Shown: in pieces, positions 1-64,000 of the stretch
How positions within the stretch are numbered: position 1 is the stretch's first letter
Layout: each line of letters opens with the position of its first letter
DNA from: Burkholderia pyrrocinia
GTDB taxonomy: Bacteria > Pseudomonadota > Gammaproteobacteria > Burkholderiales > Burkholderiaceae
NCBI RefSeq assembly: GCF_018417535.1
Contig: NZ_CP070977.1
Location: 124,001 to 188,000 of the forward strand
DNA length: 64,000 nucleotides
Reading direction: 5' to 3'
The notes under the pieces: model-generated
The model's database searches: none
Seen by the model: only the letters and a program-made list of their open reading frames with translations
What the model was told of the DNA's origin: nothing
Position numbers and translations under genes: made by a program

Positions 1-121
1 GGCGATCGCGCGAAAAACGCGAACCGGACGGCGGTGTGGACAGCGCGCAGAGTATAGCAAACGCGCGGCGCATCGGCGGGTGGATTGTGCGCCGCCGTGC
101 GTATCGCGCGATCGGCCGCGC

Positions 122-304
122 TCAGAAATCGACGACGACGAAATCTTCCTTGCCCACGTCGCACAGCGGGCACCGCCAGTCGGCGGGAATGTCGGCGAAA
201 CGGGTGCCGGCTGCGATGCCCTCGTCGGGCAGCCCTTCCGCTTCGTTGTAGACCCACCCGCAAATCAGGCAGACCCAGCTCTGGTATTCGGTTACTTCGC
301 TCAT
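122..304 (-). CDS. Rubredoxin, 60 aa
   Basis: Small cytoplasmic one-iron electron carrier. The two Cys-x2-Cys knuckles that bind the single Fe are Cys12/Cys15 (VCLICGW) and Cys45/Cys48 (WRCPLCD), in the spacing normal for rubredoxins, and the 60-residue length fits one rubredoxin domain with no fused reductase. A longer reading upstream is open but has no family similarity, so I start at the ATG beginning MSEVTEYQSW. No reductase partner is visible beside it. It is divergent from the DUF4399 gene. Fold and iron binding are well supported by the motif; the physiological electron partner cannot be read from the sequence. Confidence 0.95.
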   Translation of the reverse strand: MSEVTEYQSWVCLICGWVYNEAEGLPDEGIAAGTRFADIPADWRCPLCDVGKEDFVVVDF

Positions 305-502
305 GTGGCGCTCGGGATAATGGAAACTCGGTGATGCCGCCCGCGGCCTGGCCGGCGGACGAAAGGCGCAATAGTACCGGAATTTCGCCGAACGCCTGCG
401 CAACGTCGTTTTAAACGTACGCATCGCGAACAATGGGTGTCGTCGCGTGTGGCGGGCTTGCAGTGTATGCTTCGTGGGCCTGTCAATCTGGAGGAGGAAA
501 CG

Positions 503-907
503 ATGCTCAACAGAAAGTGGATCGCGGGCGCGGTTTGTGTCGCGGCGCTGGCTGTGTCGACGCTCGCGCGCGCCGAAGCGCGCGTGTTCTTTGTCGAACC
601 GCAGGACGGCGCGACGGTGTCGAGTCCCGTGCACGTGAAGTTCGGTCTCGAAGGCATGGAGCTCAAGCCGGCCGGCGACATGACGCCAAATACGGGCCAC
701 CATCACCTGTTGATCGACGGCAAGCCGGTGCCGAAGGGCGATGTGATCCCGGCGACCGACCATTCGCTGCATTTCGGCAAGGGCCAGACCGAAACCGATG
801 TGAAGCTGCCGCCCGGCCAGCACACGCTGACGCTGCAGCTCGGCGACGGCGCGCACCGTTCGTACGGCCCCGAAATGAGTTCGACGATCACGGTCAACGT
901 GAAGTAA
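503..907 (+). CDS. DUF4399-type periplasmic protein, 134 aa
   Basis: The N-terminus is a classic Sec signal peptide (basic MLNRK, then a hydrophobic stretch) with an AxA-type cleavage site after about residue 24 (LARA). The mature part is a small beta-rich domain with GHHHLLIDGKPV in its middle, a histidine cluster typical of DUF4399; the fold is related to periplasmic metal-handling or carbohydrate-binding domains, but no function is established. A strong Shine-Dalgarno (GGAGGAAA) lies 4 to 5 bases before the ATG and fixes the start. It stands alone between rubredoxin and a repeat-filled intergenic region. Family assignment is by recognition of the HHH pattern and overall shape. Confidence 0.8.
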   Translation: MLNRKWIAGAVCVAALAVSTLARAEARVFFVEPQDGATVSSPVHVKFGLEGMELKPAGDMTPNTGHHHLLIDGKPVPKGDVIPATDHSLHFGKGQTETDVKLPPGQHTLTLQLGDGAHRSYGPEMSSTITVNVK

Positions 908-1006
908 CCGCGTATCCCGCGCCGGCGCCCGGTGCGCCAGGCGCGGGATGGCCGATCCACCGGCCGCGGGCATCCGGCCGGCATTCGTCCGTACACTTGG
1001 TCGCGC

Positions 1007-1104
1007 GCAACCCGCAGCCCGCAGCCCGCAGCCCGCAGCCCGCAGCCCGCAACCCGCAACCCGCAACCCGCAACCCGCAACCCGCAACCCGCAACCCGCA
1101 ACCC
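1007..1104. repeat. 7-bp tandem repeat, 14 copies in two sequence blocks
   Basis: Counted directly: one GCAACCC, five GCAGCCC, then eight GCAACCC, with no interruptions, 98 bp in all. The first and third blocks differ from the middle one by a single A/G position, so the array is a two-allele mosaic, as slippage or unequal exchange would produce. It lies about 140 bp upstream of the uup -10 candidate. A 7-bp unit is outside any reading frame constraint, so this is a non-coding microsatellite. Confidence 0.95.
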
Positions 1105-1245
1105 GCACCCACAGCCGGCATCCGGCGCAGGAAACCGGCCGCAAGCCGTACATGACACCGCTCCACCGCACCGCGCCGACGCGGTTCGAGCGCCGCTCGC
1201 AGGCCTAGTCCATCCGGCCATGCCGGTGGCGATGCCCGCGACCGG

Positions 1246-1251
1246 TACAAT
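1246..1251 (+). promoter_or_regulatory. -10-like hexamer (TACAAT) for uup
   Basis: GGTACAAT lies 34 bases before the uup start codon. The same GGTACAAT string occurs upstream of the MocR gene and the first cytochrome c gene, which supports its being a sigma-70 -10 element. No convincing -35 was seen. Confidence 0.45.
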
Positions 1252-1285
1252 GGGCGCTTCCGATTCCTCTCTCCGCCGTCTCCCC

Positions 1286-3235
1286 ATGTCGCTCTATTCC
1301 ATTACCGGCGCGCAGCTCGCGTTCGGTCACGTCGCGTTGCTCGATCACGCGGATTTCTCGCTGGAAGCCGGCGAGCGCGTCGGCCTGATCGGCCGCAACG
1401 GCGCGGGCAAGTCGTCGCTGCTGAAGATCGTCGCCGGCCTCGCGAAGCCCGACGACGGGCTGGTCACGCGCCAGCAGGAACTGGTGACGGTCTATGTGCC
1501 GCAGGAACCCGAATTCGAGCCGGGCGCGACGGTATTCGACGCGGTCGCGTCGGGGCTCACGCACACGCGCGAATTGCTCGAAGAATACGATTCGATCGTG
1601 CACCGCCTAGCGGATATACCGGAAGGCGCCGAGCACGATGCGCTGCTCGCGCGGATGAATGCGCTGCAGTCGTCTCTCGACGCGCACGACGCGTGGAACT
1701 GGCGCACGCGCGTGTCGATGACGCTCGCGCAGATCGGCCTGTCGGACGGCGACGCGAGCGTCGACGCGCTGTCGGGCGGGATGCAGAAGCGCGTCGCGCT
1801 GGCGCGTGCGCTGGTGCTGCAGCCCGACGTGCTGTTGCTCGACGAACCGACCAACCACCTCGACTTCGACGGCATCCGCTGGCTGGAAGAACTGCTTGTC
1901 GCGCAGCGCGCGGGCCTGCTGTTCATCACCCACGATCGCGCGTTCCTCGACCGCGTCGCGACGCGCATCGTCGAGCTCGATCGCGGCCGGCTGCTGTCGT
2001 ACCCGGGCAATTTCTCCGCGTACCAGACGCGCAAGGCGCAGCAGCTCGAAGTCGAGCGCGTGGAAAACGACAAGTTCGACAAGCTGCTTGCGCAGGAAGA
2101 AGTGTGGATCCGCAAGGGTGTCGAGGCGCGCCGCACGCGCAGCGTCGGCCGCATTGCGCGGCTCGAGCAGATGCGCTACGAGCGCGCGGAGCGCCGCAAC
2201 ACGCAGGGCAACGTGAAGCTCGACGTCGCGCAGGGCGAGAAGTCCGGCAAGATCGTCGCGGAGCTGACCGACGTGACGAAGCGTTACGGCGGCCGCACGG
2301 TCGTCGATTGCATCTCGACGACGGTCATGCGCGGCGACAAGATCGGCTTCGTCGGCCCGAACGGCGCGGGCAAGACCACGCTGCTCAAGCTGATCCTCGG
2401 CGAACTGAAACCCGACGAAGGCACGGTGCGCACCGGCACGAACCTGCAGGTCGCGTATTTCGACCAGATGCGCGCACAGCTCGACCAGGAGAAGAGCCTC
2501 GCGGATACCATCAGCCCCGGCAGCGAATGGGTCGAGATCGGCGGCGTGCGCAAGCACGTGATGAGCTACCTCGGCGACTTCCTGTTCGCGCCGGAACGCG
2601 CGCGTTCGCCGGTGAAGTCGCTGTCGGGCGGCGAGCGCAACCGGCTGCTGCTCGCGCGCCTGTTCGCGCGTCCGGCCAACGTGCTGGTGCTCGACGAACC
2701 GACCAACGACCTCGACATCCCGACGCTCGAACTGCTCGAAGAGCTGCTGGCCGACTACGACGGCACGGTGCTGCTCGTGAGCCACGATCGCGCGTTCCTC
2801 GACAACGTCGTGACGTCGGTGATCGCGGCCGAGGGCGACGGCAAGTGGCGCGAATATGTCGGCGGCTTCACCGACTGGCAGATCCAGAGCGCGCGCGCGG
2901 AGCAGCTCGCGCAGCAGGATGCCGCGAAGCGCGCGGTCAAGGAAGCGGTGCCCGTCAAGGAAGAGCCGGCGAAGAGTGCCGCGGGCCGCAATGCTCAGCG
3001 CACGGTGAAGCTGTCGTTCAACGAGCAGCGCGAACTCGATTCGCTGCCGGAGAAGATCGCCGCGCTCGAAGAGGAGCAGAAGACGATCAATGCGCGGCTC
3101 GACGACGGTTCGATTTTCGCGAAGGATCCGCAGGAAGGCACGCGCCTGACCGAGCGGTTTGCGGCGATCGACGACGAATTGCTCGCCGCGCTCGAACGGT
3201 GGGAAACGCTCGAGGCGAAGCGCAAGCCGGCATGA
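1286..3235 (+). CDS. uup: ABC-F ATPase, Uup-type, 649 aa
   Basis: Soluble tandem ABC ATPase without membrane segments. First cassette: Walker A GRNGAGKS at residues 36-43, signature LSGGMQKRVALARAL, Walker B VLLLDEPTNHLD. Second cassette: GPNGAGKTTLLKL, LSGGERNRLLLARLF, VLVLDEPTNDLD. A charged, coiled-coil-like tail follows (about the last 100 residues), as in Uup. ABC-F proteins act on ribosomes or nucleic acids; E. coli Uup affects transposon excision and translation, so the exact role here is inferred from family. The start at MSLYSITGAQ matches where the first cassette begins; the longer open frame upstream runs through the 7-bp repeat and is not protein-like. It precedes parE by 243 bp in the same direction. 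Confidence 0.9.
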   Translation: MSLYSITGAQLAFGHVALLDHADFSLEAGERVGLIGRNGAGKSSLLKIVAGLAKPDDGLVTRQQELVTVYVPQEPEFEPGATVFDAVASGLTHTRELLEEYDSIVHRLADIPEGAEHDALLARMNALQSSLDAHDAWNWRTRVSMTLAQIGLSDGDASVDALSGGMQKRVALARALVLQPDVLLLDEPTNHLDFDGIRWLEELLVAQRAGLLFITHDRAFLDRVATRIVELDRGRLLSYPGNFSAYQTRKAQQLEVERVENDKFDKLLAQEEVWIRKGVEARRTRSVGRIARLEQMRYERAERRNTQGNVKLDVAQGEKSGKIVAELTDVTKRYGGRTVVDCISTTVMRGDKIGFVGPNGAGKTTLLKLILGELKPDEGTVRTGTNLQVAYFDQMRAQLDQEKSLADTISPGSEWVEIGGVRKHVMSYLGDFLFAPERARSPVKSLSGGERNRLLLARLFARPANVLVLDEPTNDLDIPTLELLEELLADYDGTVLLVSHDRAFLDNVVTSVIAAEGDGKWREYVGGFTDWQIQSARAEQLAQQDAAKRAVKEAVPVKEEPAKSAAGRNAQRTVKLSFNEQRELDSLPEKIAALEEEQKTINARLDDGSIFAKDPQEGTRLTERFAAIDDELLAALERWETLEAKRKPA

Positions 3236-3413
3236 CGCGCGCAAGGCGCCGCGCGGTCGACGGTGGCCGCGCGACGATCTCGCGATTGGCGTGCCACGCG
3301 GAACCAGTAAAATACCGCGCGTCCCGGGTAGCGCAGCGCACGCCGCGCGCCCGCTTTCGGAGCAGTCCAAGCACACCGTTGTTTCGATTCGCTTTTTTAC
3401 GGAACTCAACGTT

Positions 3414-3448
3414 TTGTCCACGACGTTATCCACACCAGGTGTGGACAA
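3414..3448. promoter_or_regulatory. Three DnaA-box-like sites upstream of parE
   Basis: TTGTCCACG (3414-3422), TTATCCACA (3426-3434, a perfect match to the canonical DnaA box) and TGTGGACAA (3440-3448, the complement of TTGTCCACA) are packed in 35 bp. The last two face each other and form a palindrome, TCCACACC-A-GGTGTGGA (3429-3445). The cluster ends 30 bases before the parE ATG, a position suited to transcriptional control. No AT-rich unwinding region or other origin genes are nearby, so this is not an oriC call. Confidence 0.65.
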
Positions 3449-3478
3449 CGTCCCGATGAATGACGAAATTCAGCGCCT

Positions 3479-5461
3479 ATGTCAACGAAGAAACCCAGCG
3501 CGGCCTATAGCGAAGCATCGATCAAGGTGCTCAAGGGTCTCGAGCCGGTCAAGCAGCGGCCCGGCATGTACACCCGTACCGAGAATCCGCTGCACATCAT
3601 CCAGGAAGTCATCGACAACGCATCCGACGAGGCGCTCGGCGGCTACGGCAAGCAGATCACGGTCACGCTGCACGCCGATCAGTCGGTATCGGTCGACGAC
3701 GACGGCCGCGGCATCCCGTTCGGCATGCACCCCGAGGAAGGCGTGCCGGTCGTCGAGATCGTGTTCACGCGCCTGCATGCGGGCGGCAAGTTCGACAAGG
3801 CCGCGGGCGGCGCGTATACGTTCTCGGGCGGCCTGCACGGCGTCGGCGTGTCGGTGACGAATGCGCTCGCGACGCGCCTCGACGTGACGGTCTGGCGCGA
3901 CGGCAAGATCGCCGAGCTCGGCTTCGCCGAAGGCGATGTCGTGAAGCCGCTCACGACGCAGAGCGCGGGCCGCGGCGAGAAGAAATCCGGCACGCGCGTG
4001 CAGGTGTGGCCGAATCCGAAGTACTTCGATTCGCCGAACCTGCCGCTCGGCGAACTGCAGCGCCTGCTGCGCTCGAAGGCCGTGCTGCTGCCGGGCGTCG
4101 AGGTCGTGTTCGTCAACGAAAAGACCGGCGAGCGCCAGACGTGGAAGTACGAGGACGGCCTGCGCGGCTACCTGCTCGACGAAATGAACGGCAGCGAGCT
4201 GCTGATCCCGTTGTTCGAAGGCGAGCGTTTCGCCGATTCGCGCTCGGGCGACGATACCTTTGCCGAGGGCGAGGGCGCATCGTGGGTCGTCGCATGGAGC
4301 GAGGAGGGCTCGCTCGTACGCGAGTCGTACGTGAACCTGATCCCGACGCCGGCCGGCGGCACGCACGAGTCGGGCTTGCGCGATGGCCTGTACCAGGCCG
4401 TGAAGAGCTTCGTCGAGCTGCACAACCTGCAGCCGAAGGGCGTGAAGCTGCTCGCGGAAGACGTGTTCGCGCGCGTGTCGTTCGTGCTGTCCGCGAAGGT
4501 GCTCGATCCGCAGTTCCAGGGGCAGATCAAGGAACGCCTGAACAGCCGCGACGCGGTGAAGCTCGTGTCGTCGTTCTCGCGTCCCGCGCTCGAACTGTGG
4601 CTGAACCAGCACGTCGAGCACGGCAAGAAGCTGGCCGAACTCGTGATCAAGCAGGCGCAGGCGCGCACGCGCGCGGGCCAGAAGGTCGAGAAGCGCAAGA
4701 GCTCGGGCGTCGCGGTGCTGCCCGGCAAGCTGACCGACTGCGAGACCGAGGACATCGCGCGCAACGAGCTGTTCCTCGTCGAGGGCGACTCGGCGGGCGG
4801 CTCCGCGAAGATGGGCCGCGACAAGGAATACCAGGCGATCCTGCCGCTGCGCGGCAAGGTGCTGAATACGTGGGAAACCGAGCGCGACCGCCTGTTCGCG
4901 AACAACGAAGTGCACGACATCTCGGTCGCCATCGGTGTCGATCCGCACAGCCCGGATGACAGCGTCGACCTGTCGAACCTGCGCTACGGCAAGATCTGCA
5001 TCCTGTCGGACGCGGACGTCGACGGCTCGCACATCCAGGTACTGCTGCTCACGCTGTTCTTCAAGCATTTCCCGCAACTGATCGAGCGCGGCCATGTATG
5101 CGTCGCGCGGCCGCCGCTGTTCCGCGTCGATGCACCGGCGCGCGGCAAGAAGGCCGCGCAGAAGCTCTACGCGCTCGACGACGGCGAGCTGGAAGCGATC
5201 CTCGACAAGCTGCGCAAGGACGGCGTGCGCGAGACCCAGTGGAGCATCAGCCGCTTCAAGGGTCTCGGCGAAATGAGCGCGGAGCAGCTGTGGGACACGA
5301 CGATGAACCCCGACACGCGCCGCCTGATGCCGGTGAAGCTCGGCGAGCTCGACTACGAGGCGACCGTCGCGCGGATGACGATGCTGATGGGCAAGGGCGA
5401 GGCAGCCGCGCGGCGCGGCTGGCTCGAGGAAAAGGGCAACGACGTCGAAGCGGATATCTAG
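3479..5461 (+). CDS. parE: DNA topoisomerase IV subunit B
   Basis: ATPase subunit of topoisomerase IV, which decatenates daughter chromosomes. GHKL ATPase elements are present: EVIDNASDEALGG (Asn and Asp for Mg-ATP), DDDGRGIP and the GGLHGVGVSVTNAL lid. The TOPRIM domain has EGDSAGGSAKMGRDK with Glu435 and the DADVDGSHI acidic triad (Asp511, 513, 515). The C-terminus ends with the RFKGLGEMSAEQLWDTT motif. At 660 residues it is the right size for ParE rather than GyrB, which carries a large insert in many proteobacteria. parC follows after 78 bp in the same direction, so the two likely form one unit, with a GC-rich hairpin between them. Confidence 0.97.
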   Translation: MSTKKPSAAYSEASIKVLKGLEPVKQRPGMYTRTENPLHIIQEVIDNASDEALGGYGKQITVTLHADQSVSVDDDGRGIPFGMHPEEGVPVVEIVFTRLHAGGKFDKAAGGAYTFSGGLHGVGVSVTNALATRLDVTVWRDGKIAELGFAEGDVVKPLTTQSAGRGEKKSGTRVQVWPNPKYFDSPNLPLGELQRLLRSKAVLLPGVEVVFVNEKTGERQTWKYEDGLRGYLLDEMNGSELLIPLFEGERFADSRSGDDTFAEGEGASWVVAWSEEGSLVRESYVNLIPTPAGGTHESGLRDGLYQAVKSFVELHNLQPKGVKLLAEDVFARVSFVLSAKVLDPQFQGQIKERLNSRDAVKLVSSFSRPALELWLNQHVEHGKKLAELVIKQAQARTRAGQKVEKRKSSGVAVLPGKLTDCETEDIARNELFLVEGDSAGGSAKMGRDKEYQAILPLRGKVLNTWETERDRLFANNEVHDISVAIGVDPHSPDDSVDLSNLRYGKICILSDADVDGSHIQVLLLTLFFKHFPQLIERGHVCVARPPLFRVDAPARGKKAAQKLYALDDGELEAILDKLRKDGVRETQWSISRFKGLGEMSAEQLWDTTMNPDTRRLMPVKLGELDYEATVARMTMLMGKGEAAARRGWLEEKGNDVEADI

Positions 5462-5485
5462 GCGGACTCAATCAGTGCCCCGCGC

Positions 5486-5506
5486 GGCCGGGCATGACGC
5501 CCGGCC
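5486..5506 (+). promoter_or_regulatory. Hairpin between parE and parC
   Basis: Perfect 8-bp inverted repeat GGCCGGGC / GCCCGGCC with a 5-base loop and no following T-run. It could stabilise the parE message end or reduce readthrough into parC; it is not a complete intrinsic terminator. Confidence 0.45.
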
Positions 5507-5539
5507 CGGCCTCACGCCACTTACGAATACGGAATTCAG

Positions 5540-7861
5540 ATGGACGACAACACTTCCGATCTCTTTGCCAGCCCCGACGCGCCCGAGAGCGACGCGCTGA
5601 CGCTCGGCAACTACGCGGAGCAGGCGTATCTCAGCTACGCGGTCAGCGTCGTGAAGAGCCGCGCGCTGCCCGACGTGTGCGACGGCCAGAAGCCGGTGCA
5701 GCGCCGGATTCTGTTCGCGATGAACGAAATGGGCCTCGGCCCGGACGCGAAGCCGGTGAAGTCGGCGCGCGTGGTCGGCGACGTGCTCGGTAAATACCAC
5801 CCGCACGGCGACCAGTCGGCGTACGACGCGCTCGTGCGTCTCGCGCAGGATTTCTCGCTGCGCTACCCGCTGATCGACGGGCAGGGCAACTTCGGCTCGC
5901 GCGACGGCGACGGCGCGGCGGCAATGCGGTACACCGAAGCGCGGCTCACGCCGATCGCGAAGCTGCTGCTCGACGAGATCGACCAGGGCACGGTCGACTT
6001 CATGCCGAACTACGACGGCTCGTTCGACGAACCGAAGACGCTGCCGAGCCGCATGCCGTTCGTGCTGCTGAACGGCGCGTCGGGCATCGCGGTCGGCCTC
6101 GCGACGGAAATCCCGTCGCACAACCTGCGCGAAGTCGCGGCCGCGGCGGTCTCGCTGATCCGCAATCCGAAGCTCACGCACGCGGAGCTGATGAACCTGA
6201 TCCCGGGCCCGGATTTCCCGGGCGGCGGCCAGATCATCTCGAGCGACACCGAAATCGCGGCGGCCTACGAAACGGGCCGCGGCAGCCTGAAGGTGCGCGC
6301 ACGCTGGAAGATCGAGGATCTCGCGCGCGGCCAGTGGCAACTCGTCGTCACCGAGCTGCCGCCGAGCACGTCGGGCCAGAAGGTGCTCGAGGAAATCGAG
6401 GAACTGACCAACCCGAAGCTCAAGCTCGGCAAGAAGACGCTGACGCCCGAGCAGCTCAACACGAAGAAGGCGATGCTCGACCTGCTCGACGCGGTGCGCG
6501 ACGAGTCGGGCAAGGAAGCGGCGGTGCGGCTCGTGTTCGAGCCGAAGTCGCGCACGATCGACCAGACGGAATTCGTGAATACGCTGCTCGCGTACACGAG
6601 CCTCGAATCGAACGCGACGCTGAACCTCGTGATGATCGGCGCCGACGGCCGGCCGGGCCAGAAGGGCCTGCTGACGATCCTCGACGAATGGGTGAAGTTC
6701 CGCCAGCTGACGATGACGCGGCGCACGCGCCATCGTCTCGCGAAGGTCGACGACCGCATCCATATCCTCGAAGGGCGGATGATCGTCTTCCTGAACATCG
6801 ACGAGGTGATCCGCATCATCCGCGAGTCGGACGAGCCGAAGTCGGCGCTGATGAGCGCATTCGGCCTCAGCGAACGGCAGGCCGAGGACATTCTCGAAAT
6901 CCGCCTGCGCCAGCTCGCGCGGCTCGAGAAGATCAAGATCGAGAAGGAACTCGAAGCGCTGCGCGACGAGAAGGCGAAGCTCGAGGAGCTGCTCGCGAAC
7001 GAAAGCGCGATGAAGCGGCTGATGATCAAGGAGATCGAGGCCGACGCGAAGCAGTACGGCGACGACCGCCGCACGCTGATCCAGCAGGAAAAGCGCGCGA
7101 CGTTCGAGGCGAAGGTGGTCGACGAGCCGGTGACGGTCGTCGTGTCGCAGAAGGGCTGGGTGCGCGCGCTGAAGGGCCACGGGCTCGACCCGGCCGGCTT
7201 CACGTTCAAGGCCGGCGACCACCTGTACGCGGCGTTCCAGTGCCGCACGCCGGACCGGCTGATCGCGTGGGGCAGCAGCGGCCGCGTGTACTCGGTCGAC
7301 GTGTCGGTGCTGCCGGGCGGGCGCGGGGACGGCGTGCCGGTCACGTCGCTGATCGAGCTCGAATCGGGCTCGCACCTGATGCACTACTACGCGGCGCCGG
7401 CCGACCAGCAACTGCTGCTCGCATCGAGCAACGGCTTCGGCTTCCTCGCGAAGGTCGGCGACATGGTGAGCCGCGTGAAGGCCGGCAAGGCGTTCATGAC
7501 GATCGATACGGGCGCGGTGCCGCTCGCGCCGATGCCCGTGCTGCCGAACGCGACGCAGGTCGCGTGCCTGTCGAGCGGCGGCCGGCTGCTCGTGTTCGGG
7601 ATGGACGAGATGAAGACGCTGTCCGGCGGCGGCCGCGGCGTGATCCTGATGGCGCTCGACGACAAGGAAACGCTCGTGCAGGCGCTCGCGATCGATCCGG
7701 CGGGCGTCGTGCTGGTCGGCACCGGCCGTGGCGGCAAGGCGCAGGACGACACGCTGTCGTACGCCGGGCTCGCGCCGCATATCGGCAAGCGCGCACGCAA
7801 GGGTCGCGCGCCGGAGTCGAAGCTCAAGGTCGTCAACGAGCTGCGTCCGCTGCTCGGCTGA
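5540..7861 (+). CDS. parC: DNA topoisomerase IV subunit A
   Basis: Breakage-reunion subunit partnering ParE. The catalytic tyrosine is Tyr131 in [14 protein letters not shown], preceded by [12 protein letters not shown]. The helix around [14 protein letters not shown] is the quinolone-resistance-determining region; by alignment with E. coli ParC, the Ser80 position is Gln92 here and Glu84 is Asp96. A long coiled-coil segment (about residues 440-520) is followed by a C-terminal beta-pinwheel, but the GyrA-box QRRGGKG motif is absent, as expected for ParC rather than GyrA. Length 773 residues is normal. It lies 78 bp after parE and is followed by a good intrinsic terminator. Confidence 0.97.
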
Positions 7862-7897
7862 CGCCACGCGCGATCGTCCGGTTCGGCCGCGATCGAA

Positions 7898-7936
7898 GGC
7901 CGCACCTCCGCTTCGGCGGACGTGCGGCCTTTTCTT
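7898..7936 (+). terminator. Intrinsic terminator after parC
   Basis: GGCCGCAC (7898-7905) pairs with GTGCGGCC (7922-7929); the loop is itself foldable (CCGCTTCGGCGG). A T-rich tract, TTTTCTTTT, follows. It lies about 40 bases after the parC stop codon. Confidence 0.85.
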
Positions 7937-8107
7937 TTGGGCTGCGGATTCGGGTAAGCAAGCGTGGCGCTGTCACGCGGAACTTGCAAAATATTGTGAA
8001 ATCGCGCCTGGGGCCTGAACCGAGCGGCGACGGGCCGGTCGAACGTCGCTTGATGCCGCGTGTGACGCGGCCGTTCGCCGCACCCAACCCATCACAGGAT
8101 TGCCCCC

Positions 8108-8566
8108 ATGTCCCACGCTGTTGCCGTCGCGCTGTTTCTTCATCTGCTGGCTGTTGCCGTGTGGGTGGGCGGGATGGTCTTTGCGAACTTCTGCCTGCGT
8201 CCGGCGCTGTCCGACCTGTCGCCGCAGCTCCGGTTGCCGCTGATCGAAGGCGTGTTCGGCCGCTTCTTCAACTGGGTGTCGGGTTCGGTGATCGTGATCC
8301 TGCTGTCCGGCGGCTTCCTGCTCGTGGAATTCGGCGGTGCGCACGCGACGTGGTCGCTGCACGCGATGGCCGGGCTCGGCGTCGTGATGATGCTGATCTT
8401 CGGGCACATCCGCTTCGCGCTGTTCCCGCGCATCCGCCGCGCGGTGCAGGCGCAGAACTGGCCGGACGGCGCGCGCGCGGTGAACGCGATGCGCCTGCTC
8501 GTCGTCGTGAACCTCGTGCTCGGTGTCGTCACGGTCGGCGCGGCCGTGCTGTCGCGCGGTTTCTGA
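8108..8566 (+). CDS. CopD-like integral membrane protein, 152 aa
   Basis: Four predicted transmembrane helices: residues about 4-26 (AVAVALFLHLLAVAVWVGG), 58-76, 84-105 and 128-148. The first helix holds His12 and the WVGGMVF pattern seen in CopD and related membrane proteins; a further His is in helix 3 (WSLHAMAG) and in GHIRFALFPRIRR. CopD is associated with copper uptake, but many such small homologues have no tested function, and no cop genes are adjacent. The stop is followed by a perfect 13-bp inverted repeat shared with the convergent LysR gene. Family call is moderate; substrate unknown. Confidence 0.65.
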   Translation: MSHAVAVALFLHLLAVAVWVGGMVFANFCLRPALSDLSPQLRLPLIEGVFGRFFNWVSGSVIVILLSGGFLLVEFGGAHATWSLHAMAGLGVVMMLIFGHIRFALFPRIRRAVQAQNWPDGARAVNAMRLLVVVNLVLGVVTVGAAVLSRGF

Positions 8567-8573
8567 CCTTCGG

Positions 8574-8612
8574 GCGCAGGCCGGCGCCAACCGCAGGTAC
8601 GCCGGCCTGCGC
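8574..8612. terminator. Shared hairpin between convergent copD-like and lysR genes
   Basis: Perfect 13-bp inverted repeat GCGCAGGCCGGCG / CGCCGGCCTGCGC with a 13-base loop, between two gene ends that face each other. There is no T-run on either side, so it is a stability or bidirectional pause structure rather than a textbook terminator. Confidence 0.55.
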
Positions 8613-8614
8613 CG

Positions 8615-9499
8615 CTACGCGGCCAGCATCGCGTCGAGCAGCCACGCGCCGGCCGGGCCGAGCGGCCGGTTGCGCGACCAGACGGCATCCACCCGCACGC
8701 GGCGCGGCCAGCCGCGTGCGCGCAGTTCGCACAGGCGATCGCGCGCGAAGTGGTCGACCATCCAGCGCGGCAGCTCGGCCCAGCCGAACCCCAGCACGGC
8801 CATCTCCAGCAGCATCAGGTAGCTCGGCGCCAGCCAGTGCTGCGTGCCGACGACGATCCGGTCGTCAGTGCCGCGGCCTTCCGTTTTCACATAGGTGTTG
8901 AGGCGCAGTTCGCGCACGTCGCGCAGCGCCGCGTGCGGCACTTCCGTGTCGCCGTATGCGGCGAGCGCGTGCGTGCGCCCGACGAACAACCCGATCTCCG
9001 ATTCCTCCGCCACCGTCGCCGCGCCGATATCGGCCGGGTAGGCCGCGCGCGCGGCCATCAGCCCGAGCTGCGCGCGGCCCTGCTGGATCAGGTCGAGCAC
9101 GTCCTCGTGTTCGGCGATCTGGCATTCGAGCTCGAGCGCCGGAAAGCGCCGCTCGAGCGCCATCAACGTTTCCTCGTAGCGCTTCGACTGGTACGTATCG
9201 GACACGACGAGCGTCAGCCGCGCTTCTTCACCGCCCGCGAGCCGCGCGGCCGTGCGGTCGATCGCCGCGCCCGCCTCGAGCGCGCGCTGTACCTGCGGCA
9301 GCAGCGCGCGCCCGGCGTCGGTCAGCGTCGGCGTGCGCGTCGAGCGGTCGAACAACTGCACGCCGAGATCGATCTCGAGGTTCGCGATCGCCTCCGACAC
9401 GGTCGACTGGCGTTTGCCGAGCTTGCGTGCGGCGGCCGTGAACGAGCCGAGCAGCGCGGCTTCGGCGAACGCGAGCAGGGCTTCGGGGGCGTGGCGCAT
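8615..9499 (-). CDS. LysR-family transcriptional regulator, 294 aa
   Basis: The N-terminal winged helix-turn-helix (residues about 1-60; FTAAARKLGKRQSTVSEAIA, then an LGVQLFDRS recognition wing) is typical of LysR regulators; the rest is the two-lobed effector-binding domain. It is divergently transcribed from a PACE-family efflux gene with 112 bp between the start codons, and that gap contains a palindrome with T-N11-A geometry. This arrangement matches AceR/AceI-type pairs, in which the LysR protein activates the efflux gene. I infer that it controls the neighbouring pump; the effector could be a biocide or polyamine-like amine as known for the family. Confidence 0.9.
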   Translation of the reverse strand: MRHAPEALLAFAEAALLGSFTAAARKLGKRQSTVSEAIANLEIDLGVQLFDRSTRTPTLTDAGRALLPQVQRALEAGAAIDRTAARLAGGEEARLTLVVSDTYQSKRYEETLMALERRFPALELECQIAEHEDVLDLIQQGRAQLGLMAARAAYPADIGAATVAEESEIGLFVGRTHALAAYGDTEVPHAALRDVRELRLNTYVKTEGRGTDDRIVVGTQHWLAPSYLMLLEMAVLGFGWAELPRWMVDHFARDRLCELRARGWPRRVRVDAVWSRNRPLGPAGAWLLDAMLAA

Positions 9500-9518
9500 G
9501 CGGCGCTCCTGATAGTCT

Positions 9519-9542
9519 TATATCGGTAGAACCGATGATATC
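9519..9542. promoter_or_regulatory. Palindromic LysR operator candidate
   Basis: ATCGGT-AGA-ACCGAT (9522-9536) is a perfect interrupted palindrome, with imperfect extension to TATATCGGT / ACCGATGATAT. It sits between the divergent lysR and PACE genes, closer to lysR, which fits autorepression plus activation in the other direction. Confidence 0.65.
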
Positions 9543-9611
9543 AAACTGGATTCATACGGTAACGCCGATCAAAATGGCCGACATGAATGAAGTAACGAGT
9601 CGGAGGGAACC

Positions 9612-10058
9612 ATGAAACAGATGAACAAAACGGTGACGGAACGGTTGCTGCATGCGTTGACGTTCGAGCTGGTCGCGATCGCGCTGTGCGCGCCGATCGG
9701 CGCGTGGCTGCTGGACATGCCGGTATCGCACGTCGGCGTGCTGACGGTGATGGTGTCGCTGATCGCGATGGCGTGGAACATGACCTTCAACACGCTGTTC
9801 GACCGCTTCGAACGTCGTGCGGGGCTGACGCGCACGCTCGGCATGCGGATCGCGCATGCGCTCATCTTCGAGCTCGGCCTTGTCGCGATGGTGGTGCCGG
9901 TTGCCGCGTGGTGGCTGAACGTGAGCCTTGTCGAGGCGCTGCTGCTCGACCTCGGCATCGTGCTGTTCTTCCTGCCGTACACGTTCTGCTTCAACCTCGC
10001 GTACGACGCGCTGCGCGCTCGCTGGATCGCACGCAGGGTCGCGGTGCAGGCGGGTTGA
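9612..10058 (+). CDS. PACE-family proton-coupled efflux protein, 148 aa
   Basis: Small inner-membrane exporter of the proteobacterial antimicrobial compound efflux family (AceI-like). It consists of two copies of the bacterial transmembrane pair domain, giving four helices. The first copy contains HALTFELVAIALCAPIGAW with its conserved Glu, followed by WNMTFNTLFDRFE; the second contains HALIFELGLVAMVVPVAAW and ends FNLAYD. The Glu in helix 1 is the proton-coupling residue in AceI. The start is ATG at 9612, with a second in-frame ATG three codons later; a GGAGG sits at a good distance from the first. The divergent LysR gene is its likely regulator. The transported compound cannot be told; chlorhexidine or short diamines are known for relatives. 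Confidence 0.9.
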   Translation: MKQMNKTVTERLLHALTFELVAIALCAPIGAWLLDMPVSHVGVLTVMVSLIAMAWNMTFNTLFDRFERRAGLTRTLGMRIAHALIFELGLVAMVVPVAAWWLNVSLVEALLLDLGIVLFFLPYTFCFNLAYDALRARWIARRVAVQAG

Positions 10059-10097
10059 AGCCGGTTGAATGCCGGTTAATGCCGGCTGAATCCGGCG
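10046..10097. repeat. Short degenerate tandem repeat (about 11 bp) after PACE gene
   Basis: Four to five imperfect copies of a GCCGGTTGAAT-like unit (GCGGGTTGAA, GCCGGTTGAAT, GCCGGTTAAT, GCCGGCTGAAT, TCCGGCG) run from the last codons of the efflux gene into the gap. They decay in both length and sequence. Confidence 0.6.
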
Positions 10098-10115
10098 GGG
10101 CGGCGGCCGCCGCCC
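10098..10115. terminator. 18-bp perfect palindrome between convergent genes
   Basis: GGGCGGCG-GC-CGCCGCCC-type palindrome ending 2 bp from the stop codon of the convergent chrA-like gene. As RNA it can form a very stable short hairpin on either strand. It has no T-run. Confidence 0.4.
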
Positions 10116-10116
10116 G

Positions 10117-11325
10117 TCAGCGCGCGGCGGCCCACAGCCACACGCCGCAGGCAACCGCGACCGCGCCGTAGACGGCATAGACGGGCACCCTGAAGCGCGT
10201 GAAGCACAGCGTCGCGAACGCGCCCGTCAGCCAGTAGATCGGGTCGGCCGGCTCGCGATGCAGGATCTTCACGACGGCGACGACGAGAAAGCCCGTCGTC
10301 GCCGCGCGCAGCAGGCGCATCCCGTGCTCGAAACGCGAATGGCGCTTGAGCCGGGACAGGTGATTCTGCGCAAACACGACGAGAAAACCTGACGGAATGA
10401 ACAGCGCGGCCGTTGCGAGCAGCGCGCCGACCCAGCCGTCGGTCAGGTAGCCGAGAAACGGCACGACGTTCAGCAGCGGCCCCGGTGCCACGGGCGACAG
10501 CGCGAACGCCAGCGTGAAGTCATGATCGGAGATACCCGTCGCCGGCGAGACGAACAGCGTCTTGAGCACCGGCAGCGCGGAAAAGCCGCCGCCGAACAGC
10601 GTCATGCCGGCGCCGGCGAGGCGCGGCCACAGCAGTTGCGCCTGGTAATCACCGGGCAGCGGCACCGCGAACAGCGCGACGAGCACGCCGAGCAGCACGA
10701 GCAGGTTGCGGTCGCGTCTCGACAGCGTGAAATCGACCGCGTCGCTTTGCAGCGGCCCCGTCAGCCAACCCGCTGCAAACGCAGCGAAAAGAATCCCGAC
10801 GAAAGCGATCGGACTATGCGCGAAAGAAAGCAGAATCGTCGACAGCGCGGCGATCGCCTGTTCGAGCCGCGTGCGCGCGAGCGAGCGCAACTGCTTGACC
10901 CACGTGACGCCGATCAGCGCGGCGAGCACCATCCCGAAGTGATTGATCAGCACCGGCGCGGCAAGCGAGCGCACGAACGGCGTGCGATAGAAGATCGCGA
11001 ACAGCGTCATCAGGATGGAGAACGGCAGCACGCTCGCGATGCCGGCGACCCATGCGCCGGCACGGCCGTGCAGCGTCTGGCCGACTTGCACCGCGACATT
11101 GCACCCGACGGGGCCCGGCACGAGCCAGGCAAGCGCGACGAGATCGCCGAATACGTGCGGTTCGATGCGCTGCAGCCGTTCGACGTAGTGGCGTTCGAGC
11201 TGCGCCATCATCGAAAGCCCGCCCCACGAGATCGCCGAAATGCCGGCGACGACCTTGAACAAGGCCCATAGGGATGCCTGTGCCTCTTCGACACGAGCGG
11301 ACGCTTCGACTTCGACGGTTGTCAT
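10117..11325 (-). CDS. chrA: ChrA-type chromate transporter, 402 aa
   Basis: Polytopic membrane protein of the CHR superfamily, long-chain type with two homologous halves. The first half shows the diagnostic segment ALAWLVPGPVGCNVAVQVG followed by GAWVAG; the second repeats it as FALSPVAPGPLLNVVPFLG. ChrA exports chromate, probably in exchange for or driven by proton motive force. About ten hydrophobic stretches are visible and the length is normal for long-chain ChrA. I start at the ATG giving MTTVEVEASARVEE, since the 20 residues upstream in the same frame are unlike the family. There is no chrB regulator nearby. Some CHR proteins have no chromate phenotype, so the substrate is inferred. 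Confidence 0.88.
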   Translation of the reverse strand: MTTVEVEASARVEEAQASLWALFKVVAGISAISWGGLSMMAQLERHYVERLQRIEPHVFGDLVALAWLVPGPVGCNVAVQVGQTLHGRAGAWVAGIASVLPFSILMTLFAIFYRTPFVRSLAAPVLINHFGMVLAALIGVTWVKQLRSLARTRLEQAIAALSTILLSFAHSPIAFVGILFAAFAAGWLTGPLQSDAVDFTLSRRDRNLLVLLGVLVALFAVPLPGDYQAQLLWPRLAGAGMTLFGGGFSALPVLKTLFVSPATGISDHDFTLAFALSPVAPGPLLNVVPFLGYLTDGWVGALLATAALFIPSGFLVVFAQNHLSRLKRHSRFEHGMRLLRAATTGFLVVAVVKILHREPADPIYWLTGAFATLCFTRFRVPVYAVYGAVAVACGVWLWAAAR

Positions 11326-11528
11326 GATTGTAGTGTTGGCGCAGGGCCAGATCTCGCACGTGTAGACGTACAGGCGGCCCGCCAATACGTTGGCCCTCCC
11401 AATTGTCCGCCTCGCACCGTGACGCTGCCATGCGCGAAAACGCTAGTTAATGAACCAAACAATCGGATCGGAAAACGAAATAATTGCGGCGGCGCGCAAC
11501 GCATGTCACGACCGTAGACGCGGTGCGC

Positions 11529-13868
11529 TCAGGCGCCGCTGCTGCCCGTCGCGCGGTGCGCGATGACGTTCGGATGATCGCCGCGCACGCCGAAGCGCGC
11601 GATCAGCGCGGGAATCGCGTCGGCCGGCACCGGGCGCGAGAACAGGTAGCCCTGCGCCTCGATCTCGCCGAGCGCGGACAGCCACGTGATCTGCTCTTCC
11701 GTTTCCGTGCCTTCGACGACGACGGTCAGGCCGAGCGAGCGCGCGAGATGCACGATCGACGACACCATCACGCACACGCTGCGATCGTTCGGGATCGCCT
11801 GCACGAACGAGCGGTCGACCTTCAGCGTGTCGACGGAGAAGCGGTGCAGGTACGACAGCGACGAATAGCCGGTACCGAAATCGTCGAGGGCGATCCGGAT
11901 GCCGAGCTTCTTCAGCGCGACGATCTTCTCGGACACGAGTTCCGGATATTCCATCATCGCGGTTTCGGTGATCTCGAGCTCGAGCCGGTTCGCGTCGATG
12001 CCGGTGTCCTGCAGCGTGCGCGAGATCGTCTCGATCAGGTCGCCGCGCCAGAACTGCACGGGAGAGATGTTGACCGCGAGCGTCAGCGTGTCGTGGCCCT
12101 CGTCGCGCCAGCGCGCGATCTGCTCGCATGCGGTGCGGATCACGAAGTCGCCGATCGGCACGATCAGGCCCGTCGATTCGGCGATCGAAATGAATTCGTT
12201 CGCGGAGATGATCCCGTGCTCGGGGTGATCCCAGCGCGCAAGCGCCTCGAAGCCGGTGATGGTGCGGTGCGTGAGGTCGATCTTCGGCTGGTACGCGAGG
12301 AACAACTGCCCCTCGGCAAGCGCGACGCGCAATTGCTGTTCCCAGCGCATCAGGTGGTCGGCACGGTGCGACAGGTGCGGCGCATAGAACTGGTAGCAGT
12401 TCTTGCCGGCGTCCTTCGCGCTGTACATCGCGAGGTCGGCCTTCTTCAGCAGGTCGATCTCGCTTTCGTTCGCGACGGTGTGCAGCGCGATGCCGATGCT
12501 CGCATGCAGCACGAACGAACTGCCGCGCACGTCGAACGGTTCGCCGAACATCCGGATGATCGCTTCCGCGAGCCGCACCGCGCGCCGCTCGACGTCGTCG
12601 CCTTTCATCACGACGACGAACTCGTCGCCGCCGATGCGCGCGAGCGAGCCTTCGTCGCCGACCGCTTCGGACAGGCGCGACGCGGTCATCTGCAGCACGA
12701 TGTCGCCGGCGTTGTGGCCGAGCGTGTCGTTGACGGTCTTGAAGTTGTCGAGATCGATGAACAGCAGGCCAAGCCGCGACAGGCTCGCCGGCATCGCCAC
12801 GTCATTGCGCAGCCCGCGCAGCGTCGCATAGCGGTTCGCGAGACCGGTGAGCAGGTCGAATTCCGCGAGCTGCGTCATCTCGCGCTCGCGACCGAGCAGC
12901 TTGCCGATCAGGCCCGTCGCGACGCCGAAGAACGCGAGCATCGCGAGCGTGATGAAGCTCGTCATCAACAGGTAGACGTTGCGCGTGTGGTAGTAGTCCG
13001 CGAATTCCTCGGATTGCGACAGCCCGACCATCACCGCGAGCGGATAGCCGTCGAGGTGGCGGTACGACACGATGCGCGTCACGCCGTCGATCGGGTCGAT
13101 GATCGTGCCCGTCACGCGCTCGGCGATCGGGTAGACGCCCGATGCCGAAAACGCGCCCGGCGCGTTGCTGAGCGAACCCGTGCGCCGTGCGAGCACCGCG
13201 CCCGTGTCGGACACGACCGCGATCACGCCTTCCTTGCCGATCGCCGCGTTGTTGTAGAAGTCGTTCGTGAAGTAGCTCGGGTCTTCCGACACGACGACGA
13301 TGCCCGCGAAGCTGCCGTTCGGGTTGTTCAGGCGCCGCGTCATCTGCAGCGTCCAGTGGCTCGACACGCGGCCGAGCACGGGCTTGCTGATATAGAGGCG
13401 GTCGTCGTTGTGCGCGAGGTGGACCTTGAAGTGCTCGCGATCGGACAGGTTGATCGGCTGCGGATGAAGCTCGGCCGTGTTCGCGAACAGGATGCCCTTC
13501 GCGTTGACGAGCGATACCTGGATCAGCGTATCGCTCGGCACGACGCCTTTCTCGACGGCGCTCGCGAGATTGAAGCGCCCGGGCGACTTCTCGAACTCGA
13601 ACTTGACGAAGCGGGTGATCTGGTCGACCTGGTGGATCGCCTTGACCGTATGCTGCTCGAGCGCGGAGGACAGGATCGCCGCGGACGCCGCCGCTTCCTT
13701 GTATGCGCTGTCTTTCTCGACCGACAGCCGCGCGACGATCACGGCCCACAGCAGCGCAAGCGCCAGCATCCCGAGCAGCGGGATGGCGAACAGCGCACGC
13801 CGGCGCGATTTGCGCGGCGCGCGTAGCGGCCGGGTCGGCGGCGTAGGGTTGGACCGGGCGGAGCTCAT
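11529..13868 (-). CDS. Membrane-anchored GGDEF-EAL cyclic-di-GMP protein, 779 aa
   Basis: Domain order: basic N-terminus, one membrane helix (ALFAIPLLGMLALALLWAV), a roughly 260-residue periplasmic sensor resembling a double-Cache domain, a second helix (VYLLMTSFITLAMLAFFGV), then GGDEF and EAL. The diguanylate cyclase motif is intact (IGGDEF at residues 412-417), and the EAL domain keeps EALARW (Glu541), NISPVQFW, ELEITETAMM and the DDFGTGYSSLSYL loop, so both activities may be functional. It would make or break c-di-GMP in response to an extracellular ligand. Three in-frame starts exist (TTG at 13964, ATG at 13901, ATG at 13868); none has a strong ribosome-binding site, and I chose the one closest to the first helix. 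No neighbour hints at the ligand. Confidence 0.92.
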   Translation of the reverse strand: MSSARSNPTPPTRPLRAPRKSRRRALFAIPLLGMLALALLWAVIVARLSVEKDSAYKEAAASAAILSSALEQHTVKAIHQVDQITRFVKFEFEKSPGRFNLASAVEKGVVPSDTLIQVSLVNAKGILFANTAELHPQPINLSDREHFKVHLAHNDDRLYISKPVLGRVSSHWTLQMTRRLNNPNGSFAGIVVVSEDPSYFTNDFYNNAAIGKEGVIAVVSDTGAVLARRTGSLSNAPGAFSASGVYPIAERVTGTIIDPIDGVTRIVSYRHLDGYPLAVMVGLSQSEEFADYYHTRNVYLLMTSFITLAMLAFFGVATGLIGKLLGREREMTQLAEFDLLTGLANRYATLRGLRNDVAMPASLSRLGLLFIDLDNFKTVNDTLGHNAGDIVLQMTASRLSEAVGDEGSLARIGGDEFVVVMKGDDVERRAVRLAEAIIRMFGEPFDVRGSSFVLHASIGIALHTVANESEIDLLKKADLAMYSAKDAGKNCYQFYAPHLSHRADHLMRWEQQLRVALAEGQLFLAYQPKIDLTHRTITGFEALARWDHPEHGIISANEFISIAESTGLIVPIGDFVIRTACEQIARWRDEGHDTLTLAVNISPVQFWRGDLIETISRTLQDTGIDANRLELEITETAMMEYPELVSEKIVALKKLGIRIALDDFGTGYSSLSYLHRFSVDTLKVDRSFVQAIPNDRSVCVMVSSIVHLARSLGLTVVVEGTETEEQITWLSALGEIEAQGYLFSRPVPADAIPALIARFGVRGDHPNVIAHRATGSSGA

Positions 13869-14087
13869 CGAAGAGGGTGGCGTCCTGCTCGCGTGCACCA
13901 TCCGTCTGGATGGCCTGCTAGGGTTAGGGTCGCCCCGGCGTCTGTTCGTTCGCGGGATGCGCAACCATGGACAGACCTCGGAAACAACGGATTAGGCCCG
14001 ATATTACTGGCTGGAACGTTTTTGCGATAGTTGGGCGAACCGTAGGGGGGCGCCGGACGGGCCGGCGCCATCGCACATCGCGAAATG

Positions 14088-14969
14088 TCAGACAGGGGAC
14101 CGGAACGTGCCGTCGACGACCGTGACGGCGTGGCCGCCGATCCACGTCGTGCCGTCTTCGTCGTAGCTGACGAAGATGCGGCCGTCGCGGCCGATCGCCG
14201 TACCCTGGCGGGCCGTGTACGACCTGCCGGGGCGGCGCTCCTGCCGCGTCAGCAGCCCGGCCAGCGCCGCGTTCGCGCTGCCGGTGACGGGATCTTCGCC
14301 GACGCCGAAGTTGCCGCCCGTCATCAGGCAGCGGATTTCGAACGTCGCGGGGCCGCCTTCGGCGTGCGGCGCGTAGACCGCGAGGCCGTCCGTGCCGTAG
14401 CGGTGCGTGATCGCCTCCAGCGCGGCCGGATCGGGCGACAGGCCGATGCAGGCGTCGGCCGACGTCAGCCGCACGACGAGCCACGGCGCGCCGTTGTCGA
14501 CCGCGCACGGCTCGGCATCCGTATCGATCGCATCGCTGCGCAGCGCGGCAGCCAGCGCCGCGTAGTCGGAACGGTCGAGCGGCGTGACGCGTGCCGGCGG
14601 CGCGGCGAACGCCCAGCCGTCGGCCTGCTCGCGCAGCGCAACCCGGCCGACCCCGCATTGCTGGATCAGCCGGCCCGGCGTACGCGGCCGCGCGCCGCTT
14701 TCGAGGAACGCGTGCGCGGTGCCGAGCGTCGGGTGGCCGGCGAACGGCAGTTCGCCGGCCGGCGTGAAGATCCGCACGCGGTAGTCGGCTTCCGGGTCGG
14801 TCGGCGTGCAGACGAATGTCGTTTCCGACAGGTTCGTCCAGCGGGCGATCGCGAGCATGGCGTCGTCGCCGAGCGAATCGGCGTCGAACACCACGGCGAG
14901 CGGGTTGCCCTTGAACGGCACCGACGTGAATACGTCGACCTGCTTGAAGCGGACGAGACGACCTGGCAT
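14088..14969 (-). CDS. PhzF-family isomerase-like protein, 293 aa
   Basis: Cytoplasmic protein of the PhzF/DapF-like epimerase fold (two pseudo-symmetric beta-barrels). Characteristic segments are VDVFTSVPFKGNPLAVV at the start, NLSETTFV with the catalytic-type Glu, IFTPAGELPFAGHPTLGTAH, and in the second half MTGGNFGVGEDPVTGSAN. PhzF itself isomerises a phenazine precursor, but most homologues (YddE-like) have unknown substrates, and no phenazine genes are present here. It is the last gene of a leftward run, starting 13 bp after the RidA gene, so it likely acts in the same pathway. The family is certain; the reaction is not. Confidence 0.9.
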   Translation of the reverse strand: MPGRLVRFKQVDVFTSVPFKGNPLAVVFDADSLGDDAMLAIARWTNLSETTFVCTPTDPEADYRVRIFTPAGELPFAGHPTLGTAHAFLESGARPRTPGRLIQQCGVGRVALREQADGWAFAAPPARVTPLDRSDYAALAAALRSDAIDTDAEPCAVDNGAPWLVVRLTSADACIGLSPDPAALEAITHRYGTDGLAVYAPHAEGGPATFEIRCLMTGGNFGVGEDPVTGSANAALAGLLTRQERRPGRSYTARQGTAIGRDGRIFVSYDEDGTTWIGGHAVTVVDGTFRSPV

Positions 14970-14982
14970 CGCGATCCGCCTG

Positions 14983-15441
14983 TTACGCGACTTCGGCGAT
15001 CAGTTCGATCTCGACGCACGCGCCGAGCGGGATCTGCGCGACGCCGAAGGCCGAGCGTGCATGCTTGCCCGCATCGCCGAATACTTCGGCGATCAGCTCC
15101 GACGCGCCGTTCGTCACGATGTGCTGTTCGGTGAAGTCGAGCGTCGAGTTGACGAGGCTCATCAGCTTGACGATGCGCGTGACCTTGTTCAGGTCGCCGG
15201 TGTGCGCGTGCAGCGTCGCGAGCAGGTCGATCGCGATCGAGCGTGCGGCCGCCTTGCCGTCTTCCGTCTGCAGATCCGCGCCGAGCTTGCCGGCCCAGAC
15301 CTTGCCGTCCTTCTTCGCGATGTGGCCCGACAGGTAGACCGTGTTGCCGCTTTGCGCGCTCATCACGTAGGCGGCGGCCGGTGCGCCGGCGGTCGGGAGC
15401 TCGATGCCGAGCGACTTCAGTTTGTCGTAGACGTTAGCCAT
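14983..15441 (-). CDS. RidA/YjgF-family protein, 152 aa
   Basis: Trimeric RidA proteins hydrolyse reactive enamine/imine intermediates released by PLP enzymes, or act as specific deaminases. Visible marks are the N-terminal LGIELPTAG, VYLSGHI and the C-terminal GVAQIPLGACVEIELIAEV; the segment ahead of it (FGDAGKHARSAFG) has the RSA pattern with the conserved Arg of the active site. The 152-residue length is longer than classic RidA (about 128), because of an insert typical of the subgroup with a GKVWAGKLG segment. It lies 45 bp after an aminotransferase and 13 bp before phzF in one direction, which supports a role in cleaning up or processing that enzyme's product. Confidence 0.92.
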   Translation of the reverse strand: MANVYDKLKSLGIELPTAGAPAAAYVMSAQSGNTVYLSGHIAKKDGKVWAGKLGADLQTEDGKAAARSIAIDLLATLHAHTGDLNKVTRIVKLMSLVNSTLDFTEQHIVTNGASELIAEVFGDAGKHARSAFGVAQIPLGACVEIELIAEVA

Positions 15442-15486
15442 GCGTTCGAATCCTCGTAGAGAGTCGTGACAGGAAAAGGGGGGCGA

Positions 15487-16668
15487 TCAGAGGCGCTCGC
15501 GCAGCAGCTTGCCGAGGCGAGCCACGCCTTCCTCGATCTTCTCGGGCGGCACCGTGACGAACGACAGGCGCAGCGTATTCTGCTGCGCGTTGTCCGCGAA
15601 GAACGGCGCGCCCGGCACGAAGGCGACGTGGTTGTCGACGGCCGCGGCGAGCAGCTTCATGCTGTCGATCTGCGCGGGCAGGTTCACCCAGATGAACATC
15701 CCGCCTTCCGGTCGGTTCCACGTGACGCCTTCCGGCATGTGGCGCGCGAGCGCGCCGAGCATCGCGTCGCATTGCGCGCTGTACAGCTCGCGGATCGTCG
15801 GGATGTGCTCGTCGAGGAAGCCGTCCTTGATCACTTCGTGCGCGATGCGCTGCGTGAGCGTCGGCGTGTGCAGGTCGGTGGCCTGCTTGGCCTGCACGAG
15901 CTTGAAGTGGAGTTCCTCGGGGGCAATGATGTAGCCGATCCGCAGGCCCGGTGCGAGCACCTTCGAGAACGTGCCGAGGTGCACGACGTGGTCGGGCGCC
16001 ATCGACAGCATCGTCGGCAGCGGCTCGCCGCGGTAGTTCAGCGCGCCGTACGGATCGTCTTCCAGCACCGGGAACGGGCTCGACTGCGCGAACGCGGCGA
16101 GCGCGCGGCGGCGCTCGACGGGCAGGCGGCGGCCGGTCGGGTTCTGGAAGTTCGGCTGCGCGTACAGGAGGCGCGCGCCTTGCGTGAGTTCGGGCGTGAG
16201 GCCTGCCGGCAGCAGGCCCTGCTCGTCGGTCGGCACCTGCACGTAGCGCGGCTCGTACAGCGAGAACGACTGCAGCGCGCCGAGGTAGGTCGGCGTTTCG
16301 ACGAGGATCGGGCTGCCCGGATCGATAAGCGCCTTGCCGAGCAGGTCGAGCGCCTGCTGCGAGCCGGTCGTGATCAGCACCTGCGACACGCGCACGCTGT
16401 AACGCTCGGCGATCCACTCGCGCAGCGGCAGGTAGCCTTCGGTCGCGCTGTACTGGAGCGCGGCAGCCGGCGCGTCGCGCAGCACGCGGTCGGCGGCGGC
16501 GCGCATGCGCTCGGCCGGGAACGTCGCGGGGGCGGGCAGGCCGCCGGCGAACGAGATGACCTCGGGGCGTTCCGTGACCTTCAGGATCTCGCGGATCGCA
16601 GAGCTCGTGAGCTTGCGGGCGCGTTCGGAAAGCTGCCAGTGCGGCGGATGCAGGTCGCTCGGATTCAT
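15487..16668 (-). CDS. PLP-dependent aminotransferase (class I/II), 393 aa
   Basis: Fold-type I aminotransferase of the MocR-related group lacking a DNA-binding domain (similar to 2-aminoadipate or aromatic/branched-chain aminotransferases such as LysN). The PLP lysine is Lys236 in HLGTFSKVLAPGLRIGY; the cofactor-binding Asp/Tyr are in VLEDDPYGALNY, and NPTGR is the substrate-carboxylate loop. The C-terminus has the PEGGMFIWVNLP segment with the conserved Arg nearby (TLRLSF). It is in a leftward run with RidA, PhzF and an EamA transporter, and a MocR regulator is divergent, so its amino-acid substrate is probably also the inducer. The substrate cannot be read from sequence. Confidence 0.93.
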   Translation of the reverse strand: MNPSDLHPPHWQLSERARKLTSSAIREILKVTERPEVISFAGGLPAPATFPAERMRAAADRVLRDAPAAALQYSATEGYLPLREWIAERYSVRVSQVLITTGSQQALDLLGKALIDPGSPILVETPTYLGALQSFSLYEPRYVQVPTDEQGLLPAGLTPELTQGARLLYAQPNFQNPTGRRLPVERRRALAAFAQSSPFPVLEDDPYGALNYRGEPLPTMLSMAPDHVVHLGTFSKVLAPGLRIGYIIAPEELHFKLVQAKQATDLHTPTLTQRIAHEVIKDGFLDEHIPTIRELYSAQCDAMLGALARHMPEGVTWNRPEGGMFIWVNLPAQIDSMKLLAAAVDNHVAFVPGAPFFADNAQQNTLRLSFVTVPPEKIEEGVARLGKLLRERL

Positions 16669-16820
16669 AGTCTCCTCGTTCGGATATCGTGGTCAGTCAA
16701 GAAAGGTCGTTCGGGCGGATCGCTTCGACGCTGCCGGGTGGGCATGCGCGAGCGCGGTCGAGCCTTCGCGGCCGGGTGGGCAAAACCGATCAGGCAAAAC
16801 GATCATTATGGCGCACCTGT

Positions 16821-17729
16821 TCAGCCGGCGCGAGCCGGTTGCGCGGCGGTGGCGACCGCCGAGCGGCGCCCGAGCACCACGGTGGCGATCACGGCGGCCG
16901 CGAACAGCCACGTCGACGGCGTGACCGTCTCGCCGAACAGCAGCGCGGAAAATGCAATCGTGAAGAAAATCTGCAGCAGTTGCACCTGGCCGACGCGCGC
17001 GATGCCGCCCATCGCGAGCCCTGCATACCATGCGAAAAAGCCGATGAATTGCGAAAAGAGGGTCACGTAGCCGAATGCGAGCCACGTGCGCAGCGCGAGC
17101 GGGCCCGGATGCGCGGCATGCTGCATCCACGCGAGCCAGCCGACCGGCAGCACGAGGAACGGCGCGGACACGACGAGCGCCCAGCAGATCACCTGCCAGC
17201 CGCCGATCTGGCGCGCGAGGCGCGCGCCTTCCGCATAACCGAGCGCGCCGATGCCGACCGCGACGAGCATCAGCGCGTCGCCGGCCTGCACGGTGCCGCC
17301 GCCGTCGCGCAGCGCGAACGCGATCACGAGCGCGCTGCCGGCCAGCGCGCTGGCCCAGAACGCCTTCGATGGCCGCTCGTGCGACAGCCATGCCGCGTAC
17401 AGCGCGACGAACAGCGGCTGCAGCCCGTTGACGACCGCGCCGTGGGACGCCGGCACGGATTTCATCGCCCATGCGGAAAACACCGGATACGCGATGATCA
17501 CGCCGGCCGACGTGATCGCGAGGCTTTTCAGTTGCGCGCGGGTCGGCAGCGGCTCGCGGCGCCACCACAGCAGCAGGCCGGCCGGCACGGCGGCGGCGAG
17601 CGCGCGGCCGAGCCCGTTGAGCAGCGGATTGAGTTCGGACACGACGATACGCGTCATCGGCAGCGTCAGGCTGAAGATCATCACACCGATCAGGCCGAGC
17701 AGCATGCCCCGGGTTTCGCGCGAATTCAT
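16821..17729 (-). CDS. EamA/DMT-family transporter, 302 aa
   Basis: Inner-membrane protein with ten predicted helices arranged as two EamA repeats: the first from MLLGLIGVMIFSLTLPMTRI, the second from GDALMLVAVGIGALGYAEG to WLFAAAVIATVVLG. EamA proteins usually export amino acids or related metabolites (YdcZ/RhtA-like). I start at MNSRETRGM because it precedes the first helix directly; upstream residues in the same open frame belong to the end of the VOC gene region. It lies between the VOC gene (46 bp upstream) and the aminotransferase (152 bp downstream), which suggests that it moves the substrate or product of that pathway. Confidence 0.88.
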   Translation of the reverse strand: MNSRETRGMLLGLIGVMIFSLTLPMTRIVVSELNPLLNGLGRALAAAVPAGLLLWWRREPLPTRAQLKSLAITSAGVIIAYPVFSAWAMKSVPASHGAVVNGLQPLFVALYAAWLSHERPSKAFWASALAGSALVIAFALRDGGGTVQAGDALMLVAVGIGALGYAEGARLARQIGGWQVICWALVVSAPFLVLPVGWLAWMQHAAHPGPLALRTWLAFGYVTLFSQFIGFFAWYAGLAMGGIARVGQVQLLQIFFTIAFSALLFGETVTPSTWLFAAAVIATVVLGRRSAVATAAQPARAG

Positions 17730-17775
17730 GTCGTGGGTGTCTCCGTATTGCAGGGTGGTTGTAATCGACGGGTGT

Positions 17776-18468
17776 TCAGCGCAGCGTGCGCGCGCCCTGC
17801 GGCGTGTCGAATTCGGCGACCAGCGCGGGCGGGCCGTCGCCGGTTTCGAGTTCGAGCAGATGTGCGGCGCCGAGCCAGTCGAGTTGCTCGCGGACCGCGT
17901 CCGCACGCGGGTGGCTGCCCTTGAGCGCTTTCAGCGCGACGCCGTCTTGCGGCAGCGATTCGGCCGGGTGGTGCGGGCTGTCCCACTGGATCAGCGACGG
18001 CACGAGGCCGTCTCCCGAACCCTGCCACGCGGGGAACGCGCCGTCGTCGGGCACCGTGAGGCCCCAGGTCAGGTCGCCGCGCCGCATCGCGACGACGGGC
18101 GGGATGCGGGCCGGGTACTGGCTTTGCCACAGCGCGAGCTGGCGCGGGCGGTCGACGCGCGCGACCCAGTGCGCGAGAAACGGGCCCTGCGCGAGCCGGG
18201 CGTGCATCGCCGGATCGTCGAGCGCGAACAGCCGCGCGCGCGGCGGCGCTGCGCCGTCGTCCGGGGCGGGGGCGTCGGGGTCGATCGCGATCACTTCGAG
18301 GTAGAGCCCGCCCCATGCGCCGAACAGCGCATTGTGGGTCCGCATCAGCGGGGGGCGGCCGCCGCCGGCCGGTTCGATGCCGAGCGCGTCGGCGACATGG
18401 CGCACGCCGTCGTCGAGCGTGCGTGCGGCGATCACGAGATGGTCGAGTGTCAGGGAGCGGGCTGGCAT
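17776..18468 (-). CDS. VOC/glyoxalase-like domain protein, 230 aa
   Basis: The N-terminal LDHLVIAARTLDDGV and GGLYLEVIAIDP segments mark a vicinal-oxygen-chelate (glyoxalase-like) domain, with His and Glu as potential metal ligands; a C-terminal part of about 100 residues follows, as in the two-part glyoxalase_3 type. Such proteins are often annotated as hypothetical, and their reactions are varied (isomerisation, dioxygenation, lysis). I start at MPARSLTLDH because the domain begins there. It is the first gene of the leftward run and its start codon faces the MocR gene across a 230-bp regulatory gap. Confidence 0.78.
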   Translation of the reverse strand: MPARSLTLDHLVIAARTLDDGVRHVADALGIEPAGGGRPPLMRTHNALFGAWGGLYLEVIAIDPDAPAPDDGAAPPRARLFALDDPAMHARLAQGPFLAHWVARVDRPRQLALWQSQYPARIPPVVAMRRGDLTWGLTVPDDGAFPAWQGSGDGLVPSLIQWDSPHHPAESLPQDGVALKALKGSHPRADAVREQLDWLGAAHLLELETGDGPPALVAEFDTPQGARTLR

Positions 18469-18621
18469 GAACGTCGGTCGGGAAGCGAAAGTGTCATGGT
18501 AGGCGGGCGATGCGCCGGGCGGTTGCTGGACCGGCCGGCGCATGGGCCGCGGACGAGGCCGGCCGGCGCGGCTCCCGGTGCGGCGGGGCCGGAACGGCGG
18601 CCGCACGGTCGCCATTGCGGT

Positions 18622-18687
18622 CAACTGTAATCGTCGGCACCGGCACAGTAACGGTACAATCGGCGCGATAGCCTTCGGTACAGTTGG
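18622..18687. promoter_or_regulatory. Repeat-rich operator candidate for the MocR regulator
   Basis: CAACTGTA (18622-18629) is mirrored by TACAGTTG (18680-18687); in addition GGTACA occurs as a direct repeat at 18653-18658 and 18677-18682, 24 bp apart, and GGCACAGT at 18642-18649 resembles both. MocR regulators such as PdxR and GabR bind direct repeats with added inverted elements near their own promoters. One GGTACAAT copy may also be the -10 element of the MocR gene. Confidence 0.6.
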
Positions 18688-18698
18688 AGCTGCCGCCC

Positions 18699-20156
18699 AT
18701 GTCCACCGTTCCACTCGCCCAGATTCCCGCGCCGCACGATACGGCCACGCTCACGCTCGTCGACCAGCTTGTCCAGTGGGCCCGGCGGCGCATCGACGAA
18801 CGCGTGTTCCGTCCCGGCATGCGGATGCCGTCGATCCGCAAGCTCGCGCTCGACAAGAGCGTGTCGCGCTTTACCGTCGTCGAGGCATACGAGCGCCTAG
18901 TCGCGCAGGGTTACCTCGACTCGCGGCGCGGCTCGGGCTTCTACGTGCGCGAACGCACGGCCGGCCCGCAGCCGGCCGACAACGTGGCGCGCGTGTCCGA
19001 AGCCGCGCCCGTGCACAACACGATCGACGTCGTCTGGCTGCTGCGCAACATGCTGCACACGGTCAGCCCGGAAAAGGGGCCCGGTCTCGGCTACCTGCCG
19101 GGCCGCTGGCTCGACGGCGAGCTGATCACCGGCGCGCTGCGCGCGCTCGGGCGCCAGTCCGGCGCGCAGATGCTCGGCTTCGGCACCGCGCAGGGCTTCC
19201 TGCCGCTGCGCCAGCAACTGCAGACGCGCCTGGCCGAGGTCGAGATCGGCGCGACGCCCGACCAGCTCGTGCTCGTGTCGGGGATCACGCAGGCGATCGA
19301 CCTGATCTCGCGGATCTACGTGCGGCCCGGCGATGCGGTGATCGTCGGCGATCCCGCGTGGTTCCAGATGTTCGGCCGCTTCGCGTCGCAGGGCGCGCAG
19401 CTCGTCGGGATGCCGTACACGCCGGACGGCCCCGATCTCGATGCGCTCGAGACGCTCGTGCAGATGTGGCGGCCGAAGATGCTCGTGATCAACTCGGTGC
19501 TGCAGAACCCGACCGGCACGTCGCTGTCGGCTGCGCAGGCGTTCCGGATCCTGAAGCTCGCGGAGGCGTACGACTTCCTCGTCGTCGAGGACGACGTGTA
19601 CGGCGACCTGTGTCCGCCGAGCTATCCGGCCACGCGCCTCGCGAGCCTCGACCAGTTGAAGCGCGTGATCTACCTCGGCAGCTATTCGAAGACGCTCGCG
19701 GCGAACCTGCGGGTCGGCTACGTCGCGTGCGCGCCGGAGATCGCGAAGGCGGTCACCGACCAGAAGATGCTGGTCGGGATGACGACGCCCGAGCTCAACG
19801 AACGCGTGCTTTACAAGATCCTGACCGAAGGGCATTACCGGCGCCATGTCGAGCGGCTGCGCGCGCGGCTCGACGGCGTGCGCGACAAGACCGCGCGGAT
19901 GCTCGAACGCACGGGGCTGGGGCTCTTCACGATGCCGGCGGCCGGGATGTTCCTGTGGGCCGACACGGGCGTCGATTCGGACGCGCTCGCGGCGGTCGCG
20001 CACGAGGCCGGCTTTCTGCTGACGCCGGGCAGCCTGTTTTCGCCGCAGCAATCGCCGTCGACGTGGATGCGCTTCAACGTCGCGAACTGCGGCGATCCGG
20101 CGCTGCCGGGGTTGCTGGCAGGCTATATCGACTCGGCCGTGCGGCGCGCGTCGTGA
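18699..20156 (+). CDS. MocR-family (GntR + aminotransferase) regulator, 485 aa
   Basis: A winged HTH of the GntR type (residues about 18-85: MPSIRKLALDKSVSRFTVVE, then GYLDSRRGSGFYV) is joined by a linker to a full fold-type I aminotransferase domain. The PLP lysine is retained, Lys331 in IYLGSYSKTLAANLRVGY, together with NPTG (270-273) and VVEDDVYGDL. MocR regulators sense amino acids or amines through PLP chemistry. The TTG upstream at 18684 is rejected in favour of the ATG at 18699. It is divergent from the VOC-EamA-aminotransferase-RidA-PhzF run and is probably its controller, with operator-like repeats in the gap. The ligand is unknown. Confidence 0.93.
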   Translation: MSTVPLAQIPAPHDTATLTLVDQLVQWARRRIDERVFRPGMRMPSIRKLALDKSVSRFTVVEAYERLVAQGYLDSRRGSGFYVRERTAGPQPADNVARVSEAAPVHNTIDVVWLLRNMLHTVSPEKGPGLGYLPGRWLDGELITGALRALGRQSGAQMLGFGTAQGFLPLRQQLQTRLAEVEIGATPDQLVLVSGITQAIDLISRIYVRPGDAVIVGDPAWFQMFGRFASQGAQLVGMPYTPDGPDLDALETLVQMWRPKMLVINSVLQNPTGTSLSAAQAFRILKLAEAYDFLVVEDDVYGDLCPPSYPATRLASLDQLKRVIYLGSYSKTLAANLRVGYVACAPEIAKAVTDQKMLVGMTTPELNERVLYKILTEGHYRRHVERLRARLDGVRDKTARMLERTGLGLFTMPAAGMFLWADTGVDSDALAAVAHEAGFLLTPGSLFSPQQSPSTWMRFNVANCGDPALPGLLAGYIDSAVRRAS

Positions 20157-20176
20157 CGCGGCGCGGCACGCCGCCC

Positions 20177-20204
20177 CTTGAAATCACGCGCGCCGTCCCA
20201 AGAT
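20177..20204 (+). promoter_or_regulatory. Sigma-32 heat-shock promoter of htpG
   Basis: CTTGAAA (20177-20183), a 13-base spacer, then CCCAAGAT (20197-20204). The -35 is a perfect match to the RpoH consensus CTTGAAA, and the -10 region matches CCCATNT closely. It lies 114 bases before the htpG ATG. Confidence 0.8.
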
Positions 20205-20317
20205 ACGCGCGCAAACCGCTCGCGCCAGGCGGTCGTCCTTCACGGGCTTGCCGGCAGCGCGCGCCGGGCGCCTGCGCGACACCATTTCACCCGCTCAAGT
20301 AAGAGGAAACAGCATCC

Positions 20318-22216
20318 ATGGCACACGAAACGATGAGCTTTCAGGCAGAGGTCAAGCAACTCCTCCACCTGATGATCCATTCGCTCTACAGCAACAAGGA
20401 AATCTTCCTGCGCGAACTGGTGTCGAACGCGTCCGATGCGGCCGACAAGCTGCGTTTCGAGGGGCTCGCGGACAACGCGCTGTACGAAAACGATCCGAAC
20501 CTGCGGATCCGCATCGGCTACGACAAGGCCGCGCGCACGATCACGATCGACGACAACGGCATCGGCATGAGCCGCGACGAGGCGATCGCGAACCTCGGCA
20601 CGATCGCGCGTTCGGGCACCAAGGAATTCTTCACGAAGCTGTCCGGCGACCAGCAGAAGGATGCGGCGCTGATCGGCCAGTTCGGCGTCGGCTTCTACTC
20701 GGGCTTCATCGTCGCGGACAAGATCACCGTCGAGACGCGCCGCGCGGGCCTGCCGGCGAACGAAGCCGTGCGCTGGGAAAGCGCGGGCGAGGGCGATTTC
20801 ACGATCGACGCGATCGAACGCGCGCAGCGCGGCACGACGATCACGCTGCACCTGCGCGAAGGCGAGGACGAGCTGCTGTCGTCGCACCGCCTGCAGTCGA
20901 TCATCCAGAAGTACTCCGACCATATCGCGCTGCCGATCCTGATGCAGAAGGAAGAATGGGATCAGGAAAAGGGCGCGATGGTCCTGAAGGACGAGGACGA
21001 GACCGTCAACCAGGCGAGCGCGCTGTGGACGCGTTCGAAGGGCGACATCACCGACGAGCAGTACACGCAGTTCTACCAGCACATCGCGCACGACCACCAG
21101 GATCCGCTCACGTGGACGCATAACCGCGTCGAGGGCCGCAGCGAATACACGCAACTGCTGTTCGTGCCGTCGCATGCGCCGTTCGACCTGTGGAACCGCG
21201 ACTACCGCGGCGGCCTGAAGCTGTACGTGAAGCGCGTGTTCATCATGGACGACGCCGAGCAGCTGCTGCCGCAATACCTGCGCTTCGTGAAGGGCGTCGT
21301 CGATTCGGCCGACCTGCCGCTGAACGTGTCGCGCGAGATCCTGCAGGAAAGCCGCGACGTGAAGGCGATCCGCGAAGGCGTGACGAAGCGCGCGCTATCG
21401 ATGCTCGAAGAGCTCGCGAACGCGGACGAGGATGCCGGCAAGGAGAAGTACAAGACGTTCTGGGGCGCGTTCGGCCAGGTGCTGAAGGAAGGCCTCGGCG
21501 AAGACCACGCGAACCGCGAGCGCATCGCGAAGCTGCTGCGCTTCGCGTCGACGCACGGCGACACCGACGCGCAGGACGTGTCGCTCGCCGACTACGTGTC
21601 GCGCATGAAGCCCGAGCAGAGCAAGATCTACTATGTGACGGCCGACGCATGGCAGGCCGCGAAGAACAGCCCGCATCTCGAGGTGTTCCGCAAGAAGGGT
21701 GTCGAGGTGCTGCTGCTGACCGATCGCGTCGACGAGTGGATGCTGTCGTTCCTGCAGGAATTCGACGGCAAGCCGCTCGCGAGCGTTGCGCGCGGCGACC
21801 TCGATCTCGGCGAGCTGAACGACGAAGAGAAGAAGGCGCAGGAACAAGCGGGCGAGGCAATCAAGCCCGTCGTCGAGAAGATGAAGTCGGCGCTCGGCGA
21901 CAAGGTGAAGGAAGTGCGCGTCACGTTCCGCCTGACCGATTCGCCGTCGTGCCTCGTCGCGGACGACAACGACATGAGCGGCTACCTGCAGCGGATGCTG
22001 AAGGCGGCCGGCCAGAACGCGCCGGCGATGCAGCCGATCCTCGAGATCAACCCCGAGCATGCGCTCGTGAAGCAACTGAACGCCGACGGCGCCGATTTCG
22101 GCGACTGGTGCCATCTGCTGTTCGACCAGGCATTGCTGGCCGAAGGCGGCATGCTCGACGATCCGGCGAGCTTCGTGAAGCGGACCAACGCGCTGCTGCT
22201 GTCGCGCGCCGCGTGA
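20318..22216 (+). CDS. htpG: Hsp90-type chaperone HtpG, 632 aa
   Basis: Cytoplasmic ATP-dependent chaperone. The N-terminal GHKL domain contains [33 protein letters not shown] and [15 protein letters not shown]; the middle domain has [13 protein letters not shown]; the C-terminal dimerisation domain ends without an MEEVD motif, as in bacteria. Length is normal for HtpG. A GAGGAA ribosome-binding site precedes the ATG, and the sigma-32-type promoter upstream explains expected heat induction. The stop codon overlaps a GTG that could start the chorismate lyase gene, so translation of the two may be coupled. Confidence 0.97.
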
Positions 22217-22224
22217 ACGTGCGC

Positions 22225-22824
22225 ATGCGATTCGACGGCGGCCAGGCCGGCTGGCGCGAGACGCCGCGGCCTGGCTGCACGCTCGACCAGCGCGACTGGC
22301 TGACGCGCGGCGGATCGCTGACCGCGCATCTCGCGCGGCTCGGCCGCGTGAACGTGCGCGTGACGCGCGAGGCCGTCGACTGCGCGTGGTTCGACGAGCC
22401 CGACGCGCTCGCCAGTGCGCCGCGCGCGCCGATGTGGGTGCGCGAGGTGATCCTGTTGGTCGACGGTACGCCGTACGTCGCCGCGCACAGCATCGCGCCG
22501 CTCGCTGCCAGCAAGGGCGTGTGGCAGGCAATGCGGCGGTTGCGCACGCGGCCGCTCGCGGAGCTGCTGTACAGCGATCCGCAGGTCGAGCGTTCGGCGC
22601 TCGTCAGCCGGCGCGTGATCGCAGGCCATCCGCTGTATGCGCTCGCGAGCCATGCGCTCGGCGCAGGCGCGCGAGCGCCGCACACGTTTGCCGCGCGGCG
22701 CTCGGTGTTCCAGCGTCACGGCAAACCGCTGATGGTCACCGAGTGCATGCTGCCGGCGTTGTGGCGCCATCTCGCCGAGCACGGCGACGGGCCGCGGCCG
22801 GCTGGCCCGAGCGGAGACGCGTGA
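22225..22824 (+). CDS. ubiC: Chorismate--pyruvate lyase, 199 aa
   Basis: Converts chorismate to 4-hydroxybenzoate and pyruvate, the first committed step of ubiquinone synthesis, in the cytosol. Recognisable parts are [18 protein letters not shown] near the N-terminus, [18 protein letters not shown] with the conserved Arg, [11 protein letters not shown] and the closing [19 protein letters not shown] with its active-site Glu. An alternative GTG at 22213 overlaps the htpG stop codon and would add four residues. The TGA overlaps the ATG of the glycosylase gene, so htpG, ubiC and the glycosylase look like one transcription unit. Confidence 0.9.
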
Positions 22825-23300
22825 TGCTGCAGGGCTTCGGGCCGGTGGTCGGGCCGAATACGCATACGATGATCCTCGGCAGCTTTCCGGGCGAGGCATC
22901 GCTCGATGCCGCGCAGTACTACGCGCATCCGCGCAACCAGTTCTGGCGGCTGCTCGGCACGGTGCTCGGCGAGCACGGGTTGCACGAGCTGGCGTACGAT
23001 GCGCGGCTCGAGCGCGTGCTGGCGCACGGGATCGGTATCTGGGACGTGCTCGCCGCGTGTCACCGCGAAGGGAGCCTCGATTCGGCGATCCGCAACGCGG
23101 AGCCGAACGATTTCGATTCGTTGCGGGAGCATGCGCCGCTGCTCAAGCGCGTGTGCTTCAACGGCAAGACGGCAGGGCGGTTTGCCGACGTGATCGGCAG
23201 GGCCGGGTACGAGACGCTGGTGCTGCCTTCGTCGAGCCCGGCGAATGCGATGTTGTCGTTCGAGCAGAAGCTGGTGCAGTGGCGGGGGATTCGCGGCTGA
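22824..23300 (+). CDS. DNA-deoxyinosine (hypoxanthine) glycosylase, 158 aa
   Basis: Member of the uracil-DNA glycosylase superfamily, family 6 (HDG) type, which excises hypoxanthine from deaminated adenine in DNA. Motif 1 is ILGSFPGEASLDAAQYYAHP followed by RNQFWRLLG; the C-terminal motif is LPSSSPAN, in place of the H-S-P loop of other families. It is compact at 158 residues. Its ATG overlaps the ubiC stop codon, placing it in the htpG-ubiC unit; a repair enzyme co-transcribed with a heat-shock chaperone is reasonable because deamination increases with temperature, but that link is an inference. Confidence 0.88.
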   Translation: MLQGFGPVVGPNTHTMILGSFPGEASLDAAQYYAHPRNQFWRLLGTVLGEHGLHELAYDARLERVLAHGIGIWDVLAACHREGSLDSAIRNAEPNDFDSLREHAPLLKRVCFNGKTAGRFADVIGRAGYETLVLPSSSPANAMLSFEQKLVQWRGIRG

Positions 23301-23341
23301 CGTCGGTATGAGCGCCGGGGCGGGGGCATCGCTGCCGTCGC

Positions 23342-23596
23342 TCAATCATCCTTGCCCCATCGCCACCCGGGTTTCTCGCCCTTGATCCAGCACACGGCGA
23401 TCAGCATAACGGACAGCACCACGATGCTGGCGCCGTACGCGAACGGTGACTTGTCCGGCGGCAGCAGCCAGGCGCTCGCAACGATCCCGATCACGAACAG
23501 CAGCAGCACGAGCCAGCCCTGCCACGCGACCGGCAACCCCCAGCCCCAGCCGTAGCGCTTGGCGGGAAACCAGATCTTCTTGTCGTTCGAGGCCAT
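23342..23596 (-). CDS. Small two-helix membrane protein, 84 aa, unknown function
   Basis: Two hydrophobic helices are visible: WQGWLVLLLFVIGIVASAWL (residues about 26-45) and ASIVVLSVMLIAVCWI (56-71). Both ends are hydrophilic; the N-terminus has an aromatic, Gly-rich FPAKRYGWGWGLP and the C-terminus KGEKPGWRWGKDD. I do not recognise a named family with confidence; similar small proteins are common beside other genes in Burkholderia. It lies 42 bp after the antitoxin-like gene in the same direction and may be co-transcribed with it. It is convergent with the deoxyinosine glycosylase. Confidence 0.7.
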   Translation of the reverse strand: MASNDKKIWFPAKRYGWGWGLPVAWQGWLVLLLFVIGIVASAWLLPPDKSPFAYGASIVVLSVMLIAVCWIKGEKPGWRWGKDD

Positions 23597-23638
23597 GTGG
23601 TTCCTCGTCGTCAGACTGTTATGACGCGGATCGTTCCG

Positions 23639-23917
23639 TCAGCGAGCTTGCCGCCGGCGATCACGGATCGCATCGAGCCGGCGTTCCAGCCGCGCGAGCA
23701 CGTCGGACGAGGAAACATACTGGCCCGTGTACATCGTCTTGTCGCGGGATGCAATGCCGCGTGCAATGAACTCGCTTTGAAGCTGGCGACGCTCGACACC
23801 TTCACGACTTGATTGCTCGATGAAGCTCGACAGCGTTTCGTCGTCACCCAGGACGCGTTCGGCTGCGGCAAGCAGTTCCGGCTCGACTTGGACGGATGGA
23901 AAGGTGGCGGTCTTCAT
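23639..23917 (-). CDS. YlcI/YnfO-type antitoxin-like protein, 92 aa
   Basis: Short protein beginning MKTATFPSVQVEPELLAAAE, with a ribbon-helix-helix-like N-terminus (the beta-strand then ERVLGDDETLSSFIEQSSRE) and a basic C-terminal helix (VLARLERRLDAIRDRRRQAR). The central FIARGIASRDKTMYTGQYVS matches the YlcI/YnfO family, whose members usually precede a RelE/ParE toxin gene. Here only 42 bp separate the stop codon from the next gene, which is a membrane protein, so no toxin is present on this side. The start is the ATG after an AGGAAATT ribosome-binding site; the longer upstream frame is ignored. It may act as an orphan antitoxin or an ordinary DNA-binding regulator. Confidence 0.78.
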   Translation of the reverse strand: MKTATFPSVQVEPELLAAAERVLGDDETLSSFIEQSSREGVERRQLQSEFIARGIASRDKTMYTGQYVSSSDVLARLERRLDAIRDRRRQAR

Positions 23918-24086
23918 CAGGTAATTTCCTCCAGCACGGTTGCGATGCATTATCGTTCACGCCGACCGTGGTTGCGCGCTGAACGATCAACGGAGCGTAA
24001 CGGTAGTCCTGTCTCCGACTGCCCCCGCCCCGCACCAATGCTATCCTCTCGTCCGCTCATCCAGCGTCACCCAACGAGATTCAATC

Positions 24087-25004
24087 ATGACCCGACTGAT
24101 CAAGCGCGCGTCCGCCGAGGCGCGTGCGTTCAAGCAAGGCAAGCCTTCCTCCTACAACGGCTCCGAAAAACTTCAGCCGCCGCGCGTGAAGCGCCGCCCG
24201 GACATCGACGAACACGACGACGTGCCCGTGCTCGAAGCGCCGCGCAAGCCGCGTTTCGCGCCCGTCACGTTCTCCGAAGAGGGCGGCGTGCGCTTCCTGC
24301 ACTTCGGCACCGAATGGGTGCAGGGTGCGATGCGGATTTCGAAGCCGCTGCATATCGAGCTCGAATACGCGCAGCAGATGATGGCGTGGCTGCTGTTCCT
24401 CGAAACGCCCGAGCGGATCGTCCAGCTCGGGCTCGGCACCGGCGCGCTGACCAAGTTCTCGCACCGCTTCCTGCCGCACGCGAAGGTCGAGGCCGTCGAG
24501 CTGAACCCGGCCGTGATCGTCGCCGCGCGCACGATGTTCGCGATGCCGCCCGACGACGCGCGTCTCGCCGTCCACGAAGCCGACGCATGGGACTTCGTCA
24601 ACGATCCGGCCAACCGCGGCACGACGGGCGCGATCCAGATCGACCTGTACGACGCAACCGCGCGCGGCCCCGTGCTCGACAGCGTCGCGTTCTACCGCGC
24701 GGTGCGCGGCTGCCTCGCCGGCGCAGGCATCGCGACGATCAACCTGTTCGGCGATCATCCGAGCTTCGTGCGCAACATGAAGCACCTGAACGCGGCGTTC
24801 GATCATCGCGTGATCGCGCTGCCCGAAGTGCACGACGGCAACCGGATCGCGATCGCGTTCTCGGGCCCCGCGCTCGACGTGCCGTTCGCGCAGCTCGACG
24901 CACGTGCGAAGCTGATCGAGGACACGCTGAAGCTGCCCGCGCGCAAGTGGGTGAAAGCTTTGAAAGAAACGATCGGCGCACGCGACACGTCGTTCGCGAT
25001 CTGA
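24087..25004 (+). CDS. Spermidine synthase-like methyltransferase-fold protein, 305 aa
   Basis: Rossmann-fold protein resembling the polyamine aminopropyltransferase family. The nucleotide-binding loop is VQLGLGTGALTKFSHRFLP, followed by AVELNPAVIVAARTMF with the acidic residue binding the ribose, and IQIDLYDATARGP after the next strand. The loop differs from the GGGDGG of true spermidine synthases, so I doubt aminopropyl transfer activity; it may be a methyltransferase or a non-catalytic homologue. The N-terminal 60 residues are basic and probably disordered. The start ATG is taken at MTRLIKRASAE. It stands alone, separated from the DUF3311/permease pair by 199 bp containing a clear promoter. 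Confidence 0.8.
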   Translation: MTRLIKRASAEARAFKQGKPSSYNGSEKLQPPRVKRRPDIDEHDDVPVLEAPRKPRFAPVTFSEEGGVRFLHFGTEWVQGAMRISKPLHIELEYAQQMMAWLLFLETPERIVQLGLGTGALTKFSHRFLPHAKVEAVELNPAVIVAARTMFAMPPDDARLAVHEADAWDFVNDPANRGTTGAIQIDLYDATARGPVLDSVAFYRAVRGCLAGAGIATINLFGDHPSFVRNMKHLNAAFDHRVIALPEVHDGNRIAIAFSGPALDVPFAQLDARAKLIEDTLKLPARKWVKALKETIGARDTSFAI

Positions 25005-25075
25005 CGCTTCATGCACCGGCGGCATGCCGGTGCAACCGCGCGACAAGGGGCGGATCACCTCGGGTTCGCCCCCGC

Positions 25076-25103
25076 TTGACCGCGTGCTCGCGGCTCCTAT
25101 ACT
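25076..25103 (+). promoter_or_regulatory. Sigma-70 promoter for the DUF3311/permease pair
   Basis: TTGACC (25076-25081), a 16-base spacer and TATACT (25098-25103). Both hexamers match the consensus at five of six positions, so this should be a strong promoter. The DUF3311 start codon is 101 bases further on. Confidence 0.75.
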
Positions 25104-25203
25104 GGCGCGAAGCCAGGGGAGCCGCAGCTTACCCGTTTTGCCGCTCCCCTCGCCGCCGTACCCGCTCAACAAGATCGATAACCGGGAAAGATGAGGAGAC
25201 GTC

Positions 25204-25446
25204 ATGGCTCACGATGCCGACGCCAACCGGGCCGCGAAGCGCTGGCTCTGGCTGCTGGTCCTGCCGCTGATCGCGATGGTCTGGGTGCCGTCGTACAACA
25301 AGGTCGATCCGCAATGGTTCGGCTTTCCGTTCTTCTACTGGTACCAGCTCCTGTGGGTCTTCATTAGCGCGGTGATCACCGCGTTCGTGTACTTCAAGAC
25401 CAAGAACGCGTGGAAGGCGAGCGGCCCGCAGGGAGGTGCGCGATGA
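25204..25446 (+). CDS. DUF3311 small membrane protein, 80 aa
   Basis: Two membrane helices: WLWLLVLPLIAMVWVPSYNK and FFYWYQLLWVFISAVITAFV, with the conserved FPFFYWYQL and DPQWFGFPFF pattern of DUF3311. Members sit directly before sodium/solute symporters of the MctP type and are thought to be a small accessory subunit; the function is not established. The stop codon overlaps the permease start (ATGA), so the two are translationally coupled. A GAGGAG ribosome-binding site precedes the ATG. Confidence 0.88.
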   Translation: MAHDADANRAAKRWLWLLVLPLIAMVWVPSYNKVDPQWFGFPFFYWYQLLWVFISAVITAFVYFKTKNAWKASGPQGGAR

Positions 25447-26993
25447 ACCTCGGCGCAACCTTCGTCTTCGTCCTGCTCTTCATCGGTGTCACGATCATCG
25501 GTTTCCTGGCCGCGAACTGGCGGCGCGGCGATCTCGCCCATCTCGACGAATGGGGCCTCGGCGGACGCCGCTTCGGCACGATCGTCACGTGGTTCCTGCT
25601 CGGCGGCGACCTCTACACGGCATACACGTTCGTCGCGGTGCCCGCGCTCGTGTTCGGCGCCGGCGCGATGGGCTTCTTCGCGCTGCCGTACACGATCCTG
25701 ATCTATCCGTTCGCGTTCGTGGTGTTCCCGAAGCTGTGGAGCATCGCGAAGCGGCACGGCTACGTGACGGCCGCCGATTTCGTCAACGCGCGCTACGGCA
25801 GCCGGATGCTCGCGCTCGCGATCGCGGTGACGGGCATTCTCGCGACGATGCCGTACATCGCGCTGCAGCTCGTCGGCATCGAAGTGGTGATCGGCGCACT
25901 CGGTTTCGACACGACCGGCTTCGTCGGCGACCTGCCGCTGATCATCGCGTTCGCGATCCTCGCCGCGTACACGTACACGTCGGGGCTGCGCGCGCCCGCG
26001 ATGATCGCGATCGTGAAGGACATCCTGATCTACATCACGATCGCCGCGGCGATCATCGTGATTCCCGCGAAGCTCGGCGGCTTCGGGCACATCTTCGCGA
26101 GCGTGCCGCCCGCGAAGCTGCTGCTGAAGGCGCCGGACGCGGCGAGCCTGAACGGCTACAGCGCGTACGTGACGCTCGCGATCGGCTCGGCGCTCGCGCT
26201 GTTCCTGTATCCGCACTCGGTCACGGCCATCCTGTCGTCGTCGTCCGGCAACTCGATCCGCCGCAACATGGCGATGCTGCCCGCGTACTCGTTCGTGCTC
26301 GGCCTGCTCGCGCTGCTCGGCTACATGGCGCTTGCGGCGGGCGTGAAGGACATGCCGCAGTACGCGCCGTACTTCAAGGCGTTCGGCCCGAACTTCGCGG
26401 TGCCCGCGCTGTTCCTCGAGTATTTCCCGTCGTGGTTCGTCGGCGTCGCGTTCGCGGCGATCGGCATCGGCGCGCTGGTGCCGGCGGCGATCATGTCGAT
26501 CGCGGCCGCGAACCTCTATACGCGCAACATCCACCGCGAGTTCGTGAACCGCAACATGACGCACGACCAGGAGACGCACGTCGCGAAGCTCACTTCGCTG
26601 ATCGTGAAGGTCGGTGCGGTCGCGTTCATCCTCGGGCTGCCGCTGACCTACGCGATCCAGTTGCAGTTGCTCGGCGGGATCTGGATCATCCAGACGCTGC
26701 CCGCGATCGTGCTCGGCCTGTACACGCGGCTGCTCGACCATCGCGGCCTGCTGATCGGCTGGGCGGCCGGCATCGTGTGCGGCACGTGGATGGCGGTGTC
26801 GCTGAAGCTCGCGAGTTCGATCTTCACGATCCACCTGTTCGGCCTCGCGATTCCCGGCTACGCGGCGGTGTGGTCGCTGATCGTGAACCTGGTGGTGTCG
26901 GTGGTGGTGAGCGTGCTGGTGCGCGTGATGGGCATGGCGCATGCGGAAGATCGCACGCGGCCCGAGGACTATCTCGACGTCGTCGAAAGCTGA
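25443..26993 (+). CDS. Sodium:solute symporter, MctP-like monocarboxylate permease, 516 aa
   Basis: Polytopic protein of the SSS family with about thirteen predicted helices. Typical segments are GFLAANWRRGDLAHLDEWGLGG near the N-terminus (continuous helix and loop of SSS proteins), TWFLLGGDLYTAYTFVAVP, and YPHSVTAILSSSSGNSIRRN with the Ser/Thr-rich helix that forms the Na site in relatives. The pairing with DUF3311 matches MctP, a lactate/pyruvate/alanine permease of Rhizobium, so short monocarboxylates or amino acids are the likely substrates. The start codon overlaps the DUF3311 stop. A good terminator follows 25 bases after the stop. Confidence 0.9.
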   Translation: MNLGATFVFVLLFIGVTIIGFLAANWRRGDLAHLDEWGLGGRRFGTIVTWFLLGGDLYTAYTFVAVPALVFGAGAMGFFALPYTILIYPFAFVVFPKLWSIAKRHGYVTAADFVNARYGSRMLALAIAVTGILATMPYIALQLVGIEVVIGALGFDTTGFVGDLPLIIAFAILAAYTYTSGLRAPAMIAIVKDILIYITIAAAIIVIPAKLGGFGHIFASVPPAKLLLKAPDAASLNGYSAYVTLAIGSALALFLYPHSVTAILSSSSGNSIRRNMAMLPAYSFVLGLLALLGYMALAAGVKDMPQYAPYFKAFGPNFAVPALFLEYFPSWFVGVAFAAIGIGALVPAAIMSIAAANLYTRNIHREFVNRNMTHDQETHVAKLTSLIVKVGAVAFILGLPLTYAIQLQLLGGIWIIQTLPAIVLGLYTRLLDHRGLLIGWAAGIVCGTWMAVSLKLASSIFTIHLFGLAIPGYAAVWSLIVNLVVSVVVSVLVRVMGMAHAEDRTRPEDYLDVVES

Positions 26994-27017
26994 AGTCGAC
27001 GATGCGCGGCAACGAAA

Positions 27018-27055
27018 ACGCCCGCCACCGCGAGGTGGCGGGCGTGTTTTTTTTT
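27018..27055 (+). terminator. Intrinsic terminator after the MctP-like permease
   Basis: Perfect 11-bp stem CGCCCGCCACC / GGTGGCGGGCG with a 4-base loop, then a G and ten T residues. Confidence 0.95.
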
Positions 27056-27058
27056 GCG

Positions 27059-27511
27059 TCAGCCCTGTGCGCGTTTCGCGAGATCCTCGCGCTGCGACAG
27101 ATCCTCGACGTTGACCATCCAGTGCACGCCGAAACGGTCCTTCGCCATCCCGAAGCCGAGCGCCCAGAACGTCTTGCCGAACGGCATCGTCACTTCGCCG
27201 CCGTCGGCGAGCGCATTGAACAGCTTCTGGCCTTCCTCGACCGTCGCCGGGTTCAGCGACAGCGAATAGCCGGCGTGCGTGCCGCCCGGCTGGCTGCAGT
27301 CGCCGTCCGAGCACATGATCATCGAGTCGCCGATCGTGAAGCTCGCATGCATCACCTTGTCGGCCATCTCGGGCGTGATCGCGTGTTCGGGATTCGGCGG
27401 CGCATCCCTGAAGTGCATCTTGAACATGGTCTTCGCGCCGAGTGCCTTTTCGTAGAATTGAAGGGCTTCGTCGGCGCGACCGTAGAACGTCAGGTACGGT
27501 TGAACTTGCAT
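27059..27511 (-). CDS. VOC family protein, PhnB-like, 150 aa
   Basis: Glyoxalase-fold protein of the PhnB/DUF1338-like (3-demethylubiquinone-type) group: MQVQPYLTFYGRADEALQFY at the start, then MKFHF-like strand, HASFTIGDSMIMCSDGD, and a C-terminal MAKDRFGVHWMVNVE segment with the conserved His. Despite older names that link this family to ubiquinone or phosphonate metabolism, the reaction of such proteins is unknown. The ATG follows an AGGAGACA ribosome-binding site. It sits alone between the permease terminator and the transaldolase terminator. Confidence 0.85.
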   Translation of the reverse strand: MQVQPYLTFYGRADEALQFYEKALGAKTMFKMHFRDAPPNPEHAITPEMADKVMHASFTIGDSMIMCSDGDCSQPGGTHAGYSLSLNPATVEEGQKLFNALADGGEVTMPFGKTFWALGFGMAKDRFGVHWMVNVEDLSQREDLAKRAQG

Positions 27512-27648
27512 CGTTGTCTCCTGTAATGAGCCTGGCTCGCGCGTCGGCGCGGGTCCGGCGTCGTGCAAGATTGACTGGGATGGGGCACGTCGAGAGGCGG
27601 CCGGCGCACCCGTGACGTGGATTGTAGTGCGCGTGCTTGACGATGGCG

Positions 27649-27690
27649 TGAAAAATAAAAACGGCCGCGAACATCACGTTCGCGGCCGCT
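27649..27690 (-). terminator. Intrinsic terminator of tal (leftward)
   Basis: Perfect 11-bp stem CGGCCGCGAAC (27662-27672) and GTTCGCGGCCG (27678-27688), loop ATCAC. On the minus strand the stem is followed by TTTTTATTTTT. A second imperfect hairpin (GGCTGTTGTCAG / CTGACAGCC) lies at about 27706-27733 between it and tal. Confidence 0.9.
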
Positions 27691-27752
27691 TGCGGCGCGC
27701 TTGCTGACGGCTGTTGTCAGTGTTGCTGACAGCCGCTGACGCGCGGCATGCT

Positions 27753-28706
27753 TCAGCGCAGCGCGTCGATCAGCTTCTCGAGCTTCACCGCATCGGCGGC
27801 GAACACGCGGATGCCTTCGGCGAGCTTCTCGGTCGCCATCGCTTCGTCGTTCAACTGGAAGCGGAACGATGCCTCGTCGATTGCGACGCGCTCGGACGGC
27901 ATGTCCTGCAGCGCTTCCGGTGACAGCTTGCGCGAAACCGTCTCGTTGCTGTCCTGCAGCTTCTGCAGCAAGTCGGGACTGATCGTCAGCAGGTCGCAGC
28001 CGGCAAGCTCGGTGATCTGGCTGGTCGTGCGGAAGCTCGCGCCCATCACTTCGGTGTGGTAACCGAAGGTCTTGTAGTACGTGTAGATGCGGCGCACCGA
28101 CTGCACGCCCGGGTCGTTCGCGCCGCCGTCCTTTGCTTCATTCCATTCCGCGCCGGCCTGCTTCTTGTACCAGTCGTAGATGCGGCCGACGAACGGCGAG
28201 ATCAGTTGCGCGCCGGCTTCCGCACACGCGGCGGCCTGCACGAGCGAGAAAAGCAGGGTCATGTTGCACTTGATCCCTTCCTTCTGCAGCACCTCGGCCG
28301 CACGGATGCCTTCCCACGTCGACGCGAGCTTGATCAGGATGCGTTCGCGGCCGATGCCGGCTGCTTCGTACAGCTTGATGAGCTCGCGGCCCTTGTCGAT
28401 CGAGCGCTGCGTGTCGAACGACAGGCGCGCGTCGACCTCGGTCGACACGCGGCCCGGGATCAGTTGCAGGATCTCGGTGCCGAACGCGATCAGCAGGCGG
28501 TCGATGATGAAATCGGTGCTTTCGTTGCGATGATCGCGGACGGTTTTCTCGAGGATCGGCTTGTACGCATCCTTCTGGACGGCCTTCAGGATCAGCGACG
28601 GGTTCGTGGTCGCGTCCTGCGGCTTGTATTGCGCAAGCTGCTGGAAGTCGCCCGTGTCGGCGACGACGGTCGTGTACTGCTTCAGCTGGTCGAGTGCGGT
28701 AGTCAT
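27753..28706 (-). CDS. tal: Transaldolase, 317 aa
   Basis: Pentose phosphate pathway enzyme that transfers a dihydroxyacetone unit between sedoheptulose 7-phosphate and glyceraldehyde 3-phosphate in the cytosol. The Schiff-base lysine is Lys126 in [17 protein letters not shown]; the family patterns [12 protein letters not shown] and [12 protein letters not shown] are both intact, as is [19 protein letters not shown]. Length 317 residues is that of TalB-type enzymes. It is transcribed leftward as a single gene and ends at a strong terminator. BenE lies 180 bp upstream in the same direction. Confidence 0.97.
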
Positions 28707-28886
28707 GGCGATTCGAAAGAAGGGCGCGGGGCGCCGGGTTCTCACGGGCCGCGCGAGCGCGGCGGCGAAGCGAAGCGGCGCCGGGCGCCGCTTTCGATCC
28801 GTCATTTTAGGCCCGATTCGTGTCGAGCACGTTTTGGCGTACCCCGGGGCGGGCACGGTAACCGCCGCGGCGGGCGGCGAGCCGCG

Positions 28887-30098
28887 TCACGCGGGGCGTC
28901 GCGCGTTCAGGATCACCTGCGTGACGATCCCCGCGACGAGCCCCCAGAACGCCGAGCCGATCGACAGCAGCGTGAGGCCCGACGCGGTGACCATGAACGT
29001 GACGAGCGCGGCTTCGCGCTGCTTCACGTCCTGCATCGCGTTCGCGAGCCCGCTCATGATCGAGCCGAACAGCGCGAGCGCGGCGACGGACACGACGAGC
29101 GCCTTCGGCAGCGCCGCGAACAGCGCGGCGATCGTCGCGCCGAAGATCCCGGCGACCAGGTAGAACGTGCCGCACCACACGGCGGCCGTGTAACGCTTCG
29201 CGTGATCCTCGTGCGCTTCGGGGCCGGTACAGATCGCGGCCGTGATCGCCGCGAGGTTCACGCCGTGCGAGCCGAACGGCGCGAGCAGCAGCGACGCGAG
29301 GCCGGTCGTCGCGATCAGCGGCGACGACGGCGTCTGATAGCCGTCCGCGCGCAGCACCGCGATGCCCGGCACGTTCTGCGACGCCATCGCGACGACGAAC
29401 AGCGGAATGCCGATGCTGACGATCGACGCGATCGAGAACGCGGGCATCGTGAACACGGGCTGCGCGAGCGCGATGTGGAAGCGGCTGAAGTCGAGCAGGC
29501 CGAGGCCGCCGGCCACCGCCGTGCCGACGATCAGCGTCGTCGGAATCGCATAGCGCGGCGCGAGCCGCTTGACGATCAGGTACGTGAAGAACATCGCGAG
29601 CACGAGCGCGGTCTGGAACTGCGCGGCGCGGAAGATCTCGATGCCGATCTCGAACAGGATGCCCGCGAGCAAGGCGGCTGCGATGCCGGCCGGAATCCGG
29701 CGCATCAGCGTGTCGAACAGGCCGCTCACGCCGACGGCCGTCAGCAGCAGCGCGCACACGACGAACGCGCCGATCGCCTCGGCGTAGGGCACGCCGGGCA
29801 GCGATGCGATCAAGAGCGCGGCGCCGGGCGTCGACCATGCGACGACGACGGGCGCGCGAAAGCGCAGCGACAGGCCGATCGTCGTCAGCGCCATGCCGAT
29901 CGACAGCGCCCAGATCCACGACGAGATCTGCGCATCGGTGAGGTGGGCGGCGCGGCCGGCCTGGAACATCAGCACGAGCGAACTCGTGTAGCCCGTCATC
30001 ATCGCGACGAAGCCGGCGACGAGCGCCGAGACGGATGTATCGGCGAAAAAGCGGCGGCCGCCGGCGCGGCCAGCGCTCGCGGTGGGCGAGGGATTCAT
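28887..30098 (-). CDS. benE: BenE-family benzoate/H+ symporter-like transporter, 403 aa
   Basis: Membrane protein with about twelve helices. Family features include the N-terminal FVAMMTGYTSSLVLMFQAG, helix SWIWALSIGMALTTIGLSL, AWSTPGAALL, and TGLASLLLAPFGSHGVNLAAI with GPEAHED directly after. BenE relatives are annotated as benzoate transporters, but many members of this family have other or unknown substrates, and no benzoate catabolic genes (benABC, catA) are in this window. The fold belongs to the nucleobase-ascorbate/SulP-like group. It is likely a single-gene unit. Confidence 0.85.
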   Translation of the reverse strand: MNPSPTASAGRAGGRRFFADTSVSALVAGFVAMMTGYTSSLVLMFQAGRAAHLTDAQISSWIWALSIGMALTTIGLSLRFRAPVVVAWSTPGAALLIASLPGVPYAEAIGAFVVCALLLTAVGVSGLFDTLMRRIPAGIAAALLAGILFEIGIEIFRAAQFQTALVLAMFFTYLIVKRLAPRYAIPTTLIVGTAVAGGLGLLDFSRFHIALAQPVFTMPAFSIASIVSIGIPLFVVAMASQNVPGIAVLRADGYQTPSSPLIATTGLASLLLAPFGSHGVNLAAITAAICTGPEAHEDHAKRYTAAVWCGTFYLVAGIFGATIAALFAALPKALVVSVAALALFGSIMSGLANAMQDVKQREAALVTFMVTASGLTLLSIGSAFWGLVAGIVTQVILNARRPA

Positions 30099-30155
30099 GC
30101 TATCTCCGGGGGGAGGCCGCTCGGACGCGGCCCTCGTGTCTGCTGGTTGGATTCG

Positions 30156-31331
30156 TTACTTGCTGAGTGCGCGCATCGCGGTTTCGAGGCCCGCGAGCGT
30201 GAGCGGATACATGCGATGGCCGAGCAGGTCGCGGATGACCTCGACCGACTGCCGGTATTCCCATAGCCGCTCGGGCTCGGGGTTCAGCCACGCATGATGG
30301 GGGAACTGGTCGGCGAGGCGGCGCAGCCACACGGCGCCGGCTTCCGGGTTGTTGTATTCGACCGAGCCGCCGGGCTGCAGCACTTCGTACGGGCTCATCG
30401 TCGCGTCGCCGACGAAGATCAGCTTGTAGTCGGGCGTGAACTTGTGCAGCACGTCCCACGTCGCGGTGCGCTCCGAGTGGCGGCGGCGGTTGTTCTTCCA
30501 CAGGTGGTCGTACACGCAGTTGTGGAAGTAGAAGAATTCCAGGTGCTTGAATTCGGCCTTCGCGGCCGAGAACAGCTCTTCGGTGCGCTTGATGTGGTCG
30601 TCCATCGAGCCGCCGACGTCGAGCAGCATCAGCACCTTCACGTTGTTGTGGCGCTCGGGCACCATCCGCAGGTCGAGCCAGCCCGCGTTCGCGGCCGTGC
30701 TGCGGATCGTGCCGGGCAGGTCGAGTTCCTCGGCCGCGCCTTCGCGCGCGAAGCGGCGCAGCCGCCGCAGCGCGACCTTGATGTTGCGCGTGCCGATCTC
30801 GACGGAATCGTCGTAGTCGCGGTACGCGCGCGCTTCCCACACCTTCACCGCGGTGCGGTTGCCGTTCGACGGGCCGCCGATGCGCACGCCTTCCGGGTTG
30901 TAGCCGCCGTGCCCGAACGGCGACGTGCCGCCCGTGCCGATCCACTTGTTGCCGCCTTCGTGGCGTTCCTTCTGCTCGTCGAGCAGTGCCTTCAAACGCG
31001 CCATCAGCTTGTCGAGCCCGCCCATCGCTTCGATCTGCGCCTTTTCATCCGGCGACAGCTCGCGCTCGAGGCGCTTCTCGAGCCAGTCGAGCGGAATGTC
31101 GAACGCGTCGGACGGCAGCGCGGACACGCCATGGAAGTACGCACCGAATGCCTGGTCGAACTTGTCGAAGTACTGCTCGTCCTTGACGAGCGTCATCCGC
31201 GCGAGGAAGTAGAACGCGTCGATCGACGGCGAGATCAGCCCGGCCTTCAGCGCTTCGAGCAGCGTCAGGTATTCCTTCACCGAGACGGGCAGCTTGGCTG
31301 CGCGTAGCGCGTAGAAGAAATTGAGCAGCAT
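30156..31331 (-). CDS. VWA (CoxE-like) domain protein, 391 aa
   Basis: Cytoplasmic protein with a C-terminal von Willebrand factor A domain. The metal-ion-dependent adhesion site is VLMLLDVGGSMDDHI (Asp238), a DxGxS variant of the DxSxS motif. The N-terminal half is helical and rich in charged residues (KEYLTLLEALKAGLISPS), as in CoxE-like proteins. The stop codon of the AAA+ MoxR gene lies 27 bp upstream, and the pairing MoxR plus VWA is widespread; such pairs act as chaperones that activate or insert metals into client enzymes. No client such as CO dehydrogenase or a dioxygenase is adjacent, so the target is open. Confidence 0.9.
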   Translation of the reverse strand: MLLNFFYALRAAKLPVSVKEYLTLLEALKAGLISPSIDAFYFLARMTLVKDEQYFDKFDQAFGAYFHGVSALPSDAFDIPLDWLEKRLERELSPDEKAQIEAMGGLDKLMARLKALLDEQKERHEGGNKWIGTGGTSPFGHGGYNPEGVRIGGPSNGNRTAVKVWEARAYRDYDDSVEIGTRNIKVALRRLRRFAREGAAEELDLPGTIRSTAANAGWLDLRMVPERHNNVKVLMLLDVGGSMDDHIKRTEELFSAAKAEFKHLEFFYFHNCVYDHLWKNNRRRHSERTATWDVLHKFTPDYKLIFVGDATMSPYEVLQPGGSVEYNNPEAGAVWLRRLADQFPHHAWLNPEPERLWEYRQSVEVIRDLLGHRMYPLTLAGLETAMRALSK

Positions 31332-31358
31332 GGCCGGGCCTTCGCGGGTGGGGGACGA

Positions 31359-32201
<843 letters not shown>

Positions 32202-32446
32202 GGCGGCGCTCTTCTTCATCGGGAAAAAAACCCAGTATAAGTCAGAAGGGCTGTGCGGTTGGGCCGCGCCCGCGTATCGTTGCAGGGCTGTGGCGGGGCG
32301 AGCCGGGGCGTCTTATGGACGCGTTCCCCGCCGACGCGGTACAATCTGGCCGTTTTTTTTGGCCTGCGTGGCGATCCGATAAGCAATACGGCGCGGGCCG
32401 TTGCCGCTTTGGCGCCAGTTTCCCCTCAAGCTAGGTTACAAGAGCT

Positions 32447-32806
32447 ATGAACAAATTCGTCGGCAAACACGTTGTTGTCGCAGCGCTCGTGGCGCTCGCG
32501 GGCAGCGCGCAGGCGGCCGGTGTGGTCGGCAACCCGAAGGACGGGGCGAGCAAGGCCGCCATGTGCATCGGCTGCCACGGCATCCAGGACTACCGCGCGG
32601 CGTACCCGGAGGTCTACCGGGTGCCCGTCCTCGGCGGCCAGAACCAGCAATACCTCGAGAACGCGCTGAAGGCCTACCGCAAGAAGGATCGTCACTTCCC
32701 GTCGATGAACGCGATTGCCGGTTCGCTGACGGACCAGGACATCGCGGATCTGGCGGCCTACTACGCCGTCCAGAAGGCCGACTCGAAGGACAATCCCTAC
32801 AAGTAA
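32447..32806 (+). CDS. c-type cytochrome, class I, 119 aa (first of pair)
   Basis: Sec signal peptide with cleavage after about AQA (residue 23), then a single heme-binding motif CIGCH (Cys40, Cys43, His44). The likely axial methionine is in FPSMNAIA near the C-terminus, followed by the helix LTDQDIADLAAYYA typical of class I cytochromes. It looks like one half of a cytochrome c4. The second cytochrome gene lies 39 bp further on. Together they may form the two-heme carrier that feeds a terminal oxidase in the periplasm. Its promoter region contains GGTACAAT at 32338-32345. Confidence 0.9.
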   Translation: MNKFVGKHVVVAALVALAGSAQAAGVVGNPKDGASKAAMCIGCHGIQDYRAAYPEVYRVPVLGGQNQQYLENALKAYRKKDRHFPSMNAIAGSLTDQDIADLAAYYAVQKADSKDNPYK

Positions 32807-32845
32807 GCGCGCGCCGCCGATCTCCCCGGCGGGACAGGAGCATTC

Positions 32846-33205
32846 ATGAACAACGCATTCAAGACGGCGGCGGTTGCACTGGCGGCCGGCCTCGCGATCG
32901 GTACCGCGCACGCAGCGGACGCCACGAAGGGCAAGGAACTGGTCGAATCGCACAACTGCGCGGCCTGCCACGGCGCGCAGATGAACAAGCCGATCAACGC
33001 CGAATATCCGCGCCTCGCCGGCCAGCATGCCGACTACCTCGTGTGGGCGATGCGCCAGTACCAGATGGGGCTGACGAACCCGCTGCTCGGCCGCAACAAC
33101 GCGATCATGCAGGCGCAGGTGCAGAGCCTGTCGGTCAGCGACATGAAGGACATCGCGTCCTACATCGAATCGCTGAAAGAGACCGATCTCGTGTTCAAGA
33201 AGTAA
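32846..33205 (+). CDS. c-type cytochrome, class I, 119 aa (second of pair)
   Basis: Signal peptide with cleavage after AHA (residue 23), heme motif CAACH (Cys38, Cys41, His42), and the region NNAIMQAQVQSLSVSDMKDI with a candidate axial Met. It has the same length and organisation as the preceding protein but a distinct sequence, so the pair is either an old duplication or a split di-heme c4. A GACAGGAG ribosome-binding site precedes the ATG. A terminator 38 bases after the stop ends the unit. Confidence 0.9.
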   Translation: MNNAFKTAAVALAAGLAIGTAHAADATKGKELVESHNCAACHGAQMNKPINAEYPRLAGQHADYLVWAMRQYQMGLTNPLLGRNNAIMQAQVQSLSVSDMKDIASYIESLKETDLVFKK

Positions 33206-33240
33206 GCGCGACGGGCCAGACAGGCCCGCGCAGCAAAAAA

Positions 33241-33268
33241 CACCCCGCCTCGGCGGGGTATTTTTTTG
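33241..33268 (+). terminator. Intrinsic terminator after the cytochrome pair
   Basis: CCCCGCC (33243-33249), loop TC, GGCGGGG (33252-33258), then TATTTTTTT. An A-run precedes the stem, so it could also stop transcription arriving from the DUF1841 gene on the other strand. Confidence 0.9.
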
Positions 33269-33291
33269 TCCGCGGCCCGGCGCCGCGGCGC

Positions 33292-33726
33292 TCAGCCGCG
33301 CGACGCGCGGCGCAGGATGCGTTGCAGGTACGCGTCGGTATCGGGCGGCGTGTTCGTGCGCTGCGCTTCCCAGATCGTCTCGCCGAGGCATTCCATGATC
33401 GCGTGCTGCGCGTCGTGGGTCGAGTCGAGCTTCGCCGCGAGCTTGTCGTGCGCGGCGCGGATGCCGGGCGGCTGGTCGATCGACAGTTGCTCGCTGATCG
33501 CGAGGTGCATCGACAGGTGCAGGAACGGGTTCGTGCGGCCTTCCTCGGGCGTGTAGTTGCGCGCGGCCGCGCCGTCGGCATCGTCGAGTTCGGCGTGGTA
33601 TTCGGGATGCTCGACGATCCAGTCGGCCGCCATCGCTTCCAGCGGTGTCAGGATCTCGCCCGCGCGCTGCTTGCGCCAGGTCTCGGTGAAGAAGCGACGC
33701 ACTTCGTCGCGGCTTGGATTGAACAT
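33292..33726 (-). CDS. DUF1841 family protein, 144 aa
   Basis: Cytoplasmic, helical protein of unknown function. The N-terminal FNPSRDEVRRFFTETWRKQR and the central NPFLHLSMHLAISEQLSIDQ with its His-rich HLSMHLA segment are the DUF1841 signature; the end AQHAIMECLGETIWEAQR completes it. The family is broadly kept in beta- and gamma-proteobacteria as a single copy, without an assigned activity. The start at MFNPSRDEV is chosen because the family begins there; an upstream open extension is not conserved-looking. Its promoter region also serves the divergent EamA gene. Confidence 0.88.
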   Translation of the reverse strand: MFNPSRDEVRRFFTETWRKQRAGEILTPLEAMAADWIVEHPEYHAELDDADGAAARNYTPEEGRTNPFLHLSMHLAISEQLSIDQPPGIRAAHDKLAAKLDSTHDAQHAIMECLGETIWEAQRTNTPPDTDAYLQRILRRASRG

Positions 33727-33975
33727 GGTGGGGGAACGTCGTGATTCGGGCGGCGTCATGCCGCGTCGCGCATTGTACGCCGGGTCGGCGGACGGCGCTG
33801 GCGGCGGGCTGGCGCGGTTGGTGCGATGGCGCTGGCGGCGTGGGTGCGCGGCGGTGGCCGGTTGCGACCGCTCCGTGTCCGCGCTGCGGAACGGGTAAGC
33901 GCGGGCTAGGCCCGAAGCCGCCGCGCCGCTACACTCAGACGATTCCCGTTGCCGCACCGTTCCCCCCGTTCCGTC

Positions 33976-34905
33976 ATGACCGCTACCGTCCGCTCATCGT
34001 CCGCTGCCCTGCAGGGCACGCTCTACGTCGCCCTGTCCGCCGTCGCGTTCGGCGCGATGGCGATCTTCGGCCGCTACGCATATGCGGCAGGCGTCGACGT
34101 GCTCGGGCTGCTGATCGTGCGCTTCGCGATCGGCGGCGCGGTGCTCGCCGCGATCGCGCGGCACCGCCGCGTCGCGTGGCCGCGCGGGCGCGCGCTCGCG
34201 CCGCTCGTGGCGATGGGCGCGCTCGGCTACGTCGGCCAGTCGTTCTGCTATTTCAGCGCGCTGCAGCACGCGCAGGCGAGCCTCGTCGCACTGCTGCTGT
34301 ACCTGTATCCGGCGTTCGTCACGCTGCTGGCCGCGTGGTGGCTCGGCGAGCGCCTCACGCGCGCGAAAGCCGTTGCGCTCGTGCTGTGCGTCGCGGGTTC
34401 GGCGTTGATGGTCGGCGGCGGGCACGGCGAGCCGCTCGGGATCGCGCTCGCGCTGGCGGCCGCGGTGATCTATTCGCTGTACATCGTCGGCGGCACGAAG
34501 GCGACGCGCGGCGTCGATCCGCTCGCGACCACCGCGATCATCTGCCTGTCGGCGACCGCGACGCTCGTGGCGATCGCCGTCGTCCGGACCGCAGCGTTCG
34601 GCGCGCCGCCGCGCTGGCCTGCGACGGCCGGCGGCTGGGCGTCGATGATCGCGATCGCGCTCGTCTCGACGGTCGCGGCAATGCTCGCGTTCTTCGCCGG
34701 GCTCGAGCGGCTCGGGGCCGCGCGCACGTCAATGCTGTCGACGCTCGAACCGGTCGTGACGGTCGCGCTCGCGGCGCTGTTGTTCGGTGAAGCGCTGTCG
34801 CCGCTGCAGTGGGCGGGCGGCGTCGCGATCCTCGCGGCCGTGCTGGCGCTCGTGCGCGCGGGCGGCGCAGCGGCCGACGATGCGACCGCGACGTCCAACG
34901 CGTAG
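33976..34905 (+). CDS. EamA/DMT-family transporter, 309 aa
   Basis: Ten predicted helices in two EamA repeats: VALSAVAFGAMAIFGRYAYA at the start of the first, GIALALAAAVIYSLYIVGGT at the start of the second. The ends of both repeats show the E-rich motif with conserved Glu (WWLGERLTRAKAVALVLCV; LLFGEALSPLQWAGGVAIL). Likely an exporter of amino acids or other small metabolites; substrate unknown. It starts 250 bp from the divergent DUF1841 gene and is convergent with nth. It is a different protein from the EamA transporter at 16.8-17.7 kb. Confidence 0.88.
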   Translation: MTATVRSSSAALQGTLYVALSAVAFGAMAIFGRYAYAAGVDVLGLLIVRFAIGGAVLAAIARHRRVAWPRGRALAPLVAMGALGYVGQSFCYFSALQHAQASLVALLLYLYPAFVTLLAAWWLGERLTRAKAVALVLCVAGSALMVGGGHGEPLGIALALAAAVIYSLYIVGGTKATRGVDPLATTAIICLSATATLVAIAVVRTAAFGAPPRWPATAGGWASMIAIALVSTVAAMLAFFAGLERLGAARTSMLSTLEPVVTVALAALLFGEALSPLQWAGGVAILAAVLALVRAGGAAADDATATSNA

Positions 34906-34971
34906 CCGGAGGTGGGAAGGGGGGCGGGCGTTGCTGCGGACAGAAACCGTGTGCCTCTGTCGCGCCTGAGC

Positions 34972-35616
34972 TTATTCGTTGGGGGGCGGCGTTTTCGGCC
35001 TGAATTCGCACAGCGGCTCGATCGCGCAGTGCCAGCATTCGGGCTTGCGGGCCTTGCACACATAGCGCCCGTGCAGGATCAGCCAGTGATGCGCGTCCTG
35101 CAGGAATTCCTTCGGCGTGAACTTCTCGAGTGCCGCCTCGACGGCCCGCACGTCCTTGCCCGGCGCGAGCCCGGTGCGATTCGCGACGCGGAAGATATGC
35201 GTGTCGACCGCGATCGTCGGCTGGCCGAACGCGGTGTTCAGCACGACGTTCGCGGTCTTGCGGCCGACGCCCGGCAGGCTTTCGAGCGCTTCGCGATCGG
35301 CCGGCACCTCGCCGTCGTAGCGATCGAGCAGGATCAGGCACGTCGCGACCACGTTCTTCGCCTTGGTCCGGTAGAGACCGATCGTCTTGATGTACTCGGT
35401 GACGCCTTCTTCGCCAAGCGCGACGATTTGTCGCGGGGTGTTCGCGACCGGAAACATCTTCCGCATCGCCTTGTTGACCGACACGTCGGTCGCCTGCGCG
35501 GACAGCATCACAGCGATCAGCAACTCGAACGGCGTCGTGTATTCGAGCTCGGTGGTCGGATGCGGATTGAGGCTCTGCAGCGTTTCGTAGATCGCGCGTC
35601 GTTTGCTGGCGTTCAT
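34972..35616 (-). CDS. nth: Endonuclease III
   Basis: DNA glycosylase/AP lyase that removes oxidised pyrimidines. The helix-hairpin-helix is LPGVGRKTANVVL with catalytic Lys120, and Asp138 lies in VDTHIFRVANR; both positions coincide exactly with the E. coli enzyme. The four cysteines of the 4Fe-4S cluster follow as C-x6-C-x2-C-x5-C in CKARKPECWHCAIEPLC. Length 214 residues is normal. The start ATG overlaps the RsxB stop codon by four bases, so translation is coupled; in E. coli nth is likewise the last gene of the rsx operon. Confidence 0.96.
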   Translation of the reverse strand: MNASKRRAIYETLQSLNPHPTTELEYTTPFELLIAVMLSAQATDVSVNKAMRKMFPVANTPRQIVALGEEGVTEYIKTIGLYRTKAKNVVATCLILLDRYDGEVPADREALESLPGVGRKTANVVLNTAFGQPTIAVDTHIFRVANRTGLAPGKDVRAVEAALEKFTPKEFLQDAHHWLILHGRYVCKARKPECWHCAIEPLCEFRPKTPPPNE

Positions 35617-36527
35617 GGAGCGTTCTGGTCGGGCGGCGCGGACGGGCCGCCTTGGTCGTCATTGCCTGCGTCGTGGTCGTTGCCATCTGCCGCCGCGGCT
35701 TCGGCGTCGCGCTGCGCCTGCTGTTCGGCGAGCCGTTTGCGGCGGGCCTCGGCCGCGTCGATCTGCGCCTGGACGGCCGCGCTCACGCTTTCGGTGTTCT
35801 TCGGCCCGGCGCCTTGCCCGGAGAGTTCTTCCTTCTTCTTGCGCGCGCGTTCGAGTGCGGCGGCGATGATCGCGCGTTTCTTCGCTTCGGCATCGTCGGC
35901 GGCCGGTGCGGCGACCGGAGCGCCTGGCTGCGCGCCGGGTTGTTCTGCGGCCGGCTTTGCAGCACCTGCACTGGCACTGGCCGCGCGGCGTGCGGCGGCG
36001 CGCGCTTCGGCGGCCTCGCGTTCGCGGCGCTGGCGGGCGAGCCGCAGGTCGTGGCGTTCGCGCGCGGCATCGGCCTGCTCTTGCGACCACGCGTCCCAGC
36101 CGGTGCGATCGCCGGTCACGGGCAGCATCGCGATGCAGTCGACGGGGCACGGCGGCACGCACAGGTCGCAGCCCGTGCAAAGCGACTCGATGATCGTGTG
36201 CATCTGCTTCGGTGCGCCGACGATCGCGTCGACCGGGCATGCCTGCATGCACAGCGTGCAGCCGATGCACAGGCTTTCATCGATGAATGCGACCGCGCGC
36301 GGGTGCTCGCTGCCGTTGACGGGGTTCAGCGGAATCACCGGCTTGCCGAGCAGGCCGGCGAGGCGCGCAATGCCTTCGGCGCCGCCGGGCGGGCACTGGT
36401 TGTAGTTCGCGTCGCCGGCGGCGATCGCCTCGGCGTACGGGCGGCAGCCGTTATAGCCGCACTTCGTGCATTGCGTCTGGGGAAGCAGATCTTCGATACG
36501 ATCCGCGAGTGTTTTGGAGTCGGTCAC
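35613..36527 (-). CDS. rsxB: RsxB/RnfB-type ferredoxin-like electron transfer protein, 304 aa
   Basis: An N-terminal Fe-S module (CTKCGYNGC, then a Cys about 16 residues on in NQCPPGG) is followed by two 4Fe-4S ferredoxin motifs (CIGCTLCMQACPVDAI and CTGCDLCVPPCPVDCI). The last about 130 residues are an Ala/Glu/Lys/Arg-rich, probably coiled or disordered tail. The usual N-terminal membrane helix of RnfB is missing, and no other rnf/rsx genes are near, as in other beta-proteobacteria. Start is uncertain: GTG at 36527 (VTDSKTLADRIED) fits the family; an ATG at 36623 would add 32 residues without similarity. It likely delivers electrons to a cytosolic target, perhaps including Nth or SoxR; this is inference. 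Confidence 0.85.
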   Translation of the reverse strand: MTDSKTLADRIEDLLPQTQCTKCGYNGCRPYAEAIAAGDANYNQCPPGGAEGIARLAGLLGKPVIPLNPVNGSEHPRAVAFIDESLCIGCTLCMQACPVDAIVGAPKQMHTIIESLCTGCDLCVPPCPVDCIAMLPVTGDRTGWDAWSQEQADAARERHDLRLARQRREREAAEARAAARRAASASAGAAKPAAEQPGAQPGAPVAAPAADDAEAKKRAIIAAALERARKKKEELSGQGAGPKNTESVSAAVQAQIDAAEARRKRLAEQQAQRDAEAAAADGNDHDAGNDDQGGPSAPPDQNAP

Positions 36528-36780
36528 GGTGACAACGGGCGCAGCGGCGCCGAATGGCTCTCGGCCGCGTCGGGCGCGGCCGGAAAGGTTTGCCAAAGCT
36601 TGATTATCGCCGATTTCCCGCATTGCGCTGGACGCCGTCTGTGCGCATAATCGAACCGCTTTTTTGCAGGGGGCTCAGCAGGAGGGCGGCCGCACGCGGC
36701 GCGCCCGTTCCAGGGCGGCCGGCGCCGAGGCGGTGGGGGTGCCGGTCCGGATCAAGCGGCTCACATAGCAAAACGCCACC

Positions 36781-37413
36781 ATGAATCAGCCAAAAATCAA
36801 AAGAGATCCTGAAGGTACGCGCCGTCGCATCCTGATGGCGGCAGCCGAAGAGTTCGCGAGTGGAGGGCTGTTCGGCGCACGCGTCGACCAGATTGCGCGC
36901 CGGGCCGAAACCAACGAGCGCATGCTCTATTACTACTTCGGCAGCAAGGAGCAGTTGTTTACGGCCGTGCTCGAACACGCGTTCTCCGCGTTGACCGAGG
37001 CCGAGCGCGTGCTCGATCTCGACGGCGTCGCGCCGGTCGAAGCCGTCACGCGGCTCGCGCATTTCGTTTGGGACTACTACCGCGACCATCCGGAACTGCT
37101 CAGGCTCATCAACAACGAGAACCTGCACGAAGCGCGCTACCTGCACAAGTCGACGCGGATTCGCGAGATGATGTCGCCGATCGTCGCGAAGCTCGGCAAT
37201 GTGCTGACGCGCGGCCAGAAGGCCGGGCTGTTCCGCAGCGACGTCGATCCGCTGCGCTTCTACGTGACGCTGTCGGGGCTCGGCTACTACATCGTGTCGA
37301 ACCGCTTCACGCTCGCCGCGACACTCGGCCGCGACTTCACCGACACCGACGAGCGCGCGGAGATGGTCCGGATGAACACCGAGGTGCTGCTCGCGTATCT
37401 GCTGCGGCGCTGA
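36781..37413 (+). CDS. TetR/AcrR-family transcriptional regulator, 210 aa
   Basis: The N-terminal HTH is ILMAAAEEFASGGLFGARVD then QIARRAETNERMLYYYFGSK, the normal TetR pattern; the C-terminal ligand-binding domain is helical (residues about 80-205). It is divergent from rsxB-nth and convergent with the PHB depolymerase gene, so its target could be rsxB or itself. A shared terminator ends it. The start ATG at 36781 follows no strong Shine-Dalgarno, but the HTH begins at the expected distance. Confidence 0.93.
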   Translation: MNQPKIKRDPEGTRRRILMAAAEEFASGGLFGARVDQIARRAETNERMLYYYFGSKEQLFTAVLEHAFSALTEAERVLDLDGVAPVEAVTRLAHFVWDYYRDHPELLRLINNENLHEARYLHKSTRIREMMSPIVAKLGNVLTRGQKAGLFRSDVDPLRFYVTLSGLGYYIVSNRFTLAATLGRDFTDTDERAEMVRMNTEVLLAYLLRR

Positions 37414-37436
37414 CGCGCCCCAGCGGCCGCCGGATA

Positions 37437-37475
37437 CAAAAACGCCGCCGTGCGCAGGCAACGGCGGCGTTTTTT
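37437..37475. terminator. Bidirectional terminator between TetR and phaZ
   Basis: ACGCCGCCGT (37442-37451) and ACGGCGGCGT (37461-37470) form a perfect 10-bp stem with a 9-base loop. T-runs follow on the plus strand (GTTTTTTC) and on the minus strand (GTTTTTG), suiting two convergent genes. Confidence 0.93.
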
Positions 37476-37492
37476 CGTCGGAACGCGGTGCG

Positions 37493-38968
37493 TCAGGCGG
37501 CCTTGCGCGCGCGTGCGGTTTTTGCGCGCGGGCTGTTGCTGCCGGCACGCTTCGCGGCCGGTGCGGCCTTGGCGGGCGCGGCGGCCGTGGCCGGTGCCTT
37601 TGCGCGCGTGCGCTTCGCCGCGGTGACACGCGTCGTTTCGGCCTGCACGGTGCCGGCCGGTACGGCCGCAAGCGTTGTGGCCGCCGGCGCCTCGGGCTGA
37701 TCCTTCGTCGCGCCGTGCTTCGGTTCCGGCACATGCTCGCGGATGAAGTCGCGCAGTTGCGGGTAGATGATCGTGCGCCAGCGGCGGCCCGAGAAGATCC
37801 CGTAGTGACCGCACTTCTCGGCGGTCAGGCTGCGGCGCTGGTCTTGCGGGATGCCCGTGCACAGCTCGTGCGCGACGTGCGTCTGGCCGCTGCCCGAGAT
37901 GTCGTCGAGTTCGCCCTCGATCGTCATCAGCGCGGTGTGCTTGATGTCCTGCGGGCGCACGCGCTCGCCTTCTACATCCCACGTGCCTTCGGCCAGCCGG
38001 AATTCCTGGAACACGACGCGGATCGTCTCGAGGTAATACTCGGCGGCCATGTCGAGCACTGCGTTGTACTCGTCGTAGAAGCGGCGGTGCGCTTCGGCGT
38101 CGTCCTCGTCGCCGCGCAGCAGGCTCTGGTAGAAATCCCAGTGCGATTGCGCATGCCGTTCCGGGTTCATCGCGACGAAGCCCGTGTGCTGCAGGAAGCC
38201 CGGATACACCTGGCGGCCTTCGCCCGGATAGTTCGCGGGCACCGTGTGGATCACGTTGTTCTCGAACCACGCGGTCGAGTGTTGCGTCGCGAGCGAGTTC
38301 ACCGACGTCGGGCTGCGGCGCGCGTCGATCGGGCCACCCATCATCGTCATCGTGAGCGGCGTATCCTCGCCGCGGCTCGCCATCAGCGAGATCGCCGCGA
38401 GCACCGGCACCGTCGGCTGGCACACCGAGATCACGTGCAGGTTGCGCGCGCCGATGTGGCGGATGAATTCCTGGATGTACGCGATGTAGTCGTGCAGGTG
38501 GAACGGGCCGGTCTCGACCGGCACCATCCGCGCGTCGATCCAGTCGGTGATGTAGACCTTGTGATCCTGCAGCAGCGTGCGCACGGTGTCGCGCAGCAGC
38601 GTCGAGTGGTGGCCCGACAGCGGCGCGCAGACCAGCACGACCGGCTCGTCCTTCAGTTGCGTGACGGCGTCGGCATCGTCCGAATAGCGCTTGAAACGCA
38701 GCAGCCGGCAGAACGGCTTCTCGACGATCGTCTGCTCGACGATCGGGATGTTGTGGCCGTCCTTGACGATCTGGTGAAGGTCGAATTCGGGCTTCTCGTA
38801 ATCCTTGCCGAGCCGATACATCAGTTCGTAGGCGGCGGCCATCCGCGTCGCGCCGGGCATCAGCGAGAACGGGCTGGACGGGTTGGCGAACGATTTGGAA
38901 GCGGCCTGAGCCCAGGCCGTGAGCGGGCTCAGCATGGCCCGCTGGAATTCGTGCAGTTGGTAAAGCAT
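37493..38968 (-). CDS. phaZ: Intracellular poly(3-hydroxybutyrate) depolymerase with basic tail, 491 aa
   Basis: Degrades storage PHB in granules. The catalytic cysteine lies in HVISVCQPTVPVL at residue 183, the same number as in Ralstonia PhaZa1, where Cys replaces the Ser of other lipases; the start MLYQLHEFQRAMLSPLTAWA is also family-typical. The core ends near residue 413 (family about 419). Beyond it is a roughly 75-residue Ala/Lys/Arg/Pro-rich extension (KRTRAKAPATAAAPAKAAPA and similar), like a histone H1 tail. An inverted repeat containing TGTTGCA lies upstream of the start and may be a PHB-responsive operator. The gene is alone, between the TetR gene and GH15. Confidence 0.93.
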   Translation of the reverse strand: MLYQLHEFQRAMLSPLTAWAQAASKSFANPSSPFSLMPGATRMAAAYELMYRLGKDYEKPEFDLHQIVKDGHNIPIVEQTIVEKPFCRLLRFKRYSDDADAVTQLKDEPVVLVCAPLSGHHSTLLRDTVRTLLQDHKVYITDWIDARMVPVETGPFHLHDYIAYIQEFIRHIGARNLHVISVCQPTVPVLAAISLMASRGEDTPLTMTMMGGPIDARRSPTSVNSLATQHSTAWFENNVIHTVPANYPGEGRQVYPGFLQHTGFVAMNPERHAQSHWDFYQSLLRGDEDDAEAHRRFYDEYNAVLDMAAEYYLETIRVVFQEFRLAEGTWDVEGERVRPQDIKHTALMTIEGELDDISGSGQTHVAHELCTGIPQDQRRSLTAEKCGHYGIFSGRRWRTIIYPQLRDFIREHVPEPKHGATKDQPEAPAATTLAAVPAGTVQAETTRVTAAKRTRAKAPATAAAPAKAAPAAKRAGSNSPRAKTARARKAA

Positions 38969-39049
38969 GCAGACTACTCCCGCGTGGGGGACGGTGCGCA
39001 GGGGCGGCGTGGGGCGTCGCGGCGTGCCGTGGGGGTCAGCGGCCGGCCA

Positions 39050-39114
39050 TGTTGCACTGCGGCCGGACAATCGCGTCGATCATATCGGACAACGATGGGT
39101 GGTGCAATGCAACA
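39050..39114 (-). promoter_or_regulatory. Inverted repeat upstream of phaZ
   Basis: TGTTGCACTGC (39050-39060) and GCAATGCAACA (39104-39114, complement TGTTGCATTGC) are inverted copies with one mismatch, 82 bp and more upstream of the phaZ start. TGCA-rich sites are recognised by PhaR, the regulator of PHB granule genes; assignment to PhaR is an inference from sequence type. Confidence 0.5.
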
Positions 39115-39180
39115 TTTCCCCGATTTTTCATCAAAATTTTGCGATTTGACGTTCTCTGAAGAAGCCGACCGCGCCTTCGT

Positions 39181-41010
39181 TCAGCGCCCCGTGGCCATGG
39201 CCGGCGCGGGCTGGCCGGCCGCGCGCGCCATCGCCTCTTCGTGGTGCATCAGGTTCATCGCGGTATGCACGAGCGCCACGTGCGAGAACGCCTGCGGGAA
39301 GTTGCCGACGAGCCGCCCGGCGACCGGGTCGTACTCCTCCGCGAGCAGCCCGAGATCGTTCGACAGCGACAGCAGCCGGCTGAACAGGCGGTGCGCGTCG
39401 TCGATCCGGCCGAGCAGCGCGTAGTTGTCGACCAGCCAGAAGCTGCATGCGAGAAACGTGCCTTCGCCGGGCGGCAGCCCGTCGTCGTACTCGGTCGTGC
39501 GGTAGCGCATCACGAGGCCGTCGTGCAGCAATTCCCGCTCGATTGCCTCGACCGTGCCGACGATGCGCGGGTCTTCCGGCGGCAGGAAGCCGAGCAGCGG
39601 CATCAGCAGCACGCTCGCGTCGAGCTCGTCGCTGCCGTAGCTCTGCGCGAACGCCTGCTTGCCTTCGTGCCACGCGTTGTCGCAGACGTCGGCATGGATC
39701 TGCTCGCGCAGCGCGCGCCAGCGGTCGAGCGAGCCGGGCAGCCGGAACATCTCCGCCGACTTGATCGCGCGGTCGAACGCGACCCACGCCATCACCTTCG
39801 AGAACGTGAAATGGCGGCGGCCGCCGCGGGTTTCCCAGATCCCCTCGTCGGGTTCCTGCCAGATCTTCTCGAGATGGTCGAGCAGCGCGCACTGCACGGA
39901 CCAGACCGTGTCGTCGGCCTGCAGGCCGCCCACGCGCGCGAGGTGCAGCGCGGCCATCACCTCGCCGAACACGTCGAGCTGGAGCTGGTTCGCGGCGCCG
40001 TTGCCGATGCGTACCGGCCTCGAGTCCTGATAGCCGGGCAGCCAGTCGAGCTCCATTTCCGGCAGCCGGCGTTCGCCGGCGATCCCGTACATGATCTGGA
40101 TCTGCTCGGGCGAACCGGCCATCACGCGGCCGAGCCACGTGCGCCACGCGCGCGCCTCGTCGTAGTGGCCGCCGCGCATCAGCGCGAGCAGCGTGATCGT
40201 CGCGTCGCGCAGCCAGCAGTAGCGGTAGTCCCAGTTGCGGTTGCCGCCGATCTTCTCGGGCAGCGACGTGGTCGGCGCCGCGACGATGCCGCCGGTCGGC
40301 TCGTACGCGAGCGCCTTCAACGTGATCAGCGAACGGCGCACGGCGGCCGCGTAGCGGCCCTGCACCTGGCAGCGGCCCGACCATTCGAGCCAGTAGTTCT
40401 CGGTGCGCGCGAGCATCGACAGCGGATCGCGCGCGGGCGGCAGCCGCAGGTGCGAGGCCGCATAGCTGAGCGAGAACGGCACGCGCTCGTCGGCGCTCAC
40501 CGTGAATTCCGCGAGCGTATGGAGGTTCTTGCCGGCGAGCGGCACCGGCGTGCGCAGCACGACGGTGTCGGGGCCGGCAATCGCCTTCATCCCGTCCTCG
40601 CGGGTCAGTTGCGTGACCCACGGGACCGAGAAGCCGTAGTCGAAGCGCAACACGAGTTCCATGCGCATCTTCATCGTGCCGTGGCGGCCGACGACGATCC
40701 GCACGAGTTCGGACCAGCCGTTGCCGGGCGGCATGAAGTCGATCACGGTGACGGCGCCGTCGGCGCTTTCGTAATCGGTTTCGAGAATCAGCGTGTCGCC
40801 GCGATAGCGGCGGGTCGTGTGCGTGATCGCGGCGTCGACGGCCGGAGCGAGCAGCCAGCGGCCGTGCTCGGGCGTGCCGACGAGCGCCGCGAAGCAGGCG
40901 CCCGAATCGAAGCGGGGCCAGCACAGCCAGTCGACGGAGCCGTCTTTCGCGATCAGCGCGGCGGTGTGGCCGTCGCCGACGAGGGCGTAGTCTTCGATCA
41001 GGGCGGGCAT
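39181..41010 (-). CDS. Glycoside hydrolase family 15 protein, 609 aa
   Basis: Cytoplasmic (no signal peptide) (alpha/alpha)6-barrel glucosidase of the GH15 type seen in bacteria and archaea, which includes glucoamylase and trehalase activities. Typical patterns: the N-terminal IEDYALVGDGHTAALIAKDG and SVDWLCWPRFDSGACFAALV, EPTGGIVAAPTTSLPE, GGNRNWDYRYCWLRDA, and near the end a catalytic-type Glu in DEGIWETRGG and LGLLAEEYDP. I take the ATG at MPALIEDYAL, because the open upstream frame overlaps the promoter region of the divergent lactonase gene. Substrate (trehalose or maltooligosaccharide) is not decided by sequence alone. Confidence 0.92.
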   Translation of the reverse strand: MPALIEDYALVGDGHTAALIAKDGSVDWLCWPRFDSGACFAALVGTPEHGRWLLAPAVDAAITHTTRRYRGDTLILETDYESADGAVTVIDFMPPGNGWSELVRIVVGRHGTMKMRMELVLRFDYGFSVPWVTQLTREDGMKAIAGPDTVVLRTPVPLAGKNLHTLAEFTVSADERVPFSLSYAASHLRLPPARDPLSMLARTENYWLEWSGRCQVQGRYAAAVRRSLITLKALAYEPTGGIVAAPTTSLPEKIGGNRNWDYRYCWLRDATITLLALMRGGHYDEARAWRTWLGRVMAGSPEQIQIMYGIAGERRLPEMELDWLPGYQDSRPVRIGNGAANQLQLDVFGEVMAALHLARVGGLQADDTVWSVQCALLDHLEKIWQEPDEGIWETRGGRRHFTFSKVMAWVAFDRAIKSAEMFRLPGSLDRWRALREQIHADVCDNAWHEGKQAFAQSYGSDELDASVLLMPLLGFLPPEDPRIVGTVEAIERELLHDGLVMRYRTTEYDDGLPPGEGTFLACSFWLVDNYALLGRIDDAHRLFSRLLSLSNDLGLLAEEYDPVAGRLVGNFPQAFSHVALVHTAMNLMHHEEAMARAAGQPAPAMATGR

Positions 41011-41173
41011 GGGCAGGCGATCCTTGGTTTCGAGTTCACAATGCGGACGGCGGCGGCCGGACTTCACGTGCCTGTGCCGCGCCCCGTATACTCGGCCGGG
41101 CGGCGGAGCGCATGAACGGCCGGCGTTTCGTCCTATCTCAACACTTGAAGCGACTCGATGCAAGGAGGATTCA

Positions 41174-42418
41174 ATGTCCAGCCGTTTACGCGAGCGTGAC
41201 GCACGCGCTTCGACACGAGGGTTCCCGCTTAGGCTCGCTCACTGGATGAAAGGTTTCGCGATCGTGCTCTCCTTGTCCGCGACCCACGCATTTGCGCAGC
41301 AATCGCCCGCCCCGGCCGACGGCGTCTACAACCTGCTCGTCGGCACCTATACGGGCGGCGGCAGCGACGGGATCTATGTTTACCGCTTCGATACGAAAAC
41401 CGGCAGCGTCGCGCCGGTGTCTTCGGCGAAGACCGTGAATCCGTCGTACCTGTTGCCGAGCCGCGACGGTCGCACCGTCTACGCGGTCAACGAATTGCCC
41501 GGCGACGACGGGCCGGCGACGCAGCGCGGCGGCGTCAGCGCATTCCGCTTCGACGCGAAGACGGGCGCGCTGACCTTCATCGACCGCGTGTCGTCGGAAG
41601 GGAACGATCCTTGCTACCTCGCGCTGTCGCCGGACGGCAAGACCCTCGTGACGGCCAACTATTCGGTCGCGGCGGATCCGGGCGGCAGCTTCGCGGTGTT
41701 GCCGCTGCGCGACGACGGCGCGGTCAGCCAGGCCGTGCTGACCGTGCACCATGAAGGCACGGGGCCCGTGAAGGGCCGCCAGGACGGCGCGCACGTGCAC
41801 TCGACGGTGTTTTCGCCGGACGGCCGTTATTTGTTCGTACAGGATCTCGGCGCGGACAAGATCTACGGCTACCGCTACACGGTGGACGGCAGCCGCGGGC
41901 TGATCAGCCCGACCGACACGCGCTACACGCCGGTGAAGGCCGGCTCGGGGCCGCGTCACATGGTGTTCGGCGCCGACGGCCGGTTCGCGTACGTGACGAG
42001 CGAGCTCAACGCGTCGGTCGAGGTGTTCGGCTACCGCGACGGCAAGCTGACGCCGGTCGAGACGCTGCCGATGACGGCGCCGGGCTTCAAGGGCAAGGTC
42101 GGCGGCGGCGCGATCCACCTGTCGCCGGACGGCCGCTTCCTGTATGCGAGCAACCGCGGCGACGCGAACGACATCGTGATCTACGCGGTGAACAAGGCCG
42201 ACGGCCGGCTGAAGCACGTCGGCCGCCAGTCGAGCCTCGGCAAGACGCCGCGCGAGTTCCTGATCGATCCGACCGGCAAGTGGCTGATCGTCGGCAACCA
42301 GGACAGCGATACGTTCTACGTGTTCAGTCGCGATGTCGAAACGGGGCAGCTCGGCGCGAATCCGCAGAAGGTTGCGGTCGGCAAGCCGGTCGACTTCAAG
42401 CTGGTGCCGGTGCAGTAA
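41174..42418 (+). CDS. Secreted lactonase-family seven-bladed beta-propeller, 414 aa
   Basis: Resembles 6-phosphogluconolactonase of the Pgl/YbhE type: repeated blades with LSPDGKTLVTANYS, FSPDGRYLFVQDLGADKIYG, FGADGRFAYVTSELNASVEV, LSPDGRFLYASNRGDANDIV. Unlike cytosolic Pgl, it has an export signal: a long basic N-region (MSSRLRERDARASTRG), hydrophobic GFAIVLSLSATHAFA and cleavage after AFA (about residue 45). The start has an ideal AAGGAGGA Shine-Dalgarno. It is divergent from GH15. A periplasmic location makes a pentose-phosphate role unlikely; other lactones or a binding function are possible. Confidence 0.85.
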   Translation: MSSRLRERDARASTRGFPLRLAHWMKGFAIVLSLSATHAFAQQSPAPADGVYNLLVGTYTGGGSDGIYVYRFDTKTGSVAPVSSAKTVNPSYLLPSRDGRTVYAVNELPGDDGPATQRGGVSAFRFDAKTGALTFIDRVSSEGNDPCYLALSPDGKTLVTANYSVAADPGGSFAVLPLRDDGAVSQAVLTVHHEGTGPVKGRQDGAHVHSTVFSPDGRYLFVQDLGADKIYGYRYTVDGSRGLISPTDTRYTPVKAGSGPRHMVFGADGRFAYVTSELNASVEVFGYRDGKLTPVETLPMTAPGFKGKVGGGAIHLSPDGRFLYASNRGDANDIVIYAVNKADGRLKHVGRQSSLGKTPREFLIDPTGKWLIVGNQDSDTFYVFSRDVETGQLGANPQKVAVGKPVDFKLVPVQ

Positions 42419-42423
42419 ATGAA

Positions 42424-42450
42424 AAAGGGCGCTGCCGAGGCAGCGCCCTT
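42424..42450. terminator. Terminator between lactonase gene and ftsK
   Basis: Perfect stem AAGGGCGCTGCC (42425-42436) / GGCAGCGCCCTT (42439-42450), loop GA. On the minus strand it is followed by TTTTT, so it suits ftsK (leftward), and it also lies 6 bases after the lactonase stop codon. Confidence 0.85.
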
Positions 42451-42518
42451 GGCGTTCCGGGGCGGCCGGTTTTCCGGTGCGTCCACCTTGGTCGATGGCG
42501 GCCGTCCGGCCGCCGCGC

Positions 42519-45500
42519 TCAGTCGGCCGCGGCCGGCACGAGCACCTCGCGGCTGCCGTTGATGCCCATCGCCGATACGAGCCCGGCCGCCTCCATCTGC
42601 TCGACGAGGCGCGCGGCGCGGTTGTAGCCGATGCGCAACTGCCGCTGCACCGACGAGATCGACGCGCGCCGCGTGCGCACGACGAACGCGACGGCTTCGT
42701 CGTACAGCGGATCGGCTTCCGCGTCCGGCGCTTCGCCGAACAGGTCCTGCGTCGCGCCGTCGGCGGCCGGGCCGTCGAGAATCCCTTCCTCGTACTGCGG
42801 CTCGCCGAACTGCTTCAGGTACTCGACGATCCGGTGCACTTCCTCGTCGGCGACGAACGCGCCGTGCACGCGCTGCGGATAACCCGTGCCCGGCGGCAGG
42901 AACAGCATGTCGCCCATCCCGAGCAGCGATTCGGCGCCCATCTGGTCGAGGATCGTGCGCGAGTCGATCTTCGACGACACCTGGAACGCGACGCGCGTCG
43001 GGATGTTCGCCTTGATCAGGCCCGTGATCACGTCGACGGACGGACGCTGCGTCGCGAGGATCAGGTGGATGCCGGCCGCGCGCGCCTTCTGCGCGAGGCG
43101 CGCGATCAGCTCCTCGATCTTCTTGCCGGCGACCATCATCAGGTCGGCCAGCTCGTCGATCACGACGACGATCAGCGGCAGTTTCGACAGCGGCTCGGGA
43201 TCCTCGGGCGTCAGCGAGAACGGGTTGCCGATCTTCTTTTCCTTCGCTTCCGCGTCGCGGATCTTCTGGTTGAAGCCCGCGAGGTTGCGCACGCCGACGG
43301 CCGACATCAGCCGGTAGCGCTTCTCCATTTCGCCGACGCACCAGTTCAGCGCGTTTGCCGCGAGCTTCATGTCGGTGACGACCGGCGCGAGCAGGTGCGG
43401 AATGCCTTCGTAGACCGACAGTTCCAGCATCTTCGGGTCGATCATGATGAGCCGCACGTCCTCGGGCGTCGCCTTGTACAGCAGCGACAGGATCATCGCG
43501 TTGATCGCGACCGATTTGCCCGAGCCTGTCGTGCCGGCAACGAGCATGTGCGGCGCCTTCGCCAGATCGGTGACGACCGGGCGGCCCGTGATGTCCTTGC
43601 CCATCGCGATCGTCAACTGCGACTGTGAATGCTGGTACTCGCGCGCGGCAAGGATTTCCGACAGGCGGATCATCTGGCGCTTCGCGTTCGGCAGTTCGAG
43701 GCCCATGCAGGTCTTGCCGGGAATCGTCTCGACGACGCGGATCGACGTGAGGCCGAGGCCGCGCGACAGGTCCTTCATGAGGCCGACGATCTGGCTGCCG
43801 CGCACGCCGAGCGCGGGTTCGATCTCGAAGCGCGTGATCACGGGGCCGGCCGATGCGCCGACGACCGTCACCGGCACCTTGAATTCCTGCAACCGCTGTT
43901 CGATCACCTGGGCCGTCTGTGCGAGGTGTTCCTCGGTGATCATTTCGACGTCGTCGGACGCGGGCTCGAGCAGGTCGAGCGTCGGCAGTTCGACGTTGAA
44001 CGACGCGGGCGCGTGGAATTCGAACGCGTTCGGGCGCGGCTGGCGCGCGGGGGCGTCGGTTGTTTCGGTCGCGGCTGGCGTAGCCGGTTCGGTTGCCACG
44101 GCGGCGATAGCGCCGACGGGCGCGGCAACGGGAATCGCCGGCGCGGCAGCGACAGTCGCCGGCACGGGCAGGCCGGCACCGGGAACGGTTGTTGCCGGCT
44201 GCGGTGCGGTGGTCGACGGCGCAGGCGGTGTTGCGGACACATTCGGTGCTGACCAGCTCGCCGACGATGCGGCAGGGGCGGGCGGCGTTGCGAACGTGGC
44301 GGTGGCGGTTGCCGCAGGCGCGGAAGCAATCGGCAGGGTCTGCGTCGCGGTTGTGGCTGCGATGGACGCCAGCGATCCGACCGCGGCGACAGGCGAGCCT
44401 GCGACCGGTTGAGCCGGAGCGGCTGCCGCCGTGGTCATCGGGGCGATGGTGCTGGCCGACGGTGTTGTTACGACGGAAGCGGCTGGCAGCACGGGCAGGT
44501 TGGTCGTCGGCTGCGGTGCTGCTGTGCCGGACGCGCCGAATGGCGTGCCGGTCGACGAGGTTGCCGTGTTGGCCGGAAGAGTCGGTGCGGGCGCGGAAGG
44601 CTGCGCGGCGATCGAGCCGGACGCGAAATTTGCAGGTGCCGCGGGAGCGGTCGCCGATGATGTCGCCGGTGCGGACGCTTGCGCGATCGAACCGGATGCC
44701 GAACCCGACGCGCCGCTCGTCGACGGTGTCGCGGCGGGCGCGACGGTCGATGCGGGCGTCGATGCGCGGGCAAGTGAACCGTAAATCTCGTCCGTAATGC
44801 CGACCGGCGCTGCTGACGCGACCGGTGCAACGGTCGATGCCGATGCGACCGGCTGCGAAAGCGACGCGGATGCCGTGCCGGTTACACCGACCGGGGAAGC
44901 CGGCGCGATCGGTGCAACGGTCGGTGCCGACGCGGCCGGTTGCGAAAGCGACGCGGATGCCGTGCCGGTTACACCGACCGGGGAAGCCGGCGCGATCGGT
45001 GCAACGGTCGGTGCCGACGCGGCCGGTTGCGAAAGCGAAGCGGATGCCGTGCCGGTTACGCCGACCGGGAAAGTCGACTCGATCGGTGCAATGGTCGACA
45101 CCGATGCGACCGGCTGCGAAAGCGAAGCGGATGCCGTGCCGGTTACATCGACCGGGGAAGCCGGCGCGACCGGTGCAACGGTCGATGCCGATGCGGCCGG
45201 TTGCGAAAGCGAACCGGATGCAGTGCCGGTTACACCGACCGGGAAAGCCGGCGCGACCGGTGCAACGGTCGATGCCGATGCGGCCGGTTGCGAAAGCGAA
45301 CCGGATGCAGTGCCGGTTACACCGACCGGGGAAGTCGACGCGACCGGTGCAACGGTCGATGCCAATGCGGCCGGTTGCGAAAGCGAACCGGATGCAGTGC
45401 CGGTTATACCGACCGGCGAAGCCGCAGCGGTAACGGGTGCAATGCTCGATGCGAATGCAGGTGCCTGCGCGGCAGAACCATGGGCGGTGCCGACGAGCGG

Positions 45501-47654
45501 CGAAGTAGCGGCGGACGAAGCCGTCGGTGCTGCGGCAAACGGTTGAGCTGCCGGCGATTTCGGCGATTCCGTGGAGACGGCCGTATTTGTCGTTGCAGGT
45601 TGCACCGTTGACGGAATCGACGGCGTCCGCGTCCAAGCTGTCGCGGGCGTGGCGCCCTGCGCGATTGCCGACGGCGGCGCCGTACGTTCTGCCGCTTTCG
45701 GCTCGGCAGCTTCGGATGCGGTACGCGATGCAGTCGGTGCCGACGCTGCCGCAAGCGGCGCGGCGTCGGAAATGGCGCGTGCCGACGATTCTGCGAGCGA
45801 CGAAGAGGGGAGGGCCGCAAACGGAGCGATCCCCTCGGCGGGTTTGCCGTCGGCGTGAGCATCGGCGACGCCCTGCGGCGCACGGGCCGGTGCAAGGCGA
45901 TCGATCGCAGGCGCCGGTTGCGCTCCGTACTTGTCGCCGGTATCGACGGACGCAGCCGGTTTGCTTGCAGCGATGTCGTGAACCACCTCGTTTTGCGGTT
46001 GCGCGGAGGCGGCATTGACCGACTCCGATCCCGTCGCGTCGGTCGGCGACACAGCAATCGGGTTTCCGGCCGATCCGTCGAACGCGGAAACCGGCCGGCT
46101 GGCGAGGTCTTCCCACGGAGCGAGGTCAATCGGCGCGTCGAACGACGGCGCGGGTGCGATCCCGAATGCGGGCGCGGCGCGCGTATCGTCGACGTGCTGG
46201 ATCTCGGGGGCGCCGTGATGCGAAAACGCGGCATTGTCGATTCCGGTATCCGGCAGCGTTTGCGGGACGACGTCGTCGAACGCCGTGGCGCCCGTATCCG
46301 TAACCGGAGCGTGCGTCATGCTGGCCTCTGCACGCATGAACGCATCCAGCACGATCGGCGCGTTGTCGTCGTAAGCGTGTGCCGCATCGTGTTCGACCGG
46401 GGCGCTGGCGTCATGGGTCGCGACGCCGTGCGTCGCGGAGACGAACCCGTCCGACGTGGTCGCCGATACCGGCGCGGCAACGCTGCCGGCTGCAGCGGCC
46501 ACTCCGGCCACTCCGGCCACGGTGGCGGCTGCCGCCGCCGCGTGCGCCGCATCGGCCGACTGCGCGCCGCCGAGCGTGGCCCATTGCGCGGTGCTGGCCT
46601 CGATCGAGCGCAGCGTGTCGTGAACGCTCGGCGCGGGTGTAATCGGTGCGGCGGGTTTTTCCGTCCATGCATAGAGCGGCGCGCGCGCCGGCGTTTGCGG
46701 CGCCGGGCGGCGGCGCGCGGCGTCCGGCGGCAGGCCGGCCGCGCCGGTTCCCGCGACCGGTCGCACCGGCGGTCGCACCGGCGGGCGCAGCGGCGCGCTG
46801 GCCGGCCGCGGCGTGACCGTGGCGCGCGGAGCGGGCTGCTTCAACGCAGCGGTGGCCGCTCGCGCGGCCGTTGGCCGCGGCCGGACCGGTTCGAATCCGA
46901 CCGGAAGCGGGGCGGGATCGGGGCGCGGTACTTGCGAGTTCGCCGCCGCGCGCGCGAGGCTCGCGGTGCTGCCGGTCGTCGGGGGCGGCATCGCGCCGGT
47001 CGGGATCGGCGCGGGCGGGGCCGGCATGCTGCGACCGGTCGCGGTCGGCTTCAGCCAGCCCGACGGCGCGACGGGTTCCGTGTGCGGCCGCGGGGGCGTC
47101 GTGCTGCGCGGCTTCGGCCGCGCCTGCGGGTCGGGTTTCCACAGCGTCGGGCGCGAATACCGGCCGTTCTGGCGCGGCGCCATCGAGTTGACGGTATGCG
47201 CGGTGGTCGGCTGCACGACGTCGTCGTCGCGATGCAGCGCGCTGCGCGGCAGGTCGGCGATGCCGCGCGCGTCGTCGTCGTCGCCGCCGCGCGACAGCTT
47301 GACGCCGAACGACGTGTCGACCCAGGCGGCGAACTGGCGCCAGCCGATGCCGGTCAGCCAGGGCAATCCGGCGAAGAACAGCACGACCATCGCGACCGGC
47401 GTGCCGATCGGGCCGAGCACATGGGCGAAGCCGGCCGAGAACGCGTGGCCGAGCGCGTTCGTATCGGGGCCCGACAGCGCGCTCGTCAGCGTGCAGCTCG
47501 CCACGAACACCGCGGCGAAGCCGAGCCACAGGCGGATCGAGCCGCGGCCGGTGAGCCCGCCGCCGCCGGGCAGCATGGCCTGCACGAGACGCCAGAAGAG
47601 AAGGAGGAACCAGACGGCGGAGATGCCGAACCAGCCGAAGACAACCGTGTGCAT
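42519..47654 (-). CDS. ftsK: DNA translocase FtsK, 1711 aa, with long repeat linker
   Basis: Septum-located hexameric motor that clears and aligns chromosomes at division. About three N-terminal membrane helices (within residues 4-106) are followed by a linker of roughly 1100 residues, rich in Ala, Pro, Thr, Ser and Val, with a 29-residue tandem repeat. Then comes the RecA-type motor: [17 protein letters not shown] with Walker Lys1380, [12 protein letters not shown] with Asp1500, and the gamma winged-helix at the end ([20 protein letters not shown] then [16 protein letters not shown]). Typical FtsK is 770-1330 residues, so the size lies in the linker. It is the larger of the FtsK types that Burkholderia carry; no second copy is in the window. 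A hairpin terminates it. Confidence 0.95.
44800..45408. repeat. 87-bp minisatellite within the ftsK linker, 7 units
   Basis: Seven consecutive 87-bp (29-codon) units: 44800, 44887, 44974, 45061, 45148, 45235 and 45322, with a degenerate eighth. In FtsK they read as variants of [20 protein letters not shown] followed by VAPIAPASP. Units 2 and 3 differ at two bases, units 5 and 6 at two bases, so parts expanded recently. Because the unit is a multiple of three, copy number can change without breaking the frame. Confidence 0.97.
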
Positions 47655-47731
47655 GCTTTGAAACAGGAGTGGGGAGGGGCGCGCGGGGCGCGACCCGCCG
47701 AGTTTAACCGGGCGGCGAACAAGATTCTAAG

Positions 47732-47756
47732 GCGGCGTGAATTCGTTTCACGCCGC
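47732..47756 (-). terminator. Hairpin downstream of the META lipoprotein gene
   Basis: Perfect 10-bp stem GCGGCGTGAA / TTCACGCCGC with a 5-base loop, about 75 bases after the META stop codon on the minus strand. The following T-run is weak. Confidence 0.5.
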
Positions 47757-47831
47757 GTGGCGCGTGCGTCCGGCACACGCGCGCGACGCGCAGCGCGAAG
47801 GCGGTCGGCCGGCCTTCGCGCGCGCGGTGCA

Positions 47832-48377
47832 TCAGGGGCTCCGGTGCGTGAAGGTCAGCGTTGCGCCGGCATGGGTCACGATCTGCAATTGCTGCGGCTC
47901 GCGCATCTGCACGCCGGTCTTCTCGATGTGGGCGAGCGCGTCGAGGTACGCCTGCTCGAGCTGGCCGCCGAGCGTGTTCGGGCAGGCCATCCGCGTGCCG
48001 GCGAGCGGCCCGAAGCTCAACAGGCCGTTCTTGATCGCGTAGGTGCCCATGTAGCGGTTGCAGCCCGAGAACCCGCTGGCCCGCCGGATACCCGACTCGG
48101 TCGACAGCGCGAGCTTGATCGGCTCGCCGTTGTCGCCGTGCGGGATCGCGCGCTGCGTGCCGTCGGCGTTCAGCCAGCTGGTGAGTTCCCAGCTCGTGTC
48201 GTCGAGCAGCTGGACGGCGGCCGGGTTGTACGGGTCGGGCGCGGGGGCGGCGGAATCGGAGTGGGTCGGCATCGCGCAGGCGGCGAGAAGCGTGGCAAGC
48301 GTCAACGCGCAGAGCGGCGCGCGCAACGGGCGAAGCAGGCCGGTGCGGGCGCGTGCGGCGGCGGACAGGTGGGACAT
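47832..48377 (-). CDS. META-domain lipoprotein, HslJ-like, 181 aa
   Basis: Signal peptide with a lipobox LLAACAM (lipidated Cys at about residue 34), so it is an outer- or inner-membrane lipoprotein facing the periplasm. The META domain follows: SWELTSWLNADG, GFSGCNRYMGTY with the conserved Cys-Asn pair, and MACPNTLGGQLEQAYLDAL. In HslJ a similar domain is linked to novobiocin resistance, and motility-associated members exist elsewhere, but the function is not settled. Single gene, 177 bp upstream of ftsK in the same leftward direction. Confidence 0.88.
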   Translation of the reverse strand: MSHLSAAARARTGLLRPLRAPLCALTLATLLAACAMPTHSDSAAPAPDPYNPAAVQLLDDTSWELTSWLNADGTQRAIPHGDNGEPIKLALSTESGIRRASGFSGCNRYMGTYAIKNGLLSFGPLAGTRMACPNTLGGQLEQAYLDALAHIEKTGVQMREPQQLQIVTHAGATLTFTHRSP

Positions 48378-48590
48378 GAGCCTCGTTCCTCATCGGATTC
48401 TGATCAAGGCGTAAGAGTAACGCACCCGCCCCGCGGCAGGCGAGCCGACACTTCGCGCGTGAAAACGTTCGCAGCCCGCCCGCGAGGCGCCCGCGGCCGG
48501 GCATCGGCGTGGCGAAACGCGCCAAACCGGCATCGTGGCGCGTGTTAACATCGGAGCCGTTTTCGTCCTCCACCAGAAGCGGGAAATCAC

Positions 48591-49805
48591 ATGCAGATCG
48601 GTCAGCGGCTGGGTACGCCGCTTTCACCCTCGGCCACGCGCGTCATGCTGCTCGGCGCCGGCGAACTCGGCAAGGAAGTCATCATCGCGTTGCAGCGGCT
48701 CGGTGTAGAAGTCATTGCGGTCGACCGCTATCCGGACGCACCGGGCCACCAGGTCGCGCATCGTGCGCACGTGATCGACATGACGGACGCCGCCGCGCTG
48801 CGGGCGATCGTCGAGGCCGAGCGCCCGCACCTGATCGTGCCGGAGATCGAGGCGATCGCGACCGACGCGCTCGCGGCGATCGAGGCGGCCGGCCTCGCCG
48901 AGGTGATCCCGACCGCACGCGCAACGCAGCTCACGATGAATCGCGAAGGGATCCGCCGGCTCGCGGCCGAGGAACTCGGGCTGCCGACGTCGCCGTATGC
49001 GTTCGCGGATTCGTTCGAAGCCTTCAGCGCGGCGGTCGCGAAGATCGGCATGCCGTGCGTCGTGAAGCCCGTGATGTCGTCGTCGGGCAAGGGGCAGTCG
49101 GTCGTGAAGGCCGAGGCCGACGTGAAGCCCGCGTGGGATTACGCGATGGCGGGCGGGCGCGTGAACCACGGCCGCGTGATCGTCGAGGGCTTCATCGATT
49201 TCGAATACGAGATCACGCAACTGACCGTGCGCGCGATCGACCCGGCGACGCTCGGCACGCGCACCTACTTCTGCGAGCCGGTCGGCCACGTGCAGGTCGC
49301 GGGCGACTACGTCGAGTCGTGGCAGCCGCAGCCGATGAGCGCGGTGGCGCTCGAGAAGTCGCGCGAGATCGCGCACAAGGTCACCGAGGCGCTCGGCGGG
49401 CGCGGGATGTTCGGCGTCGAGCTGTTCGTGCGCGGCGACGACGTGTGGTTCTCGGAAGTGAGCCCGCGGCCGCACGATACGGGCCTCGTCACGCTCGCGT
49501 CGCAGCGCCAGTCGGAATTCGAACTGCACGCGCGCGCGATTCTCGGGCTGCCGGTCGATCCGGCGCTCGGCACGCCGGCCGCGTCGGCCGTGATCTACGG
49601 CGGGCTCGACGAGCGCGGGATCGCGTTCGAAGGCGTGCGCGACGCGCTCGCGGTGCCGGGCGCCGACCTGCGCCTGTTCGGCAAGCCGGAAAGTTTTGCG
49701 AAGCGGCGCATGGGCGTCGCGCTGGCGACCGGCGCGACCGTCGACGAAGCCCGCGAACGTGCGAAGCGCGCCGCCGCGGCCGTCCGGCCCGTGTCGGCCC
49801 GCTGA
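48591..49805 (+). CDS. purT: Formate-dependent phosphoribosylglycinamide formyltransferase
   Basis: ATP-grasp enzyme of purine synthesis that formylates GAR using formate and ATP. N-terminal Rossmann part [20 protein letters not shown], then the ATP-grasp core [33 protein letters not shown] and [20 protein letters not shown] with the metal-binding acidic residues. Length 404 is slightly longer than E. coli PurT (392) because of a short N-terminal extension [11 protein letters not shown]. Gene order: 18 bp before a small lipoprotein gene, then the MliC-like gene, all rightward. Confidence 0.97.
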
Positions 49806-49823
49806 GGAACCAAGGAGAGGACG

Positions 49824-50009
49824 ATGGCGCCGATGTGGCTGCGTATCGGAAAACTGGGCGCCGCGCTGGCGCTAGTCGCGAGTCTCGCGGGTTGCGGCCT
49901 CGCGGCCGCGCCGTGCCGGGTGGCATCGGCCGGGCTCAAGATCGTGCCGCTCGTCGGCCATATCGCGGCCGCGCCGACCGACGCGTGCGCCGACGTCATC
50001 GATCCCTGA
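49824..50009 (+). CDS. Small lipoprotein, 61 aa (DUF6726-like)
   Basis: Short protein with a clear lipoprotein signal: MAPMWLRIGKLGAALALVAS then LAGCGLA, in which Cys24 would be lipidated. The mature part, about 38 residues, has two more cysteines (Cys31 in AAPCRV, and DACADV) and the segment GLKIVPLVGHIAAAPTDACA. Similar short proteins are annotated as DUF6726 in Burkholderia; no function is known. The 18-bp gap to purT suggests co-transcription. Confidence 0.75.
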   Translation: MAPMWLRIGKLGAALALVASLAGCGLAAAPCRVASAGLKIVPLVGHIAAAPTDACADVIDP

Positions 50010-50090
50010 CAACGATAAACGCCGCGATCGCCCGCAATAACGGCGCGCCCCGCGAGGGCGTGTTTCCACCCGTCTCGTGAGAGGAACTGC

Positions 50091-50471
50091 ATGATTCGCC
50101 AAACCGTCGCCGCACTCGCGCTCGCCGGCACCGCCGTTTCCGTCGCGCATGCCGCGCAACTGACCGTCGAAGAAATCGACGCCGATTCGCGCCAGCAGGC
50201 CGTCTACCAGTGCGCGAACCAGAAGCAGCCCGTGCGCGTGTCGTACTGGCTCGCCGGCAACGGCCAGAGCTTCGCGCTCGTGCCGGTCAACGGGCGGCAA
50301 CTGCTGTTCGTCGATACCGTGTCGGCTTCGGGCGCGCGCTACCAGGCCGGCCGCTATACGTGGTGGACGAAGGGCAAGGAAGGGACGCTGCGTGACGAGA
50401 TCGCCGACCGGAATTCGCCGCCGCTGCTCGCCGACTGCGTGCAGGTCGAGAAGAAAAAGAAGCAGGGCTGA
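50091..50471 (+). CDS. MliC-family C-type lysozyme inhibitor-like protein, 126 aa
   Basis: Cleavable signal peptide (cleavage after AHA, about residue 21), not a lipobox. The mature domain fits MliC: VYQCANQKQPVRVSYWL with the first Cys, SFALVPVNGRQLLF, then VSASGARYQAGRYTWWTKGK, which contains the SxSGxxY/xxxWxKG signature including the Ser and Lys that bind the lysozyme active site, and a final Cys in LADCVQV for the disulphide. It would protect peptidoglycan from host lysozyme in the periplasm. It is non-lipidated, unlike classical MliC; PliC-like forms are soluble. Confidence 0.85.
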   Translation: MIRQTVAALALAGTAVSVAHAAQLTVEEIDADSRQQAVYQCANQKQPVRVSYWLAGNGQSFALVPVNGRQLLFVDTVSASGARYQAGRYTWWTKGKEGTLRDEIADRNSPPLLADCVQVEKKKKQG

Positions 50472-50500
50472 GCGCCGGGCGCGATCGCGGATCATGCCTG

Positions 50501-50548
50501 CCAGCGCCAGCGCCAGCGCCAGCGCCAGCGCCAGCGCCAGCGCCAGCG
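50501..50548. repeat. Hexanucleotide repeat CCAGCG, 8 perfect copies
   Basis: Counted directly: eight exact CCAGCG units, with a ninth copy ending CCAGCC at 50549-50554. It begins 29 bases after the MliC-like stop codon and reads (Ser-Ala)n in one frame, but no gene there. Confidence 0.95.
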
Positions 50549-50762
50549 CCAGCCGGCTGCCGGATCTGAAGGTTCGGCGTTCAGGCTGGCAGCGAACGCT
50601 TGGGCAATGCAGTCCGGGATCAGGCCCCTGATATCGCTCGCCGGCCGATCGGGATAGCCCGATCGGGCCGGCCGCCGACCGTGCGGGGCCGCACGGGCCC
50701 GCCGCGCGAACCGACGTTGCGGTCGTTCGCGGCGTTGTCACGGACAGATGGCCGCGCAGTGC

Positions 50763-50768
50763 TACAAT
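50763..50768 (+). promoter_or_regulatory. -10-like hexamer (TACAAT) for rhlE with long leader
   Basis: GCTACAATAC is the only good -10 in the gap; TTGTCA at 50735-50740 is a possible -35 but with a 22-base spacer, too long for a normal promoter. A start here would leave a leader of about 190 bases. Confidence 0.4.
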
Positions 50769-50853
50769 ACGCCCCTTTCCGCCGGCATTCGCGCCGAACG
50801 GAGTCCGCACGGCCTGGTGTCCAGCGTTCGCATTGAACCGGTCCCAAGCGCCA

Positions 50854-50882
50854 GAGCGGCGCCGCGCGGCGCGCCGCGGCTC
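50854..50882 (+). promoter_or_regulatory. GC-rich hairpin in the rhlE leader
   Basis: A 29-base segment from GAGCGGCGC to GCGGCTC pairs its first nine bases with its last part (GAGC/GCTC and GGCGC/GCGCC) with a 3-base bulge. It could regulate the helicase message. Confidence 0.4.
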
Positions 50883-50967
50883 CGTCTATTTCCGAATTGT
50901 GATGAGCGCAGGCCCGGCTGGCCTGACGCACGATGTCCCCGCCGCGCCTTTTGAGCGAAACGCCACC

Positions 50968-52461
50968 ATGTCCGATTCTGTCGCCAAGCCCGTCGACGCA
51001 ACCTTCGACCAATTCGGCCTTGCCGCCGATATCCTGAAAGCCATTGTGGAGCAGGGCTATACGACGCCGACGCCAATCCAGGCGCAGGCCATTCCGGTCG
51101 TGCTCGCCGGCCGCGACGTCATGGGCGCCGCGCAAACAGGCACCGGCAAGACCGCGAGCTTCTCGCTGCCGATCATCCAGCGCCTGCTGCCGCAGGCCAA
51201 CACGAGCGCGTCACCGGCGCGTCACCCCGTGCGTGCGCTGATCCTCACGCCGACCCGCGAACTCGCCGACCAGGTCGCGGCGAACGTGCACGCGTATGCG
51301 AAGCACACGCCGCTGCGCAGCGTGGTCGTGTTCGGCGGCGTCGACATGAACCCGCAGATGGCCGAACTGCGCCGTGGCGTCGAGATCCTGATCGCGACGC
51401 CGGGCCGCCTGCTCGACCACGTGCAGCAGAAGACGGCGAATCTCGGCCAGGTGCAGATCCTCGTGCTCGACGAAGCCGACCGGATGCTCGACATGGGCTT
51501 CCTGCCCGATCTGCAGCGCATCCTGAACCTGCTGCCGAAGGAGCGCCAGACGCTGCTGTTCTCGGCCACCTTCTCGCCGGAAATCAAGAAGCTCGCGTCG
51601 ACCTACCTGCGCAACCCGCAGACGATCGAGGTCGCGCGCAGCAACTCGACGAACGCGAACGTCACGCAGATCGTCTACGACGTCGCCGAAGGCGACAAGC
51701 AGGCGGCCGTTGTGCAGTTGCTGCGCGGTCGCGGGCTCAAGCAGGTGCTCGTGTTCTGCAACAGCAAGATCGGCGCGAGCCGGCTCGCGCGCAACCTTGA
51801 GCGCGACGGCGTAGTCGCGTCGGCGATCCACGGCGACAAGACGCAGATCGAGCGGATGCAGGCGCTCGACGCATTCAAGCGCGGCGAAATCGAGGCGCTC
51901 GTCGCGACCGACGTGGCCGCGCGCGGCCTCGACATCGCCGAGCTGCCGGCCGTGATCAACTTCGACCTGCCGTTCAGCGCGGAAGACTACGTGCACCGGA
52001 TCGGCCGGACGGGCCGTGCGGGCGCGACCGGCGACGCGCTGTCGCTGTGCAGCCCGAACGAGCGCAAGCAGCTCGCCGATATCGAGAAGCTGATCAAGCG
52101 TCCGCTCGAAGTGCAGGCGCTCGTGCTCGACAAGCCGGCGCGCCATCGTCACGACGACCGTGGCGGCGAGCGCGGCGGCGACCGCAACAGCGAACGTGGT
52201 GGCGAGCGCGGTGGCCGGCGCGAACGCGACGAGCATCGCGGTGCGTCGGGGCGCCGCTCGGCCGGCGCCGAGCGCAGCGGCCATCACCGTCGCCACGAAG
52301 CGCCGGTCGACGATTTCTTCCTGAAGCCGTATGAGCCGTCGGCGGCGGCGAAGCAGTCGGACGACGCGCAGCCCGCGCAGCAGCCCGAGAAGAAGGGGCC
52401 GAAGCGCCAGGTCGCCGCGCTGCTCGGCGGGTTCGGGATGCCGCGCAAGCCGTCGGCGTAA
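50968..52461 (+). CDS. rhlE: DEAD-box RNA helicase RhlE-type, 497 aa
   Basis: ATP-dependent RNA helicase. Core motifs in order: Q motif (FDQFGLAADILKAI then PTPIQAQAIP), motif I AAQTGTGKT with Lys61, TPTRELADQV, motif II VLDEADRMLD, motif III FSATF, motif V ATDVAARGLDI, motif VI HRIGRTGRAG. After the core, the C-terminus is rich in Arg, Gly, His, Glu and Asp (residues about 390-445, with GGERGGDRN-type repeats) and a basic end, usual for RNA-binding tails. I use the ATG at MSDSVAKPVD, since the Q motif follows at the family distance; an in-frame ATG at 50902 would add 22 residues without similarity. Strong hairpin and T-run follow the stop. Confidence 0.95.
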   Translation: MSDSVAKPVDATFDQFGLAADILKAIVEQGYTTPTPIQAQAIPVVLAGRDVMGAAQTGTGKTASFSLPIIQRLLPQANTSASPARHPVRALILTPTRELADQVAANVHAYAKHTPLRSVVVFGGVDMNPQMAELRRGVEILIATPGRLLDHVQQKTANLGQVQILVLDEADRMLDMGFLPDLQRILNLLPKERQTLLFSATFSPEIKKLASTYLRNPQTIEVARSNSTNANVTQIVYDVAEGDKQAAVVQLLRGRGLKQVLVFCNSKIGASRLARNLERDGVVASAIHGDKTQIERMQALDAFKRGEIEALVATDVAARGLDIAELPAVINFDLPFSAEDYVHRIGRTGRAGATGDALSLCSPNERKQLADIEKLIKRPLEVQALVLDKPARHRHDDRGGERGGDRNSERGGERGGRRERDEHRGASGRRSAGAERSGHHRRHEAPVDDFFLKPYEPSAAAKQSDDAQPAQQPEKKGPKRQVAALLGGFGMPRKPSA

Positions 52462-52505
52462 GCCGGGCGAACGTGGCGGTGCGGTGCGCGAGCGCTGCCG
52501 GAAAA

Positions 52506-52539
52506 GCGGGTGCATGCGATGAGCATGTGCCCGTTTTTT
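52506..52539 (+). terminator. Intrinsic terminator after rhlE
   Basis: GGGTGCATGC (52508-52517) pairs with GCATGTGCCC (52523-52532), ten pairs with two wobbles, loop GATGA, then G and six T. Confidence 0.8.
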
Positions 52540-52638
52540 ATTGGGGCTGTGGTCGGGTGGGGGATCGGGTGTGGCGCGCGGTGCCGGCGAGCGATGCAAC
52601 CGGCATTCGATCGGCGCGAATCCGGCTCGCCGGGTGCC

Positions 52639-53532
52639 TTAGCCGGCCAGCGGCCCGAAGCGCCGCGCCCACGCAGCCGTCGCGGCCGCGTAGAACGCAT
52701 CCAGCGTCGTGCCCGCGAGCGCACCATCGGGCGCGAGGCCCAGATGCACGGCCGCGGCCTGCAGCGCCGGCAGCGGATTGTCGCGCTCGAGTGCGGTCGC
52801 GCCCGTCTGCTTGCTGAGCTTCTCGCCGTTTGCATCGACGACGACGGGTACGTGCAGATACTGCGGCGTCGGTACGCCGAGGCAGTGCTGCAGATGAATC
52901 TGGCGCGCGGTCGAATCGAGCAGGTCGGCGCCGCGCACGACGTGCGTGATGCGCGCATCGGCGTCGTCGACGACGACCGCGAGCTGATAGGCCCATTGCC
53001 CGTCCGCGCGCTTCAACACGAAATCGCCGACTTCGGTCGCGAGATTCTGCGATTGCGTGTGCTGCCAGCGGTCGTCGAACGAGACGATCGCGTCGTCGCC
53101 GTCCGGTACGCGCAGCCGCCATGCGCGCGCGGGCTTGCCGTGCAGGCCGGTGCGGCAGGTGCCCGGATAGGCGAGCGTCGTGTGGCGCTCGTGCGCGGCG
53201 CGCAGCGAGTCGGCGATTTCCTTGCGCGTGCAGCCGCACGGATAGACGAGCCCCGCTGCGACGAGCTGCTCGAGCGCGGCCGTGTAGGCAGCATCGCGCG
53301 TGCTCTGCCATACCGGCGGCTCGTCGGGCGTCATGCCGAAATGCGCGAGCGTCGCGAGGATATCGTCGGCTGCGCCGGGTACCGTGCGCGGGCCGTCGAG
53401 GTCCTCGATGCGCACGAGCCATGCGCCGCCGTGCGCGCGTGCGTCGAGCCAGCTCGCGAGCGCGCCGACCAGCGAGCCGAAGTGCAGCGGCCCGGTTGGC
53501 GACGGCGCGAAGCGGCCGCGATAGCCGTTCAT
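52639..53532 (-). CDS. gluQ: Glutamyl-Q tRNA(Asp) synthetase
   Basis: Truncated glutamyl-tRNA synthetase paralogue that attaches glutamate to queuosine in the anticodon of tRNA-Asp. The HIGH-like motif is [20 protein letters not shown], the KMSKS-like motif is KLSKQTGAT, and the zinc-site cysteines lie in [14 protein letters not shown] and AYPGTCRTG. At 297 residues it lacks the anticodon-binding domain, which separates it from GltX. It lies 19 bp after the trhO gene in the same leftward direction; both act on tRNA anticodon loop residues. Confidence 0.93.
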
Positions 53533-53551
53533 CGGGGCTCGGGCCGCGCGC

Positions 53552-54406
53552 TTACGCGGCGCTGGCTGCCTGCACGCAGGCCGGGCACGACTTGCCGGCC
53601 ACGTAGCTAGGCGACTGTTGCGCTTCCGGCGTGACGACCGCGCGGCACGCGAAGCACGTGACGTTCTCGGTGGGCTGGAGTTGCGGGTTCAGCGCGGTGC
53701 GGTAATCGAACACGAAGCAGTCGCCGTGATAGTGCGCGCCGCCGACTTCCTCGAAGTACTTCAGGATCCCGCCTTCGAGCTGGTACACGTTCTCGATGCC
53801 GATTTCCTTCATGTGGATCGCGGCCTTCTCGCAGCGGATGCCGCCCGTGCAGAACGACACGACCGTCTTGCCGTCGAGATCGGCGCGGTTCGCATCGATC
53901 ACTTCCGGGAACTCGCTGAACTTGTCGATCCGGTAGTCGAGCGCGTCGTCGAACGTGCCGACGTCGACTTCGAACGCATTGCGCGTGTCGAGCATCACGA
54001 CCGGGCGGCCCGCGTCGTCGTGGCCGCGGTCGAGCCACGCCTTCAGCGTGCGCGCGTCGACGAACGGTGCGCGGCCGAGCTCCGGCTTGATCGCGGGCTT
54101 CTTCATCGTGATGATCTCGCGCTTCAGGCGCACGAGCATGCGGCGGAACGGCTGCGAGTCGGACAGGCTTTCCTTGAACTGCAGCGTCGCGAACTTGCCT
54201 TCGAACAGCGGATCGTGGCGGATGTACGCGATGAACGCGTCGGCTGCTTCGCGCGTGCCGGCGATGAACAGGTTGATGCCTTCCGGTGCGAGCAGGATCG
54301 TGCCGCGCAGGCCGAGTTCGTTGCAGCGGGCGGTGACGAGCGGGCGCCATTGCTCGTTCGCGTCGAGCGACACGAAGTGGTAGGCGGCGAGATTGACGAT
54401 GGTCAT
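53552..54406 (-). CDS. trhO: tRNA uridine(34) hydroxylase TrhO, rhodanese-like, 284 aa
   Basis: YceA/YbfQ-type protein: an N-terminal acylphosphatase-like part ([20 protein letters not shown]), a rhodanese domain with [12 protein letters not shown] containing Cys186 and Cys192, and a C-terminal tail with paired cysteines (TCFACRAV and SCPACVQA) that may bind a metal. TrhO makes 5-hydroxyuridine at tRNA position 34 using prephenate-derived oxygen chemistry. The upstream frame is open but the family starts at [10 protein letters not shown]. It precedes gluQ by 19 bp, so the two probably form one unit. Divergent from dnaE. Confidence 0.93.
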
Positions 54407-54609
54407 GATGGTCCGACGGGGAAACGGCCGCACGGCGGCCCGCAAAAAAGGGTGCGAAGCCGTGGCGATGATTCGAAAAACCGTATTATCCCGCAAACCG
54501 CGCGCGCACCGGCATCCAGCCGTTTGGCCAGCAGCGCGACGTGGCGTCGCGCGCATCGGCCGAACGGCCGGTGAGGGCATTTTTTGGGCAGCCTGCGCGG
54601 CGGGGCGGC

Positions 54610-54615
54610 TACAAT
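54610..54615 (+). promoter_or_regulatory. -10-like hexamer (TACAAT) 7 bases before dnaE
   Basis: GGCTACAATAGCGCCC leads directly to the ATG. If this is the true -10, transcription would begin at or within a base or two of the start codon. No good -35 at 17 bases was seen. Confidence 0.4.
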
Positions 54616-54622
54616 AGCGCCC

Positions 54623-58156
<3,534 letters not shown>

Positions 58157-58186
58157 CCGCGTCCCGACCGGACGGCTGTCGCGATA

Positions 58187-58231
58187 CGCGGCCCGTCGCA
58201 TCGCCATCGTGCGGTGCGGCGGGCCGTTTTT
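58187..58231 (+). terminator. Hairpin terminator after dnaE
   Basis: CGGCCCG (58189-58195) pairs with CGGGCCG (58220-58226) and the loop can partly fold; TTTTTA follows. Confidence 0.75.
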
Positions 58232-58426
58232 ACATCTTCGGGTAACCGGGTCTTGGGCAGGCCATCCGGACGCTATACAATCCGGCGCAAGCCGCGCTCG
58301 CACGCGCGCATACAAACGGGGGCGGATCCATGCCGCGAGCGGCAACGCGCGACAGGGCCGTCCCGGAACAGGATGCCGGCGCATCGGCCCGTCGCGACGA
58401 TAAAAACTGACAGTCACCACATCACC

Positions 58427-59515
58427 ATGGCCAACGGGAACCCGACGGGGCGAATCCTCGTGATCCGGATTGATTTTCTGGGCGACATGCTGTGCACGAC
58501 GGCGTTCCTCGGTGCGCTGAAGGCGCGCTGGCCCAGCGCGGAACTGCATGTGGTCGCGAACCGCTACAACGCGGCCGCGCTGGCCGGAAACCCGGACGTG
58601 CACACGATCCACACGTACGTGTACAGCCGCCAGTGCGAACGCAACGACCGTCCCGGGCGGATGCGCGCGTTCTTCGACCGGCTGCGGCTCGTGCGGCGCC
58701 TGCGTCGCCTGCGGTTCGACCTCGTGGTCGTGCCGAACGGCGGCATGCATCGCAGCAGCATGCAGTTCGCGCGCCAGCTCCGCGCGAAGGATTGTCGCTG
58801 GCACGATGCCGAGACCGAATTCGACGATCGCAAGCCCGAGCATGTCGCACAGCGGCCGATGTGCCACGAGGCGCTGTCGGGGTTCCGGCTCGTGCCCGAA
58901 CTCGGTTGCGCCGATCTTGACCGTCTTGAGCTGTCGGTGCATCCGGACCGCGCGCTGCAGGATGCGTGGTATCGCCTGCTCGGGGAGCGCACGAAGCCGC
59001 GCGTCGGACTGTTCGTGTCGAACAAGGCGGCCGAGCGCCGCTGGCCCGCGGACCGCTGGCGCGACCTCGGCGAGCGGCTCGCGCCGTTCGCCGACGTGAT
59101 CGTGTTCCGCGATCCGGCCCTCCGCAACACCGCCGAGGACGACGCGTGGCGCGACGTGAGCGCGCGCCATGTCGCGCCGTCGTCGGTCGCCGATCTGGTG
59201 GCCGCCGCGAGCCTGCTCGACGCAATCGTGTCGGCCGACAGCGCACCCGTGCATCTCGCGTCGGCGCTTGGCGTGCCCGTCGCCGCACTGTTCGAGGATC
59301 GTCCCGAGAAATACCTGCGCTGGCATCCGCTCGGCGTGCCGCACGTGATCCTGCGTGCCGGCGCGACCGTCGACGCGATCGGCGTCGATGCTGTCGAGCG
59401 CGCCGTGCGCCATCTGCTGCCGCAGGCCGGCCATTGCGACGCGCCGATGGCCGATGCGGGACGCGCGCGGCCGACTTCCGCTGCGACACCCGCGATCCCG
59501 ACCATCGCTTCGTAG
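58427..59515 (+). CDS. Glycosyltransferase family 9 (heptosyltransferase-like), 362 aa
   Basis: GT-B fold enzyme using ADP-heptose or a similar donor for lipopolysaccharide core. N-terminal RILVIRIDFLGDMLCTTAFL is the family pattern around the acceptor-site Asp; the C-terminal donor domain has GLFVSNKAAERRWPADRWRD and VSADSAPVHLASALGVPVAA, the nucleotide-binding GT9 motif. The ATG follows the dnaE terminator by about 200 bp; no Shine-Dalgarno stands out. The sugar and position in the core are not decidable. It is followed by another GT9 gene in the same direction. Confidence 0.9.
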   Translation: MANGNPTGRILVIRIDFLGDMLCTTAFLGALKARWPSAELHVVANRYNAAALAGNPDVHTIHTYVYSRQCERNDRPGRMRAFFDRLRLVRRLRRLRFDLVVVPNGGMHRSSMQFARQLRAKDCRWHDAETEFDDRKPEHVAQRPMCHEALSGFRLVPELGCADLDRLELSVHPDRALQDAWYRLLGERTKPRVGLFVSNKAAERRWPADRWRDLGERLAPFADVIVFRDPALRNTAEDDAWRDVSARHVAPSSVADLVAAASLLDAIVSADSAPVHLASALGVPVAALFEDRPEKYLRWHPLGVPHVILRAGATVDAIGVDAVERAVRHLLPQAGHCDAPMADAGRARPTSAATPAIPTIAS

Positions 59516-59701
59516 CGCCGGACGCACCGCGCATGGTGCAAGCGCCGGTGCGCGGGCGCGTGCCGCACTGCGTCCCGCAGACAGGGCCGCATCAGGACCC
59601 CATCGGCGCGTCACGCAAGGCCGGTTCGCCATGCCGCGCCGGCTGCTGCAAAATCCTGTACATTGCCAGCCTTGTTCAGCCAGCTAGACAGATCGATCGC
59701 C

Positions 59702-60880
59702 GTGGCCCTGTTTTCCTCCGCCCGCCCGCCCAGAACCATCCTCGTTGCCGCGCCGCGCCGTATCGGCGACGTGCTGCTGACGACGCCGCTCGTGCGTTCG
59801 CTGAAGGCCCGCTGGCCCGATGCGCAGATCGACATGCTGGTGTTTCGCGGCACCGAAGGCGTGCTCGAGCACAATCCGGACGTGCGGCGCGTGATCGTCG
59901 TCGCGCAGCGCGCGGGATTCCGCGAGCGGCTGCGCGACGCGCTGTCGATGTGGCGCCGCTACGATCTCGCGTGCGCGGCGCTGAGTTCCGACCGGCCGCG
60001 CTTCTATAGCTGGTTCGCGGGCCGCAAGCGGGTCGGCCTCGTCGATCCCGATCGCGTCACGTGGCTCACCCGGATGATGCTGAACGGGATCGCGATCAAT
60101 CACCACGAATCCGCGCATACGGTCGTCAGCACGCTCGCGCTCGCCCCCGTGATCGGCATCGAGCCGGTGTCCGAGGTCGTCGCGCCCGGCATTGGCGACG
60201 ACCCCGCCCGGCGTGCCCGCTTCGACGCATGGCTCGCGGAGTCGCCGGCGATCCGCGACGGCAAGCCGCTGGTCGTCCTGCATCCGTATCCGATGTTCCG
60301 TTACAAGCAATGGCGGCTCGAAGGCTGGGTCGAGATGATCGGCTGGTTGCGCGAGCAGGGCTTTGCGGTCGCGTTGTCGGGCGGTCCGGCCGATCGCGAG
60401 CGCGAGTATGCGGAGCAGGTCGCGGCCGAGGCGGGCGGCGACGTGCTGAACCTGGTCGGCCGCCTCACGTTCGGCGAAAGCGCGGAGCTCGTGCGGCGCG
60501 CGCGCCTTTTCATCGGGCCCGACACCGGCGCGACGCACGTCGCAGCCGCGACGGGCACCGACACGATCGCGCTGTTCGGCCCGTCCGACCCGGTGCGCTG
60601 GGGGCCGTGGCCGCAGCACTGGCCCGCGACCGAGAATCCGTGGTCGCTGCGCGGCTCGGGTCGGCACGGGAACGTGTGGCTGCTGCAGGGGGAGGGCGAT
60701 TGCGTACCGTGCCGGCACGAGGGCTGCGAGCGCAAGGTCGACAGCCGCAGCGATTGCCTCGTCAATCTCGGCGCGCAGCGCGTGAAGGCCGCGGCGGCCG
60801 AGATGCTCGGGCTGAATCCGCCGGGCCCGGCGGAGGTCTTTGTCGACACGTCGCGACTGCATCGCGCCGGATCCGACTGA
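59702..60880 (+). CDS. Glycosyltransferase family 9 (heptosyltransferase-like), 392 aa
   Basis: Second GT9 enzyme: ILVAAPRRIGDVLLTTPLVR, then SLKARWPDAQIDMLVF at the start, and ARLFIGPDTGATHVAAATGT with LFGPSDPVRWGPW in the donor domain. Near the C-terminus is a cysteine group (GDCVPCRHEGCERK and DSRSDCLV), common in core heptosyltransferases. The first has no such group, so the two are not recent duplicates. Start: GTG at 59702 (VALFSSARPP) or TTG at 59663; I choose the GTG because the family begins close after it. Both starts are non-ATG, which is unusual in this window. Confidence 0.88.
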   Translation: MALFSSARPPRTILVAAPRRIGDVLLTTPLVRSLKARWPDAQIDMLVFRGTEGVLEHNPDVRRVIVVAQRAGFRERLRDALSMWRRYDLACAALSSDRPRFYSWFAGRKRVGLVDPDRVTWLTRMMLNGIAINHHESAHTVVSTLALAPVIGIEPVSEVVAPGIGDDPARRARFDAWLAESPAIRDGKPLVVLHPYPMFRYKQWRLEGWVEMIGWLREQGFAVALSGGPADREREYAEQVAAEAGGDVLNLVGRLTFGESAELVRRARLFIGPDTGATHVAAATGTDTIALFGPSDPVRWGPWPQHWPATENPWSLRGSGRHGNVWLLQGEGDCVPCRHEGCERKVDSRSDCLVNLGAQRVKAAAAEMLGLNPPGPAEVFVDTSRLHRAGSD

Positions 60881-61021
60881 CGCGCGGGAGGCGCGCGTAT
60901 TTTCTTCGTTCGGAGGGGGGGCGTTTCGCGACGGGCCGCGCTGAAGGTGCGCGCGCTCGTCCGGACGGCGGGCCGCCGCCCCACCTGAGCCGGTCGGCAG
61001 CGGGGCGTATGCCGTCGTGCG

Positions 61022-62302
61022 TTACGCGCTGCGCCGGATCGCCGACGTTTCGCGCGGCAGCGCCTCGCTGCGCTCGCCGCAACCGAGCAGGATGCCGGCC
61101 AGCAGCACGATCAGGTGCCCTTCGGCGAAATCGAGCAGCAGCGAATTCGCGAGACTGCCGATCGCGAAGATGGCGAGCCACCCGAGCAGCAAATGCCGCG
61201 AGCGCGAATCGAGCGTGCGGCTGCCGCGCGCGATCTGCACGATCAGGTTGACGAACAGCAACAGGCCGAGCGAGCCGAGCTGCACGGCCATCAGCAGGTA
61301 TTCGTTGTGCGGGTTCGACGTGAGCTGGCCTTCGGCCGCCGTCTTGCCGGCCGTGAGTTTCTCGAATTCGGATTCGAGGCCGCCCGCACCGTAGCCGATT
61401 ACCGGGCGCTGGCGATACAGTTCGAGCCCCTTCTTGTACCACTCGAGGCGCAGCCCGGTCGACGTGGCCGCATCGCTCTGCCGGTATTGCTGCACTTCCG
61501 ACACGACCTTCACGAGCCGGCCGTTGTGAACCGTGCATGCGGCGACCACGAGCACGACGCCGAACAGGACGAGCACGCCGGCGGCGAGCCCCGCGCGCAG
61601 CGCCGACTGACGGCGCAGCAACAACACGAAGCGCACGGCGACGACGAGGATCAGCAGCAGCGCGATGACCTGCCCCGTGCGTCCCTGCAGCATGACGAAC
61701 ACGTTGACGAGCGACCACGCGGCGACGCCCGCATACGCGGCGCGGGACAGCGCCGTGCGGGCGGCAAGCGCGAGATCGGCCGCCTGGTAGAACAGCAGCG
61801 CGCCGAACATGCCGGCGGCGATGTGGTTCTTGAACACCCATGCGCGCGATAGCGGCAGATCGGTCGCGTGCGCGGGCCCGATCGAGGTCAGCCCGAGATA
61901 GTTGGTCGTCGACAGCAGCAGGATCACGCACAGCGTGCCGAACCAGCAGCGCCGCACGATCGGCGCCCAGTTCGAATGCCGGAACGCGAGCACCGCGAAG
62001 GGCAGCAGCAGCAGCTTGTCGTATTTGGCGACCCAGTTCCACGCCTTGTTATGCGGCGCGACCGTATACGCGACGCTGGCGGTCAGCGTGGCGAGGATCA
62101 GCAGCGCCGCGAGCGAAGCCGGGTCGGTGACGAACGAGCGCAGGTCGCGCCAGAATTCGGGGGAGATCACGAGCGCGGCGGCGAACAGCCCGCAGAAGAC
62201 GTTGGTCAGCGCGGTCGAGACCGGCACCATGCAGAGCGCGGCGACGGCGAATGCGCGGGCGGCGGTCAGGCGCCGCGTGGCGGGAGCGGAAAACGAAAGC
62301 AT
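61022..62302 (-). CDS. O-antigen ligase-like membrane protein (WaaL family), 426 aa
   Basis: Polytopic protein with about ten to twelve helices, e.g. AVAALCMVPVSTALTNVFCG, LLLILVVAVRFVLLL and LGSLGLLLFVNLIVQIAR. The large periplasmic loop carries GLRLEWYKKGLELYRQRP then VIGYGAGGLESEF, and SNPHNEYLLMAVQLG contains the conserved His of O-antigen ligases. WaaL joins O-polysaccharide to lipid A core on the periplasmic face. I start at MLSFSAPATRR; MPYSPIRQVP at 62332 is the alternative. It is convergent with the GT9 pair, and the GT2 genes follow upstream in the same leftward direction. Confidence 0.88.
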   Translation of the reverse strand: MLSFSAPATRRLTAARAFAVAALCMVPVSTALTNVFCGLFAAALVISPEFWRDLRSFVTDPASLAALLILATLTASVAYTVAPHNKAWNWVAKYDKLLLLPFAVLAFRHSNWAPIVRRCWFGTLCVILLLSTTNYLGLTSIGPAHATDLPLSRAWVFKNHIAAGMFGALLFYQAADLALAARTALSRAAYAGVAAWSLVNVFVMLQGRTGQVIALLLILVVAVRFVLLLRRQSALRAGLAAGVLVLFGVVLVVAACTVHNGRLVKVVSEVQQYRQSDAATSTGLRLEWYKKGLELYRQRPVIGYGAGGLESEFEKLTAGKTAAEGQLTSNPHNEYLLMAVQLGSLGLLLFVNLIVQIARGSRTLDSRSRHLLLGWLAIFAIGSLANSLLLDFAEGHLIVLLAGILLGCGERSEALPRETSAIRRSA

Positions 62303-62450
62303 CGGAACCTGTCGAATGGGCGAATACGGCATGCGGGCACCGTGCCGCGCGCCGCGCGTTCCGGCGGCACTGGCCGGGACGAACCGCGAAGTATACGCGA
62401 AGCAGGTCGCGTTTCCGCGTCGTTTCCGGGGCCTGATCAGCGGAATTCGA

Positions 62451-63293
62451 TCAACTGAAGGCGCGCTTGATCCGCGAACGCAGCAGCGCACGCTTCAGGC
62501 GCCCAACGACTGCCGGCGTGTCGAGCGCGATGCGCGTGCCGGCCGGCTCGCCGCGATGCAGGTAATAGCGGTCGAACGTCGCCTGGGTCATGCCCCATTT
62601 GTTGAGGAACTGGCGGCGGCCGTCGTTCTTGACGATCTTGCCCGTGCTCTTCTGCTGGAAGTGGTAGACGAGGCTGTCGCCGACACCGAGGAAGATCCGG
62701 CAGCCGGCGTCCCAGAATTTCATCGAGAAATCGTTGTCGCTGCTCATGCCGGGCGACAGTTCGCTGCTGTAGCCGCCGATGCGGTTCCACCAGTCGCGGT
62801 GCACGAGGGTCGGCGGCCAGGTCGACCCGAGCCAATCGGCGCGCGCGAGCCGCGGGGTTGCGTCGACGAGGCCCGCCGCGTCGAAATGCTCGGCATCGCG
62901 GCCGAAATTGCTGACGACGACGCACGGGTTGCGCGTGTCGACCGGCTCGACCATCGTGCCCGACAGCATGAAGAGGTCGGTCGGCATCGGTTCGATGCGG
63001 CGCACGAGCGCCGTGTCCCAGCCGGGGCAGCAGAACATGTCGTCGTTCATGTAGACGACGTAGTCGCGCGTCGCGCGCGCGGCGGCCAGGTTCACCGCAT
63101 GGCAGATGCCGATGTTGGTCGGCGATGCGGTGTGTTCGATCCCTTCGCTGCGTACCCAGTCGAGCGTGCCGTCCGAGCCGTCGTTCACGTGCACGATGAT
63201 CTGGTGGTCGTACGCGGAATGGCGGCGCAGGCTGTCGACGACGAGCTTGAGGTACGGCAGGTTGTTCCAGGTCGGAATGATGATGGAGAACAT
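62451..63293 (-). CDS. Glycosyltransferase family 2, 280 aa
   Basis: GT-A fold transferase. The N-terminal FSIIIPTWNNLPYLKLVVDS and the DxD-type YVVYMNDDMFCC place it in GT2; further the nucleotide-sugar pocket NDGSDGTLDWV and a C-terminal basic helix (KRALLRSRIKRAF). It likely adds a sugar to the core or O-antigen in the cytoplasm. The end is 149 bases before the O-antigen ligase start. The acceptor is unknown. Confidence 0.9.
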   Translation of the reverse strand: MFSIIIPTWNNLPYLKLVVDSLRRHSAYDHQIIVHVNDGSDGTLDWVRSEGIEHTASPTNIGICHAVNLAAARATRDYVVYMNDDMFCCPGWDTALVRRIEPMPTDLFMLSGTMVEPVDTRNPCVVVSNFGRDAEHFDAAGLVDATPRLARADWLGSTWPPTLVHRDWWNRIGGYSSELSPGMSSDNDFSMKFWDAGCRIFLGVGDSLVYHFQQKSTGKIVKNDGRRQFLNKWGMTQATFDRYYLHRGEPAGTRIALDTPAVVGRLKRALLRSRIKRAFS

Positions 63294-63425
63294 GGCGGTC
63301 GGATTCGGTGGTCGTCGTGGCGGGCGGCGCGCGGTGCAGCCGCTTGGGCGGGCGCGTGCGGCGCGGGCAGCCCGGCATTGTAACGCCGGGCCGGCCGCGT
63401 GCCGGCGGCGAGCAGGGGCGCGCGC

Positions 63426-64000
63426 TCAGCGCGCCGGTTCGTGGCCGAGTTTCAGGAAGCGGTAATAAACGGTTTCCGCGTTGAACACGGCGATCATGAA
63501 GCCCGCGCGGCCGTCGAGGAACCCGCGCCGCAGCACGTAGGTGCGCACGAACGCCCAGGCGCCGCGCGCGAGCGCCTTGCCGAAGCCGCCGCGCTGGCCG
63601 GCCGCGCGGCGCTGGCGCGCGCCGGCTGTCGAATACGCGTCGAGCTTGCGCACGACGGTTTCGAAGTCCTCGTACGAGTAATGCATCAGCTTGCCGGGCA
63701 GGCGCTGCGCGACGGTATCGAACACGAGACGCTCGTGCACGAGATCGTCCGAGAAGCGCGCGGTGCCGCGCCGGAACAGGCGCGGCACCCAGTCCGGATA
63801 CCAGCCGCTGTGATGGATCCACTGGCCGCAGAAGCTCGACAAGCGGTCGAGCGCATAGACCTGCGCGGCCGGCGCGCGGATCGCGTCGCGGATCGACTGC
63901 GCGAGTTCCGGGCTGACGACTTCGTCGGTATCGAGCGACAGGATCCAGTCGGTGCCGAGCGCGTCGAGCGCGCGGTTCTTCTGCGGGCCGAAGCCCGGCC
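63426..64000 (-). CDS. Glycosyltransferase family 2, WaaE/KdtX-like, partial (5' end missing)
   Basis: The window cuts this gene; the reading frame stays open to the right edge. Translation across the edge gives ...FGPQKNRALDALGTDWILSL, DTDEVVSPELAQSIRDA, then YALDRLSSFCGQWIHHSGWY. The FGPQKNRAL and SLDTDE patterns, with the DxD-type site, match the beta-1,4-glucosyltransferases of LPS core biosynthesis (WaaE/KdtX). The C-terminus ends FLKLGHEPAR. It is separated from the other GT2 gene by 132 bp. Only about 190 residues can be seen. Confidence 0.85.
   Translation of the reverse strand, partial: PGFGPQKNRALDALGTDWILSLDTDEVVSPELAQSIRDAIRAPAAQVYALDRLSSFCGQWIHHSGWYPDWVPRLFRRGTARFSDDLVHERLVFDTVAQRLPGKLMHYSYEDFETVVRKLDAYSTAGARQRRAAGQRGGFGKALARGAWAFVRTYVLRRGFLDGRAGFMIAVFNAETVYYRFLKLGHEPAR

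Follow-up and report, generated by a model that had tools for sequence, protein, structure and literature searches.

A MocR regulator encoded in the window (the whole 64,000-nucleotide stretch of Burkholderia pyrrocinia DNA that was analysed) probably controls an amino-acid export-and-conversion regulon, a reading to which we assign a probability of about 0.6. One of its predicted sites lies between mocR and five divergent genes. The other precedes a LysE/RhtB exporter gene on a different contig, C2, unlinked to the window and outside the view of an earlier note, which had suggested that the five genes form one pathway handling an amino acid or amine. Since the same operator module recurs at the unlinked LysE gene and at orphan aminotransferase genes, we favour a regulon over a five-gene pathway. 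The amino-acid theme is supported, and the likeliest role is that an accumulating amino acid is exported and converted.

Gene order and its conservation

The open reading frames and their families confirm the layout described earlier: the genes for VOC, EamA, an aminotransferase (AT), Rid and PhzF follow one another leftward, and mocR is read in the opposite direction, away from them. The gaps measure 46 bp (VOC-EamA), 152 bp (EamA-AT), 45 bp (AT-Rid) and 13 bp (Rid-PhzF). The region between the VOC and MocR genes spans 230 bp (Table 1).

Table 1. Genes and predicted regulatory elements of the MocR locus, in window coordinates
Feature	Position	Strand	Remarks
PhzF-family isomerase/epimerase gene	14088..14969	-	293 aa
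Rid-family gene	14983..15441	-	152 aa; PF14588, probably Rid1
PLP aminotransferase (AT) gene	15487..16668	-	393 aa; class I/II, LysN / 2-aminoadipate multi-substrate type
-10-like CATAAT before AT	16805..16810	-	possible second promoter without MocR operator
EamA (DMT superfamily) exporter gene	16821..17729	-	302 aa
VOC / Glyoxalase_3 gene	17776..18468	-	230 aa; ATG at 18468
VOC-side promoter -10 element TACAGT (predicted)	18624..18629	-	exactly 12 bp from proximal box
MocR operator core (predicted)	18642..18660	+	tandem direct repeat GGCACAGT-aac-GGTACAAT
Operator half-boxes (predicted)	GGCACAGT 18642-18649, GGTACAAT 18653-18660	+	between VOC and MocR
Possible mocR -10 TACAAT	18655..18660	+	under distal box; proposed from sequence
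Third box GGTACAGT	18677..18684	+	in most Burkholderia-type sequences printed
MocR regulator gene	18699..20156	+	divergent from VOC-side genes

Gene-order comparison across the loci of the best 80 of 280 AT relatives, to which all counts in this paragraph refer, bears out the conserved neighbourhood. Of the 80 loci, 79 have Rid behind AT; in the sole exception (L074, which holds AT alone) the contig stops 378 bp past AT. PhzF is present in 78 loci (L090 being a partial match), VOC in 75 and EamA in 37. The full order VOC-EamA-AT-Rid-PhzF is found in 34 loci, while 41 have no EamA between VOC and AT (L097 among them also lacks PhzF), two lack VOC, one lacks both VOC and EamA, and L116 is a contig starting at about EamA. 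Locus L106, from Paraburkholderia xenovorans LB400, has MocR, VOC, AT, Rid and PhzF as well as the operator. The five-gene arrangement is not due to chance. However, the HtpG, GGDEF/EAL and chromate-transporter genes on the flanks are conserved just as well, so that gene order inside Burkholderia and Paraburkholderia says little by itself; more weight attaches to the regrouping seen in outgroup clusters and to the common operator. Mere conserved synteny of functionally unlinked neighbours would explain the equally conserved flanks, but we regard it as highly improbable in view of the operator shared by unlinked LysE and AT genes and of target families that regroup around MocR in other families.

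The same gene order could reflect a dedicated catabolic or biosynthetic pathway. One compound would then be acted on by VOC, AT, Rid and PhzF in sequence, EamA would move the product and a single MocR promoter would serve all five genes. The genes are co-directional, and their gaps are short in Burkholderia, where the Rid-PhzF median is 13 bp (31 loci). The active-site residues examined (AT Lys, Rid Arg, PhzF Glu) are all aligned, and the 26 MocR clusters found within the family mostly hold EamA (23), VOC and Rid (21 each), AT (20) and PhzF (15). We nevertheless consider a dedicated pathway unlikely: EamA, VOC or PhzF is absent in some relatives while AT and Rid persist, the Rid-PhzF gap has a median of 183 bp in the remaining 47 loci, a second conserved promoter-like element precedes AT, and the operator is common to the off-site exporter.

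The outgroups, comprising 20 regions from relative searches and four from an order-wide scan, also argue against a single five-gene pathway. In their 23 MocR loci, LysE adjoins MocR in 13, EamA in 11, AT in six, Rid in five, PhzF in one and VOC in none, and seven lack any target family (L156 among these, despite its operator). Several of the clusters consist of exporters alone, and LysE and EamA sit inside the MocR cluster itself. Outside the family it is mainly exporters that recur with MocR.

The predicted operator module and its targets

The candidate operator is conserved and common to off-site targets, which supports the earlier suggestion that MocR controls the cluster. It lies 12 bp from a -10 element of the form TANNNT. 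In the Burkholderia-type set, made up of the window and 77 loci, the element reads TACATT or TACAGT and the spacing holds in all 78 sequences, which share descent and do not represent 78 independent events. Four loci were left out of the operator comparison: L052, L074 and L116, having no intact MocR match, and L166, whose MocR scores below 300 bits. Among the outgroups, the operator agrees with the consensus at 16 or more of 20 positions in 11 of 19 loci, and all 11 keep the -10 spacing. The module also stands, with unchanged spacing, before each of the 21 LysE orthologues examined. A scan for a sigma-70 consensus promoter found none, but only 0.4 were expected by chance.

The B. pyrrocinia genome holds only two zero-mismatch copies of the operator, one between MocR and VOC and one before LysE on contig C2, by a pattern drawn up after the LysE site was already known. 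No sites with one or two mismatches were found, and at three mismatches there were 23 further matches against 30 in the controls. The rigid module was sought in 60 family genomes, where it gave 49 matches in 32 genomes and never more than two per genome; 28 genomes lacked it, and neither the reversed pattern nor a spacing shifted by one gave any match in the 60. The matches lie at MocR clusters (26), before LysE (18) and before orphan AT genes (five).

Looser scans are noisy. Across 300 genomes of the order, one of them gave 19 matches, spread over 16 genomes, and six matches in controls. Of the 19, 15 lie at a MocR gene and the other four at LysE, and the scan brought up four further clusters (G312, G341, G314, G285), again with LysE. 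A scan of nine genomes gave 17 matches against 10 in controls. Eight of these 17 (in G202, G080 and G107; six of the eight were inspected) lie at no recognised target and are probably due to chance. Another loose scan gave two matches against five in controls.

When the LysE of an outgroup MocR cluster is compared with this genome, the LysE gene ranks first among 18 matches. In a search at E up to 1e-60, every one of the 19 same-genus genomes had a match to LysE, and the 12 genomes from other families had none. In these 19 genomes no MocR match was found within about 1.5 kb of LysE, and there was none in the 10 kb inspected in the own genome. Four of the 18 LysE sites have a MocR paralogue (38-39 %) 0.7-3.7 kb downstream, which could be a local regulator. 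The NCBIfam scores of both EamA and LysE fall below cut-off, and the families do not reveal the substrates.

The earlier note had treated the five genes as one transcription unit and held that its single-pathway idea would fail if gene order were not conserved, or if the gaps contained independent promoters and the genes responded to different signals. The neighbourhood is conserved in relatives, and the gap before AT holds a promoter-like element of its own, which is half of what that refutation asks for. This -10-like element is kept in 79 of 80 loci (best 80 of 280 AT relatives), against a background of 3 % that was taken from random, mostly coding windows and is perhaps too low for intergenic DNA. 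Because it precedes AT, the AT-Rid-PhzF genes need not follow MocR and may also be transcribed separately, which weakens the single-unit view.

The regulator, the enzymes and known systems

By profile search, MocR combines a GntR winged helix (PF00392, 49.9 bits, cut-off 27) with a class I aminotransferase-like domain (PF00155, 121.1 bits, cut-off 19.7). Its Lys331 (GSYSK) aligns with Lys236 of AT (GTFSK) and is the presumed PLP lysine. These two domains, the position of this lysine and a candidate repeat operator before its own and its target genes place the protein in the MocR subfamily. GabR of Bacillus subtilis, a member of comparable architecture, activates gabTD and represses its own gene; it also resembles the present system in its divergent aminotransferase operon and a direct-repeat operator overlapping the promoter. 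Unlike there, the cluster contains neither gabT nor gabD, and exporters are among the targets. Both a GabR identity (NF052285, 103 bits, cut-off 600) and a PdxR identity (NF052282, 238.5 bits, cut-off 320) were rejected on scores under cut-off.

A PdxQ-type regulon for the homeostasis of vitamin B6 (PLP) has also to be weighed, in which MocR would sense PLP, and the exporters and PhzF would act on B6 vitamers. One cluster (L285) carries an FMN-binding protein (PF04299), which shares the split-barrel fold of PdxH. In the sections cited here, Suvorova and Rodionov (2016; PMC5320631) had already predicted MocR regulons with PhzF-like proteins (COG384), DMT and LysE exporters, RidA, aminotransferases and threonine dehydratase as targets and with direct-repeat operators, and the PdxQ gene content, with DMT or LysE transporters, PLP aminotransferases, a GloA-family lyase and COG384, is a close match to ours. 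A DMT or LysE exporter, as in PdxQ regulons, is found (EamA here, LysE off-site). Those regulons, however, also hold pdxO, pdxO2 or pdxH, whereas neither of the two zero-mismatch sites of this genome precedes a B6 or other PLP-metabolic gene, the 49 module matches each have a MocR cluster, LysE or AT as first target, and the PdxR score given above is under cut-off. On the own-genome sites and the module targets we have set this explanation aside as first choice, and we think it quite unlikely. Sections 9-11 of PMC5320631 contain neither a module with fixed 12-bp spacing between operator and -10 element nor off-site LysE and AT targets; the regulon may be among those in the supplementary tables of that paper.

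The AT aligns nearly full length with PDB 2egy (residues 15-390, 367.6 bits, E 8e-109) and would belong with the LysN / PH0207-type aminotransferases (2egy, 1wst, 3aov), although it is not in a lysine-biosynthesis context. The earlier RidA call holds in so far as the protein carries a PF14588 domain and the arginine of its HARSA motif aligns with that of HARAA in PA0814 and 3d01, which we take to be the catalytic arginine; the protein is predicted to hydrolyse imines as a member of the Rid/YjgF family, although the TIGR00004 cut-off is not reached. Rid genes are known to cluster with those of PLP enzymes, as described in the portion of Niehaus (2015; PMC4433059) cited here. PhzF matches PF02567 over its full length, and its Glu49 aligns with the glutamate of the NLSE motif, as in PhzF, YddE and YHI9. 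Unlike in phenazine loci, its neighbours are Rid and a GGDEF/EAL protein with no phz genes among them, and phenazine synthesis was rejected on that ground. Anti-phage defence was likewise rejected (PADLOC, 0 families for the six proteins), as were known RNA elements (Rfam, 0 matches at the gathering cut-off).

The genes might instead protect the cell against toxic, PLP-directed non-protein amino acids of the vinylglycine type made by neighbours, with the exporters expelling and AT and Rid removing them. According to the part of PMC8067088 drawn on here, LysE exporters, a MocR regulator and an aminotransferase do occur together in the FVG cluster of Pseudomonas fluorescens WH6. This seems to us very unlikely, as the genes are conserved almost throughout Burkholderia, which suggests that the ligand is a common one, and the clusters inspected contained no gene recognised as indicating such a compound.

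The proposed regulon

Under the favoured export-and-conversion regulon, an amino acid that accumulates, or a reactive product of it, would combine with MocR carrying PLP on Lys331 to give an adduct. The adduct-bound regulator would act from the tandem repeat in the -35 region, at the fixed distance to the -10 element seen in the sequences, and would activate two promoters, that of the VOC-EamA-AT-Rid-PhzF side and that of the LysE/RhtB gene. We infer activation, by analogy with GabR, because the spacing is rigid and no -35 consensus is present. Judging by their families, the exporters would reduce the amino-acid pool, the multi-substrate AT would convert the amino acid or the corresponding keto acid, Rid would hydrolyse imine or enamine by-products that otherwise poison PLP enzymes, and VOC and PhzF would be lineage-specific helpers. 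AT, Rid and PhzF probably have a basal promoter of their own in addition.

As a first guess, the ligand is a beta-hydroxy amino acid of the serine/threonine type. Lineage-specific extras hint at this: a PRK06110 threonine dehydratase in the G202 cluster, an AlaX-like gene in three loci of one genus, a threonine-aldolase-like enzyme with an L-serine ammonia-lyase behind MocR in two loci, and an amino-acid racemase in five. Each serine-type hint is restricted to one genus or one genome, and the AlaX-like and aldolase-like proteins score under NCBIfam cut-offs. For the own genome, a threonine dehydratase of the G202 type was rejected as part of the regulon: the matches there are 29-33 % identical, and none lies at a zero-mismatch operator.

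It is tempting to speculate further, at a low probability, that MocR senses serine/threonine-derived PLP stress and runs a dedicated 2-aminoacrylate-stress regulon of efflux, transamination and imine quenching on two replicons. The PLP of MocR would be attacked by 2-aminoacrylate or loaded by serine, switching the programme on, and some lineages would add Ser/Thr dehydratases or an AlaX-like protein that proofreads mischarged tRNA. The MocR-type protein PtsJ was enriched by a PLP probe under 2-aminoacrylate stress, as stated in the part of PMC12172467 cited here. A literature search found no description of such a stress regulon. The AlaX/RidA and PhzF-racemase literature held no experimental paper recognised as dealing with the cluster, and the earlier remark that no named pathway has exactly this gene set agrees with the open-licence PMC literature, in which we found none.

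The rigid operator spacing, the at most two module sites per genome among the 60 searched and the lineage-dependent regrouping of targets turn a guess about a gene cluster into a defined regulon. The ligand of an uncharacterised MocR group thereby becomes testable, and the regulon would connect specific exporters and an aminotransferase with a Rid protein.

Features of the MocR locus (positions in the window)
Feature	Position	Strand	Family or remark
GGDEF/EAL dCache protein	11529-13964	-	downstream of the cluster
Chromate transporter	10117-11385	-	downstream of the cluster
Five-gene cluster	14088-18468	-	VOC, EamA, AT, Rid, PhzF
VOC		-	Glyoxalase_3, PF13468
EamA		-	PF00892
Aminotransferase (AT)		-	Aminotran_1_2, PF00155
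Rid		-	YjgF_endoribonc, PF14588
PhzF		-	PhzC-PhzF, PF02567
-10-like CATAAT	16805-16810	-	just behind EamA, before AT
Operator	18642-18660		between VOC and mocR
MocR	18699-20156	+	GntR + Aminotran_1_2

A predicted MocR promoter module and its second site

The coordinates, strands and gaps that the earlier note gave for the genes of this cluster agree with those found here; the window is G000:C1:124001-188000, on one of the three contigs of the 8.54 Mb genome. The VOC-MocR interval contains a tandem repeat with an 11-bp period, GGCACAGT-aac-GGTACAAT (the operator), and a third box 24 bp beyond it. On the VOC strand, a hexamer (TACAGT in 33, TACATT in 45) starts exactly 12 bp past the proximal box in 78/78 Burkholderia-type sequences. 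The operator was recognized, with at least 16 of 20 consensus matches, in 11 of 19 outgroup loci, and all 11 carry TANNNT at the same 12-bp spacing. Given this spacing, the repeat would span about -25 to -43, where no -35 consensus was seen; this suggests that MocR acts as an activator at the VOC-side promoter. A promoter scan (0 found vs 0.4 expected) speaks neither for nor against the activator reading.

Scanning the whole genome for the operator returned two zero-mismatch sites, one in the VOC-MocR interval and one before a LysE/RhtB-type exporter gene (G000:C2:2125418, on the second contig), none at 1 or 2 mismatches and 23 at 3; with no more than 3 mismatches allowed, the control gave a total of 30. 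A first scan, made before the LysE gene was known, had found the same two sites at 0 and 1 mismatch, with 5 control matches. Operator and -10 element precede the LysE orthologues in 19/19 same-genus genomes and in two further genomes, G143 and G182 (21/21 altogether), and in none of the 19 was a MocR match found closer to LysE than about 1.5 kb. At the LysE locus L174, an IS3-type transposase gene, recognized by eye at 3829-4386, lies upstream of the regulated gene at a distance of about 0.5 kb, and the adjoining operator is retained. Contig C2 also encodes a second MocR, 41 % to the cluster MocR (L176, G000:C2:3081500-3091500), by eye apparently divergent from another EamA-type gene.

The module (operator, 13 free bases from the pattern end, TANNNT) was then sought in 60 family genomes. 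It gave 49 matches in 32 of them, never more than two per genome, while the reversed pattern and a spacing one base shorter each gave 0. There was no match in the other 28 genomes, 20 of which have at most 2.8 Mb. The 49 sites (46 fetched, plus the window, locus L148 and L174) fall at 26 MocR clusters, 18 LysE genes and 5 orphan AT genes, leaving none unexplained; at 4 of the 18 LysE sites, as a caveat, another MocR gene, a paralogue, is located 0.7-3.7 kb downstream. The 26 clusters, for some of which the stretch ends early, contain EamA in 23, VOC in 21, Rid in 21, AT in 20, PhzF in 15 and LysE in 7. At one outgroup locus, L156, a MocR orthologue with the module has no known target family adjoining.

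Conservation of the cluster and its predicted transcription

The PDB entries nearest to AT are a 2-aminoadipate aminotransferase (2egy) and multi-substrate/KAT II-like enzymes, and AT is 98-99 % identical to that of several species of the Burkholderia cepacia complex, to which the host is therefore probably closely related. The Rid protein is probably Rid1, judging by its Pfam domain; its Arg aligns with that of PA0814. PhzF retains the NLSE glutamate.

Among 80 named loci (the best 80 of 280 AT relatives), Rid follows AT in 79, and PhzF, VOC and EamA occur in 78, 75 and 37, respectively; in loci without EamA, 76-219 bp separate the VOC match from the AT match. The GGDEF/EAL and chromate transporter neighbours recur in 78/80 and 76/80 relatives, as synteny, with no operator seen there. 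One AT relative (L035, genome G028) has an in-frame TAA. Another, on a Frateuria defendens contig (L074), is 85 % identical to the Burkholderia AT, with no MocR, VOC or EamA match in the 6 kb upstream and the contig end 378 bp past AT; it may reflect either transfer or a mis-binned contig.

The earlier note proposed that the five genes form a single MocR-controlled pathway. Two observations speak against one operon: a -10-like motif, [CG]ATA[AC]T, with no MocR operator and no clear -35, is found upstream of AT in 79/80 loci vs 3 % of random 180-base windows (its context is mostly GcGC), and the Rid-PhzF distance has a median of 183 bp in 47 non-Burkholderia loci (L069 onward, including a few records titled Burkholderia sp.). 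VOC, with or without EamA, is thus probably driven by MocR, and AT-Rid-PhzF perhaps only in part. In a small-genome group, however, the operator stands immediately before AT in 5/5 genomes, which links AT itself to the regulon.

Gene content in other lineages and reading of the regulon

Beyond the nearest genera, the gene content around the orthologous MocR is different. The 23 outgroup loci hold LysE in 13, EamA in 11, AT in 6, Rid in 5, PhzF in 1 and VOC in 0; none of these six was found at 7 of them. LysE, EamA, Rid and AT are joined by a threonine dehydratase (PRK06110) in genome G202, by DUF2917 in G031, and by VOC, an AlaX-like gene and GST in G182, and several other loci have LysE with EamA only, or LysE alone. 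The five small genomes (two genera) have an amino-acid racemase in 5/5, a PhzF match in 2/5 and, also in 2/5, a threonine-aldolase-like enzyme together with an L-serine ammonia-lyase, the latter behind MocR. The ammonia-lyase scores above its model cut-off. The aldolase-like protein is above the PF01212 cut-off and below every NCBIfam cut-off, and, being a PLP enzyme, also passes two aminotransferase cut-offs; the AlaX-like protein scores 177.9 vs the AlaXM cut-off of 300 and is above that of Pfam tRNA_SAD. In one genus (L280, L282, L148) this alanyl-tRNA editing-type gene sits between VOC and LysE. The first recognized gene past the MocR promoter encodes a DUF2917-like protein in loci L152, L278, L291, L292, L293, L327 and L328, which come from other genera.

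Judged from gene content, export (LysE, EamA) is the most widely recurring theme under one MocR, joined by AT and Rid in several lineages, and VOC and PhzF appear to be additions. The regulon is predicted to be an overflow or clean-up response to an amino acid, and hints at a serine/threonine-type ligand come only from lineage-specific genes. For the MocR protein PtsJ, enrichment with a pyridoxal probe was reported in cells under 2-aminoacrylate stress (PMC12172467), and this makes direct sensing of such stress conceivable.

PMC5320631 describes predicted MocR regulons that join PhzF-like proteins with DMT transporters, include RidA in five regulogs, and count LysE, aminotransferases and threonine dehydratase among their targets; PhzF, a DMT-type exporter, Rid, LysE and an aminotransferase are common to those regulons and the present one. 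Since such regulons were already predicted and no experimental account was found in the open-licence PMC literature, we regard this as a putative MocR regulon of known type, the fresh part of which is a well-defined promoter module.
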